From Bacteroidales bacterium KA00251 (GTDB lineage Bacteria > Bacteroidota > Bacteroidia > Bacteroidales > Porphyromonadaceae): 41,624 nt of DNA. Both the position numbers and the translations under genes were made by a program. The first letter of the stretch is position 1. Every line of letters begins with the position of its first letter. Below, one piece after another: positions 1-41,624 of this stretch. Under the pieces are notes generated by a model, which saw only the letters and a program-made list of their open reading frames with translations, was not told the DNA's origin and ran no database searches. The DNA lies in contig KQ959253.1 in the NCBI GenBank assembly GCA_001552775.1, forward strand, positions 133,001 through 174,624, read 5' to 3'.

Positions 1-409
1 GGGAAGAAGCGATGTAGACCCAGTCGTTGTCGGTGCCTACTTGGGTCAGCACACGGTTTTTTTTGCCATCTCCTACACCTGAGACGCCTTTAGATCCTGC
101 TCCTACGGTCCATAAAGTGCCATCGCTTTTAAGGAAAAATCCCGTTCCTCTAGAGCCCGACATCATTGTCCAGTTTTGCTCCTTGCTCATAGGATGCCAC
201 TCAGAAGAGCGATCTCCATTGGTTTTGTAGCCAAGTTGATCTTCATCATTCCAGCCACAAGACCAGAGCGAACCATCACTTCTTATGGCATAGCTAGTCG
301 CATCTGCGGAGTATACATCTCGCCAAACGTATTGCGCCCACGAGATAAAAACTGTACTTAGGAGCACGACACTGATTAAGGCTCCTCTTACAAGGTAATC
401 TTTTCTCAT
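1..409 (-). CDS. RCC1-repeat secreted protein, left copy (3' end outside window)
   Basis: The gene starts at the ATG at 409 and runs off the left edge, so only about 136 N-terminal codons are present. It matches the start of the full copy at 1212-2705 base for base in register (constant offset of 2296, no indels). The protein has a signal peptide followed by RCC1-type blade motifs such as DGSLWSCGWN and SDGTLWTVG, which in the RCC1 family form a seven-bladed propeller. By analogy with the full copy it should be exported and should carry a T9SS sorting domain, but that part is not visible. Where the full copy reads FISCAQ at the signal-peptide end, this copy reads FISWAQ, so lipidation is impossible here and signal peptidase I cleavage is more likely. 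Its promoter is at 632-663. Ligand and role are unknown. Confidence 0.85.
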   Translation of the reverse strand, partial: MRKDYLVRGALISVVLLSTVFISWAQYVWRDVYSADATSYAIRSDGSLWSCGWNDEDQLGYKTNGDRSSEWHPMSKEQNWTMMSGSRGTGFFLKSDGTLWTVGAGSKGVSGVGDGKKNRVLTQVGTDNDWVYIASS

Positions 410-631
410 TTTACTTTTTAATTATAGTTTCAATAGTGATTAAGTGGTCAGGTCAAGAGGAAAATCGCTGGGCATGGTCGCAGCGACAAGGAATAGCTTT
501 GTCTAAAGTTGCCCCACCGCTTTCTGGATGTTTTTTGAGTGAAATGTGGTAGGATTGGATATTTTTAGACATTAGTTTCCTGTTTTTTTTCTTTACTGGC
601 GAAATGGTGATTTTGTATTTCAAACTATTGA

Positions 632-663
632 CAAATGTATATAAATATATTGACTATTGCAAA
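632..663 (-). promoter_or_regulatory. Bacteroidetes promoter for left RCC1 gene
   Basis: On the minus strand TTTG (663-660) is followed after 20 bp by TACATTTG (639-632). This is a full match to the -33 TTTG / -7 TAnnTTTG promoter of the primary Bacteroidetes sigma factor. It implies a leader of roughly 220 nt before the ATG at 409. The same element is conserved upstream of the second RCC1 copy. Confidence 0.75.
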
Positions 664-766
664 AGCTGTCTGATTTATTGATTGAATTTTGAGAGAAAAG
701 AGTGATTTGTCCTTTTGTTCAAGAGGATGTAAGTAACTAGAAGGAGAGACAAGAATTGTAACCTCT

Positions 767-879
767 GTTGCCCCAATTTTTTCAAGCTCTTGGGCTAAAG
801 TGTCCTCTAGTCCAAAGAGTGTAGTGGCTGTCATTGGGAAAGTGCCTTGTAGGAAATCCTCAATGGTAGAGGATTCCAT
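767..879 (-). pseudogene. 5' fragment of THUMP-domain RNA methyltransferase gene
   Basis: From the ATG at 879 about 38 codons resemble the N-terminus of Bacteroidetes RlmL/RlmK-type class I RNA methyltransferases. The telltale stretch is TATTLFGLEDTLAQELEKIG, like the usual x-A-x-T-x-x-G-L-E-x-x-L-A-x-E-L-x-x-L-G-A start. Similarity stops near 767, exactly where the sequence becomes the upstream flank shared by both RCC1 copies. The frame then continues through that flank to a stop at 625 and reads as non-homologous sequence. The THUMP body and the SAM-binding methyltransferase domain are absent, so the fragment cannot be functional. I infer that the RCC1 cassette duplication or an associated rearrangement cut the gene. 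The rest is not in the window. Confidence 0.6.
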
Positions 880-1118
880 AGAGTTCTCTTTTTCTTCTCC
901 TTCTTTTTCTCATTTTTTTAGTCGATATACCCTTAGTAAGGGCTTTATTATAAAGGTAGTTATTTTATCCTTTTGCAGGAGAAGATGCGGATAGGTCGCA
1001 GGAACTTCCAGCCGTCTTTTCCCCTTAGTGGGGATAGAAAATGGGATAAATCGGGTTTGAATGTACCCCCGAAGAAAGTCCCTTGTTCCCCTTCTCCTTG
1101 AAAAGGAGTCTCGTGATG
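880..1118. other. Gap with no recognisable gene
   Basis: This stretch lies between the methyltransferase fragment and the terminator of the second RCC1 gene. A 73-codon frame on the minus strand (910-1131) has no recognisable domain or start context and runs into the terminator, so I do not call it. A near-match to a -7 element (TACCTTTA on the minus strand, around 950) may be the old promoter of the truncated methyltransferase gene. Confidence 0.4.
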
Positions 1119-1158
1119 TAAAAAGGCTCAATCACTTCTATGAAAGTGACTGAGCCTT
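1119..1158 (-). terminator. Rho-independent terminator of RCC1 gene
   Basis: The arms at 1123-1137 and 1144-1158 form a 15-bp stem with one mismatch around a 6-nt loop. On the minus strand the stem is followed by a short T-run. It lies about 55 bp past the stop of the RCC1 gene at 1212. Confidence 0.75.
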
Positions 1159-1211
1159 CGTCATTATTATCTCCTAAGAGGAGCTTTCTGCTTCAAAGCG
1201 AAACTTATAGG

Positions 1212-2705
1212 TTAGTGAGCACGACCAATCTGTAGAATTTTTGTGGTATGCCCAATGATAGCAAGGTAGGTACCTTCAGTCAGGTTGCGAATATCCACAC
1301 ATACGCTATTGGAGTCTTCAGACGAAGAGATCTTCTTAATACAAGTGCGTCCCTCTAGAGAGATAATCTTAATTTCGCTACCACGAGGCACACCGGCTAT
1401 GTATAGATAGTCGCTTGTGGGGTTGGGGTAGAGCTGTATCTCTTCTTCCGCTGGAGTAGAGGATATACTCAGCACGTTGTCCTGGGGACAAGGTATAAGC
1501 TTGGGACTCTTGCTAAAGGCGGTTGAAAACACGGAAACGTCGGAACCGTCTCCCAGTTGCCCTCCTTTATTTCTGCCCCAAGCATACATCTCGCCTTCCG
1601 TTGTGATAACGATTGCATAGGCCTCTCCTGCGGTGATTTTTTTGTATTTCTTGCCCTCTGGAAGCAGTGGGGTAATTGGAGTGGATGTCCAAGGAATATT
1701 TTCGTAATATCCTCGGAAAATCACTCCCTTGCCGTCACCTAGAAAGCCATCTTCGTTGACTCCCCAGATCTTAATTTCATTCATTGACTCGCTGCTCCCA
1801 TATCCTACTATTGTACCTTTGGTATAACCTTCGATAGCGACGGGAGCTGTGCCATAGTCTAGTTTAGTTAAACCATAAATCTCTTCACTGGCTTGTGGAT
1901 CATCTTTGCCGAAAAGGAAGTTTTCAATGTTGCTACCACATCCCCATACAGAGCCATCTTTTTTGAAGGCACAAGTACGACGAGATAAGATGATTACATC
2001 TTTCCAATCGTTATCTGTACCAATCTGAGTAGGTGTCTTGATGATTTTAGGAGATCTTGGGGGGAGTCCTAGGTCGTTGTAGATGTTGCTTCCCCATGCC
2101 CATAGGGTGCCATCTTTTTTGAGGCCGATAGCATTGTTTTCACCAGAGACAACCTTTACCCAGTTGTTGTCTGTACCAATTTGTGTGGGTACCATCACGA
2201 TCTTTTTTGAGGCGAGCAACTGGCTGTAGGTGTTGTCTCCCCATCCCCAGAGGGTACCATCTTTCTTTATAGCATATCCGTTGTTACCCCAAAAGTGGGA
2301 AGAAGCGATGTAGACCCAGTCGTTGTCGGTACCTACTTGGGTCAGCACACGATTTTTCTTGCCATCTCCCACACCTGAGACGCCTTTAGCTCCTGCTCCT
2401 ACTGTCCACAAAGTGCCATCACTTTTAAGGAAAAATCCCGTACCATTAGAGCCCGACATCATTATCCAGTTTTGCTCCTTACTCATAGGATGCCACTCAG
2501 AGGAATGATATCCATTGGTCTTATAGCCAAGTTGATCATCATCATTCCAGCCACAAGACCAGAGCGAACCATCACTTCTTATGGCGTAGCTAGTTCCATC
2601 TGAGGCGTATACATCTCGCCAAACGTATTGCGCACACGAGATAAAAACTGTACTTAGGAGCACGACACTGATTAAGGCTCCTCTTACAAGGTAATCTTTT
2701 CTCAT
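1212..2705 (-). CDS. RCC1-repeat protein with T9SS C-terminal sorting domain
   Basis: A 497-residue secreted protein. An N-terminal signal peptide ends near FISCAQ (residues 22-27). It is followed by about seven RCC1/BNR-like repeats with the recurring pattern KKDGTLWxWGxN (for example KKDGTLWGWGDN and KKDGTLWAWGSN), which in this family fold into a beta-propeller. The last 75 residues start with LYPNPTSDYLYI and match the T9SS type A sorting domain, so the protein is probably carried across the outer membrane and attached to the cell surface. The Cys near the signal-peptide end is only a weak lipobox and is replaced by Trp in the tandem paralogue. The gene has its own promoter (2923-2955), a roughly 210-nt leader and a terminator (1119-1158). 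The binding partner is not predictable from sequence. Confidence 0.9.
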   Translation of the reverse strand: MRKDYLVRGALISVVLLSTVFISCAQYVWRDVYASDGTSYAIRSDGSLWSCGWNDDDQLGYKTNGYHSSEWHPMSKEQNWIMMSGSNGTGFFLKSDGTLWTVGAGAKGVSGVGDGKKNRVLTQVGTDNDWVYIASSHFWGNNGYAIKKDGTLWGWGDNTYSQLLASKKIVMVPTQIGTDNNWVKVVSGENNAIGLKKDGTLWAWGSNIYNDLGLPPRSPKIIKTPTQIGTDNDWKDVIILSRRTCAFKKDGSVWGCGSNIENFLFGKDDPQASEEIYGLTKLDYGTAPVAIEGYTKGTIVGYGSSESMNEIKIWGVNEDGFLGDGKGVIFRGYYENIPWTSTPITPLLPEGKKYKKITAGEAYAIVITTEGEMYAWGRNKGGQLGDGSDVSVFSTAFSKSPKLIPCPQDNVLSISSTPAEEEIQLYPNPTSDYLYIAGVPRGSEIKIISLEGRTCIKKISSSEDSNSVCVDIRNLTEGTYLAIIGHTTKILQIGRAH

Positions 2706-3056
2706 TTTACTTTTTAATTATAGTTTCAATAGAGATTAAATGGTCAGATAAAGAGGAAAGTCGCTGGGCATGGCGATAGCGACAAGGAGTGGGTTTGTCT
2801 AAGGTTGCCCTATCGCTTGCTGGATATTTTTTGAGTGAAATGTGGTAGGATTGGATCATTTTAGACATTAGTTTCTTGTCCTTTTAACGATAAGATGGAG
2901 ATTGTGCGTTTCGAATCGGTGGCAAATGTATATAAATATATTGACTAGTGCCAAAGTTGCTTGATTTATTGCTTGTATTTTGAAGGAATGTGTGATTTAA
3001 CTATTTGTTCAAGAGACTGAAAGTAACTTGATAGAGAAACAAAAATTGTAACCTCT
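2297..3056 (-). repeat. Right copy of duplicated RCC1 promoter-gene cassette
   Basis: Homologous to 1-766. The upstream edge of similarity is at 3056. Beyond it the sequence (3057-3150) is unique, carries no recognisable gene, and differs from the methyltransferase fragment that abuts the left copy. Confidence 0.85.
2923..2955 (-). promoter_or_regulatory. Bacteroidetes promoter for RCC1 gene
   Basis: On the minus strand TTTG (2955-2952), a 21-bp spacer and TACATTTG (2930-2923) match the -33/-7 consensus. The start codon is at 2705, giving an unusually long leader that is conserved in the other copy. I found no convincing covarying hairpin in that leader. Confidence 0.75.
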
Positions 3057-3151
3057 TAGGTGTGCACTTTGTAGGGATGAGTTGGACCTCTTTATCGGCT
3101 GTTTCTTAAAGGGGTAGGCTTTTTCAAGAAAGGATATGTATGTTTTTTGAA

Positions 3152-3239
3152 AAAAGTCACGGAAGATTTTTGTAAAAGTCACGGAAGATTTTTGTAAAAG
3201 TCTCGGAAGAATTTTGGAAAAGTCTCGGAAGATTTTTGG
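3152..3239. repeat. 22-bp tandem array, four units
   Basis: Units begin at 3152, 3174, 3196 and 3218, each exactly 22 bp. Every unit has AAAAGTC, then (A/T)CGGAAGA, then a T-rich tail. Units 1-2 read GTCACGG and units 3-4 read GTCTCGG. There are no unique spacers, so this is a minisatellite and not a CRISPR array. The A-tracts recur every 22 bp, about two helical turns, so intrinsic curvature is plausible. The array lies 41 bp left of a MITE. Confidence 0.9.
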
Positions 3240-3280
3240 GCGAAAGTGGAAGACTGTGTATTAAGGGGGGTGTCTAATTG

Positions 3281-3455
3281 GAGACTGTTGCATAAAGGCG
3301 AATCGCTGTGTTGCTTCCGGGATTCGGCTTTGGTCACATACGGAGGTGTGCTCCCTTCTGACCCAACCCTCTGCGCCTTGCGCTTCATCCTTTCTGCAAG
3401 GTCTAGACAATCTTGCGAGCAAGATTGTGAGACTGTTGACTTTTGCAATAGTCTC
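3281..3455 (+). mobile_element. MITE copy A (175 bp)
   Basis: A non-autonomous element with terminal inverted repeats (left GAGACTGTTGCA, right end TGCAATAGTCTC) and a 5-bp target duplication AATTG (3276-3280 and 3456-3460). Inside it carries the perfect palindrome CAATCTTGCGAGCAAGATTG (3408-3427). Its last 27 bp are themselves a hairpin (GAGACTGTTG, 7-nt loop, CAATAGTCTC). No transposase is encoded. Four of six reading frames are open from end to end. It is nearly identical to copy B (two differences), implying recent mobility. The family is unnamed here; the ends resemble those of IS4/IS5-type elements of Porphyromonas, but that link is from memory only. Confidence 0.9.
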
Positions 3456-3472
3456 AATTGAGGATATTTGAC

Positions 3473-3480
3473 TATCTTTG
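3473..3480 (+). promoter_or_regulatory. -7 element for tRNA-Ala
   Basis: TATCTTTG matches TAnnTTTG exactly, 44 bp before the tRNA. No -33 TTTG exists at the usual spacing. That region is now occupied by the end of MITE copy A, whose target duplication ends at 3460. Confidence 0.5.
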
Positions 3481-3524
3481 CGGAAGATAACTAGTACCTA
3501 GGTACATTTGAGAGGTACAAATTA

Positions 3525-3598
3525 GGGGCGTTAGCTCATCTGGCTAGAGCGCGACAATGGCATTGTCGAGGCGATCGGTTCGAGTCCGATACGCTCCA
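3525..3598 (+). tRNA. tRNA-Ala (anticodon GGC)
   Basis: A 74-nt cloverleaf. The acceptor strand GGGGCGT pairs with ACGCTCC. The anticodon stem CGACA/TGTCG closes the loop ATGGCAT, giving anticodon GGC at 3559-3561, which reads alanine GCC/GCU codons. The T-arm GGTTCGAGTCC and the D-arm with AGCTCA are standard. The discriminator base is A (3598) and the next bases are CTT, so CCA is not encoded and must be added after transcription. The gene stands alone, is followed at once by a terminator, and is flanked by two same-orientation MITEs. Confidence 0.95.
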
Positions 3599-3601
3599 CT
3601 T

Positions 3602-3646
3602 AAAGAGCCGTCAAGTGAATAGCTTGCACACGGCTCTTTTTCTTTT
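3602..3646 (+). terminator. Terminator of tRNA-Ala
   Basis: The stem AAAGAGCCGT (3602-3611) pairs with ACGGCTCTTT (3630-3639) and is followed by a T-rich tail. The 18-nt loop contains a smaller possible pairing. It begins four bases after the tRNA. Confidence 0.9.
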
Positions 3647-3777
3647 GTTGTCCTAGGTAAGCGAGTGCGCCATTACGAAGATTCTTTTTTCAGATTCTTT
3701 TTTTTGTGGAGACGAAAGTCAAAACACGAGGAGAGTTTGTAGTAAGGGGTTTTCCAGTCGTAGTACGAGCTTCTTTT

Positions 3778-3952
3778 GAGACTGTTGCATAAAGGCGAAT
3801 CGCTGTGTTGCTTCCGGGATTCGGCTTTGGTCACATACGGAGGTGTGCTCCCTTCTGACCCAACCCTCTGCGCCTTGCGCTTCATCCTTTCTGCAAGGTC
3901 TAGACAATCTTGCGAGCAAGATTGTGAGACTGTTGACTTTTGCAACAGTCTT
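3778..3952 (+). mobile_element. MITE copy B (175 bp)
   Basis: Same orientation and length as copy A, with only two differences, both in the right end (CAACAGTCTT instead of CAATAGTCTC). The 5-bp target duplication is CTTTT (3773-3777 and 3953-3957); it could be read as 7 bp (TTCTTTT) because the last two element bases match. The rest of the 3647-4051 gap shows no gene. A near-match to a -7 element (TAACTTCG, 3992-3999) lies 52 bp before the next gene. Confidence 0.9.
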
Positions 3953-4051
3953 CTTTTAGGCGAGAAGAGTGGGACTTTCTCAAAGAATCGCTAACTTCGC
4001 TAAGAAACAGATACGAAAAAATACCTCTAAAATAGTAGTAAAACGAAGACT

Positions 4052-4468
4052 ATGTACAAGAAGAAATTAATGCTTCTAGCCACGGCCTTAATGATGGCAC
4101 TTGTGCCTGCTTTCTCTTCCTGCAAGGCAGGTAAAGAGCCTCAAAAAGACAGCGTGTTTCACATCAGTAGCGCCTCTTTTGATAGCCACTCCTCCGAGTC
4201 TAAATATGTAATGAGTTTCTCCGCAGAAGGTGGCGTTGCTTATATAGATTTTGAGAGTAGTGAGCCTTGGAATGCTACGTGCCAGGAGGATTGGTTTGTG
4301 CTAACACCCCAAAAAGGAACTCCTGGGAACATGAGGATGACTCTTAAGGTAAATGAAAATCAAAAAAACACCCCACGAAAAGGAAAGATTACGCTAGAAG
4401 CTAAAAGTGAAATCCTGGAGATCGTGCTCTTTCAGCAAAAACTTTATCAGGGCGATCTTGAGGAATAA
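4052..4468 (+). CDS. Small lipoprotein with BACON-like domain
   Basis: A 138-residue protein. A typical lipoprotein signal peptide ends at FSSC (Cys24). The remaining ~110 residues fit the BACON fold pattern: FSAEGGVAYIDFESSEPWNA, then DWFVLTPQKGTPG, then a V-x-x-N-x-x-x-x-x-R-x-G-x-I strand pair (VNENQKNTPRKGKITLEA) and a closing FQQK. BACON domains are beta-sandwich modules of Bacteroidetes surface proteins, often linked to carbohydrate or mucin binding and usually fused to an enzyme. Here the domain stands alone, 70 bp upstream of a nuclease-domain lipoprotein on the same strand with no terminator between, so the two probably act together. The binding target is unknown. Confidence 0.75.
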   Translation: MYKKKLMLLATALMMALVPAFSSCKAGKEPQKDSVFHISSASFDSHSSESKYVMSFSAEGGVAYIDFESSEPWNATCQEDWFVLTPQKGTPGNMRMTLKVNENQKNTPRKGKITLEAKSEILEIVLFQQKLYQGDLEE

Positions 4469-4538
4469 TTGTCACGAAGATACTTGCACAAGACTTTTTT
4501 TGTCCGTTTGTAACCTTATCTACTAAGTTGATTGATCT

Positions 4539-6278
4539 ATGAAAGTAATAAAATTGACACTCTCATACTCTTTGCTCTTGCTCTTGAGTATCCTTCCCTT
4601 TCAGGCTTGTCAAAGAGACAATAGCAAGAAAGTCACCCACGACGCACCCCTTACGTTTTATTCTAATGAACTACGCGTAGCGGGCAATCTGTGGACTGCT
4701 GGAGATAAGATAGGCATCTTTGCCTTCTCCCAAGGAGAAACTTTTGGCACAAGCACGCCCAAAGCAACCAATCTCGCCTATACTACAAAAAAAGGTGGTG
4801 CGGTCGCTAGCTTTGCCGCCGATCTTATGGATTCTGCTCTCTTCTTGCCAAAAAACAAGGAAGAGGCGTTCGATATTGTCGCTTACTACCCCTATACTCA
4901 AAACCAACAAGGAGAGAATTTGCCTGTTGTAAGAGAGGGCGACAAGAGCTTCCCCGATATCCTTTACAGCGACAATGCCAAGGCGTTGAGTGCCGAGACG
5001 CACAGTAGCACATCTGTGTTGCTTGCTTTTCGTCACTATATGAGCCGCATCCAGTTTCAGGTGATCAATGAATCTGGAAATAGGGTTGATGGAGCCACTG
5101 TATTGCTTACCAATATTCCCACGGCTGGAAGTTTTTCGTTGAGCACAAAGACCTTTTCTTTTGTGGGGAGTAGTAAGTCTTCTATTCGCTTTGTCCAAGA
5201 CGCTAAACAGCTTTACACAGCTTGTCTCGTTCCACACCTTCTCAGTGAGAGCAATAAGGTAGAGATTGTCCATGGCAATAAAACTTATAAAACAGATCTT
5301 CCTGCTACAATTCGAGACCTTCAGCCAGGAAAGTCCTACAAGCTAACCCTTTTGTTGCTGGGGGCAACAGGTGAGATCGTTGTAGCGGGAAATGCCTTCA
5401 TAGAAGATCGTGAAACGGGAGAAGTGACGGAGACTACACTGACGCCACAAGAGCCTTCAGTTCCCTCCAATCCTACGCTCCCTTCAGAGGAAAACAATTA
5501 CCTTGGAGAAAATGTGACTTCGGGCGATCCCAAACTCCTTGAAATGCCCCGTCCTTCAGGAGGAAGTCACAACTATTTGGTTACTCATAAAGTAGATGGC
5601 GAAGTAAACTATAGTGTAGAGTTTGACACCTCTCTTCGTACTCCTCGCTTTGTTGCTTTTACATTCAATAAAAAGAATAGCCAAAAGAATGTAGGTAGAA
5701 ATGATGCTTGGGGCTGGGATCCTCTTATTCCTTCGCGTTTTGAAACAAGTAGAAGTGACTTCTCTGGTTATTCAAGAGGGCACCTTGTGGCCTCCAACGA
5801 CCGCGTTTCTAGTCTTGCCGCAAACAAGCAAACCTTCTACTACTCCAATATGGCGCTGCAGTTGCAAAATCATAATAGTGGAATATGGCTAACTTTTGAG
5901 AAACTCCTGCAAAGCTGGGCTAGAGAAAAGGGGATGGCAGAGGGAAATAAAGTCCTCTATGTCGCAAAAGGAATTACCTGCGATGCCAATAAAGGGAACA
6001 ACTTTGTGATGGCATACGGCACAACGGGAATTCCTGTGGCAAAATATTTCTGGATGGCTGTCGTCTATTACGATGGCGCTAACTACTACAGTATTGCTTT
6101 CCTTACCGAGCACGACAAGCCCTCTACACAAAGACCTTTGAAAAAGTACGCCATGTCGGTAGACGAACTGGAAGCTTTTATCGGGCAGGACCTTTTCTTC
6201 AACTTCCCCGATGCCCAAGAAGAGGCTTTTGAGTCGCAATTGCCAGAGAAGCATCTTGATGTTTGGCCTGGAATCTGA
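4539..6278 (+). CDS. Fimbrillin-like / DNA-RNA nonspecific endonuclease fusion lipoprotein
   Basis: A 579-residue protein with a lipobox FQAC (Cys24). Residues ~35-290 look like a fimbrillin/Mfa-like domain: WTAGDKIGIFAFSQ, an AYYPYTQ strand, and LAFRHYMSRIQFQV, the usual F-x-H-x-x-S-x-I/V core. After a Pro/Ser/Thr-rich linker (~300-325), residues ~330-560 match the NUC1/EndA-type nuclease. They carry SRGHLVAS with catalytic His415 (family DRGH, here Ser for Asp) and YSNMALQ with metal-ligand Asn437, followed by HNSGIWLTFE. The enzyme family needs a divalent metal and cuts DNA and RNA without sequence preference. I infer an outer-membrane or surface nuclease anchored or displayed by the fimbrillin-like part. 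A strong terminator follows at 6328. Confidence 0.8.
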   Translation: MKVIKLTLSYSLLLLLSILPFQACQRDNSKKVTHDAPLTFYSNELRVAGNLWTAGDKIGIFAFSQGETFGTSTPKATNLAYTTKKGGAVASFAADLMDSALFLPKNKEEAFDIVAYYPYTQNQQGENLPVVREGDKSFPDILYSDNAKALSAETHSSTSVLLAFRHYMSRIQFQVINESGNRVDGATVLLTNIPTAGSFSLSTKTFSFVGSSKSSIRFVQDAKQLYTACLVPHLLSESNKVEIVHGNKTYKTDLPATIRDLQPGKSYKLTLLLLGATGEIVVAGNAFIEDRETGEVTETTLTPQEPSVPSNPTLPSEENNYLGENVTSGDPKLLEMPRPSGGSHNYLVTHKVDGEVNYSVEFDTSLRTPRFVAFTFNKKNSQKNVGRNDAWGWDPLIPSRFETSRSDFSGYSRGHLVASNDRVSSLAANKQTFYYSNMALQLQNHNSGIWLTFEKLLQSWAREKGMAEGNKVLYVAKGITCDANKGNNFVMAYGTTGIPVAKYFWMAVVYYDGANYYSIAFLTEHDKPSTQRPLKKYAMSVDELEAFIGQDLFFNFPDAQEEAFESQLPEKHLDVWPGI

Positions 6279-6327
6279 TCCGCCGAGACCTGGATATATT
6301 TCGTACGGCTTATCGTACAAGACCCAG

Positions 6328-6367
6328 AAAAAAGAGGGTTCTCCACATACGGAGGACCCTCTTTTTT
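6328..6367 (+). terminator. Terminator after nuclease gene
   Basis: AAAAAAGAGGGT and CTCC pair with GGAG and ACCCTCTTTTTT around a 6-nt loop, with a G:U at one position. Both strands have the A/T tails, so it could work in either direction. Confidence 0.85.
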
Positions 6368-6401
6368 CAGAGAGGAGTCTCTTTGATTAAAAGATCCTAG
6401 G

Positions 6402-6428
6402 GAGACTGTTGACTTTTGCAATAGTCTC
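6402..6428 (+). repeat. Solo 27-bp MITE-end hairpin
   Basis: Identical to the last 27 bp of MITE copy A (GAGACTGTTG, loop ACTTTTG, CAATAGTCTC). Neighbouring bases CTAGG and CCTAG extend the palindrome. It faces an inverted second copy at 6821-6847. Confidence 0.85.
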
Positions 6429-6820
6429 CCTAGCCTGTTTCTGGGAGAATGATGCTCCCCTCATGAAGGAATAGAAGGCTGTACCCTAGCGATTGGCAAA
6501 GTCTCATGGAGGCTACAGCTCATAAGAGAGGAGGGTAACTCGGAGTAGTCTAGAGAAGGCTATGCCTATGTTTGTGTGACCGATGAGGTCTTGGCTCCCC
6601 CCTTTCTCGTTAACTTCTTTCTGTGAATAGCCTCAAGTCAACTACTGAAGTTGAAAGCGTTTTTTTGTTGCCCACTTGACAAGGTCTAGATGGAGGGGGC
6701 ACATCAAGACGCAATTGTAGTTCAGCCTCTTTTTGAAGTGGTTTGAGAGGCGCTGAAGAAAGGTATCTAAATATAGAAGTAGAAGTTTTACTTGTTAAGG
6801 GGCTTTATGAATCCTTAAAG
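6429..6820. other. Non-coding stretch between two inverted MITE ends
   Basis: No frame with coding character and no recognisable RNA gene was found. The stretch is bracketed by two inverted 27-bp MITE ends, so it may be the core of a longer 446-bp relative (6402-6847) or a decayed insertion sequence. I could not recognise any transposase remnant. Confidence 0.45.
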
Positions 6821-6847
6821 GAGACTGTTGCAAAAGTCAACAGTCTC
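6821..6847 (-). repeat. Solo 27-bp MITE-end hairpin, inverted
   Basis: Its reverse complement is GAGACTGTTG, loop ACTTTTG, CAACAGTCTC, identical to the right end of MITE copy C. CTAGG occurs 1 bp outside this end (6849-6853) and directly outside the partner hairpin (6397-6401), an almost exact 5-bp duplication. Confidence 0.85.
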
Positions 6848-6973
6848 GCTAGGAAAATGCTAGAAAGAGGATTAAGCTCCTGTCAGAAGAAAAGAAAAAT
6901 GCTAGAAAGGGAATGAGGGCTTTATAAATAGATTGCCCTAAAAAAAAGAGCAGGAAGAATATCCCCCCCCCCT

Positions 6974-7017
6974 CAAAAAAACAGAGAAGCGGTCTGGGCT
7001 ATTGCTCAGACCGCTTC
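6974..7017 (-). terminator. Terminator of modular lipoprotein gene
   Basis: GAAGCGGTCTG and GC pair with GC and CAGACCGCTTC (6986-7017) around a 4-nt loop with one mismatch. On the minus strand a T-run follows (6975-6981). A run of ten C (6963-6972) lies just beyond. Confidence 0.85.
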
Positions 7018-7077
7018 GGTTCCTATGTTAGAAAAGAAAGTTTATGGCCTTCTTATAGGCATTTCTTTCTCTTCGGA

Positions 7078-8523
7078 TTATCTTACGTTAGAGTTAAGTC
7101 TGCTAAAAGGAGAAACTTCCTTTGAAAGCTTTAGACCAGCTCGTGGTTGAATCATAGACTTGCTCAAACTTGTTTTTTGTTCTGCTGGAGAAATTTGTAG
7201 TGTAGCTACAATCAAACCTGCCATGTCAATGTATCTGATGTATAGCAATGCTTCGGCTTTACCGTCCTTAGAAACATAAGCATATCCTGGAGCGAAGTAT
7301 CCTTTTCCTCCGAGCCATCCATTCTCATGTTTACCATCTTTGTCCTTTTTGGGTACATAGCCGTTAGCATCCATCCAAGCTACAGTTTCTTTGCTAGCAA
7401 GTTTTCCTGCGTGTTTTATGGAGAGAGGAATACTGGTGATAAAGGGAACTCCACTACTAGGCTTGTTGATGTAATTAGCCATCATGATGTTTGTAGAAGC
7501 CGTTTTTTCGTCAATAACTGTGAACCCAATGTTTTCTGTTTTACTAACGTCTTTATCATTGATCTTTCTAAACCCAAGAGTGGTTTCAAACTCTTTGATC
7601 TGAGCAATGTCGTTGGTCATTAGTTTTTCAAAAGAGGGGATGTCTACTGCTGTAGAAACCATGTCATGACTATAGAAATCCGATTCGTAGGATTTACCAA
7701 TCATTAGAAGCATGTGAGCACCAAACTCTTTGCCTTGATCAGTTGGCATTGCGGTGAGGCGGATATAACTTTTCTTGTCATGAGACCCCACAAGGACAGT
7801 AGCTCCAGTTTCTTTATCCGTTACCTTCTTGACGTCAGAGAAACCATTCTTCTTCAACATTTTCATCGTTTCAGGACAGTTTTCTATAGTTTCCTTAACT
7901 AAGGCAAGGCAGCACCATCTATCCACGAAGTTAGCCCCATAGGATACAGCAGGGATAAGACCGAAGCTCTTGTTGACAAAAGCAGGGAGAGTCATTTGAC
8001 TGTTGAAGGCTACTTTGCCTTGTTGAGTTCTACCCATTTCTTTTTCATAAGCGAGTATGTCGTCTCCTACTGTCTGACCATTAAAGGCACTCATTAGTTT
8101 ATCACCACTCCAAAAAACGTCAAAGAGTAAAGCAGGAAGTTCGTTTTCTTTGATAATGGGTTTTTCACCTTTTTTATTAACGACTACATCGCATTCTGCT
8201 GTTTTTTCGCCAATAGTTACAACGATAGTGGTGCTACCTTTAGCGACAGCTTTTACCATACCATCAGCACTTACTGTGGCAATCTTGGTGTCTTTAGAAG
8301 CAAATTCAGGCGTAGCTTTTACATTAGCGGGGGTCCACTTTACGTTAAGCTTAGCAGTTTCTTTTTCGGGAGTACCAAGTTCAAGAGTCAAGGTAGAGGG
8401 TTCAACGATTAGCGCTGTTATTCCGCCCTTGTCCCCAGGTTTAGGGTCTTTTCCAGACTCTTTACAAGAAGCAAACCCTAGTAGTAGGGCTAGTGTTGCA
8501 AGGATTAAAGTTGTTCTTTTCAT
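7078..8523 (-). CDS. Modular lipoprotein with Ig-like (BIG2) domain
   Basis: A 481-residue protein. The lipobox FASC puts the lipid Cys at about residue 20. Residues ~35-120 form a bacterial Ig-like group 2 domain (TLTLELG, then SKDTKIATVSADGMVKAVAK and STTIVVT). The rest (~130-470) holds two copies of a ~150-residue module. Each has a conserved E-x-x-x-G-F/R motif early (AYEKEMGR; EFETTLGFRKI), ends with a helix of the type MLKKNGF or MDANGY, and then has a beta-rich tail. The same module architecture occurs in the lipoprotein at 34063-35694. I do not recognise the module. It is probably exposed on the outer membrane. Its promoter (-7 at 8617) and terminator (6974-7017) make it a single-gene unit. 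Confidence 0.8.
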   Translation of the reverse strand: MKRTTLILATLALLLGFASCKESGKDPKPGDKGGITALIVEPSTLTLELGTPEKETAKLNVKWTPANVKATPEFASKDTKIATVSADGMVKAVAKGSTTIVVTIGEKTAECDVVVNKKGEKPIIKENELPALLFDVFWSGDKLMSAFNGQTVGDDILAYEKEMGRTQQGKVAFNSQMTLPAFVNKSFGLIPAVSYGANFVDRWCCLALVKETIENCPETMKMLKKNGFSDVKKVTDKETGATVLVGSHDKKSYIRLTAMPTDQGKEFGAHMLLMIGKSYESDFYSHDMVSTAVDIPSFEKLMTNDIAQIKEFETTLGFRKINDKDVSKTENIGFTVIDEKTASTNIMMANYINKPSSGVPFITSIPLSIKHAGKLASKETVAWMDANGYVPKKDKDGKHENGWLGGKGYFAPGYAYVSKDGKAEALLYIRYIDMAGLIVATLQISPAEQKTSLSKSMIQPRAGLKLSKEVSPFSRLNSNVR

Positions 8524-8616
8524 ACTTTTATTACATGATTAAAATGTCTATTCTATTGGGGTCGACTGTGTCGTTACAACTTTATCGGTTGTGTGGCGAA
8601 TCTATTTGTCACACGT

Positions 8617-8624
8617 CAAAGATA
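8617..8624 (-). promoter_or_regulatory. -7 element for modular lipoprotein
   Basis: The minus strand reads TATCTTTG (8624-8617), an exact TAnnTTTG match about 95 bp before the ATG. No -33 TTTG at ideal spacing was found. Confidence 0.5.
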
Positions 8625-8678
8625 CAAAGAGTTTCTGAAATAATTATAGGCAATATGATATTTATTTGAAAAGAGTCG

Positions 8679-10340
8679 TTATAGATCGCTTTTTTCTTTA
8701 TTATTTAAGAACTCAAGGTGTTGCTTTCTCGATTTTGCTAAATAGCTAAATCGACTGCGAGGGATCGTCTTCATTGCTTCAAAGGGCCTTTGCCGTGAGG
8801 AAGGTAACACGCGACAGAGAATAAAGTAGAGCGAAAAGAGAAGAAGGTACAATCCTAGTAGTTCACTCTTGGAGATCGTTTTTTCATAAACTTCACTGGA
8901 AGGTATCAAGTAGTTTACCGAAAAGGAGACCCCCTTAAGAAGTCCACTGAGGAGCGAAAAGACCAAGTGCTGTACTGCTGGCACATAGGTTAGTAGAGGC
9001 GTAGCAAGTACTATAAAAAGGGAAAGGGGAATAATCAGTGAGGCAAGAAATACCAGTGGAATATTGCTCCAAAGAAAGAGTAACGGCACCCTGCCAAAAT
9101 GATAAAGTACTAAAGGAAAGGTGAGAAACTGAGCCGAAAAACAGAGGGCTATAGCCTGATAAAGGTAGTGGAGAAGAGGATGCCACTTGCCTTTCTTGGG
9201 TACCCTGAAGAAAGGTAGAAAGAGCAGAATGGAAAGCAGGGAGAGAAAACTGAGCTGAAACCCAATGTCAAAAAGATAACCAGGATGAAGCAAAAGCAAA
9301 AAAAGAGCGGTAAAAGCAAGGAGATTGATCGCATCCCTTGGAAGTGCTAAAAGAAGAGCTACTTGATAAAGCGTAACCATAGTGGCAGCTCGTACCGTAG
9401 GAGCTGAAAAGCCTGTAAGAGTAGCAAAAAGCCATGCCACGACAATAATTACAAGAGAAGGAAGATGCCGCAAAGAAGGGTAGCGATAAAGACCCCTTAG
9501 AAGTAAAAAGACAAAGCCACAAACGACTGCAAGATGAAAGCCACTGACTGAAAGCAAGTGGGCTGTGCCTAGCGTACGAAAAGCTTCGCTTATTCCGTTA
9601 AGCTCTCTACTCTTGTAGCCAAGAGCAATAGCTGCCACGAAGGCTTTCTCCTCTTTGCTTAAAGGAAGCGAGTCGATTCGTTGCAGGTAGCGCGCTCTTA
9701 GGTCTTGTGCTTTTTCTTGTAGCGAGCCGGCTTCTCCTCGGTACTTTATCGTATATAGAGAGTCTCGAGTCGAAAGGGTACCACTACAGTTTTTGCTCCT
9801 TAGCCAAGACCTATAGCTAGGAAGCTTCACTTCGTGGAGTAGTCTAGGGCTAGAGATACCGACGGCAATTGTATCACCCTCTTTAGGAGGGGTGAGGTTA
9901 CTTCTCTCCTTGGCGTAGAGGTAAAGCATCCACCGTGATCTTTGGGGCAAGGAGTCGGCATAAACGATCTCTAGGGGGAGACGAAGTGCGCGCTCGGTGT
10001 GCTGGGGAGTATCTACGATACGTCCAATGATCTGTCCACTTCCCCAAGGGGAAATCCTCTCCACGTTCCTCCACTCGTAGTAGTTTGCTATATAGCCAGC
10101 CGAAAAACTTGCAAAAATAAGCAAGCCATAGCTCCAAATTCCCTTCAAAAGAAAAGAAAAACGTAAGGAAAAAGAAGCCACTAAAGCAAGGAGGAGAGCT
10201 AGAGCCGTAAAACTTGATAGGAGGAGAGCAACTGTCCAAGAAGGATGCGACTCCGCGAGAAAGATGCCAGGGATAAAAGCCATCACCATGCCTAGAGCTG
10301 GCCGACGAGAGAGACTTTGTAAGGTATCAAGCATCTGCAT
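8679..10340 (-). CDS. comEC: ComEC/Rec2-type DNA uptake channel protein
   Basis: About 553 residues from the ATG at 10340; the open frame extends only two codons further upstream, to a TTG. ComEC passes single-stranded DNA across the inner membrane in natural transformation. N-terminal hydrophobic segments and a DUF4131-like region (~1-180) precede the competence core with LLSVSGFHLAVVCGFVF (family SVSGLH) and about eight more membrane helices. The protein ends in a short basic tail, so the C-terminal metallo-beta-lactamase domain of long ComEC forms is absent, as in many Bacteroidetes homologues. It follows the rpe terminator, so it is probably transcribed separately; no clear promoter was seen. 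No other competence genes are in the window. Confidence 0.88.
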   Translation of the reverse strand: MQMLDTLQSLSRRPALGMVMAFIPGIFLAESHPSWTVALLLSSFTALALLLALVASFSLRFSFLLKGIWSYGLLIFASFSAGYIANYYEWRNVERISPWGSGQIIGRIVDTPQHTERALRLPLEIVYADSLPQRSRWMLYLYAKERSNLTPPKEGDTIAVGISSPRLLHEVKLPSYRSWLRSKNCSGTLSTRDSLYTIKYRGEAGSLQEKAQDLRARYLQRIDSLPLSKEEKAFVAAIALGYKSRELNGISEAFRTLGTAHLLSVSGFHLAVVCGFVFLLLRGLYRYPSLRHLPSLVIIVVAWLFATLTGFSAPTVRAATMVTLYQVALLLALPRDAINLLAFTALFLLLLHPGYLFDIGFQLSFLSLLSILLFLPFFRVPKKGKWHPLLHYLYQAIALCFSAQFLTFPLVLYHFGRVPLLFLWSNIPLVFLASLIIPLSLFIVLATPLLTYVPAVQHLVFSLLSGLLKGVSFSVNYLIPSSEVYEKTISKSELLGLYLLLFSLYFILCRVLPSSRQRPFEAMKTIPRSRFSYLAKSRKQHLEFLNNKEKSDL

Positions 10341-10370
10341 GGGCAATTTTTAGCTCCCTTATTCTAATAA

Positions 10371-10410
10371 AAATGGTCTCTATAGCATCTTATTGCGAGC
10401 GATAGAGACC
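10371..10410 (-). terminator. Terminator downstream of rpe
   Basis: GGTCTCTAT (10375-10383) pairs with ATAGAGACC (10402-10410). On the minus strand the stem is followed by ATTTTTATT. It closes the aroQ-to-rpe gene run. Confidence 0.8.
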
Positions 10411-10464
10411 AGGCTGTTTGTGGCATCTTTAGACTAGAAATAGGGAGTCTTACAGTCGCTAGAG

Positions 10465-11130
10465 CTAGTCTTTAAGCTCTTTGAGCTGTCGGATGGCTAG
10501 GTGTGGATCGGAGTGTCCGAAGACAAAGCTACCTGCAACAAGAGCATCTACACCAGCGTCTAGTAGTTGTCTGCCCGTTTCAAGATTTACCCCTCCATCT
10601 ACTTCTACGAGAGTGGAGAGTCCTCTTCGTTTGATTTCTGCTTTTAGGCGTCTTGCTTTATCCAATATACGGGGAATAAACTTTTGTCCACCAAATCCGG
10701 GGTTCACACTCATCAGTAGCACTAGGTCGCACTCCTCTAGCACATCAAAGATAAGCTCAACAGGGGTGTGAGGGTTAAGCGTGACACCTGCCTTCATACC
10801 TGCTGCCCGAATAGCCGAAAGAGAGCGATGAAGGTGTGGAGAAACTTCGTAGTGGATAAGGAGATTTTGCACCTCAAGTTTAGCTAGGTCGTTGAGGAAT
10901 TTCAAGGGCTCAACAATCATGAGGTGTACATCGAGTGGCTTTTTGAGAATAGGACGAATAGCCTCTAGAATAGGAAATCCAAAAGAGAGGTTGGGTACAA
11001 ATACGCCGTCCATTACATCAATGTGGAGCCAGTCAGCATCGCTTTGGTTAATCATCTCTATGGCCTCTTGCAGGTGAAGAAAGTCGGCCGAGAGTAACGA
11101 AGGAGAGATAATAGGAGTTTGTATCGGCAT
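10465..11130 (-). CDS. rpe: Ribulose-phosphate 3-epimerase
   Basis: A 221-residue TIM-barrel enzyme that interconverts ribulose 5-phosphate and xylulose 5-phosphate in the pentose phosphate pathway. Diagnostic motifs are present in order: SPSLLSADF near the start, HIDVMDGVFVPN (acid and metal ligands), DVHLMI, MSVNPGFGGQKF (phosphate loop), and EVDGGVN with the catalytic Asp. Length is normal for the family. It starts 7 bp after the U32-family gene on the same strand and is the last gene before the terminator at 10371-10410, so it is co-transcribed with the upstream RNA-modification and glycolytic genes. Confidence 0.95.
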   Translation of the reverse strand: MPIQTPIISPSLLSADFLHLQEAIEMINQSDADWLHIDVMDGVFVPNLSFGFPILEAIRPILKKPLDVHLMIVEPLKFLNDLAKLEVQNLLIHYEVSPHLHRSLSAIRAAGMKAGVTLNPHTPVELIFDVLEECDLVLLMSVNPGFGGQKFIPRILDKARRLKAEIKRRGLSTLVEVDGGVNLETGRQLLDAGVDALVAGSFVFGHSDPHLAIRQLKELKD

Positions 11131-11137
11131 AGGATAT

Positions 11138-12466
11138 TTATTGTTCTTGAAATGCAGGTTGTTTTACTTTCCGTTCTTCAAAGGTATAAATACGGTCGTT
11201 TACTCTTACTCGATCAGGGCAAGGTATACTGATTACACTTCCTTTTGGGGCATGTTCTACGGCATTGTCGTCAAGGCGCATTTCGCTGAGTTGGAGTCGT
11301 ACAATGCCTGTAGTAGGACCTGTAATGAGGAGTTCTTCGCCTTTACATAAATCGCCCGCCTCAAGGGTAAGCTCGGCTACTCTGAGTTTTGAAAAGTAGT
11401 TGGTCACTTTTCCCCGATATACTTTTTGCTTTGTGGCTGAGGAGCCGTATTCGCTCGTCCATTCTCCAAGTCTTTGTCCGAGATAATACCCATTCCAGAA
11501 ACCACGATTGAAGACGGTAGCCAATCTTGTGTCCCACGCTGCAATCTGTTTTTCGTTATAAGTGCCGTTGCATACAGCATTGATCGCTTCTTTGTAGCAT
11601 CGTACTACAGTGTCGACATATTCAGGACCTCTTGCTCTTCCCTCTATCTTGAAGACACGTACCCCAGCGTCCATCATTTTATTGATAAAGTGGATGGTTT
11701 TAAGATCTTTGGGAGACATGATATTTTCGTTGTCTACCTCCAATTCAATGTCGCTTGTCTTGTCGTGCACAATATAGGGGCGGCGACACACCTGTCCGCA
11801 TGCTCCACGATTGGCAGAGCGTCCAAGCTCATGAAGGGAAAGGTAGCATTTGCCTGAGACAGCCATGCAGAGAGCACCATGAGCAAACATTTCGATACGT
11901 ACTGGCTTCCCATGAGGACCCAATATAGGACGAGTACGAATCTCATGGTAGATATGGGCTACATCTTCTAGGCACACTTCACGAGCCAATACCACGACAT
12001 CGGCAAATTGGGAATAGAAGGTAAGTGCATCTACATTGGTAATGTTGAGCTGTGTAGAGAGATGCACTTCCATCTTTTGCTTGCGGCAATAAGAGAGTGC
12101 GGCTACATCGGAGGCTATAATAGCGGAAACACCAGCTTGGACAGCATTGTCTACCACTTCTCGCATAAGAGGTAGATCTTTTTCATACAGGATCGTATTG
12201 AGAGTAAGGTAGCTTTTTACGTTGTGCTTACGACAGATGTCAACAATCTTAAAGAGGTCCTCGCTAGTAAAGTTGGCTGCTGAGCCTGTACGCATATTAA
12301 GTCCACCGATGCCGAAGTAGATACTGTCGGCACCAGCATGGATTGCTGCCATTAAAGACTCGTAGCTCCCAGCCGGAGCCATTACTTCAAAGTCTTGAAT
12401 GGTGTAGTCCTGTTTTGTTTTTTGTGCTTGGGATAAAGACTCTATCATAGTGCAAAGATAGCTCAT
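11138..12466 (-). CDS. U32-family protein, probable TrhP-type tRNA hydroxylation factor
   Basis: A 442-residue peptidase-U32 family protein. The signature EMFAHGALCMAVSGKCYLS and the following GACGQVC give four conserved cysteines (200, 207, 223, 227) that bind an iron-sulfur cluster in this family. The N-terminal half is a TIM-barrel with MAPAGSYESLMAA and AGADSIYFG. The length fits E. coli TrhP (YegQ), which with prephenate makes 5-hydroxyuridine at tRNA position 34, better than the longer RlhA, which acts on 23S rRNA. The ATG overlaps the stop of the O-methyltransferase gene by 4 bp (ATGA), pointing to translational coupling. An internal -7 element (TATCTTTG, 12460-12453) sits just before Met7 (12448), a possible second start. 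Confidence 0.82.
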   Translation of the reverse strand: MSYLCTMIESLSQAQKTKQDYTIQDFEVMAPAGSYESLMAAIHAGADSIYFGIGGLNMRTGSAANFTSEDLFKIVDICRKHNVKSYLTLNTILYEKDLPLMREVVDNAVQAGVSAIIASDVAALSYCRKQKMEVHLSTQLNITNVDALTFYSQFADVVVLAREVCLEDVAHIYHEIRTRPILGPHGKPVRIEMFAHGALCMAVSGKCYLSLHELGRSANRGACGQVCRRPYIVHDKTSDIELEVDNENIMSPKDLKTIHFINKMMDAGVRVFKIEGRARGPEYVDTVVRCYKEAINAVCNGTYNEKQIAAWDTRLATVFNRGFWNGYYLGQRLGEWTSEYGSSATKQKVYRGKVTNYFSKLRVAELTLEAGDLCKGEELLITGPTTGIVRLQLSEMRLDDNAVEHAPKGSVISIPCPDRVRVNDRIYTFEERKVKQPAFQEQ

Positions 12467-13128
12467 TCTACTTTACGCATGAGGGTAAGACCATCTCTAA
12501 GGGGTAAGAGTACCGTTTCTACACGAGGGTCTTGTGCTACAGTTTGGTTGAATGAGAGTATGCCTTGTGTCTGGGAATCTGTAGGAGTTGGGACTTCTAT
12601 CACTTTCCCATCCCACAGGGTGTTGTCGGCTAAGATCAAAGCTCCTGGAGGGAGAGCCTCAATTAGTAAATGGTAGTAGTGAAGATAGTGACGTTTATTG
12701 GCGTCTATATAGACGAAGTCAAAGAGAACCTCTTTTAGTAGTGAGGGAATAAGCTCTTCCGCGTGGCCAATGAGTAACTCAATCCGCTTGCTGTAGGCTG
12801 ATTTTGCAAAGTTGTTGCGGATGAAGTCTTCCATTTCATCGCACACTTCAATCGTATACACTTTAGCTTGTGGGGAAGGAGCCGTTGCCTCAAGCCCTTC
12901 TGCTAGACAAAGGGTACTATAGCCACTGTATGTGCCTAGCTCAAGTATGTTTCTAGGTCGGAATAAGGCGACTAGCATTTTTAGTAGTCGGCCTTGCAGA
13001 TGACCAGAAAGCATACGAGGCTGGAGTAAATGAATGTATGCCTCTCGTCTTAGCTCTGATAAGTAAAGAGGTTCGCGAGAGCTATTCTCCTCAATGTATT
13101 GCTCAAGTTTGTCTGAAATAAAAGGCAT
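12463..13128 (-). CDS. SAM-dependent O-methyltransferase, TrmR-like
   Basis: A 221-residue class I methyltransferase of the Methyltransf_3 (COMT-like) family. Motif I is ILELGTYSGYST (61-72). VYIDANKRHY and LILADNTLWDG carry the expected metal-binding and catalytic Asp/Asn residues. B. subtilis TrmR (YrrM), about the same length, methylates 5-hydroxyuridine-34 to 5-methoxyuridine and is encoded next to U32-family genes. The same pairing here, with a 4-bp overlap, makes TrmR the best guess, but a small-molecule catechol-type methyltransferase remains possible. The 103-bp gap upstream of it, after pyk, contains only a weak promoter-like TATCTTTC and no terminator. Confidence 0.8.
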   Translation of the reverse strand: MPFISDKLEQYIEENSSREPLYLSELRREAYIHLLQPRMLSGHLQGRLLKMLVALFRPRNILELGTYSGYSTLCLAEGLEATAPSPQAKVYTIEVCDEMEDFIRNNFAKSAYSKRIELLIGHAEELIPSLLKEVLFDFVYIDANKRHYLHYYHLLIEALPPGALILADNTLWDGKVIEVPTPTDSQTQGILSFNQTVAQDPRVETVLLPLRDGLTLMRKVE

Positions 13129-13231
13129 TTTTCCTTGCTAGTGAGGATGACTTTTTGCCATTACCTCTCTGAGTTGCTGATCGGAAATGAAAGATAGGGC
13201 CTCTAGATTGTGAGGCTGTGTACACTCTTTG

Positions 13232-14662
13232 CTACGCTTTATACTTATGAAGGAGTCGCGTTACTGTTTCAATCTCTAAGCGTGTAGTAGAGCCTTCTGC
13301 ACCTACATTACCACTCATATGGGCTACGCGATCCTCTCGGATAAGGCATCCTTCTTGAATTAGTTTTTGTAAAGCTGCAATAAGGTTTTCATTTTTGCCC
13401 TTTTCAAGGGGTACATATTCCGTTGTAACGCCATAAGAAAGGGACAGCTCTCGTGTTGTTCGTTCTACATAGCATACAGCATAGATGGGTACAGTTCCAC
13501 GGAAGGCAGATAGATAGCGTGCTGTACGTCCTGTATAGCTATCTGCAAGTAGAGCCTTTACATTGAGCTTAGATATACTTTTAACGGCTTGTTTAGCGAG
13601 GAATGCTGTAGTCGTAAGGTCGTCTCCTTCTATGGGTACTCTAATGTCGTTGGCACTTGTGAGACTCTTTTCGGCTTCTACAATGATACGACTCATGGTA
13701 CGAACTGCCTCTACTGGATACTTTCCATTGGCTGTCTCACCACTCAGCATTACCGCATCAGTACGATAATATATTGCATTGGCTACATCGGAGACTTCTG
13801 CACGAGTAGGGCGCGGAGACTTGATCATTGTGTGGAGCATTTGTGTGGCCACAATCACAGGTTTCTTGCGCTCTATGCACTTCCGAATAATAAGTCTTTG
13901 GATAGCGGGAATCTTTTCAATGGGTACCTCTATCCCGAGGTCTCCACGGGCAATCATTATCCCATAGGAGACTTGTAGGATCTCATTGATGTTGTCTACC
14001 CCCTCTTGATTTTCTATTTTGGAGATAATCGCAATGGGGGAGTTGTGCTCTTCAAGGATTTGCTTTACCGCCATTACATCATTTTTATTACGAACAAAGG
14101 AGTGTGCTATAAAGTCAACATCTCTTTTTATTGCATGTTCTATAAATTGACGGTCACGATCGGTAATAGAGGGAAGGTCAATGCGGCAACTAGGTACATT
14201 TACACTTTTGCGACTTCCGAGCTCTCCATCGCAGAGGATTTGACAGTATAGCACCTTCCCTTCAATATGGGTCACTTCAATCTCTATGATACCATCATCT
14301 ATGAGAATGTGTGTGCCTGGTTTGACGTCGTTTGCGATGTTTTCGTAAGAGAAATAAATGGTATCCTTCGTGGAGGTTTGATTTTTGTCGCCAATGATCT
14401 TTACTTGGTCTCCAGTTGAAAAGCATATCGGAGACTCTACCTTTGTGGTACGAATCTCTGGTCCTTTGGTGTCCACTAGAATCCCAATATAGGGGCTTAC
14501 CTTGCGTACGTTGTCAATTACTTTGTCCATCCCTTCAAGAGTCATATGAGCCGTGTTGAGACGTACGACATTTACGCCTTCCTCTACGAGACTACGGATA
14601 AAGTCAACATCGCAACGAAGGTCTGAGATCGTAGCGACAATCTTTGTCAGTTTCCTATTCAT
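13232..14662 (-). CDS. pyk: Pyruvate kinase
   Basis: A 476-residue enzyme for the last ATP-forming step of glycolysis (phosphoenolpyruvate to pyruvate). Visible motifs: VRLNTAHM near the start (substrate loop), DTKGPEIRTT (the R-T-K-G-P-E-type region), ISKIENQEG with the catalytic Lys, MIARGDLGIEVP (metal ligands), and PTRAEVSDVANAIYYRTDAV leading to MLSGETA. The C-terminal domain carries an allosteric-site-like DSYTGRTARYLSAFR. Length is normal. It starts 9 bp after the stop of aroQ on the same strand, so the two share a transcript. Confidence 0.96.
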   Translation of the reverse strand: MNRKLTKIVATISDLRCDVDFIRSLVEEGVNVVRLNTAHMTLEGMDKVIDNVRKVSPYIGILVDTKGPEIRTTKVESPICFSTGDQVKIIGDKNQTSTKDTIYFSYENIANDVKPGTHILIDDGIIEIEVTHIEGKVLYCQILCDGELGSRKSVNVPSCRIDLPSITDRDRQFIEHAIKRDVDFIAHSFVRNKNDVMAVKQILEEHNSPIAIISKIENQEGVDNINEILQVSYGIMIARGDLGIEVPIEKIPAIQRLIIRKCIERKKPVIVATQMLHTMIKSPRPTRAEVSDVANAIYYRTDAVMLSGETANGKYPVEAVRTMSRIIVEAEKSLTSANDIRVPIEGDDLTTTAFLAKQAVKSISKLNVKALLADSYTGRTARYLSAFRGTVPIYAVCYVERTTRELSLSYGVTTEYVPLEKGKNENLIAALQKLIQEGCLIREDRVAHMSGNVGAEGSTTRLEIETVTRLLHKYKA

Positions 14663-14671
14663 AACTTAATT

Positions 14672-15130
14672 TTAGGCTTTAGTTTTTTGCTTATTGAGAT
14701 GATGGAGTAATGCTACTAAGGCTAGTTTATAGCTTTCCAAACCGAAGCCAGAAATTACTCCCATGCAGCACTCTGAGAGTAGCGACTGACGGCGGATTGC
14801 TTCGCGCGCGTAGATATTGGTAAGGTGTACTTCTACTACAGGTACGCGAATGGATCGGATAGCATCGGCAAGAGCTAGGGAGGTGTGACTATAGGCTCCT
14901 GCATTGATTACAACGCCTTGTATTTCGCTTTCTTTATGGAGAGTCTCATGAAGAGCGTCAATAAGGTCTCCTTCGTGGTTACTTTGGAAGAGAGAAAGAG
15001 AAGGGTAGTAGGGGAGAAGCTCTTGCTGGTAATAGGATTCAAAGCTTTCTTTACCATATAGATTGGGCTCTCTGATACCTAGTAGGTTTAGATTGGGACC
15101 ATTAAGAATAAGAATTTTAGGTGTCTTCAT
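14672..15130 (-). CDS. aroQ: 3-dehydroquinate dehydratase, type II
   Basis: A 152-residue enzyme of the shikimate pathway (3-dehydroquinate to 3-dehydroshikimate). The type II signature is complete: NGPNLNLLGIREPNLYG with the catalytic Tyr in the lid, SNHEGDLID, INAGAYSHTSLALADA, and VEVHLTNIYAREAIRR with the catalytic His. Type II enzymes are small dodecamers. It is the first gene of the run aroQ-pyk-methyltransferase-U32-rpe and has a -7 element at 15163-15170. The shikimate pathway leads to prephenate, the cofactor source for TrhP-type tRNA hydroxylation encoded downstream, which gives the operon a possible logic. Confidence 0.95.
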   Translation of the reverse strand: MKTPKILILNGPNLNLLGIREPNLYGKESFESYYQQELLPYYPSLSLFQSNHEGDLIDALHETLHKESEIQGVVINAGAYSHTSLALADAIRSIRVPVVEVHLTNIYAREAIRRQSLLSECCMGVISGFGLESYKLALVALLHHLNKQKTKA

Positions 15131-15162
15131 AGAGCTTGTTTCTTTCTGTCTTTTTTGCCTTT

Positions 15163-15170
15163 CAAATTTA
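15163..15170 (-). promoter_or_regulatory. -7 element for aroQ operon
   Basis: The minus strand reads TAAATTTG, an exact TAnnTTTG match, 32 bp before the aroQ ATG. No -33 TTTG at standard spacing. Confidence 0.5.
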
Positions 15171-15246
15171 CAGAATTACTTCGACTATACTGCATTTGAT
15201 TTTGAGGAGAAGAAGCAAGACGTATAGGTACTACTCTGCGTTGTTC

Positions 15247-16155
15247 TTACCTCAATTTTAAGATTGTATTGAGTACACGTGCGGTATGTATGAGTTTGTT
15301 GGTATTTACAGAGTAGATCTCTACACTCCACACGTGGGTTGTTTTGCCCCCATGTAGTAGGCGAGCTTCTGCACGCATGGTATCTCCTACTACGGCTCTT
15401 CCTACGTGATAACCACTAACCTGAGTGCCCACTTGTGTTTTGTCTTTGCCGATAATCGCCATACTCCCAAGCCCTGCCGCCGTTTCGGCTAGAGCTAGGT
15501 TGGCTCCACCGTGAAGGATGCCTAGAGGCTGAGCTGTCCAACTATCTACAGGCATTGTCATTTCCACATAGTTTTCTGCTACGATAGTTGCTGTCATACC
15601 GAGTCGTGCCATCAAGGTATTGGCAAACATTTTGTTGATCTCTTCTATCGTATAGGGAATGCCCGAAGTGTTGTTTCTAATATACTTGTCTACAAAGTGC
15701 TCTACGCCTCCATCGTCCGAGGAGTAGGTGACATATTGAGCAATGCTTTTTAATTGTTCATCAGCTTGAGCCATTGCCACTCCTAGTCCTGCACTTTGGA
15801 CCATCTGTGCATCAACAAGGTGTGCTCCAATAGCAATAATTTCTTCTGCTAGAAGATCTAGTTTATCCATAAAAAAGGTTACCATATTGGCATCTTTGTA
15901 TGCAACCTTTTTCTCTGTATGGCAATTGTAAAGCTCTCCCTCTTGAGGGGAAATTAAGTAGCCTCCATACTGTTTTAACTGTAGTTTTTCAGAAAGAGGT
16001 AGTAGCTCGTTTAGTGAGCTGTAGCCTACAACAACGAGGGTAATACCATACTTCGCCTGCACCTCCAGTAGACTTTTAAGGCCTTTAGGGCATAGACTTC
16101 CATCGCTTGTTGTAAGCGTGCCTTGTGGATTGATAAGTAAGAGTTTGTATTTCAC
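15247..16155 (-). CDS. Degenerate HAD domain fused to MenI-like hotdog thioesterase
   Basis: A 302-residue two-domain protein with a GTG start. Residues ~1-160 follow the Cof-type HAD layout (PKGLKSLLEVQAKYGITL, QYGGYLIS, then SAGLGVAMAQADEQLK and YSSDDGGVEHFV). But motif I reads NPQGT (9-13) instead of DxDGT, so both catalytic Asp are lost, and the late D-D metal motif is also missing; phosphatase activity is unlikely. Residues ~170-300 form a hotdog thioesterase with GILHGGANLALAE, including Glu224 at the catalytic position of E. coli YdiI (MenI), which hydrolyses DHNA-CoA in menaquinone synthesis. Substrate is therefore probably an aromatic acyl-CoA. The gene is 21 bp downstream of the barrel gene on the same strand. 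Confidence 0.8.
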   Translation of the reverse strand: MKYKLLLINPQGTLTTSDGSLCPKGLKSLLEVQAKYGITLVVVGYSSLNELLPLSEKLQLKQYGGYLISPQEGELYNCHTEKKVAYKDANMVTFFMDKLDLLAEEIIAIGAHLVDAQMVQSAGLGVAMAQADEQLKSIAQYVTYSSDDGGVEHFVDKYIRNNTSGIPYTIEEINKMFANTLMARLGMTATIVAENYVEMTMPVDSWTAQPLGILHGGANLALAETAAGLGSMAIIGKDKTQVGTQVSGYHVGRAVVGDTMRAEARLLHGGKTTHVWSVEIYSVNTNKLIHTARVLNTILKLR

Positions 16156-16176
16156 TGTATAAAAGAGATAGATCGG

Positions 16177-18027
16177 TTAAAAAAGAATGCTTCCACCGAG
16201 TAGAAAAGCTGCGGGAAAGTAGCGGTCGTGGTAGGCATAGGGGAATGTACGGACAATAAAGCAGGAGTTGCCTAATGATCCGTGAAGAGCAAAGTATGAG
16301 TTGATTCGATAGTTGGCACCAAAGAGTACTCTACCAAATGCAAGGTTTTTTTCTTTGAGTGTGGGGGTCGTGGGGGAGGTATGCTGTACACCATATCCCA
16401 AAAAGAGATCGGTATAGAGTGAAAGAGATTTCGTGGGCTTGTAGAGAAGAGAGAAAGAGGCCTCAAGAGGTACTACTCCTTCTGGATATACACTTTTTTT
16501 CTGAAGAGTATAGTGACGGTATGTGAGACTCCCCTTTAGAGTGAACTTATCGTGGAGGTTGTAGCTCATGGTAAACTTCCCATAGAGGAGACGAGAGTCT
16601 TCTTGGTAGGGAAGAAAAGCGATATAAGGCGGAGTATAGGATTCCCTACCTGAAAGCGTAAGAAGGCGAGGCGTAGCAAAGTTTTTTCCCTCAAGCTGGC
16701 TGTATCCGCCACTAAGCTGTAGTGAGATCCCATAACCAGCATTCAAGAGTAGCCCTAGCTCGGCATGCAGTTTTTTCCATTCTGGCTTGAGAGGAAATCC
16801 AGGAGCAAAAAAACGATTGTATAGATCGTCGCCAAAGCGATCGGGAATGTGTACTCCCCCCCCTGCCTTGGCGTAGAGACTTAGATACTTATTGAAGGTG
16901 AGGTAGCCGTCTAGATAGGGACTCAAACGAAACTTCCTAGGGGTAGCTTGAATCGCAAGAGGATTGCCATTGTCGTACACACTTCCTGATATTCCAAGGT
17001 TTGCACCAATTTGCAAGTGCCAAGGGTAAGCTCCAATGTAGCCATCTATACCAATATAAGGGGTAATGAGTTGACTATAGAAAAAGAAGTCTTTGTTGAG
17101 CAAAAACTCGTTTTTATAATAAGCCGCTGCAATTCCATAGGCATTGCTTCCATTCGTTGCAAGGGCACTTTCGGACTGAATCCCGATGTACCATAGAGAG
17201 CTGAGACGATGGTCGAATGCGCCCTGAAGAAGAAGATTAAAACGATTGGAAGCAGGGGAATGTGGAAGACTCTCCTCACGGAGTCTGGGGGTGAGGTGTG
17301 TATAATCGCTATGAAGGGCTAAATGAAACTTCCACGGATCCGACTCTTTCTGATAGTCGAGAGCGAGCTGTGCATAGAACTCATCGGCTTCTAATGGAGA
17401 GGTGTGTCGCTTACCAACCTCTGTTTCGGGGTTGAGTCCTGGACGATAAATTCCAAAGTAGTTGTAGCGATCGTGAGCAAAAGAAGTGCCGATTTCAAGT
17501 TGGTCACTAGCTGTGTGGTAAAGGTATCCTAGGGTACCCTCAGAAAGGTGACGATTGACTCTAGACTTTGTACCATTGCTGTAGGAAGACCAATTCCACG
17601 AAGAGCGGTGACTGGCATCCAGCACAAAGGAACTATGGGCATTGAGGGGTATATTCAGACCTGCATCCATCTGTAAGTTGGGACCAACGCCTCCTTGCAG
17701 GGCTACAAAACCTATTTTTGAAGGGTAGTTGGGGACGCTAGCTCGTGGACTAAGAAGAGGATGTCTTGGAATCGTAATTCGGGGAGTGAAGTCTCCTGTT
17801 GGTCGTGGAGCTGTCGGCTTGAGCCGAGTTACCTTGGGATTGTCAAATTGGTAGTTGGGCTCGAGTGGTTTTTGAGGGTCAATGATCGCTTCATGATCAC
17901 TTACGACGGAGAGTTCTCTGCTGAGACTATCAGTACGTTGTGCAGAAACTGGAATGCTCAGCAACAAGAGAATAGAAAATAAGAGGAGTGTTGCTAGCGA
18001 CAAGTTTCGAGTATCTTTTGTGTGCAT
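16177..18027 (-). CDS. Outer-membrane beta-barrel protein
   Basis: A 616-residue protein with a clear signal peptide (LLLFSILLLLSIPVSAQ). A proline-rich periplasmic segment (~45-105, with RLKPTAPRPTGDF and ITIPRHPLLSPR) is followed by ~500 residues of alternating aromatic and polar strands (LDASHRSSWNWSSYSNG; LYAKAGGGVHIPDRFGD) ending in an aromatic-containing strand (FLLGGSILF). This resembles the barrel part of a TonB-dependent receptor without the plug domain. It lies 21 bp after the large TPR gene, and the pair is probably a functional unit at the envelope. I do not recognise a specific family and propose no substrate. Confidence 0.7.
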   Translation of the reverse strand: MHTKDTRNLSLATLLLFSILLLLSIPVSAQRTDSLSRELSVVSDHEAIIDPQKPLEPNYQFDNPKVTRLKPTAPRPTGDFTPRITIPRHPLLSPRASVPNYPSKIGFVALQGGVGPNLQMDAGLNIPLNAHSSFVLDASHRSSWNWSSYSNGTKSRVNRHLSEGTLGYLYHTASDQLEIGTSFAHDRYNYFGIYRPGLNPETEVGKRHTSPLEADEFYAQLALDYQKESDPWKFHLALHSDYTHLTPRLREESLPHSPASNRFNLLLQGAFDHRLSSLWYIGIQSESALATNGSNAYGIAAAYYKNEFLLNKDFFFYSQLITPYIGIDGYIGAYPWHLQIGANLGISGSVYDNGNPLAIQATPRKFRLSPYLDGYLTFNKYLSLYAKAGGGVHIPDRFGDDLYNRFFAPGFPLKPEWKKLHAELGLLLNAGYGISLQLSGGYSQLEGKNFATPRLLTLSGRESYTPPYIAFLPYQEDSRLLYGKFTMSYNLHDKFTLKGSLTYRHYTLQKKSVYPEGVVPLEASFSLLYKPTKSLSLYTDLFLGYGVQHTSPTTPTLKEKNLAFGRVLFGANYRINSYFALHGSLGNSCFIVRTFPYAYHDRYFPAAFLLGGSILF

Positions 18028-18048
18028 GGTTATTCGTGAAGAAAGGGT

Positions 18049-21033
18049 TTACTTCTTAGCAGAGATGCGTTTGAGAGCTTGAGTAATGAGGAGGTGAATA
18101 TCGTCCTCGCGTTGAGGGTAGTTCTTTTGTAGACTGTTAAGGTATCCTTCTGCGGTTACGTTGTCGCCTTCGATGGCGTATAGCTCAGCTAGGAGAATGT
18201 AGCCTCTTGCCAGCCAATACTCGTGTGGTGTTCCCTCTTCTACAAACTGATTGAGCCGTTTTTTTGCTAGGGACAAGTTTTTCTTCTGGTAAATAAGGAT
18301 GCTAGCTTCATCCACGAGAGCTTCTGCGCCTTCTGCTGTTTGAAAGGTTTTTGAGACTTCGCTGAAGTCCTTAAGAGCCTCTTCATAAGAGCCTTTTTCT
18401 TGGAGTAAACGTCCTCTGAGTAGCCTTATTGAGGAGGTGTTTGCCTTGGCATGTGCTGTGAGTACTTCGTTGGCAAAGGGAAGTCCATCTTGTGTATTTC
18501 GTCCGAGTAGTGCTACATGGAGAGCCTTTTGTGCAAAATAGAGTTTCTTCTCTTCAAGCGTCTCCTCTTGAAAAGCTTGTCGGTAATGGCTGAATGCCTT
18601 ATTGAATTGCTTCTTTGAGACCTCTATTGAAGCCATCTTTTCATACATTACGAGACGTTGCTTTGCTGAAAGTTGTGAGGCCTGAAGGGCTACTGTTTCA
18701 TAAATCGAGTAGGCTTTTTCAGCGTTCCCTTGCTGCAGATATAGAGTAGCAAGAAGCAATCGCGCTTCATTGGCATCTGCTCCGCTTGGATAGCTTTTAA
18801 TAAAAGCTAGGAGTTGGGTCTCTGCCTCTGGGCTTTTTTGTGCATACGCCTTATGGGCAATGTCAAATGCAAGATTTCTAGTCTCCCCTTCGGAAAGCTT
18901 AAAGTGTCCATTGGAGTTTTGAATCGCTCCTTGCAAAATATCCATTCGCCCCTCTTCTCTGGAGATGCTCTTCAGGTTGTCAAACGCCTGTTGTGCTTCT
19001 TGTGAGTCAGGAGCTCTATTGATTAGGTTTTGATATTCTTGGATAGCTTGGTTGCTGCGGTTGGTGTTGAAGTAGAGGAGAGCAAGTCGCAGAGAGGCTT
19101 CTCTTCCTTCTTCAAAGTGGGGGTACTTTCTAATGGTTTCGTTGTAGGTAGACTCTGCTTTAGATACTTCGCCTGCCATAAGATAAGCCGCTCCTACATT
19201 AAGGTAGGCTTTGCGTGCATATGCATTGTCTTGTACGTTGGCAATGATAGAGCGAAGTGTGGCAATTTGGTCTGCATATTGCTTTCGGATCCCTAGAATC
19301 TCTGCTTTGCGAAGAAGAGCATAGGCCTCTGTCGCCTCGGCACTTCTATTGGACAAGTCGTAGGCAATAATTGCTTCGCTCAAGTTGCCTAATGCAAAGT
19401 AGCAGTCGCCAAGACGAGAGTAGGCATCTGATTTTCGACGATTGCTTACTGCACCTGAGTGTGAGAGATACTTATTGAAGGAGGATAGTGCAAACTTGAA
19501 CTGCTTCCTGTTGAATGCAATGTAGCCTAAGCGATAATACACCTCTGGAAGATTTGTAGCATTAGCCGAAGAAGGTAGTTTTGTAAAGTCGAGAAGAGCT
19601 TTGCTAGCCTGTTGCATGTGGTTTTGCTTTTCGTATAGCTCACTAGCTAGGAGCAAGCTTTCTCCATAGTACTTTGTGCTTACTCTAGGGAGAGCAAGTG
19701 CTTGTCGGAGGAGAGTCTCTGCTTCAGACAGTTGGTCGTTTTGCAAAGCTTTCCAGAGCCGGCGGTTGGCAACAAATTGCTCGGCCTCCTTAATAGGGTC
19801 CGTCTTTTTTCTTACACGCTGAAGGGATTGCCATGAGAAGTTGTAGTCGGTATTGGAAAGGTAAAACTCAACGAGAAACTGCTCCATAGTTGGGCGATGT
19901 ACGCTCTTGGGAAAGTCATTGAGGAATTGCTCCACGATCCGTACATCTTGTCCAAAATTACTCTGTTTTGTAGCACGCATTACGAGCGTCATTTCATACA
20001 TGGCCACTTCGCGTATTGAGCTTGTCGTGGTAGGTGTAGCGATGGATTCGTAGCTAGTGATAGCCTGTGAGTATAGTCCCCCTTCTCTTAGAGCACGGCT
20101 CAGATATAGGGTTGCCACTTCGCCCGTAGGCTTTGTCGCTTTGGTCGCTGGCCTTAGCACCGCTTGTGCACGATCGTATTGCTTTTCTTCAATAAGAGCT
20201 GCGCCATAGACTAGGCGATCTTCATCGGTAGTAATTGTGGATTCTTTTGAAAATAAAGGAGTAAAGAAAGCTATGGACTTTAGGCTGTTGCCCAATCGGT
20301 ATTGGCTATTGGCCATTATCTGCAGAAAGAGAGGAGAGCTAATTAGCTCTTTGTTGCTTTGTTGTAGTCTTCCTGCTTCAGTGCAAACTTTGTTGTAGTC
20401 TCCTTCGTAGTAGAGGGTCGCTAAATATCCAATGGTAGCATCTGTGGTAAAACGGTTGTCGCCTTGGAGTTCGTTATATAAACTTCGAGCTTCTCCTATT
20501 CTTCCTTCTGCGAGAAACTCACCAGCAAGATAGAGTCGAGCCACCTTGCCCCAGTATCCGTTGCTTTTTGCAGCACTTTCAAAAAGTGAGACAAGGGAGC
20601 TTGTGGTACGTTGTGTCTTAATAAGGCTAAAAGCCAAGCGCACTTTCCACTCTGCTAAGGCGTCACCTGTGAGTGCTTTTTCATCTACATTTTCAAGCGC
20701 ATGCCTAGCTCGGTTATAGTCTCCTTGATAAAGGTAAAGCGCGCCTTTGTATAAATTGAGTTCATCTCTGTGGCTATCTTGAGGGTATGCTCTAAGGTAG
20801 CGATTAATGCTGTGCAAGGCCTGCTCTCTTGAATAGCGACAAGTCGTAAGGGTAGCTGCTAGATCCTTATCTTCTGTTGAGGGTAAGAGCACGGGAGCCA
20901 AAAGCTCCATCCTTACTAGTTGCACTTCTCTAGCTCGCCAAGGCACGCTACTGGTGTCGTGTTGTGCACGGAGCAAAGGGCAAATCGTGACACAAAGAGT
21001 TAGAGTGAGAATAAATACAAATAGTTTTTTCAT
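18049..21033 (-). CDS. Large TPR-repeat periplasmic/outer-membrane-associated protein
   Basis: A 994-residue protein with a signal peptide (FVFILTLTLCVTICPLLRAQ). Nearly all the rest is helical tetratricopeptide-type repeats, for example FYFALGNLSEAIIAYDLSN-like units (here DCYFALGNLSEAIIAYDLS), AYLMAGEVSKAESTYNETI and LLYFNTNRSNQAIQEYQNLI, spaced about 34-38 residues. TPR solenoids hold partner proteins, and the downstream barrel gene is the natural candidate partner. A strong Shine-Dalgarno AAGGAGG (21041-21047), 7 bp before the ATG, fixes the start and is unusual in a phylum that mostly lacks it. A -7 element lies at 21059-21066. No enzymatic domain was seen. Confidence 0.85.
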   Translation of the reverse strand: MKKLFVFILTLTLCVTICPLLRAQHDTSSVPWRAREVQLVRMELLAPVLLPSTEDKDLAATLTTCRYSREQALHSINRYLRAYPQDSHRDELNLYKGALYLYQGDYNRARHALENVDEKALTGDALAEWKVRLAFSLIKTQRTTSSLVSLFESAAKSNGYWGKVARLYLAGEFLAEGRIGEARSLYNELQGDNRFTTDATIGYLATLYYEGDYNKVCTEAGRLQQSNKELISSPLFLQIMANSQYRLGNSLKSIAFFTPLFSKESTITTDEDRLVYGAALIEEKQYDRAQAVLRPATKATKPTGEVATLYLSRALREGGLYSQAITSYESIATPTTTSSIREVAMYEMTLVMRATKQSNFGQDVRIVEQFLNDFPKSVHRPTMEQFLVEFYLSNTDYNFSWQSLQRVRKKTDPIKEAEQFVANRRLWKALQNDQLSEAETLLRQALALPRVSTKYYGESLLLASELYEKQNHMQQASKALLDFTKLPSSANATNLPEVYYRLGYIAFNRKQFKFALSSFNKYLSHSGAVSNRRKSDAYSRLGDCYFALGNLSEAIIAYDLSNRSAEATEAYALLRKAEILGIRKQYADQIATLRSIIANVQDNAYARKAYLNVGAAYLMAGEVSKAESTYNETIRKYPHFEEGREASLRLALLYFNTNRSNQAIQEYQNLINRAPDSQEAQQAFDNLKSISREEGRMDILQGAIQNSNGHFKLSEGETRNLAFDIAHKAYAQKSPEAETQLLAFIKSYPSGADANEARLLLATLYLQQGNAEKAYSIYETVALQASQLSAKQRLVMYEKMASIEVSKKQFNKAFSHYRQAFQEETLEEKKLYFAQKALHVALLGRNTQDGLPFANEVLTAHAKANTSSIRLLRGRLLQEKGSYEEALKDFSEVSKTFQTAEGAEALVDEASILIYQKKNLSLAKKRLNQFVEEGTPHEYWLARGYILLAELYAIEGDNVTAEGYLNSLQKNYPQREDDIHLLITQALKRISAKK

Positions 21034-21040
21034 CGTGAGG

Positions 21041-21047
21041 CCTCCTT
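21041..21047 (-). promoter_or_regulatory. Strong ribosome binding site of TPR gene
   Basis: The minus strand reads AAGGAGG with 7 bp to the ATG at 21033. Most genes in this window have no comparable Shine-Dalgarno sequence. Confidence 0.7.
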
Positions 21048-21058
21048 AAATGCTGCTT

Positions 21059-21066
21059 CAAAGATA
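21059..21066 (-). promoter_or_regulatory. -7 element for TPR-barrel-thioesterase operon
   Basis: The minus strand reads TATCTTTG, an exact -7 match 26 bp before the ATG at 21033. It separates this operon from the HU-related gene upstream. Confidence 0.5.
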
Positions 21067-21222
21067 CAAAAAACCGCTCTTCTTGCGGAGAAGTAAAGGC
21101 AGAAGGACAAGTATAGAACTAAGGACAAGCAGATGCTTTGCAAAAAGTTAAGGAAAGCTGCGACTTTGTGGTATGGAGATGTCTTGTAAGCCCCGCGATT
21201 GTCTGCGCGCAAGTATACTGTT

Positions 21223-21609
21223 TCATTCCTCTTGTACAATTTGGTAGGATATGCCCTCAAGATAGCGTTTCAATTCTGGCTTTGGAAGAAATGAAATAGA
21301 GCGAGGACTGAGATCTTGTACTGTGAGTGTCTTGGGATCTTCTACACCTCGCGACTTGAAGGTCGCCTTAAATGTACCCAGGTGGTCGAGTTCTACAATC
21401 TCGCCCAACTGAATGCGCTCACCAATAATTTGCTGTAGGGTGATGAGTGTGTTCACTACATCGCCACGGCTGAGACTAGTTCTCTGCTCAATCATCTCAG
21501 CAATGGTATCGAGTCCTATTTTATTCCGTCTTGTGGGCTGCAAAGAGAAAATATGCTTAGCCTTGCTCCCTGTTTTTAGGTTGCGTTGTTTTTTTAGTTT
21601 GAAGTACAT
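21223..21609 (-). CDS. HU-related DNA-binding protein (Bacteroidales type)
   Basis: 128 residues from the ATG at 21609. The frame is open further upstream, but those codons read through AT-rich sequence next to the minisatellite, and the MYFKLKKQRN start fits the Bacteroidetes HU-related family. The core has the HU/IHF features: a helical dimerisation part (DTIAEMIEQRTSLSRGDVV), LGEIVELDHLGTFKATFKSR at the start of the DNA-clamping beta arm, and a C-terminal tail unlike classical HU. Such proteins bend or compact DNA. The 22-bp array at 21675-21758, with phased A/T tracts, lies in its upstream region, where its promoter would be expected; no TAnnTTTG was found. Confidence 0.85.
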   Translation of the reverse strand: MYFKLKKQRNLKTGSKAKHIFSLQPTRRNKIGLDTIAEMIEQRTSLSRGDVVNTLITLQQIIGERIQLGEIVELDHLGTFKATFKSRGVEDPKTLTVQDLSPRSISFLPKPELKRYLEGISYQIVQEE

Positions 21610-21674
21610 GGCGTGTTGAAATATAGCGTATCTATTGTTGACTTTTATAGGAAGGCATGTCGACAAGTACCAAA

Positions 21675-21758
21675 ATTTTTCCAAAAATGTGGATCCAGTT
21701 TTCTATAAAACTGGATCCATATTTTTGTAAAGTGGGTCCACTTTTTGGAGGAGTATCC
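21675..21758. repeat. 22-bp-period array with 13-bp palindrome
   Basis: Four A/T-rich units end in GGATCC, GGATCC, GGGTCC and GTATCC, with lengths 22, 22, 21 and 19 bp (ends at 21696, 21718, 21739, 21758). Units 1 and 2 together build a perfect inverted repeat TGGATCCAGTTTT (21690-21702) / AAAACTGGATCCA (21707-21719) with a 4-nt loop and T-runs on both sides, so it can also serve as a bidirectional terminator for the LRR gene. A second short palindrome AAAGTGG/CCACTTT lies in units 3-4. Confidence 0.75.
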
Positions 21759-21845
21759 AGTATCCTTTTCCAAGCATACCTAATGAACGAGAGTATGCTA
21801 AGGGGAAATTTTACCGAAACTCCTTCTTCGCACTCAGTGGTGAGC

Positions 21846-23660
21846 TTATCGCACGATACTTGTGGTATAGGTTTCACCTGCTGTAGTGAGTAGTACTACC
21901 CAGTAGCTACCTTGTGGCAAGTGAGAGAGCGAAAAAATGGGGTTTCCATTGACTTTTTGTGCCATTACCTTTTCTCCCTTTCCATTGAAAATCCAGAGGC
22001 TTTCCACCTCTTCGGCATGGGCAATATGCAAGAGATCTTCCACTTTTGTGGGGTAAACATAGGGTGTCTTTCGGTTTTCTGTCACCTTCTCGGTATTGGT
22101 AGCACCATCTACATAAAGTATAATTTTACCTGAAGCGAGCATAGGAGCAAGGATTTCTTTCTCTTCACTTCTTAGTGATTTTTCATTGTTGGAGAGTTCT
22201 CCCGTAGGGTCATCGCCAAAGTAGTCTGTTACGACTAAGCAAATGTATCCATGAGCTACTGCCTTATCGGCATTTTTGATCTCTAGAATTGGAGAATTGG
22301 GGCTATTGGGGACCTCTTCCATGGTTTGGGTATTGTACCACTTGTAGTTAAGCTTAATGCTACTGGGGTGCTCTATGGGAATTGTAGCATCCAATTGGGC
22401 TGTTTCTCCTGAAGCAACCTTTACCTCACGAGTTGCAAAATAGGGCTTTTGGAGACCAAAGTAGAAGCGTGTATCTTTGCTTTTACCAAAGCTATCCCAC
22501 CCTTCAAAGTCTGCGAAGTAAAAGTGATTGAAAGATACTCTTACAGTTTCTAGCTCGGATAATAGCGCATGTTTTAGCTGTACTTTCCCACTTAGTTCAT
22601 TGTGTTCAAGGGACACATCATTTAGCTCCTTGGCTTCACTCCATTCTGCAGGTATGGTACCTGTCAACTTGTTGTGGCTAAGTGCAAGTCTTTGGAGGTG
22701 AGGAGGTAGCTTTTTAGGAAGTTCGCCAGATATATTGTTGTGATCCGCAAAAAAAGTTTCTAGCTGGAGTAGTGTACTAAGATCATCTGGTAGTACTCCT
22801 TCGAGCTTATTGTTGGAAAGACTGATCCGCTTTACGTCGTTGAGAGCTGTAATCCACATTGGAAAGCGTCCTGTAAACTGGTTTTCGTTGAGGAAGAATC
22901 TGCCATAGAAACCATTCATGGGGTCAAACGTAATGTTTGTAATAGCGGATAGGTTAGGGATCTCTCCAGAGAGCTTATTGTCTTGTAATGAAAGGTCTTT
23001 GAGCTTGGTACAATTGTTGAGCGAGGCTGGTAGAGTGCCCTCCACAAGGTTTCCTGAAATGTCGAAATATTCCAGATCCGTACACTTGCCAATTCCTTCA
23101 TTGATGTTACCTTTCATACCTGAATAAGAGGCATCAAAGTAGTAGAGAAGAGGCATTTCCGCAAAATCAGGCATTGTGGCTGTAAAGCCATTGGGGTCTT
23201 TTGTCTGATTGAGCATGCTTAGATTGAGTACGCGTAACTGCTTAAAACTATTGAGTGAAGGAAGAGCACCTGTAAATGAGCAGTATGTAAGAGAAAGTGC
23301 TTCAAGTTTGGAAAGGGATGTAATATCTTTGGGCACAGCCCCTTTGAGATTGGGGTTCTGATCTAAAACGAGCCCTTCCAAAAAAGGCAAGGCGGGAAAT
23401 ACACCTTCTGGGAGTGTACCATTGAGGAGGGCTCCACTAAGGTTTACAATCACAACATGTCCATTGCTGATGGTTATCCCAGACCACTTGTCTGGAGATT
23501 GTGTGATGTCCCAACGCAATTGGGGTTCCCAGTTAGCTCCGTCTGTGGCCTTGTAGATTGCCAGTAGTGCTTCTTTTTCTTCTTGGGGAATCTGTGCCCA
23601 CAAAGAAGTCGCTCCTATAGTGCAAAGGAGTAAGGAAAGTGTCAGAAAGATTCTTTTCAT
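21846..23660 (-). CDS. Secreted leucine-rich-repeat protein with T9SS sorting domain
   Basis: 604 residues from the ATG at 23660; the frame is open 29 codons upstream, but the signal peptide (FLTLSLLLCTIGATSLWAQ) follows this Met directly. Residues ~25-90 form a cap with EALLAIYKATDGANW, typical of Bacteroidetes LRR proteins. Some twelve plant-type LRRs follow (LSLQDNKLSGEIPNLS; LALSHNKLTGTIPAEW). Then comes an Ig-like segment (~415-520, with VASGETAQLDATIP and KWYNTQTMEEVP). A T9SS type A domain begins at YVYPTKVEDLLHIAHAEEV. It should be exposed on the surface and bind protein or glycan ligands. It is 87 bp downstream of the permease gene; no terminator lies between them. Confidence 0.88.
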   Translation of the reverse strand: MKRIFLTLSLLLCTIGATSLWAQIPQEEKEALLAIYKATDGANWEPQLRWDITQSPDKWSGITISNGHVVIVNLSGALLNGTLPEGVFPALPFLEGLVLDQNPNLKGAVPKDITSLSKLEALSLTYCSFTGALPSLNSFKQLRVLNLSMLNQTKDPNGFTATMPDFAEMPLLYYFDASYSGMKGNINEGIGKCTDLEYFDISGNLVEGTLPASLNNCTKLKDLSLQDNKLSGEIPNLSAITNITFDPMNGFYGRFFLNENQFTGRFPMWITALNDVKRISLSNNKLEGVLPDDLSTLLQLETFFADHNNISGELPKKLPPHLQRLALSHNKLTGTIPAEWSEAKELNDVSLEHNELSGKVQLKHALLSELETVRVSFNHFYFADFEGWDSFGKSKDTRFYFGLQKPYFATREVKVASGETAQLDATIPIEHPSSIKLNYKWYNTQTMEEVPNSPNSPILEIKNADKAVAHGYICLVVTDYFGDDPTGELSNNEKSLRSEEKEILAPMLASGKIILYVDGATNTEKVTENRKTPYVYPTKVEDLLHIAHAEEVESLWIFNGKGEKVMAQKVNGNPIFSLSHLPQGSYWVVLLTTAGETYTTSIVR

Positions 23661-23747
23661 AGATGGAACTGTTTTTTTTGCTAATCGTGATTGGTTAAAA
23701 GATAGTGAAAAGTTTGAGAGTGATTTCTGCCTTATAGTGAAGCACAA

Positions 23748-24992
23748 CTAACTAAATCGCAAGGTGTCTGCGACTTTGATTCGTGATACTATACGTGTAG
23801 GCAGTATAAGCATTATTAGGATTACGGCTAGAGCTACGAGATTGACCAAGATCCATCCCTTCCATGTAAAGTCTATTGGTACATAAGAGATATAGTAGAT
23901 GGATGGGTCAAGGGTGAGAATCTTAAATCCTTTTTGGAGCATGGCCACAACAAAAGCAATGAGATTGCCCCAAAAGAGACCCCTCAGTGCAATGTTTCCT
24001 CCCAAAAGAAGGAAAAGCTGGTGCAGTAAAGCTCCTGAAGTTCCTAGAGCTTTGAGTACACCAATCATTCGGGTACGACCTAGCATCAATACAAGAATAC
24101 CAGTGATAGCCGTAAAACCTGCTACTATAGCCATGATGGAGAGGAGGAGAAAGGTGTTGGCATCAAGCATATCAACCCAATCAAAGAGCGCAGGCATCAA
24201 TTCTCTAGCCGTATTGAGCGCTAAATGTTGCCCCTCAGAAAAACTCGTTTCAGAGAGTATGCGAGCCAACTTGTCTGCTTCCTCTTCGGGGTTTAAACCA
24301 GATTTTAGAAAAATCTCAACGTAACTGACTTCATCTTCCGCTAGTCTAGCTTGCTTTTGCAAGTAGTTTATCGGTAGGATGAGTATGCCTCCATTTACCT
24401 CGGGGATGTCGCTTTTCCCTTTCAAAGTAAGTACCCTTAAAGAGGGTTGCTCACCCAAAGAATAAAAGGGGAATCTGTCCTTAACTTCAAGTTGTAACTC
24501 TTCTGCTACAGGGGATGAAAGAATCGCTTGTGGGGCTGAGAATGAACGGGTCTCAGGTGCTGGAGAGGTGTGAAGAAGAGTCCTTTCAAGTGCTGCTATC
24601 GTGATGCTGTCGAAGCCTAGAGCAACTACTCCTCGGAAAGCACTATCTGTCTTGATTAAGCCTGCTAACTGTACCACCCGACGCACCTTCTCTACTGAAG
24701 GTATACGAAGTAGGCTTTTTTCCATCTCGGCCGTTAAGTGGAAGAAAGAGGGTTGCTCCTCAGTAGAGGAACTAAAGGTAGATAGCTTAATATCGCCAGT
24801 GAGAAAACTAAGTCTTTTCTTCACTTCATGATTAAACCCACTCCCTATAAAAATAGTAAGTAGCATTACTGCGACACAGAGAGCAATCCCAACTACCGCA
24901 AAGCGAACCATCTTGTCCGTTGTGGAGAAGCTTTCGGCTTTTGATCCTGAGAGCCTTCGTGCTACAAAAAAAGGAAATAGGAAGCGAGACAT
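23748..24992 (-). CDS. LolC/LolE-type lipoprotein-releasing ABC permease
   Basis: A 414-residue inner-membrane permease of the MacB/FtsX class. Four membrane helices are visible: one near residues 28-50 (VVGIALCVAVMLLTIFIGSG) and three at the C-terminal end (~268-400, with FLLLSIMAIVAGFTAITGIL and WILVNLVALAVILIMLILP). They flank a large periplasmic domain. Members pull outer-membrane lipoproteins out of the inner membrane with a separate ATPase, which is not encoded here; LolC and LolE cannot be told apart, and Bacteroidetes often have one such protein. It starts 6 bp after rlmD, so it is co-transcribed. The abundance of lipoproteins in this window fits the role. Confidence 0.85.
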   Translation of the reverse strand: MSRFLFPFFVARRLSGSKAESFSTTDKMVRFAVVGIALCVAVMLLTIFIGSGFNHEVKKRLSFLTGDIKLSTFSSSTEEQPSFFHLTAEMEKSLLRIPSVEKVRRVVQLAGLIKTDSAFRGVVALGFDSITIAALERTLLHTSPAPETRSFSAPQAILSSPVAEELQLEVKDRFPFYSLGEQPSLRVLTLKGKSDIPEVNGGILILPINYLQKQARLAEDEVSYVEIFLKSGLNPEEEADKLARILSETSFSEGQHLALNTARELMPALFDWVDMLDANTFLLLSIMAIVAGFTAITGILVLMLGRTRMIGVLKALGTSGALLHQLFLLLGGNIALRGLFWGNLIAFVVAMLQKGFKILTLDPSIYYISYVPIDFTWKGWILVNLVALAVILIMLILPTRIVSRIKVADTLRFS

Positions 24993-24998
24993 AACCCT

Positions 24999-26441
24999 CT
25001 AGTTAGAGATAACTTCTGCTTGCTCCAGCAACAGTACATTCTCTACATGATGCGTGTGTGGAAAGAGATCAACTGGTTGCCCCTTACTCACGCTGTATCC
25101 ACCTTCAACAAGAATAGCAACGTCGCGTGCTTGCGTTGCAGGATTGCAACTCACATAGACGATTTTTTTAGGCTTTGCCTGCAATATGGTGCTAAGAACG
25201 CTGTCATGCATACCGGCTCGTGGTGGATCGGTGACAATAATATCGGGGTGTCCGTGCTCCTCAATAAAACTTGACGTAAGGATATCCTTCATATCCCCTG
25301 CGAAAAAGAGCGTATTGGTTATGCCGTTCAACTCACTGTTGGTGTGAGCATCTTCTATCGCCTCAGGTACATACTCTATCCCCACTACCTTTTGGGCTGC
25401 TGGAGCTAAATAGTTGGCAATAGTGCCCGTGCCAGTATAGAGATCGTAAACAACTTCCTCCCCGCTGAGGTCGGCAAAATTTTTTACGATACTATAGAGA
25501 CGTTCTGCTTGAGCTGTATTGGTTTGAAAAAAAGACTTTGCTCCAATCTTGAACAGGAGTCCACCAAGTCGCTCGGTGATGTAGTCTTTCCCAGAAAAGC
25601 AAGCTATGGGAAGATCTGCAAATGTGTCGTTCCTTTTTTGATTGAGCACCCACAGCAGGGATGTGAGTTCTGGAAATTGTTGCTTGATAGCATTTAAAAT
25701 CCCCTCAATAAGCGTGGAATTATTTTCTGCAAAAGAGAGAAGGAGCATTGCCTCTCCTGTAGAAGAGGTGCGAACCATCATCGTACGAAGTATACCCGTT
25801 TGTTCACGAAGATCAAAGTAGGTATAGGGGTGCTCACTCTGTAAAGTATATTCGCGGATGAAGTTTCGGATTCGATTGGCTAAAGAAGAGGCGATATAGC
25901 ACTCTTTAATATCTAAAACCTTATCAAATCTCCCTGGAATGTGAAAGCCTAGCCCATACCAATCTTGTGGATTTAAGTTGTCTGGAGACTCTTCAATTTC
26001 CTTTTCAGTGAGCCACTTCTTGTTGCTAAATGTAAACTCAACCTTATTCCTGTAATGAAACTCTTCCTCACTCCCTACGATTGGAAGCCATTCCTTGATA
26101 GGAACTTTTGCAATCCGCTCCATTGCATCGTGAACTTGTTGCTCTTTTGCCTCAAGTTGTGCGGAGTAGTAAATATGCTGCCATTTGCATCCCCCACAAA
26201 TCGTAAAGTGAGAGCAGGGAGCTTGTCGACGTAAAGAGGAAGGCTCTTCAATAGAGACAAGCCTCGCTTGCATCATTCGTTTCCTTTTCTTTACGACTTG
26301 TAGCGTACAAAGGTCGCCAGGGGCAGCAAATGGTACAAAGATTACCTCGCCATCGTGGTGAGCTAGGGCTTGTCCTTCTGCTGCAATCTGCTCAATTCTT
26401 ATCCCTTCAAGGAGGGGTAAAGCTTTTCTGTTTCTTGCCAA
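24999..26441 (-). CDS. rlmD: 23S rRNA (uracil-C5)-methyltransferase, RlmD type
   Basis: A 480-residue TrmA/RumA-family enzyme that makes 5-methyluridine in 23S rRNA (U1939 in E. coli). An N-terminal TRAM domain (~10-65, with GQALAHHDGEVIFVP) is followed by the iron-sulfur motif APCSHFTICGGCKWQH. The methyltransferase domain carries VYDLYTGTGTIANYLA (SAM site), IIVTDPPRAGMH, and the catalytic Cys in VYVSCNPATQARD. The frame starts with TTG at 26441; there is no ATG close upstream, so the start is either this TTG or uncertain. Gaps of 13 bp to glmM and 6 bp to the permease indicate one transcript. Several uracil-C5 enzymes share these motifs, so RlmD rather than RlmC is by length and TRAM domain. 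Confidence 0.88.
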   Translation of the reverse strand: MARNRKALPLLEGIRIEQIAAEGQALAHHDGEVIFVPFAAPGDLCTLQVVKKRKRMMQARLVSIEEPSSLRRQAPCSHFTICGGCKWQHIYYSAQLEAKEQQVHDAMERIAKVPIKEWLPIVGSEEEFHYRNKVEFTFSNKKWLTEKEIEESPDNLNPQDWYGLGFHIPGRFDKVLDIKECYIASSLANRIRNFIREYTLQSEHPYTYFDLREQTGILRTMMVRTSSTGEAMLLLSFAENNSTLIEGILNAIKQQFPELTSLLWVLNQKRNDTFADLPIACFSGKDYITERLGGLLFKIGAKSFFQTNTAQAERLYSIVKNFADLSGEEVVYDLYTGTGTIANYLAPAAQKVVGIEYVPEAIEDAHTNSELNGITNTLFFAGDMKDILTSSFIEEHGHPDIIVTDPPRAGMHDSVLSTILQAKPKKIVYVSCNPATQARDVAILVEGGYSVSKGQPVDLFPHTHHVENVLLLEQAEVISN

Positions 26442-26454
26442 TGGAGTAAATATG

Positions 26455-27858
26455 CTATTGTTTTATGAGAGAAAGTATTTGTTTTTTCATCTCTTGAGCT
26501 ACTTCTAGTGCTTTCTCTTCGGTAGCCGCTTCGGTATATATACGGATAATTGGCTCCGTATTGCTAGGCCGGATGTGAACCCAATAGTCGGGGAAGTCAT
26601 ACTTGATACCATCCTCAAGGTTCTTTTCCGCCTCTTTGCAAAGAGAAAGAAGACTTGGTTTCAGAGTTGCGAAGGTTAAGTCCTCGGGTAGATCAACGCG
26701 CTCTTTACACATTTGAAGTTGGGGATAGTGAGTCCTCAGAGTACTTACAGTGCACCCCTTCTTGGCTAGAAAAGAGAGAAAAAGGGCTATCCCTACAAGA
26801 GCATCTCGTCCATAGTGGAGGGATGGAAGAATAACCCCTCCATTGCCTTCGCCGCCGACAAGGGCTTTCACCTCTTTCATCTTTTTTACGACATTAACTT
26901 CTCCTACTGCAGCAGCAGCGTAGTGCCCTTTATGCTTTTCCTCTGTGATCATCTTGAGAGCCCTAGTAGAGCTGAGGTTAGAAACTGTGCTGTTTCCCTC
27001 GCCATGAAGAGAAAGCATATAGTCTGCTACTGCCACTAGCGTATACTCTTCCCCAAAAGGCTTGCCTTTTTCGTCGTACAGAGCTAATCTATCTACATCG
27101 GGATCAACTGCTATACCTATGCAAGCCTGTTCTTTTAGTACCAATTGAGACAAGTCGCCAAGATGCTTAGGCAAGGGCTCTGGATTGTGTGCAAAGTTGC
27201 CATTTGGCTCACTATTTACAGAAACCACTTCGGATACTCCAAGAGCATTCAATAGGCGTGGGAGAGCAATTCCACCAACGCTATTGATCGCATCAAACGC
27301 CACTTTGAAGTGTGCGTTTCTGATTGCTTGTGTGTCTACTTCTGGAAGCGCAAGAATCTTTTCAATATGCACTTGTAAAAAGTCCTCACTAGCGAGTTCC
27401 TTGCCTAAATTTTCTACAGTTGCATAGGGGTATTCTTCCAAGTTTTCAGAAAGTTTTATGACGGCTTCTCCTGCCTCTGCAGAGAAAAATTCTCCGAGGT
27501 TGTTTAGAAGTTTAAGTGCATTCCAATGCTTCGGGTTGTGGCTAGCTGTAATGATGATGCCACCCTGTGCTTTGGTTTCGCATACCGCAATCTCAGTCGT
27601 TGGGGTAGTGGCAAGACCTATATCTATGATGTCACAGCCCACCGCCAAAAGAGTTCCTTTGACAATGTGCAGAACCATAGTGCCCGAGAGTCGTGCATCA
27701 CGTCCTACTACAATAAGTGGGTGCGATACCTTGGTCTCTTTGCGAATCACTTCCGCAAAAGCTACCACAAATCTGCTAATTGATAGAGGGTTTAGACCAT
27801 CTTTTTCTATTCCTCCTATCGTTCCTCGTATTCCAGATATTGATTTAATTAGAGACAT
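26455..27858 (-). CDS. glmM: Phosphoglucosamine mutase
   Basis: A 467-residue alpha-D-phosphohexomutase. The phosphoserine loop is TASHNPKHWNALK with Ser106, the metal loop is DPDVDRLALYDE, the sugar-binding loop is GGEGNGGVILP, and the phosphate-binding loop is IRPSNTEPIIRIY. The N-terminal SGIRGTIGG is typical. This subfamily converts glucosamine 6-phosphate to glucosamine 1-phosphate for peptidoglycan and lipopolysaccharide precursors; a phosphomannomutase or phosphoglucomutase function cannot be fully excluded. It starts 16 bp after the DUF4827-type gene and is followed by rlmD after 13 bp. Confidence 0.88.
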   Translation of the reverse strand: MSLIKSISGIRGTIGGIEKDGLNPLSISRFVVAFAEVIRKETKVSHPLIVVGRDARLSGTMVLHIVKGTLLAVGCDIIDIGLATTPTTEIAVCETKAQGGIIITASHNPKHWNALKLLNNLGEFFSAEAGEAVIKLSENLEEYPYATVENLGKELASEDFLQVHIEKILALPEVDTQAIRNAHFKVAFDAINSVGGIALPRLLNALGVSEVVSVNSEPNGNFAHNPEPLPKHLGDLSQLVLKEQACIGIAVDPDVDRLALYDEKGKPFGEEYTLVAVADYMLSLHGEGNSTVSNLSSTRALKMITEEKHKGHYAAAAVGEVNVVKKMKEVKALVGGEGNGGVILPSLHYGRDALVGIALFLSFLAKKGCTVSTLRTHYPQLQMCKERVDLPEDLTFATLKPSLLSLCKEAEKNLEDGIKYDFPDYWVHIRPSNTEPIIRIYTEAATEEKALEVAQEMKKQILSLIKQ

Positions 27859-27874
27859 AGTCGGTCAAAATGGA

Positions 27875-28488
27875 TTAGGGGATATAAAACTGAAAACGAA
27901 CCTCTTCATAGAAGACCGTCATGCCAGCATTGTAAGCTACTTCTGGGCCTATTAGAAAAGGTACAATAAGGCTAATCTTTGCTCCATCACCCAGCAAAGA
28001 AAGGGGGAAAGCAACGCCTTCACACATGAGTTTATTGAGGTTGTTGCCTGGAGAAGAGGGCAACAAGCGGTAATGCAAGGCTCCTCTTTCGTAAGCTTCA
28101 ACGTATAGAAATTCTGTATTTTGATAGTCTCCTACCGAAAGGTTGTCAAAAGAAGCAAGTCTCTTATTCGAAAAGAAGTGCCCTTTGTAGCGTACAACTA
28201 CATGTGTTTTCCCTGCTTTTGGTTTTGTAGTCCCTTTATCGAGAACCCTCATATAAAGATTGTTGGGAAAATGATAATATACATTTTCCTCAAACTCCTT
28301 TTGGTCTACCGATCCCTCCTTGATGGTTAGCTGCTGTTCATTGATAAACTTTTCAATGTTGCGTTTCTCTTCTTTCAGCATTTTGGAAAGAGAGCGCATT
28401 TGTTTTTTTCCTTACAGGAGGAGGTAAGGCAAAGCCCACCAAAGAGGAGGGTCATAAGCAATGCACTAACTATGGATATTCTTTTCAT
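27875..28488 (-). CDS. DUF4827-type lipoprotein (FKBP-like), split by a frameshift
   Basis: Two overlapping frames make one protein. Frame 0 from the ATG at 28488 encodes a lipoprotein signal peptide (LLMTLLFGGLCLTSSC, Cys25) and stops at 28375 after 37 codons. The -1 frame, open to 27875, encodes the ~170-residue body, with VVVRYKGHFFSNKRLASFDN and PFPLSLLG-type strands (here VAFPLSLLGDG) and LIVPFLIGPEVAYNAG, like FKBP-fold lipoproteins of the DUF4827 group. The shift falls in a run of seven A (28409-28403). An eighth A, or -1 slippage there, would give a ~204-residue lipoprotein. An ATG at 28399 could start the body alone, but without export. FKBP catalytic residues are not obvious. It follows the nrnA-type gene by 14 bp. 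Confidence 0.75.
28367..28408 (-). promoter_or_regulatory. Candidate -1 frameshift signal (slippery heptamer plus hairpin)
   Basis: The minus strand reads A_AAA_AAC (28408-28402) exactly in phase with the upstream frame (GAA AAA AAC). After a 7-nt spacer, CTCTCTTTC (28394-28386) can pair with GAAAGAAGAG (28376-28367) with one bulged A and a 9-nt loop. This is the layout of programmed -1 frameshift sites. The stem is short and A/U-rich in part, so it may be chance. Confidence 0.4.
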
Positions 28489-28502
28489 AATACGAGTTTT
28501 TT

Positions 28503-29591
28503 TTAATGGGTTTTCTCTATTTCTGTGATTTTATGGGTGTGTAGGTATTCTAAAAAAAGAGCAATTGCTCCCTCAATAGAGCCTTCATATTCGGCACCTG
28601 CAGCAAAAATGTGTCCACCTCCCCCAAAGACTTCTTTGGCAATATCGTTAACAATTAAATTTCCTTTTGAGCGGAGAGAAACCTTTATTCCCTCGTAGAG
28701 GGTTTCTTTAAAGAATGCACTTATCTCCACACCTTCCACGTCCAAAGGAATATTGACAAGCCCCTCGGTGTCTCCTGGTAAAACTTTATACTGCTTTTGC
28801 TCGTCTAAAGAAAGAGAGAAATAAGCTGTTTTTAGCTGATTGTCAAATACAATCTTTTCGTATCGTACAAAGCCCTCTAAGCGGAAGCGATCGGGGCTAA
28901 AGCTGTGATAAACTTTGTTTACGATCTTGGTTTTATCTGCTCCACAGCGTAGGAGATCTGCAGTTGCTTCAAAGATAGCTGGGTACGAAGAGCTGTGATT
29001 GAAAAGTCCTGTATCAGTGATGATCCCTGTGAGAAGGCAGGTCGCAATCTCGGGAGTAATTTCCCTTTCTCCTTTTTCGTTTAGGTTATCTCTAAAGAGC
29101 TCTGTAACCAATTCAGCCGTGGCTGCTGCATCAGGCTTACTGATGATGAAATCAAATTCTGAAGAGGGCGATTCGTGATGGTCTATTGCGATGAAAGGTC
29201 GTGGGCGCTCCTTTAGAGCTTTTGTGATTTTTTCTACCATCACTTTTCCCGTACGTGAAGGTAGATTGAAGTCTAGTGCGATCAGCAGATCTGCCTCTTT
29301 GAAGGCTTTGTCAAGTTGCGGAGGGTAATCATTGCCAACCATCATCAGGATTTCTTCGTTGGCGGGGAGCCACGTGAGCGTGTTGGGAATGTGGCCTGCC
29401 ATTGTAGCAATAGGCTTTTTTCCTCTGTTGCGTAGGAGATGCAGCATAGCTAAAACACTGCCCACGGAGTCTCCATCTGGCGAGATGTGTCCAAATAAAA
29501 GAGGAGTACGAGAAGCCGCCAAGTATCGCTCTAGCGTTTCTCTTTCTTCTTGAGTAGGCAAGGAGGTGTAGCGGTTGAGCTCTTCTTTCAT
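28503..29591 (-). CDS. DHH/DHHA1 phosphoesterase, NrnA-like
   Basis: 362 residues from the ATG at 29591; the frame extends three codons to a TTG. The DHH family hydrolyses oligoribonucleotides (nanoRNA), 3'-phosphoadenosine 5'-phosphate or cyclic-dinucleotide products. Metal-binding motifs are intact: GHISPDGDSVGS, LIALDFN, and IAIDHHESPS. Further motifs are TDTGLFNHSS and the C-terminal DHHA1 signature EVFGGGGHIFAAGAE. The length suits NrnA. An exact -7 element (29598-29605) lies 6 bp upstream of the ATG, so its own transcript may start at or next to the start codon. It precedes the DUF4827-type gene by 14 bp, so the downstream glmM-rlmD run may share this promoter. Confidence 0.88.
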   Translation of the reverse strand: MKEELNRYTSLPTQEERETLERYLAASRTPLLFGHISPDGDSVGSVLAMLHLLRNRGKKPIATMAGHIPNTLTWLPANEEILMMVGNDYPPQLDKAFKEADLLIALDFNLPSRTGKVMVEKITKALKERPRPFIAIDHHESPSSEFDFIISKPDAAATAELVTELFRDNLNEKGEREITPEIATCLLTGIITDTGLFNHSSSYPAIFEATADLLRCGADKTKIVNKVYHSFSPDRFRLEGFVRYEKIVFDNQLKTAYFSLSLDEQKQYKVLPGDTEGLVNIPLDVEGVEISAFFKETLYEGIKVSLRSKGNLIVNDIAKEVFGGGGHIFAAGAEYEGSIEGAIALFLEYLHTHKITEIEKTH

Positions 29592-29597
29592 ACTATG

Positions 29598-29605
29598 CAA
29601 AGGTA
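29598..29605 (-). promoter_or_regulatory. -7 element directly before NrnA-like gene
   Basis: The minus strand reads TACCTTTG followed by CATAGT and the ATG. An exact -7 consensus this close to the start predicts a leaderless or nearly leaderless mRNA. Confidence 0.5.
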
Positions 29606-29641
29606 GAGTGATTATAAGAAGTTGTGATGACTTTTATAGAC

Positions 29642-30745
29642 TCAGTGTACGACCTCTACTTTATGAGAAGGGGGGATTTCTCTATTGCGCTTTTCCACTT
29701 CTGTGTGGAGCTTTATAGCAAGGTCTTTGAAGTAGGAAGCAAGAGGAGATCCTGAATGGCTAGCAATGGGTAAGCCAGCGTCTCCACTATCGCATATTGA
29801 TTGTACAAGAGGAAGCTCAGCAAGGAGAGGTACTCCCATCTCTTGAGCTAGCTTTTTACCTCCTTCCTTACCAAAAATGTAATAACGATTGGTAGGTAAC
29901 TCAGCTGGAGTGAACCAAGACATGTTTTCTATTAGACCCAAAACAGGTACTTCTACCTTGTCGGTAGTAAACATATCGATCCCTTTTCTTGCATCAATGA
30001 GTGCCACCTCTTGAGGAGTCGTTACTACGACTACCCCTGTTAGTGCCACTGTTTGTACTAAGGTAAGGTGAATGTCGCTAGTCCCAGGAGGCATATCAAT
30101 GAGGAGATAATCAAGATCCCCCCAAGCAGATTCTGTAAGAAGTTGGGTGAGAGCATTGCTCGCCATTGAGCCTCGCCAGATAAGTGCTTTGTCAGGCTCA
30201 ACAAAAAAACCGATTGAGAGCAACTTAATCCCATTGTACACTTCAACAGGAGCGATTGCCTCGGCTCCATTTTCTGTACTTACAGCCACAGGTCTTGCCT
30301 CCTCTACTCCAAACATCTTAGGCATAGAGGGCCCATGGATATCAGCATCTAGTACACCGACCTTGAACCCCTCAAGCGAAAGAGCTACTGCAAGGTTGGC
30401 CGTAACTGTACTTTTGCCCACACCTCCCTTTCCAGAGAAGATGGCAACAATGTTTTTTACACCTTGAAGCATATTTTTAGGCTCGGGAGTAGGCTCTGGA
30501 AAAAGAGGGGTCCCTTTCACTTCAAGGTCTTCACTTACGAAGCTTTTTAGAGTTGCCTCAGCTGCTTTCACAACGGAAGTACTAAACGGGTCGTGAGCCT
30601 TTGGAAAAAGGATTGAAAAGAAAACTTTATTTCCCTCAATCTTTAGATCCTCCTGAAGCATTCCTGAAGATACGATATCTTGACGTGTGCCAGGGTATCT
30701 TACTTGGCTTAAGGCCTTTATAATTTGTTCTTTTGTAGGTGTCAT
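29642..30745 (-). CDS. Mrp/ApbC-type iron-sulfur carrier P-loop ATPase
   Basis: A 367-residue protein. Residues ~5-80 form a DUF59/MIP18-like domain (ALSQVRYPGT). The ATPase domain has the deviant Walker A GKGGVGKST (105-113), DADIHGPSMPKMFG, and LLIDMPPGTSDIHL. Mrp/ApbC proteins carry and deliver iron-sulfur clusters as dimers. The usual C-x-x-C after ENMS is missing: the sequence reads ENMSWFTPAELPTNRYYIFG. This seems common in Bacteroidetes homologues (from memory), and cluster binding may then differ. It follows trmB after 44 bp; the NrnA-like gene follows with its own -7 element. Confidence 0.9.
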   Translation of the reverse strand: MTPTKEQIIKALSQVRYPGTRQDIVSSGMLQEDLKIEGNKVFFSILFPKAHDPFSTSVVKAAEATLKSFVSEDLEVKGTPLFPEPTPEPKNMLQGVKNIVAIFSGKGGVGKSTVTANLAVALSLEGFKVGVLDADIHGPSMPKMFGVEEARPVAVSTENGAEAIAPVEVYNGIKLLSIGFFVEPDKALIWRGSMASNALTQLLTESAWGDLDYLLIDMPPGTSDIHLTLVQTVALTGVVVVTTPQEVALIDARKGIDMFTTDKVEVPVLGLIENMSWFTPAELPTNRYYIFGKEGGKKLAQEMGVPLLAELPLVQSICDSGDAGLPIASHSGSPLASYFKDLAIKLHTEVEKRNREIPPSHKVEVVH

Positions 30746-30789
30746 TCGTTCTTTCTTCCTTCTTAATGGGAAAATTATTGGGGGTGTTG

Positions 30790-31584
30790 CTACTCCTTCT
30801 CTCCTCTTATCTTTTTTGCAACCTCTTCTTGGTACTTCTGGCTACCTCTGCATAGGCTCCTGTAGTCATCTCGAGGTGGTTCTTTGGGAGGTTCCTTAAA
30901 AGGAACATCGCTGAGAGGCAAAGAAAAAGCAATAAACTTGATAGACATACCCCGTTCAAGCCACTGCTGCTCATAGCGGGTTCTCACGTCTGGTATAGCT
31001 GCTTCTTGTATTTCTTGCGGACTATTGTAGAGGTCGTTGGTGGCATATCGTGGGGATATGCTATTTACTTCTAAAAGGTCAAGGGTATATTGGTACAAAA
31101 AAGGGCTGTCGGTTTTTAGTCGAATCATTGCCTCTTGTTTCAAGAAGCGACGATATTTCTCAAAATAGTAGGAGGAAATAAGACGCCTTCTGCTCTTTTT
31201 CATCATTGGGTCTGGGAAGGTAATCCAAAGAGCATCAACTTCTTCTTTTTCGAAAAAGCGATCAATAATATTGATGTCTGTCCGCAAAAAGGCCACATTG
31301 CGAAGCCTTTTTTCTTGTACCTCTTTTGCTCCTCGCCAGATCCTATCTCCTTTCCGATCAACTCCTACAAAGTTAGCCATAGGCTCTCGCTCCGCCAAGG
31401 CGACTGTATACTCTCCACCTCCGCATCCTAGCTCCAATACAAGGGGATGAGGAGTTTGGAAGAAGTCCTCTCGCCACTTTCCCTTGTAGGGGAAGTCTTC
31501 CCTCTCAAGGACAGAGTATGGATATTCCAGTACGAAGTCCAGCTCTTTTATTTCGCCAAATCTACGGAGTTTTTGCTTCGGCAT
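30790..31584 (-). CDS. trmB: tRNA (guanine-N7-)-methyltransferase
   Basis: A 264-residue TrmB enzyme that makes 7-methylguanosine at position 46 of tRNA. Motif I is LELGCGGGEYTVALA, followed by FVGVDRKGDRIWRGA, and the family motif WITFPDPMMKKSRRRL with the catalytic Asp. LKTDSPFLYQYTLDLL and TRYEQQWLERGMSIKF also fit. The C-terminal ~40 residues (PPKEPPRDDYRSL, then KIRGEKE) are an extra charged tail. It begins 12 bp after a small acidic protein gene and is followed by mrp after 44 bp on the same strand. Confidence 0.92.
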   Translation of the reverse strand: MPKQKLRRFGEIKELDFVLEYPYSVLEREDFPYKGKWREDFFQTPHPLVLELGCGGGEYTVALAEREPMANFVGVDRKGDRIWRGAKEVQEKRLRNVAFLRTDINIIDRFFEKEEVDALWITFPDPMMKKSRRRLISSYYFEKYRRFLKQEAMIRLKTDSPFLYQYTLDLLEVNSISPRYATNDLYNSPQEIQEAAIPDVRTRYEQQWLERGMSIKFIAFSLPLSDVPFKEPPKEPPRDDYRSLCRGSQKYQEEVAKKIRGEKE

Positions 31585-31596
31585 GCGATTGCAAGT

Positions 31597-32010
31597 TTAA
31601 TCGTCAAACTGAGCGAATTGTTCTATGCATTCGCTTTCAAGGAGGATCACAGCTTCTAGCTGTTCACGGCTGGCAATGAGTACACTGTCTTTTTTGAGCT
31701 CTTTTTCCACATAATCTAGCATTTCCTCTTTATCAATTTCTGTAACGGAGTCGTCGTCGCTGATTTCAAGCTCAAGCAGTCCATGATCGGCATAGTAATC
31801 ATAAGCAATGTCGAGGATGTAAGTAATATCATCGTCAGAAAGACTTGTGAGAAAGCCTTTCCCAAATTTCTTGTCTGCATTGCTCCTGATAAACTCGATC
31901 ACTTGTTTATCATCGGGCATTTCTATATTCAAATCTTCCATAAGGTGTGGATAGTTTTCTTGATCTTTTATAAGATCCTTTTCTCTCTTGTTTGTAATCG
32001 TTCCCCACAT
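31597..32010 (-). CDS. Small acidic protein of unknown function
   Basis: A 137-residue, strongly acidic, soluble protein without signal peptide, membrane segment or known motif. It has clustered acid stretches (LSDDDITYILD; LELEISDDDSVTEIDKEE) and predicted helices throughout. Met24 (MEDLNIEMPDD) is an alternative start, but the exact -7 element at 32027-32034 lies 16 bp before the ATG at 32010 and supports the longer form with a very short leader. It heads the run leading into trmB (12 bp gap) and mrp, so a role linked to RNA or translation is possible but unproven. I do not recognise the family. Confidence 0.7.
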   Translation of the reverse strand: MWGTITNKREKDLIKDQENYPHLMEDLNIEMPDDKQVIEFIRSNADKKFGKGFLTSLSDDDITYILDIAYDYYADHGLLELEISDDDSVTEIDKEEMLDYVEKELKKDSVLIASREQLEAVILLESECIEQFAQFDD

Positions 32011-32026
32011 CGTTGGGGTAGTGCTA

Positions 32027-32034
32027 CAAAGTTA
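32027..32034 (-). promoter_or_regulatory. -7 element for acidic protein-trmB-mrp run
   Basis: The minus strand reads TAACTTTG, an exact TAnnTTTG match. An ATTG lies 18 bp further upstream as a weak -33. The rest of the gap to 32313 holds the meaB terminator and nothing else I recognise. Confidence 0.5.
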
Positions 32035-32191
32035 CTATAATTTGATGCTAAACAATCTTCTTTTGCAATAGAACACTTTAAAAGGAAGAGATCGAGAAAG
32101 GCTGTTTATGCAAACGACTTTTTGAAAGGCTACGTAAAAATTCCTTTCCCTGTCATAGAAGAGCATTGTGGAATGAACTTTTCTTGCCACT

Positions 32192-32222
32192 AAAAAAGGT
32201 TCCCCTTGCTATGGAGAACCTT
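32192..32222 (-). terminator. Terminator of meaB
   Basis: AAGGTTC and CC pair with GG and GAACCTT (32196-32222) around a 7-nt loop with one mismatch. On the minus strand the stem ends in a T-run (32197-32192). It lies about 90 bp past the meaB stop. Confidence 0.8.
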
Positions 32223-32313
32223 CTTATTCTTTGAGTGTTTATTTAGCCCCGACTCTTTATCTTATGTTGATCCCCCTAAAAGAGAGGTCTATGAGATAGG
32301 CGTATTGTAAGAT

Positions 32314-33471
32314 CTACTTTGCCCTGTGTGCTTGGAAGTATGCGCTGAGTAGCTTTTGTGCTCCAATGAAAGGAGTCATTTCATCAGACAAAACGGCACT
32401 TTCAATGAGGGGAATTGTGCCCTTTACAGCCTCATTTTCGTAGAAAGAGCGTCTAAGAGCTTCATTGATTGCCTCTTGAAGCCACCATTTGGTTTGTTCC
32501 TTTCTCTTTTTTTCAAAGTAGCTTGTGTGGATAGCTTGTAGGCGGTACTGGTCTATCATATCAAAGATCTCTTTGATCCCAATACCATAGTAGCCAGAGT
32601 AAGTTAAAACTTTTGGCTCCCATCCCGACTCTGTGGGAGGAAAGAGGTGCAGGGCATTGCGATAGTGTGAGGCTGCCAACTGAGCTTTCTCTATATTGTC
32701 GCCATCCGCTTTGTTGATGATTATCCCATCGGCCATCTCCATAATTCCACGTTTGATCCCCTGAAGTTCATCCCCTGTGCCAGCTAATTGGATTAGTAGG
32801 AAAAAGTCTACCATAGAGTGCACCACTGTTTCGCTTTGCCCCACACCTACAGTTTCCACAAATATGGTGTCAAATCCAGCCGCCTCACAGAGGATAATAG
32901 TCTCCCTCGTCTTGCGCGCAACGCCACCTAGTGAATCACCGGCAGGACTAGGGCGAATAAATGCATTCTTTTCACGGGAGAGTTGCTCCATACGAGTCTT
33001 ATCACCAAGAATACTGCCCTTTGAAACTTCGCTTGAGGGGTCAATGGCTAGTACTGCAAGTTTGTGTCCCTGTTTGATAAGGTGCATACCGAAGGTGTCG
33101 ATGCTTGTACTTTTCCCAGAGCCTGGTACGCCGGTAATTCCTATTCTCATAGACTTTCCCGAGTAAGGAAGGCAAGCCTCGATGATCTTTTGGGCCTCTT
33201 CGCGGTCTTTGGTTAGGGTACTTTCAATAAGCGTTACAGCACGACTTAGTAGTGTAATGTTGCCCTCTAGTATACCCTCAATAAGTTCTTGCGAAGAAGG
33301 TCTTTTCTGTCGTTGGGGCTTTCTATAGGGATTTGTTGAGGGTGGAGAAGCGATCCCAGAGTTTACTTTAAGCCCCTTGTAGGAAGGATCATTTTCGGGG
33401 TGAAGTATTCGGTCTCGCTCTTCAGGGTGATGGTGAAGGTCGGTCTCTGAAAGAAAAGAGTTTTTCCTCAT
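32314..33471 (-). CDS. meaB: MeaB/ArgK-type GTPase, methylmalonyl-CoA mutase chaperone
   Basis: A 385-residue G3E-family GTPase. The P-loop is GITGVPGSGKSTSIDTFG, then VLAIDPSSEVSKGSILGDKT, FIRPSPAGDSLGGVA (family motif), FVETVGVGQSE (switch), and IINKADGDN (guanine specificity). MeaB protects and reloads B12-dependent methylmalonyl-CoA mutase, used by Bacteroidetes for propionate or succinyl-CoA interconversion. Residues 1-60 are a polar, His/Pro-rich extension typical of Bacteroidetes members. The mutase genes are not in the window, so meaB stands alone here with its own -7 element (33510-33517) and terminator (32192-32222). Confidence 0.92.
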   Translation of the reverse strand: MRKNSFLSETDLHHHPEERDRILHPENDPSYKGLKVNSGIASPPSTNPYRKPQRQKRPSSQELIEGILEGNITLLSRAVTLIESTLTKDREEAQKIIEACLPYSGKSMRIGITGVPGSGKSTSIDTFGMHLIKQGHKLAVLAIDPSSEVSKGSILGDKTRMEQLSREKNAFIRPSPAGDSLGGVARKTRETIILCEAAGFDTIFVETVGVGQSETVVHSMVDFFLLIQLAGTGDELQGIKRGIMEMADGIIINKADGDNIEKAQLAASHYRNALHLFPPTESGWEPKVLTYSGYYGIGIKEIFDMIDQYRLQAIHTSYFEKKRKEQTKWWLQEAINEALRRSFYENEAVKGTIPLIESAVLSDEMTPFIGAQKLLSAYFQAHRAK

Positions 33472-33509
33472 GGGGTCTATGCTTAGATTAATTTATAAGA
33501 AGGTCACTC

Positions 33510-33517
33510 CAAAGATA
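33510..33517 (-). promoter_or_regulatory. -7 element for meaB
   Basis: The minus strand reads TATCTTTG, exact consensus, 38 bp before the ATG. Confidence 0.5.
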
Positions 33518-33663
33518 AGGATAAAAACGGAGAAAGAGAGACAGAGAGAAGACGATTAAAGAGCTGTATAGCATGATAGACTAAAGCGGATTTATTAGCC
33601 TTTCAAAAAGGCTAGATCTCTTGACAAGAGAAAGCGTTGAAAAGGTGTGGCTCACGCTCAAAA

Positions 33664-33773
33664 AAAATCTCTCGGAATATTTAAGAAAATCTCTCGGAAC
33701 ATTTAAGAAAATCTCTCGGAACATTTCAAAAAATCTCTCGGAACATTCATTTAAATCACTCGGAACTTTTGAA
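33664..33773. repeat. 22-bp tandem array, five units
   Basis: Units start at 33664, 33686, 33708, 33730 and 33752, each exactly 22 bp. The conserved core is AAAATCTCTCGGAACATT, decaying in units 4 and 5. It shares the period, the leading A-run and the TC-x-CGGAA core with the array at 3152-3239, so the two probably have a common origin. It lies between the divergent meaB and lipoprotein genes. The rest of that gap (33774-34062) holds only a promoter. A frame crossing the array on the minus strand is judged spurious. Confidence 0.9.
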
Positions 33774-33967
33774 TGAGTCGTCCAGTATGGGGTCTGTAAT
33801 TTGTTAATTCGCCTAAGGGTAAGAGGGGGCAATTGTGTGTTTAATGAAATGTTTACTTTATGGTGGCCGTGTTGTCAAGATAGCTTAAAATTGTCTCTCT
33901 CTATGGGTACAGGTCTCTTTTGTGCGGTGAGTCTATAATGAATAAAAAACTTTCCACTAGAATTTGT

Positions 33968-33975
33968 TACCTTTG
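33968..33975 (+). promoter_or_regulatory. -7 element for modular lipoprotein
   Basis: TACCTTTG, exact consensus, 87 bp before the ATG at 34063. No -33 TTTG at standard spacing. Confidence 0.5.
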
Positions 33976-34062
33976 TTCAGAGTCCTGAGGGTAGTTTAGA
34001 TCTCCTAGATCACCCACACGATGTTGAAATTTATTTACAATGGTTAAAGAAACATTCATATT

Positions 34063-35694
34063 ATGAGAAGTAAAAACACCACACTTGGCTACAAACTAAC
34101 CCTAGCCCTGCTTACAATTTTTGCAGCGACAATGCTTGCTGGCTGTAAACATGATCCTAAACCTGATCCCCAACCCAACCCCAACCCTCAGAATCCCTCT
34201 AAAGAAGATCCAAAAAAAACGGATAATCCTAATACGGCCAAAGATTTCAAAGAGTGGCTCAAGTTTGATGAGGCTGGTAATCTAGCAACTGTACCCATCC
34301 CCTTTGCAGACTTTTCAAAAGGAATTGAAGAGGTCAAGGCCTGGGAGAAAGAATACGGATCTACACTCTATAAGGAGAGTACTAATGAAGGAAAAACGAG
34401 CCTTTTCTATGATACCAATGATCCTAAGAAACTTAATGTAAAACGATTCTATAGATTTGGAGGAGGTAAATTAGAAGCTTCAATATTTTCCGTAGCCTCT
34501 AAATTGATCTTTGAGTCTACCTTAGCAAAGGCTATTCCTAATGATGCTTTTGAACTTATCCTTAAAAAAGAAGGTTATACCCTCACCAAAGAACAACCTA
34601 AAAGGGATGGTGTGAGCTACACCAATGGAAAGTACAATATTATTTTCAACTACAGCACAGGCAATAGAGAAATTACAATGGCAGTGGTGCTTCCTGCAAC
34701 AAAAGGTGGAAGCGACTATTCCTTTCAGTCTGATGTAAAAGACCTTCCCCTTCTTCTAAAGGGAAAATATGTAAAAGACTATTCGGAAACTGACGTCAAA
34801 GCTCACGAAAAGAACCTAGGAAGAGTTTATAGTGACAAAATGAGCAAGAGTGGTGAGCGTCTTGTTTTCCTAGCAGATGGGTCTACCCGAACGAATCTGC
34901 AGAAGGTGGTCTATGACCAAAAGGATGGACAAAATTCTGATGGCTCTCCGAGAAAAGCTCAAATTGTAGCTACCTCTCTAAGTATTCCTAATGTAGAAAT
35001 GCTGAAGACCCCTGAAGTAAAGCAATATCTACAGAATCAGGGTTTTGTGTACGAAAAGGAAGTTAGCTTTTCTGGATCCTCTGCGTTTATCTATGATGCC
35101 AAAGATCTCGGATTTAAACTTACTATAGCAAGTGTCGATGGAAAGTCTACCATGTGGGTATTTGATAAGTATGCCATAAAGGGAGGACAAGATCCCAATC
35201 CTCAAAAGATTAGAGAAGCTTATTACTTGCCTTTGTATATGTGGGATGCCCCAATTACAGAGAGTTCACCAATAATAGCAAAAGAAAAAGAAAGAGGGAT
35301 GAAGGTGACCTTTAGACCCGCTGAGACCACAGGAGTACTCCCTAGAGGAGCAGAGATCAATGTTGAGCCACCTTATGATCGTGACTACGGCTCTTCTTTG
35401 AAAAAGCTGGGAATTAGTATGATCTCATATTCCATTGATAAATATGCAAAAGACCCTTCTAAAAATGTAAAGGCAGAGTGGCTTTTGAACTACCTTAACA
35501 GCAAGGATAAAGTGGAACAGGGGATCAAAGAAGCACAAGCTTACCTAGAAGAAAAAGGATTTGTCCTTAAAGAAGGTAATGGAGCTGCAAATGAGGTGAC
35601 CTGCTACTACCACGAGAAAGACAAAGTGGTTGCTGTGATTTCTCGTATGTTTGGAGGTTGTGTAGTTTCCTTTAAGTATTGTGAAACTTGGTAA
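34063..35694 (+). CDS. Modular lipoprotein with three repeat modules
   Basis: A 543-residue protein. The lipobox LAGC (Cys28) is followed by a Pro/Asn/Lys-rich tether (DPKPDPQPNPNPQNPSK). The body holds three copies of a ~150-170-residue module starting near residues 65, 225 and 385. Each has an E-K-x-x-G motif (AWEKEYGS; AHEKNLGR; AKEKERGM) and later a helix ending in EGY, QGF or KGF (LILKKEGYTL; YLQNQGFVYE; YLEEKGFVLK) followed by a strand with Y-x-x-x-D/K-x. Two modules of the same type occur in the lipoprotein at 7078-8523. I do not recognise the module and infer only a surface or periplasm-facing lipoprotein. It has its own promoter and a strong terminator. Confidence 0.8.
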   Translation: MRSKNTTLGYKLTLALLTIFAATMLAGCKHDPKPDPQPNPNPQNPSKEDPKKTDNPNTAKDFKEWLKFDEAGNLATVPIPFADFSKGIEEVKAWEKEYGSTLYKESTNEGKTSLFYDTNDPKKLNVKRFYRFGGGKLEASIFSVASKLIFESTLAKAIPNDAFELILKKEGYTLTKEQPKRDGVSYTNGKYNIIFNYSTGNREITMAVVLPATKGGSDYSFQSDVKDLPLLLKGKYVKDYSETDVKAHEKNLGRVYSDKMSKSGERLVFLADGSTRTNLQKVVYDQKDGQNSDGSPRKAQIVATSLSIPNVEMLKTPEVKQYLQNQGFVYEKEVSFSGSSAFIYDAKDLGFKLTIASVDGKSTMWVFDKYAIKGGQDPNPQKIREAYYLPLYMWDAPITESSPIIAKEKERGMKVTFRPAETTGVLPRGAEINVEPPYDRDYGSSLKKLGISMISYSIDKYAKDPSKNVKAEWLLNYLNSKDKVEQGIKEAQAYLEEKGFVLKEGNGAANEVTCYYHEKDKVVAVISRMFGGCVVSFKYCETW

Positions 35695-35707
35695 TAGCCT
35701 TAGCGTA

Positions 35708-35752
35708 ACTCCTCGTCTTCTTTTACGTGAATGAAGACGAGGAGTTTTTTTT
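35708..35752 (+). terminator. Terminator of modular lipoprotein gene
   Basis: ACTCCTCGTCTTC (35708-35720) pairs perfectly with GAAGACGAGGAGT (35733-35745), followed by a run of T. The downstream protease gene must therefore have its own promoter, which I could not identify with confidence. Confidence 0.95.
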
Positions 35753-35779
35753 GTTTAATCTCCTAACTTTTTTCTTTGC

Positions 35780-38647
35780 ATGCCGATGAAACGTTTGCTT
35801 CTACTACCGCTATTGATGCTTTGTATTGCCTTGCCTAAGCATACTTTCCTTTCTGCTCAACTCAGTTTTGGGGGAGATCCGAAAGTAGCTACTTATGGGC
35901 TTCGCAATGCAAAAGCTCCTTTTCAGCTTACAGTTCCATTCAATAAAGAAGATTTACTCGCAACAGCTTCTTGGAACGACGGAATGATGAAGGTTGGAGA
36001 AGTGCTCCCCGCAAAAATCAACTTCTTTGATCAAGCTGAGAGTTTCTTTTCCCACGATGGAACGCTTTGCTATAAACTTACCCTTACTGCACGAGATGCA
36101 CAAGGTCTTTCTGTGGCTTTTTCGCGCTTTCAGATCCCCGAAGGAGGGCGTTTTTATATCTACACTGCAGAGCAGCATCTGGGTGCTTTCACTAAGACAA
36201 GCAATCCTGACGGAAACTTCTTTGCCACAGCCCCCTTGCGTGGAAATGAAATAACTCTGCAGTATGAAGCTCCACAAGGGAATCCCCCCGCGACTATAGA
36301 AATTGATCATCTGGGGTACTTGTTCCGTCTTGAAGGATTGGCTCTACGCGATCTAAGCAAAGAGGGCTCTTCCACTTTGTGTGAGGTCAATGTAAACTGT
36401 CCTGAAGGAGATCTTACTCGACAACAGCAGGACGCCGTAGTGCAGATTTACGGAAAAGTAGGAAAGAGCTATGGCTATTGTACAGGTACTGTAGTCAATA
36501 ATACGGCAGAAGACTTTACCCCTTATATCCTTACGGCTGCTCACTGTGGTGGCATTACGAATCCTCTTCCCGCTGAAGATTACAAAGCATGGATATTTAC
36601 CTTTCACTACGAGAAGCCGAATTGTCAAAACAATTACCAGCACGCAGATAAGATGCTTACTCTCTCTGGCTGTGAGATGATAAGCTTCCTTGCAACTGAT
36701 GGCAAGAGTGATGGCCTTCTACTAAAACTTACTTCTGCAATCCCAAAATATTATGGGGTATATTATGCAGGATGGGATAGAAGTGAAACAATAGGAACTA
36801 AACACATAGGTCTTCATCACCCCAATGGCGACATGATGAAAGTCTCTACTTCATCAGAAAAACCCATTATCGCAACCTATGCCGACCGACAGCATAAAGG
36901 AGGAAAGGAAGCATTTCTCAATGTGAAATATCAGAAAACAGACAACGGACACGGCGTAACAGAAGGGGGAAGCTCGGGATCTCCTCTTTTCAACGAAGAG
37001 GGACTTCTAGTGGCTACCCTTACGGGTGGTGCCTCTTCTTGTAGCAATGCTGAGGGGTCTAACTATTACGGGCGAATGGCTTATCACTGGGATAAGTATG
37101 AAGCCGTAGGAAAGAGTGTGGCCTCTACTCTTGATCCACAAGGGGGAGGAGTAGCCACTAAACTCCACGGAAAGTATCAGTCAACAGCATTTGCCGTACT
37201 TATCCAACCTCTTCAAAATGTGCAGGTGAAGACGTCCTATAACGAAAATTTACAAAGTGTTACGTTTTCCTGGAAACTTGCCGAAAGATTACCAATGGAA
37301 GAGGGATGGAAACTCTACATTTGGAAGGAGGGAGCCACAGAGCCTAGCGCCATCTTGCCTATATCCAAGACACAGTGGCAAGATACCTTAGAAGAAACGG
37401 TTTCTGGTACTACCCTTTACACCTTCCGCTACGGATATACCCCATCTAACCAAGCGACACCTATCTACTTTGCACCACGCCGTATTGCTCTTCTTTCACA
37501 GCAACCTAGTGGAGTGAGAGAGTTTAAAACAGTGGAAGCACAAGGAAAAACAAAGCTAACTTGGAAAAAGCCTATCCACTTCCAGCGCGTCACTAATATA
37601 GCTCCTGAAGAATCTAGTTTTAAGCGTCTCAATGACTACAGAGATGGCAGTGAACCCTACTTCGTTAAACCTATAAAGACCCTATTTGCAGGATCCCTTT
37701 TTAATGGTTTGGAGCTGCAACATCTAGTGGGGAAAAAGATCGCGGCAGTGGGCTTTGTTACCGCTCGAGGATCTCTTATTCACCATTACAGTGTATTTGT
37801 CCGTGAGGGGATCGCTATTGATGACAAAGAGAATTATGCTCAAGGTAAAGATACTCCAGAAACCTACTTCGAGCAATCCCTTGTTGGTGCGTATAACGAG
37901 CTAGAAAAAAGAGAAGTGCTCTTAGATACTCCTTTTACAATAAAAGGGAATGATCTTTTAGTGGTTGGAGTAAAGACAAATACCGAAACGGACTTCAAAA
38001 GTAGAGCTCTCGTAGTAGCTGAGAGAGGACTCTCTTGTGCACTTAAAAATGGGGTGGCAAATCATATTCCTACAGAAGCGAAGCTACCCTATGTCAATAC
38101 AAATCGTTGGTTCCCTTTGTCAGAGTGTTTTATGGGTCAAGACGGTCTGTCTGCTACAAGCTTCGTATTATGTGATGCTTCTTCAGAGGATCGTTTTGTA
38201 CTTCCCGACAAGATGCCTTATGGACCATTCCCCGTTCTCTTTCCTCAACTCCGAGGCTACAAAATCCTTAAAGATGGTAAAGAGATTGCTACACTTGAAG
38301 ATCCCAGTGCAGAGGAGTATACAGTTCCACAGTCTGGAAACTATACTATTATCCCACTTTACGAAGGATATAGAGATGGTGCAAGTGGAGTAGAGCGAGT
38401 AGCTTCGTCTAGCAAATACGTCGTGTACCCTACACATTTCAATGACGAGCTTAATATTGAAGGGGTGAACTCCTCGGCAGAGATCACGATCTATGGAATG
38501 GATGGTAAATTGGTAAAAAGAGTTTCTCTAGTGCAGCGTGGAGAGAAACAGACGATCAACTTGGGCTCGCTTTCCCGTGGTGAGTTTATCCTTGTCTTAA
38601 GAGATGCCCAAGGCGTGGACTATGTCCAGCATATCTTCAAGTATTAA
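35780..38647 (+). CDS. T9SS-secreted trypsin-like serine protease, PepK/lysyl endopeptidase type
   Basis: A 955-residue secreted protease. A signal peptide (LLLLPLLMLCIALPKHTFLS) and a propeptide/beta domain (~25-200) precede a chymotrypsin-fold domain. Triad residues: His255 in LTAAHCGG, Asp311 in SDGLLLKL, and Ser399 in GGSSGSPLF. Cys-rich flanks (SSTLCEVNVNCPEGD) resemble lysyl endopeptidases and the Lys-specific PepK of P. gingivalis. Two fibronectin/cleaved-adhesin-like regions follow (~475-560 and ~620-850). The C-terminus starting VVYPTHFNDELNIEG is a T9SS type A sorting domain. It is likely exported, cell-attached and proteolytic, feeding peptide nutrition; Lys specificity is inferred from family only. 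Met3 (35786) is an alternative start. It is transcribed alone. Confidence 0.88.
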   Translation: MPMKRLLLLPLLMLCIALPKHTFLSAQLSFGGDPKVATYGLRNAKAPFQLTVPFNKEDLLATASWNDGMMKVGEVLPAKINFFDQAESFFSHDGTLCYKLTLTARDAQGLSVAFSRFQIPEGGRFYIYTAEQHLGAFTKTSNPDGNFFATAPLRGNEITLQYEAPQGNPPATIEIDHLGYLFRLEGLALRDLSKEGSSTLCEVNVNCPEGDLTRQQQDAVVQIYGKVGKSYGYCTGTVVNNTAEDFTPYILTAAHCGGITNPLPAEDYKAWIFTFHYEKPNCQNNYQHADKMLTLSGCEMISFLATDGKSDGLLLKLTSAIPKYYGVYYAGWDRSETIGTKHIGLHHPNGDMMKVSTSSEKPIIATYADRQHKGGKEAFLNVKYQKTDNGHGVTEGGSSGSPLFNEEGLLVATLTGGASSCSNAEGSNYYGRMAYHWDKYEAVGKSVASTLDPQGGGVATKLHGKYQSTAFAVLIQPLQNVQVKTSYNENLQSVTFSWKLAERLPMEEGWKLYIWKEGATEPSAILPISKTQWQDTLEETVSGTTLYTFRYGYTPSNQATPIYFAPRRIALLSQQPSGVREFKTVEAQGKTKLTWKKPIHFQRVTNIAPEESSFKRLNDYRDGSEPYFVKPIKTLFAGSLFNGLELQHLVGKKIAAVGFVTARGSLIHHYSVFVREGIAIDDKENYAQGKDTPETYFEQSLVGAYNELEKREVLLDTPFTIKGNDLLVVGVKTNTETDFKSRALVVAERGLSCALKNGVANHIPTEAKLPYVNTNRWFPLSECFMGQDGLSATSFVLCDASSEDRFVLPDKMPYGPFPVLFPQLRGYKILKDGKEIATLEDPSAEEYTVPQSGNYTIIPLYEGYRDGASGVERVASSSKYVVYPTHFNDELNIEGVNSSAEITIYGMDGKLVKRVSLVQRGEKQTINLGSLSRGEFILVLRDAQGVDYVQHIFKY

Positions 38648-38755
38648 ATCCCATTGGGGAAATACTAATAGATAAGGGGATTATTAGATTGTGGTGCATG
38701 AACGAAAGTCTACAGAGAGTTTTTTTGAAATCCTCTCTACTGGATAGGTATTGTG

Positions 38756-39511
38756 CTACTCTGTAATCCCTTTGTCTTCGCTGATTGATTGCAGATACTT
38801 GGCGACCTCTTTGCTTTTTAAAGGCTTTACATTGGTAGTGTGAAGCAGTTGGGGATCGATAAAGTCACCGACTTCATTGCATACAGCTACGACACCTTCT
38901 ACAAGGCTACTAGGATCAATCCCATATGGAATGAGGTAAGAGAAAATAGCGTAAGAATCGCCGTAAGTGCTCTCTTCAAATTCCCCCTTTATACCTTCTA
39001 ATGCATACAAGACTTCTTCTTTGAGGAGATCGCGTTGATACTCCTGGAGAGGAAGTCTATTTTTTGTAACGAATAAGGTGGAGTATCGAAGTAAATTGTC
39101 TCGTCCTCCAAGACCTGTGGTAATTACAGCTACATATTCAAGGTCTGAAAGAGAGGCCTCCAAGGCGATTCGTGCATCAAACTCTGCTAATACCGCCCAA
39201 TGATAAAGAGGGCGAGGTGCCACCATTAGAAAATCTTCGAGAAGGCGATAGGCTTTAATCTGTCTCGTGGCCGCAAGTTGCACAAGAGTGTTTTTTAACC
39301 ACTTTGTACCCATTCGCTTATCATATAAAAGAGACTCTATATAGGTTAGTCTCCTTTGTGTAAATGAAGGTTTTCGTAAACGTGCAGTAGCTAGCTTTTT
39401 GTAAAATTGCATCTGAACACCTAGAGGAACGCTCTTGTCAATCTGAAAGAGACGTGTATTCTTCCCCTCAAAAGGGAGAAAGTCTAAGGTGGAGTTTTCG
39501 TTTTTTTGCAT
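38756..39511 (-). CDS. Conserved-looking protein of unknown function
   Basis: A 251-residue, largely helical cytoplasmic protein without signal peptide or membrane helix. Basic at the N-terminal third (KKLATARLRKPSFTQRRLTY) and acidic at the end. Segments such as LKNTLVQLAATRQIKAYRLL, EDFLMVAPRPLYHWAVLAEF and LSDLEYVAVITTGLGGRDNL suggest a helical-repeat or scaffold-like fold. I recognise no family and no catalytic motif. It begins 22 bp after the endonuclease gene on the same strand and probably shares its transcript. The 38648-38755 gap, where it converges with the protease gene, shows only weak pairing and no clear terminator. Confidence 0.75.
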   Translation of the reverse strand: MQKNENSTLDFLPFEGKNTRLFQIDKSVPLGVQMQFYKKLATARLRKPSFTQRRLTYIESLLYDKRMGTKWLKNTLVQLAATRQIKAYRLLEDFLMVAPRPLYHWAVLAEFDARIALEASLSDLEYVAVITTGLGGRDNLLRYSTLFVTKNRLPLQEYQRDLLKEEVLYALEGIKGEFEESTYGDSYAIFSYLIPYGIDPSSLVEGVVAVCNEVGDFIDPQLLHTTNVKPLKSKEVAKYLQSISEDKGITE

Positions 39512-39533
39512 GCTATCTTTCAGTAAACACCGG

Positions 39534-40778
39534 CTATTTATAGGGGTGTAATCGTAAGGTGACCCTAATTGGGAGGTGGTCGCTTGTCCCTCCTATATAG
39601 TTATCTCCCCCAAAGGTACGCAAAGGCGTACTTATTCCACTATTTTGCTTCTTCATTCTTCCACGAAGAGAGCAGTTAGAAAAACTGCCAGTTACATAAG
39701 AAATATACGATTTTTCTGCATGATTGAAGAAGTGTGGAGAGAGGAGGATGCGATCGATCTGTGTGTACACTTTGTGAAAGTAGTAGCTTCCTGCTACGCT
39801 CTCTGGTGCTTTATCAAGGCTTACATCGTACATTTTACCCAATTCGAGACTATTGCATAAAGGCGAATCGCTGTGTTGCTTTCGGGATTCGGCTTTGGTC
39901 ACATACGGAGGTATGCTCCCTTCAGACCCAACCCTCTGCGCCTTGCGCTTCATCCTTTCTGCAAGGTCTAGACAATCTTGCGAGCAAGATTGTGAGACTG
40001 TTGACTTTTGCAACAGTCTCAATTCTGTAGTTCCTTTCCTGTCGTAGAGTGCGATCCATTGCTCATCGATGGTCTCTTGGGGTGTACTGTTGAAGTCTCC
40101 TAGGACGAGGATTGGCATTGATGGATCTGCCGAGGAGATGCTGTCGCACTTGGAGTGAAGGAGGTGAAAGGCTTCCTTCCGATAGGGAGCAGATTTTTTT
40201 CTGCCCGAAAAGTTGGAGGGGAGGTGTAGTACAAATATAGTGAGGGGGTACCTTCCAAGAAGAGATCCTGAGACAGCGAGAATAGGGCGAGACGAGTGTG
40301 GAGGAAGACCCTCAGGAGTAGGGATGCACCATTCTCTTACATCATAAGGCTTAAATAGCCCTTCTGCATAAAGAAGAGCTACTCTAATGCCCCGTGCATC
40401 GGCTCCTTGCGAAACAAGTGGATGATAGCATGCAGAGGTGATCCCTTTTTGTGTGACAAGGTCTTGTAGAGTACCTGCATTTTCAACTTCTTGTAGTGCC
40501 ACAAGCCAGGGCCATGACATTCCACCTGTTTGGCTAATTGCTTCTGCAATCTGTCTAAGCTTTCGATAGTAGCGTCGAGTCTCCCACTTTTTTTTGCTTT
40601 GGGGAAGGTACTCTTTGTCGTTGTGGTGTGCATCGGGAATAGTGTCAAATAGATTTTCCACATTAAAGCTCATAACCGAAAAAAACTCTTCTTCCGGAGC
40701 TTGAGAAAAGAGCTCTCCCAAGCAACCAAGCAGAGCAACGGCAATAAAAGGAAACCGAAGAAAAAGATGATGCTGCAT
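39534..40778 (-). CDS. Secreted endonuclease/exonuclease/phosphatase-family protein carrying an in-frame MITE
   Basis: 414 residues from the ATG at 40778, which directly precedes the signal peptide (FPFIAVALLGCLGELFSQA); the frame extends 15 codons to a TTG. The EEP fold motifs are all present: FSVMSFNVENLFDT, LVALQEVENA, VLGDFNSTP, YTQIDRILLS and GGTSDHLPIR. Members cut phosphodiester bonds in nucleic acids or act on lipids or sugars; the substrate is unknown. Between GDFNSTP and YTQIDR, 60 codons are MITE copy C plus its target duplication. Removing them restores TTELGKMYDV, a normal loop. All catalytic motifs survive, so the gene may still be active. A -7 element lies at 40868-40875. Confidence 0.85.
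   Translation of the reverse strand: MQHHLFLRFPFIAVALLGCLGELFSQAPEEEFFSVMSFNVENLFDTIPDAHHNDKEYLPQSKKKWETRRYYRKLRQIAEAISQTGGMSWPWLVALQEVENAGTLQDLVTQKGITSACYHPLVSQGADARGIRVALLYAEGLFKPYDVREWCIPTPEGLPPHSSRPILAVSGSLLGRYPLTIFVLHLPSNFSGRKKSAPYRKEAFHLLHSKCDSISSADPSMPILVLGDFNSTPQETIDEQWIALYDRKGTTELRLLQKSTVSQSCSQDCLDLAERMKRKAQRVGSEGSIPPYVTKAESRKQHSDSPLCNSLELGKMYDVSLDKAPESVAGSYYFHKVYTQIDRILLSPHFFNHAEKSYISYVTGSFSNCSLRGRMKKQNSGISTPLRTFGGDNYIGGTSDHLPIRVTLRLHPYK
39846..40020 (+). mobile_element. MITE copy C (175 bp), inserted inside a gene
   Basis: Same length and orientation as copies A and B, with about five substitutions relative to A. The target duplication is AATTC (39841-39845 and 40021-40025). 175 + 5 = 180 bp, exactly 60 codons, and the host frame reads through it on the minus strand (peptide includes KSTVSQSCSQDCLDLAERM). 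Confidence 0.92.
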
Positions 40779-40867
40779 GGCTATGCAAAACTTGCTTTGA
40801 AAAAGGGTAAAGAGTAGACACAAACGGGATGAAGGAGGTCTTAGACTTCGCCTTGATCGCTATACGA

Positions 40868-40875
40868 CAAAGATA
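40868..40875 (-). promoter_or_regulatory. -7 element for endonuclease gene
   Basis: The minus strand reads TATCTTTG, exact consensus, 90 bp before the ATG at 40778. Confidence 0.5.
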
Positions 40876-40895
40876 ACTCTTTATAAGTATATAAG

Positions 40896-40952
40896 AAAAA
40901 GGCCTAAAGCCCTTCACTAGGAGTAACTCGCTGTGAAGATCTTTAGACCTTT
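40896..40952 (-). terminator. Terminator of TonB-dependent receptor gene
   Basis: AAAGG-CTAAAG-CTTCAC pairs with GTGAAG-CTTTAG-CCTTT (40898-40917 with 40933-40952), interrupted by two small mismatches. On the minus strand a TTTTTC tail follows. Confidence 0.85.
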
Positions 40953-40994
40953 ATTCGCCTTAGTCAATTTTATTTGAAAGGAATAGCCTGTTGA

Positions 40995-41624
40995 CTAGTG
41001 AGCAAAGGTGATTCCGATCTCAAAGTGGAGAGGTGCAGCAGTCTGCATTAAGGAGCGACCAAGAGAACGGAAAGAAAATGTAGTGCGAGGATGATTGGTG
41101 AGATTGTACCCCTTTGCCCAAATTGAAAAGATTCCCCTTCGAACGGCTATTTTAGCATCAAGCATAGCATTGAAAGGCTCGGTTAATTTGCTATTGATGT
41201 TCCATTGAATAGGACCATTAGCATTGCAGAAGAGGCCTAGCGTAAGCTCTTCAAAGAAGAAACGCTTTGGATCAAATTGGGGTGAATAAAGGATTGCAGC
41301 CGACAAGGTATGCTGGGGAACGTATGGAATAGTATACAGTTTGTTGCCAGATTTCAACTTAGCGTAAAGGTACCCATAGGAGAATGCTAATGAGAGAGGC
41401 TTTACGGGGCGATACAGCAATTCTAGTTCTGCTCCAATGTATTTCCCTGTACTAAAGTTTTCCTGGATCCGTCCAAGTCCTGAACTTACGAAGTCGGTTA
41501 CTTGCAGGTCGTTGATGTGGGTGTAAAAGAGAGAGGATGCACACTGTAACTTGTTTCCAAAGGCACTCCCTCTTATTCCCCATTCGTAGTTAGTTCCCCT
41601 TTCAGGTTTGTATAAGATGAGAGA
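40995..41624 (-). CDS. TonB-dependent receptor, C-terminal part (5' end outside window)
   Basis: The frame is open from the right edge (codon boundary at 41624) to the stop at 40995, about 209 residues. It shows the last strands of a 22-stranded TonB-dependent receptor barrel: YKPERGTNYEWGIRGSAF (the usual LKPE-x-x-x-x-E-x-G pattern), FYTHINDLQVTDF, YIGAELELLYRPVKPLSLAF, a V-P-x-H-x-L strand (YVPQHTLSAAILYS), IWAKGYNLTNHPRTTF and a final FEIGITFAH. The substrate cannot be told from this part. A bipartite terminator follows. No lipid or T9SS signal is visible. Confidence 0.88.
   Translation of the reverse strand, partial: SLILYKPERGTNYEWGIRGSAFGNKLQCASSLFYTHINDLQVTDFVSSGLGRIQENFSTGKYIGAELELLYRPVKPLSLAFSYGYLYAKLKSGNKLYTIPYVPQHTLSAAILYSPQFDPKRFFFEELTLGLFCNANGPIQWNINSKLTEPFNAMLDAKIAVRRGIFSIWAKGYNLTNHPRTTFSFRSLGRSLMQTAAPLHFEIGITFAH

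What the first reader, a model, noticed from the sequence alone, without database searches (positions are those of the whole stretch)
3281..3455. A MITE built to be frame-neutral: 175 bp plus 5-bp duplication equals 60 codons, with four of six frames open
Three copies (3281-3455, 3778-3952, 39846-40020) have identical length and 5-bp target duplications (AATTG, CTTTT, AATTC). Each insertion therefore adds exactly 180 bp and never shifts a reading frame. I followed all six frames: only one plus frame (TAA at the left end) and one minus frame (TAG in GTCTAG) are blocked. Open frames across ~58 codons in four of six registers is more than expected by chance and suggests selection for insertions that the host protein tolerates.
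Basis: partly seen in the sequence, partly recalled or inferred. Interest (0 to 1): 0.75.

Follow-up and report, generated by a model that had tools for sequence, protein, structure and literature searches.

The report
Frame-neutral Porphyromonas mini-transposon, tolerated not selected
This is a short jumping DNA element found in many copies in several Porphyromonas genomes that usually lengthens whatever it enters by exactly 60 codons; a few genes have kept it as an extra protein piece, but the element itself shows no clear sign of having been shaped for that.

Summary
The three 175-bp copies with 5-bp duplications are real; each adds 180 bp. Of 181 gap-free family entries 149 are 175 bp and 156 are frame-neutral. 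"Four of six frames open" holds for window copies 1 and 2, not copy 3 (three open). The family consensus has three open; 7 of 145 tested copies have four. The left end equals the printed ISPg4-type IS5 end: an IS5-type MITE. Six genic sites (10 copies) carry an in-frame 60-codon insert, five with closest homologues lacking it. One is window copy 3, in an endonuclease/exonuclease/phosphatase gene; three are in signal-peptide regions (judged by eye). All six read from element base 2; five use the same minus frame, the most hydrophilic. Selection on the element is not supported: 6 of 179 sites were found in frame inside genes, length variants ignore codon phase (7 of 32 neutral), and private substitutions make stops in open frames no less than expected (15 vs 10.5). 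Frame-neutrality is permissive; host selection filters afterwards. In-frame MITE fusions are known (RPEs, ERIC/RU); this is a new, well-resolved member.

The parts
3281..3455 (+). MITE copy 1, 175 bp, non-coding flanks, four frames open
3276..3280 (.). left target duplication AATTG (right copy 3456-3460)
3429..3455 (.). terminal 27-bp palindrome (element 149-175); GAGACTGTTG at 149-158 repeats element 1-10
3407..3428 (.). second palindrome ACAATCTTGC..GCAAGATTGT (element 127-148)
3778..3952 (+). MITE copy 2, 175 bp, non-coding flanks, duplication CTTTT (3773-3777 and 3953-3957)
39846..40020 (+). MITE copy 3, 175 bp, inside a gene read on the minus strand in minus frame 1; three frames open
39841..39845 (.). 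target duplication AATTC (second copy 40021-40025)
39534..40823 (-). endonuclease/exonuclease/phosphatase gene (Exo_endo_phos_3) carrying copy 3 as an in-frame 60-codon insert in a loop that varies between homologues; the ATG at 40778 is the more likely start (judged by eye)

Best explanation
A non-autonomous IS5-type MITE (ISPg1/ISPg4-like end GAGACTGTTGCA, 5-bp staggered target) moved in trans by an IS5-family transposase. Its 175 bp plus 5 bp happens to be 60 codons, and three of its six frames usually lack stops. Most insertions in genes are lost. The rare survivors are those where the gene reads through an open frame at a site that tolerates extra residues: a loop, a domain edge or a signal peptide. 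Selection acts on the host gene after insertion, not on the element for openness. Shown: ends, duplications, lengths, in-frame inserts, homologues without the insert, no element-level stop avoidance in private substitutions. Inferred: the transposase, translation and stability of the chimeric proteins, and that closed-frame insertions inside genes were purged.
For: 198 copy entries at 179 sites, 126 of 198 with perfect 5-bp duplications and a Y(N5)R target preference. Left TIR identical to ISPg4 and MITE464 left ends as printed in PMC4596501 Table 2; the right ends differ from each by one base. A 1323-bp IS with end GAGACCATTGCA and duplication TATAT, found through a below-cut-off transposase match in G011. 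Six genic sites: 60-residue additions against closest homologues for TatD-like, DUF4835, LptE and a BACON/nuclease lipoprotein and MenF-like, and a loop insertion against homologues for the window gene. TatD-like host part dN/dS 0.28 between two insert-bearing genomes vs 0.24 in a pair without it. Classifier: 4 of 189 copies in frame inside genes, against 61% of 2,962 random nearby positions. Stop-making private substitutions 15 vs 10.5 expected.
Against: No IS with exactly this TIR was found in the transposase loci examined (30 loci each, not all matches). The uncorrected simulation gave a slight excess of retained open frames. The consensus open-frame count is moderately unusual against whole shuffles (P 0.0064). 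Purging of closed-frame insertions is inferred: genes that run into a closed frame were seen at two sites (L054; L070/L102), and in both the same-phase right flank stops within 2-4 codons, so they look like gene-end insertions. No expression data.
Confidence: 0.85

Rival explanations
1. The element itself has been selected to be protein-compatible: 60 codons with its duplication and several open frames raise the survival of copies that land in genes.
For: Length conserved in 149 of 181 entries; all 10 genic copies are exactly 175 bp and in an open frame; five of six sites use the same, most hydrophilic frame (P 0.018 if the three open frames were equally likely). Uncorrected simulation shows slight over-retention of open frames.
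Against: 173 of 179 sites were not found in frame inside genes, so such landings can add little to copy number. Private substitutions show no stop avoidance. Length variants are 7 of 32 frame-neutral. Equal length is expected from recent common descent alone.
Confidence: 0.1
2. Open frames are a by-product of the palindromes: the structured ends happen to lack stops in these frames on both strands.
For: Holding ends and hairpins fixed and shuffling the rest raises the chance of at least the observed number of open frames from 0.0064 to 0.13 (consensus) and from 0 of 5,000 to 0.049 (window copy). Strong folds, z -4.3 and -3.5.
Against: It explains openness only in part for the window subfamily (P still 0.049). 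It complements rather than competes with the best explanation.
Confidence: 0.5
3. The open frames are leftovers of an ancestral coding sequence, such as a transposase gene, after internal deletion.
For: [quoted passage not shown]
Against: The minus-1 and plus-1 peptides had no Pfam match at E 0.1 (the plus-2 peptide was not tested). No full-length IS sharing the interior came up in the loci examined.
Confidence: 0.15
4. The N-terminal in-frame copies are not translated: the genes start downstream of or inside the element and the frame match is incidental.
For: The minus-1 frame has an ATG at element offset 67, and the lipoprotein case has a possible start right after the element in two of three genomes.
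Against: In LptE and DUF4835 the insert splits the signal peptide, leaving no complete one downstream (by eye). The internal cases (window gene, TatD-like, MenF-like) cannot be explained this way.
Confidence: 0.3

Closest known systems
ISPg4 / MITE464 (MITEPgRS) ends of Porphyromonas gingivalis, IS5 family (PMC4596501; passages and section 7 part 1 read)
   Same: Left TIR GAGACTGTTGCA as printed; MITE464 is likewise a short repeat with these ends
   Different: Right TIRs differ by one base from each. MITE464 was named for its length and has 41-nt tandem repeats; this one is 175 bp. The paper gives ISPg duplications of 2-9 bp; here 5 bp.
Rickettsia palindromic elements (PMC10969869, section 13 read)
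   Same: About 150 bp, mobile, encode a conserved peptide, inserted in frame within genes
   Different: By that review nearly half of RPEs are in ORFs; here 6 of 179 sites. No sequence relation was tested.
ERIC/RU-1, RU-2, RU-3 of enterobacteria (Delihas 2007, PMC2759123; first of six parts and passages read)
   Different: TA duplications; fusions to large family proteins are described at C-terminal regions and none within conserved domains; here they are internal or in signal-peptide regions, five of six compared with homologues lacking the insert
Coxiella QMITE1/QMITE2 (PMC5896051; passages read)
   Same: MITEs overlapping genes and giving in-frame additions
   Different: Functional-gene cases there are at 3' ends

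Membership tests
MITE | short, multi-copy, inverted terminal repeats, no transposase | tested here: met
   175 bp, 12-bp TIR, 198 copy entries; no Pfam hit for the two peptides scanned
MITE | target-site duplication and sites without the insert | tested here: met
   5-bp perfect duplication in 126 of 198 entries; homologous sites without the insert
IS5 family (ISPg4/ISPg1-like) derivative | shared TIR with an autonomous IS5 element | tested here: inconclusive
   Left 12 bp identical to the printed ISPg4 TIR; an IS with end GAGACCATTGCA and 5-bp duplication found; no exact-TIR IS in the loci examined
IS5 family (ISPg4/ISPg1-like) derivative | mobilised by that transposase | not testable with these tools
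   needs a transposition assay
RPE-like protein-inserting element | in-frame insertion in genes with peptide retained | tested here: met
   six sites, ten copies
RPE-like protein-inserting element | high share of genic copies | tested here: not met
   6 of 179 sites

The most novel reading that the evidence does not exclude
One reading frame of this element (minus frame 1, a hydrophilic 58-residue peptide) works as a general-purpose protein insert. It has repeatedly been accepted into signal peptides and loops of genes such as LptE and DUF4835 and kept across species, so the element is a recurrent source of new protein segments and its sequence has been retained partly for that.
Probability: 0.12. 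Interest if true: 0.65.

Novelty: new member of a known kind. Interest (0 to 1): 0.42.

Why it matters
It gives a clean natural set for asking how proteins tolerate 60-residue insertions: the same insert, six unrelated hosts, homologues without it for five, and three signal-peptide regions interrupted in frame. It also shows how a 'designed for frame' impression can arise from common descent plus host filtering.

Tried and rejected
Rejected: selection for open frames. Rejected: length always a multiple of 3 (25 of 181 are not). Not used as length evidence: copies of the window genome whose interiors hold runs of exactly 100 N, read as assembly linkers. A first coding model based on codon usage missed the window's own genic copy and was replaced. 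The flank classifier misses N-terminal insertions under 50 codons; those were found by read-through ORFs. One search printed 22 rows of ORFs running through the element: 10 were taken as genic; the other 12 (L092, L055, L113, L136, L142, L153, L085, L081 twice, L190, L193, L003) were not, for lack of coding support on one side or because a gene seems to start after the element; they were not checked against homologues. Flagged as frame-shifted by the classifier: L126/L138, at a gene's 3' end, and L081, a nested pairing upstream of a gene. L155 was weakly in frame at the 90-base setting only and was not pursued. Closed-frame cases L054 and L070/L102 were looked at and appear to be gene-end insertions; the L054 protein has no Pfam match.

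Parent IS: PF01609 in four genomes and NF033578 in 26 gave no exact TIR in the 30 loci examined from each. No match in plasmids; no exact 27-base match in viral contigs; no solved relative of the window protein at E 0.001. Promoter/terminator scan unremarkable. Part failed: the script stopped before the other TatD-like pairs and all MenF-like pairs, and it was not rerun, so dN/dS rests on two pairs of one gene. Papers: the listings show no title or abstract describing this 175-bp element; only open-licence papers are held.

Sampling limits: one search scored at most 32 candidates per genome and its list was cut; extra copies were fetched only for three genomes (after), so the set is not exhaustive, and some copies seen were not fetched. 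The 198 entries include a few overlapping pairings (L080, L081, L197). 17 entries with gaps were dropped before length counts. The stop-avoidance test used 145 copies of 175 bp and left out only the four genic copies known then, so six later-found genic copies are inside it. The 61% baseline comes from the same loci, 400 bp or more from the element, and counts internal sites only. Homologues were taken as the closest matches; synteny was not checked. Signal peptides were judged by eye; no predictor was run. 'MenF-like' is my label for a chorismate_bind match.

Full report
What is there. The three copies are 175 bp each with perfect 5-bp duplications. Copies 1 and 2 lie on either side of a tRNA-Ala gene at 3525-3599 and their flanks score as non-coding. 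Copy 3 lies inside a 429-residue ORF on the minus strand, 39534-40823, a Pfam Exo_endo_phos_3 protein (E 1e-54). In homologues from other Porphyromonas genomes the insert position is a short, variable loop between the DFN motif and the GSYYFRG..IDRI strand (by eye; of 28 homologue loci given to that alignment 11 gave full-length rows across the stretch; for the others the crude ORF picker failed).

The family. A search of the own genome gave 56 matches, many partial; 13 of 26 genus genomes gave some match. From fetched stretches I assembled 198 copy entries at 179 distinct sites. Of 181 gap-free entries 149 are 175 bp; others are 174 (10), 176 (7), 172 (3) and a few more. 156 of 181 are frame-neutral; of the 32 that are not 175 bp, 7 are, near what chance gives. 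Among 126 entries with perfect duplications the base before the duplication is C or T in 118 and the base after it A or G in 112. An exact 27-base probe finds 70 stretches in named genomes: two Porphyromonas uenonis strains, an uncultured Porphyromonas, and one Hallella bergensis scaffold (records near the window genome may be left out there). The left 12-bp end is identical to the ISPg4 and MITE464 left ends printed in PMC4596501; the right ends differ by one base.

Open frames. The consensus of 149 copies has three open frames: plus 1, plus 2, minus 1. The fourth, minus 0, is open in 9 of 145 tested copies, all nine in the window genome, and 7 have all four. The consensus count is moderately unusual against shuffles (P 0.0064) and ordinary once the hairpin ends are held fixed (P 0.13); among GC-matched real segments of the window 7.2% have three open frames.

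Is openness maintained? Counting each private substitution once, 15 of 97 create a stop in one of the three open frames where 10.5 are expected, and 5 in closed frames where 9.9 are expected; over all 201 distinct substitutions the figures are 24 against 21.0; counting every occurrence, 85 against 93.2 (share of simulations at or below, 0.18). So there is no avoidance. A simulation that ignores shared ancestry gave 381 open frames against 357 expected (P 0.003). That is evidence the other way, but a few recurrent substitutions make up much of that count. These tests used 145 copies, among which six later recognised as genic were still included.

Copies in genes. With a two-flank coding classifier 4 of 189 scorable copies are inside genes and in frame (three sites), and 3 more were flagged with shifted frames, explained as a gene end or a nested pairing. 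By the same classifier 61% of 2,962 random nearby positions are inside genes. Read-through ORFs added three N-terminal sites. The six sites are: the window nuclease; a TatD-like hydrolase in G025 and G021; a chorismate-binding (MenF-like) enzyme in G023, which matches P. uenonis DSM 23387; the signal peptide of LptE in G001; the signal peptide of a DUF4835 protein in G001 and G025; and the lipoprotein signal region of a BACON/non-specific-nuclease protein in G025, G024 (P. uenonis 60-3) and G021. For the last five, closest homologues without the insert show the element as a 60-residue addition (MenF-like; Pfam names). In the lipoprotein there are small length differences elsewhere too. All six read the element from its second base, so that the last two bases of the duplication and the first G make one codon. 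Five of six are in the minus orientation and share one peptide (RLLQKST or close variants), mean hydropathy of the consensus version -0.72, against -0.04 and +0.39 for the other two open frames. If the three open frames were equally likely, five or more of six in that one has chance 0.018; this was noticed after the fact.

Closed frames. Two sites have a gene running into the closed plus-0 frame and stopping four residues in (L054; L070/L102). In both, the right flank in the matching phase stops within 2-4 codons, so the gene seems to end there anyway. No gene with coding sequence on both sides and a closed element was found, but the classifier needs about 50 codons (30 at the looser setting) on each side.

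Do the hosts still work? Between the two insert-bearing TatD-like genes the host part has dN/dS 0.28 (18 synonymous, 17 nonsynonymous changes), and between two homologues without the insert 0.24. This fits a gene still under constraint, if the shared insertion is a single old event. The element part has 2 and 2 changes, too few to judge. Further pairs were planned but that script stopped with an error. No expression evidence was available.

How it works, in steps. Shown: ends, duplications, target preference, sites without the insert. Inferred: an IS5-family transposase acts in trans; the nearest autonomous element found is a 1323-bp IS in G011 with end GAGACCATTGCA and duplication TATAT, not an exact match. 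Shown: 60-codon gain in surviving genes. Inferred: damaging insertions are lost by host selection. The frame arithmetic makes survival possible; it does not appear to be what the element was selected for.

Known context. In-frame MITE fusions are already described: RPEs, ERIC/RU elements and QMITEs. What is added here is this family, the three interrupted signal-peptide regions, and a direct test of selection on the element.

Noticed in passing
L010:167-193, L070:469-495, L100:3438-3464, L172:802-828, L199:4626-4652, L212:1883-1909, L218:1651-1677, L233:2275-2301: Eight solo 27-bp palindromes equal or nearly equal to the element's right end, each with its own perfect 5-bp duplication. The 10-bp direct repeat at element 1-10 and 149-158 could give them by internal deletion, or they may be minimal mobile units. 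L049 shows the L212 site empty.
   Followed up: partly
L092:890-909; same site in L071, L118 and L150: One site has the full element in two genomes (L071, L118), a 20-bp remnant with duplication in a third (L092) and no insert in a fourth (L150).
   Followed up: partly
G000 C29:160022-160048, C27:1854-1880, C26:66133-66163; L059: Some copies have the terminal 27-bp palindrome or the inner palindrome in inverted orientation, as if hairpin arms had flipped.
   Followed up: no
L352:635-809: A complete 175-bp copy (93.7% identical to window copy 1) in a Hallella bergensis scaffold, outside Porphyromonas: transfer or contamination.
   Followed up: partly
L063, L071/L118, L097, L049/L212, L126/L138, L194: At six sites a gene's stop codon lies at the element junction, within one codon of it.
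   Followed up: no
L113:2501-2675: Insertion at a start codon: the duplication ACTAT plus the element's G recreates ATG on the left and the native ATG stays on the right, so a receptor-like gene reads in frame from either.
   Followed up: partly
L181-L186: A 1886-bp element (562-aa transposase) in G025 has an end GGGGCTGTGTCAAAAGTC that agrees with the MITE's right end at 14 of 18 positions, counted by eye.
   Followed up: no
L335:2074-2109: A 36-bp unit made of two facing GAGACCTTTGCA ends in G004, like the 27-bp solos.
   Followed up: no
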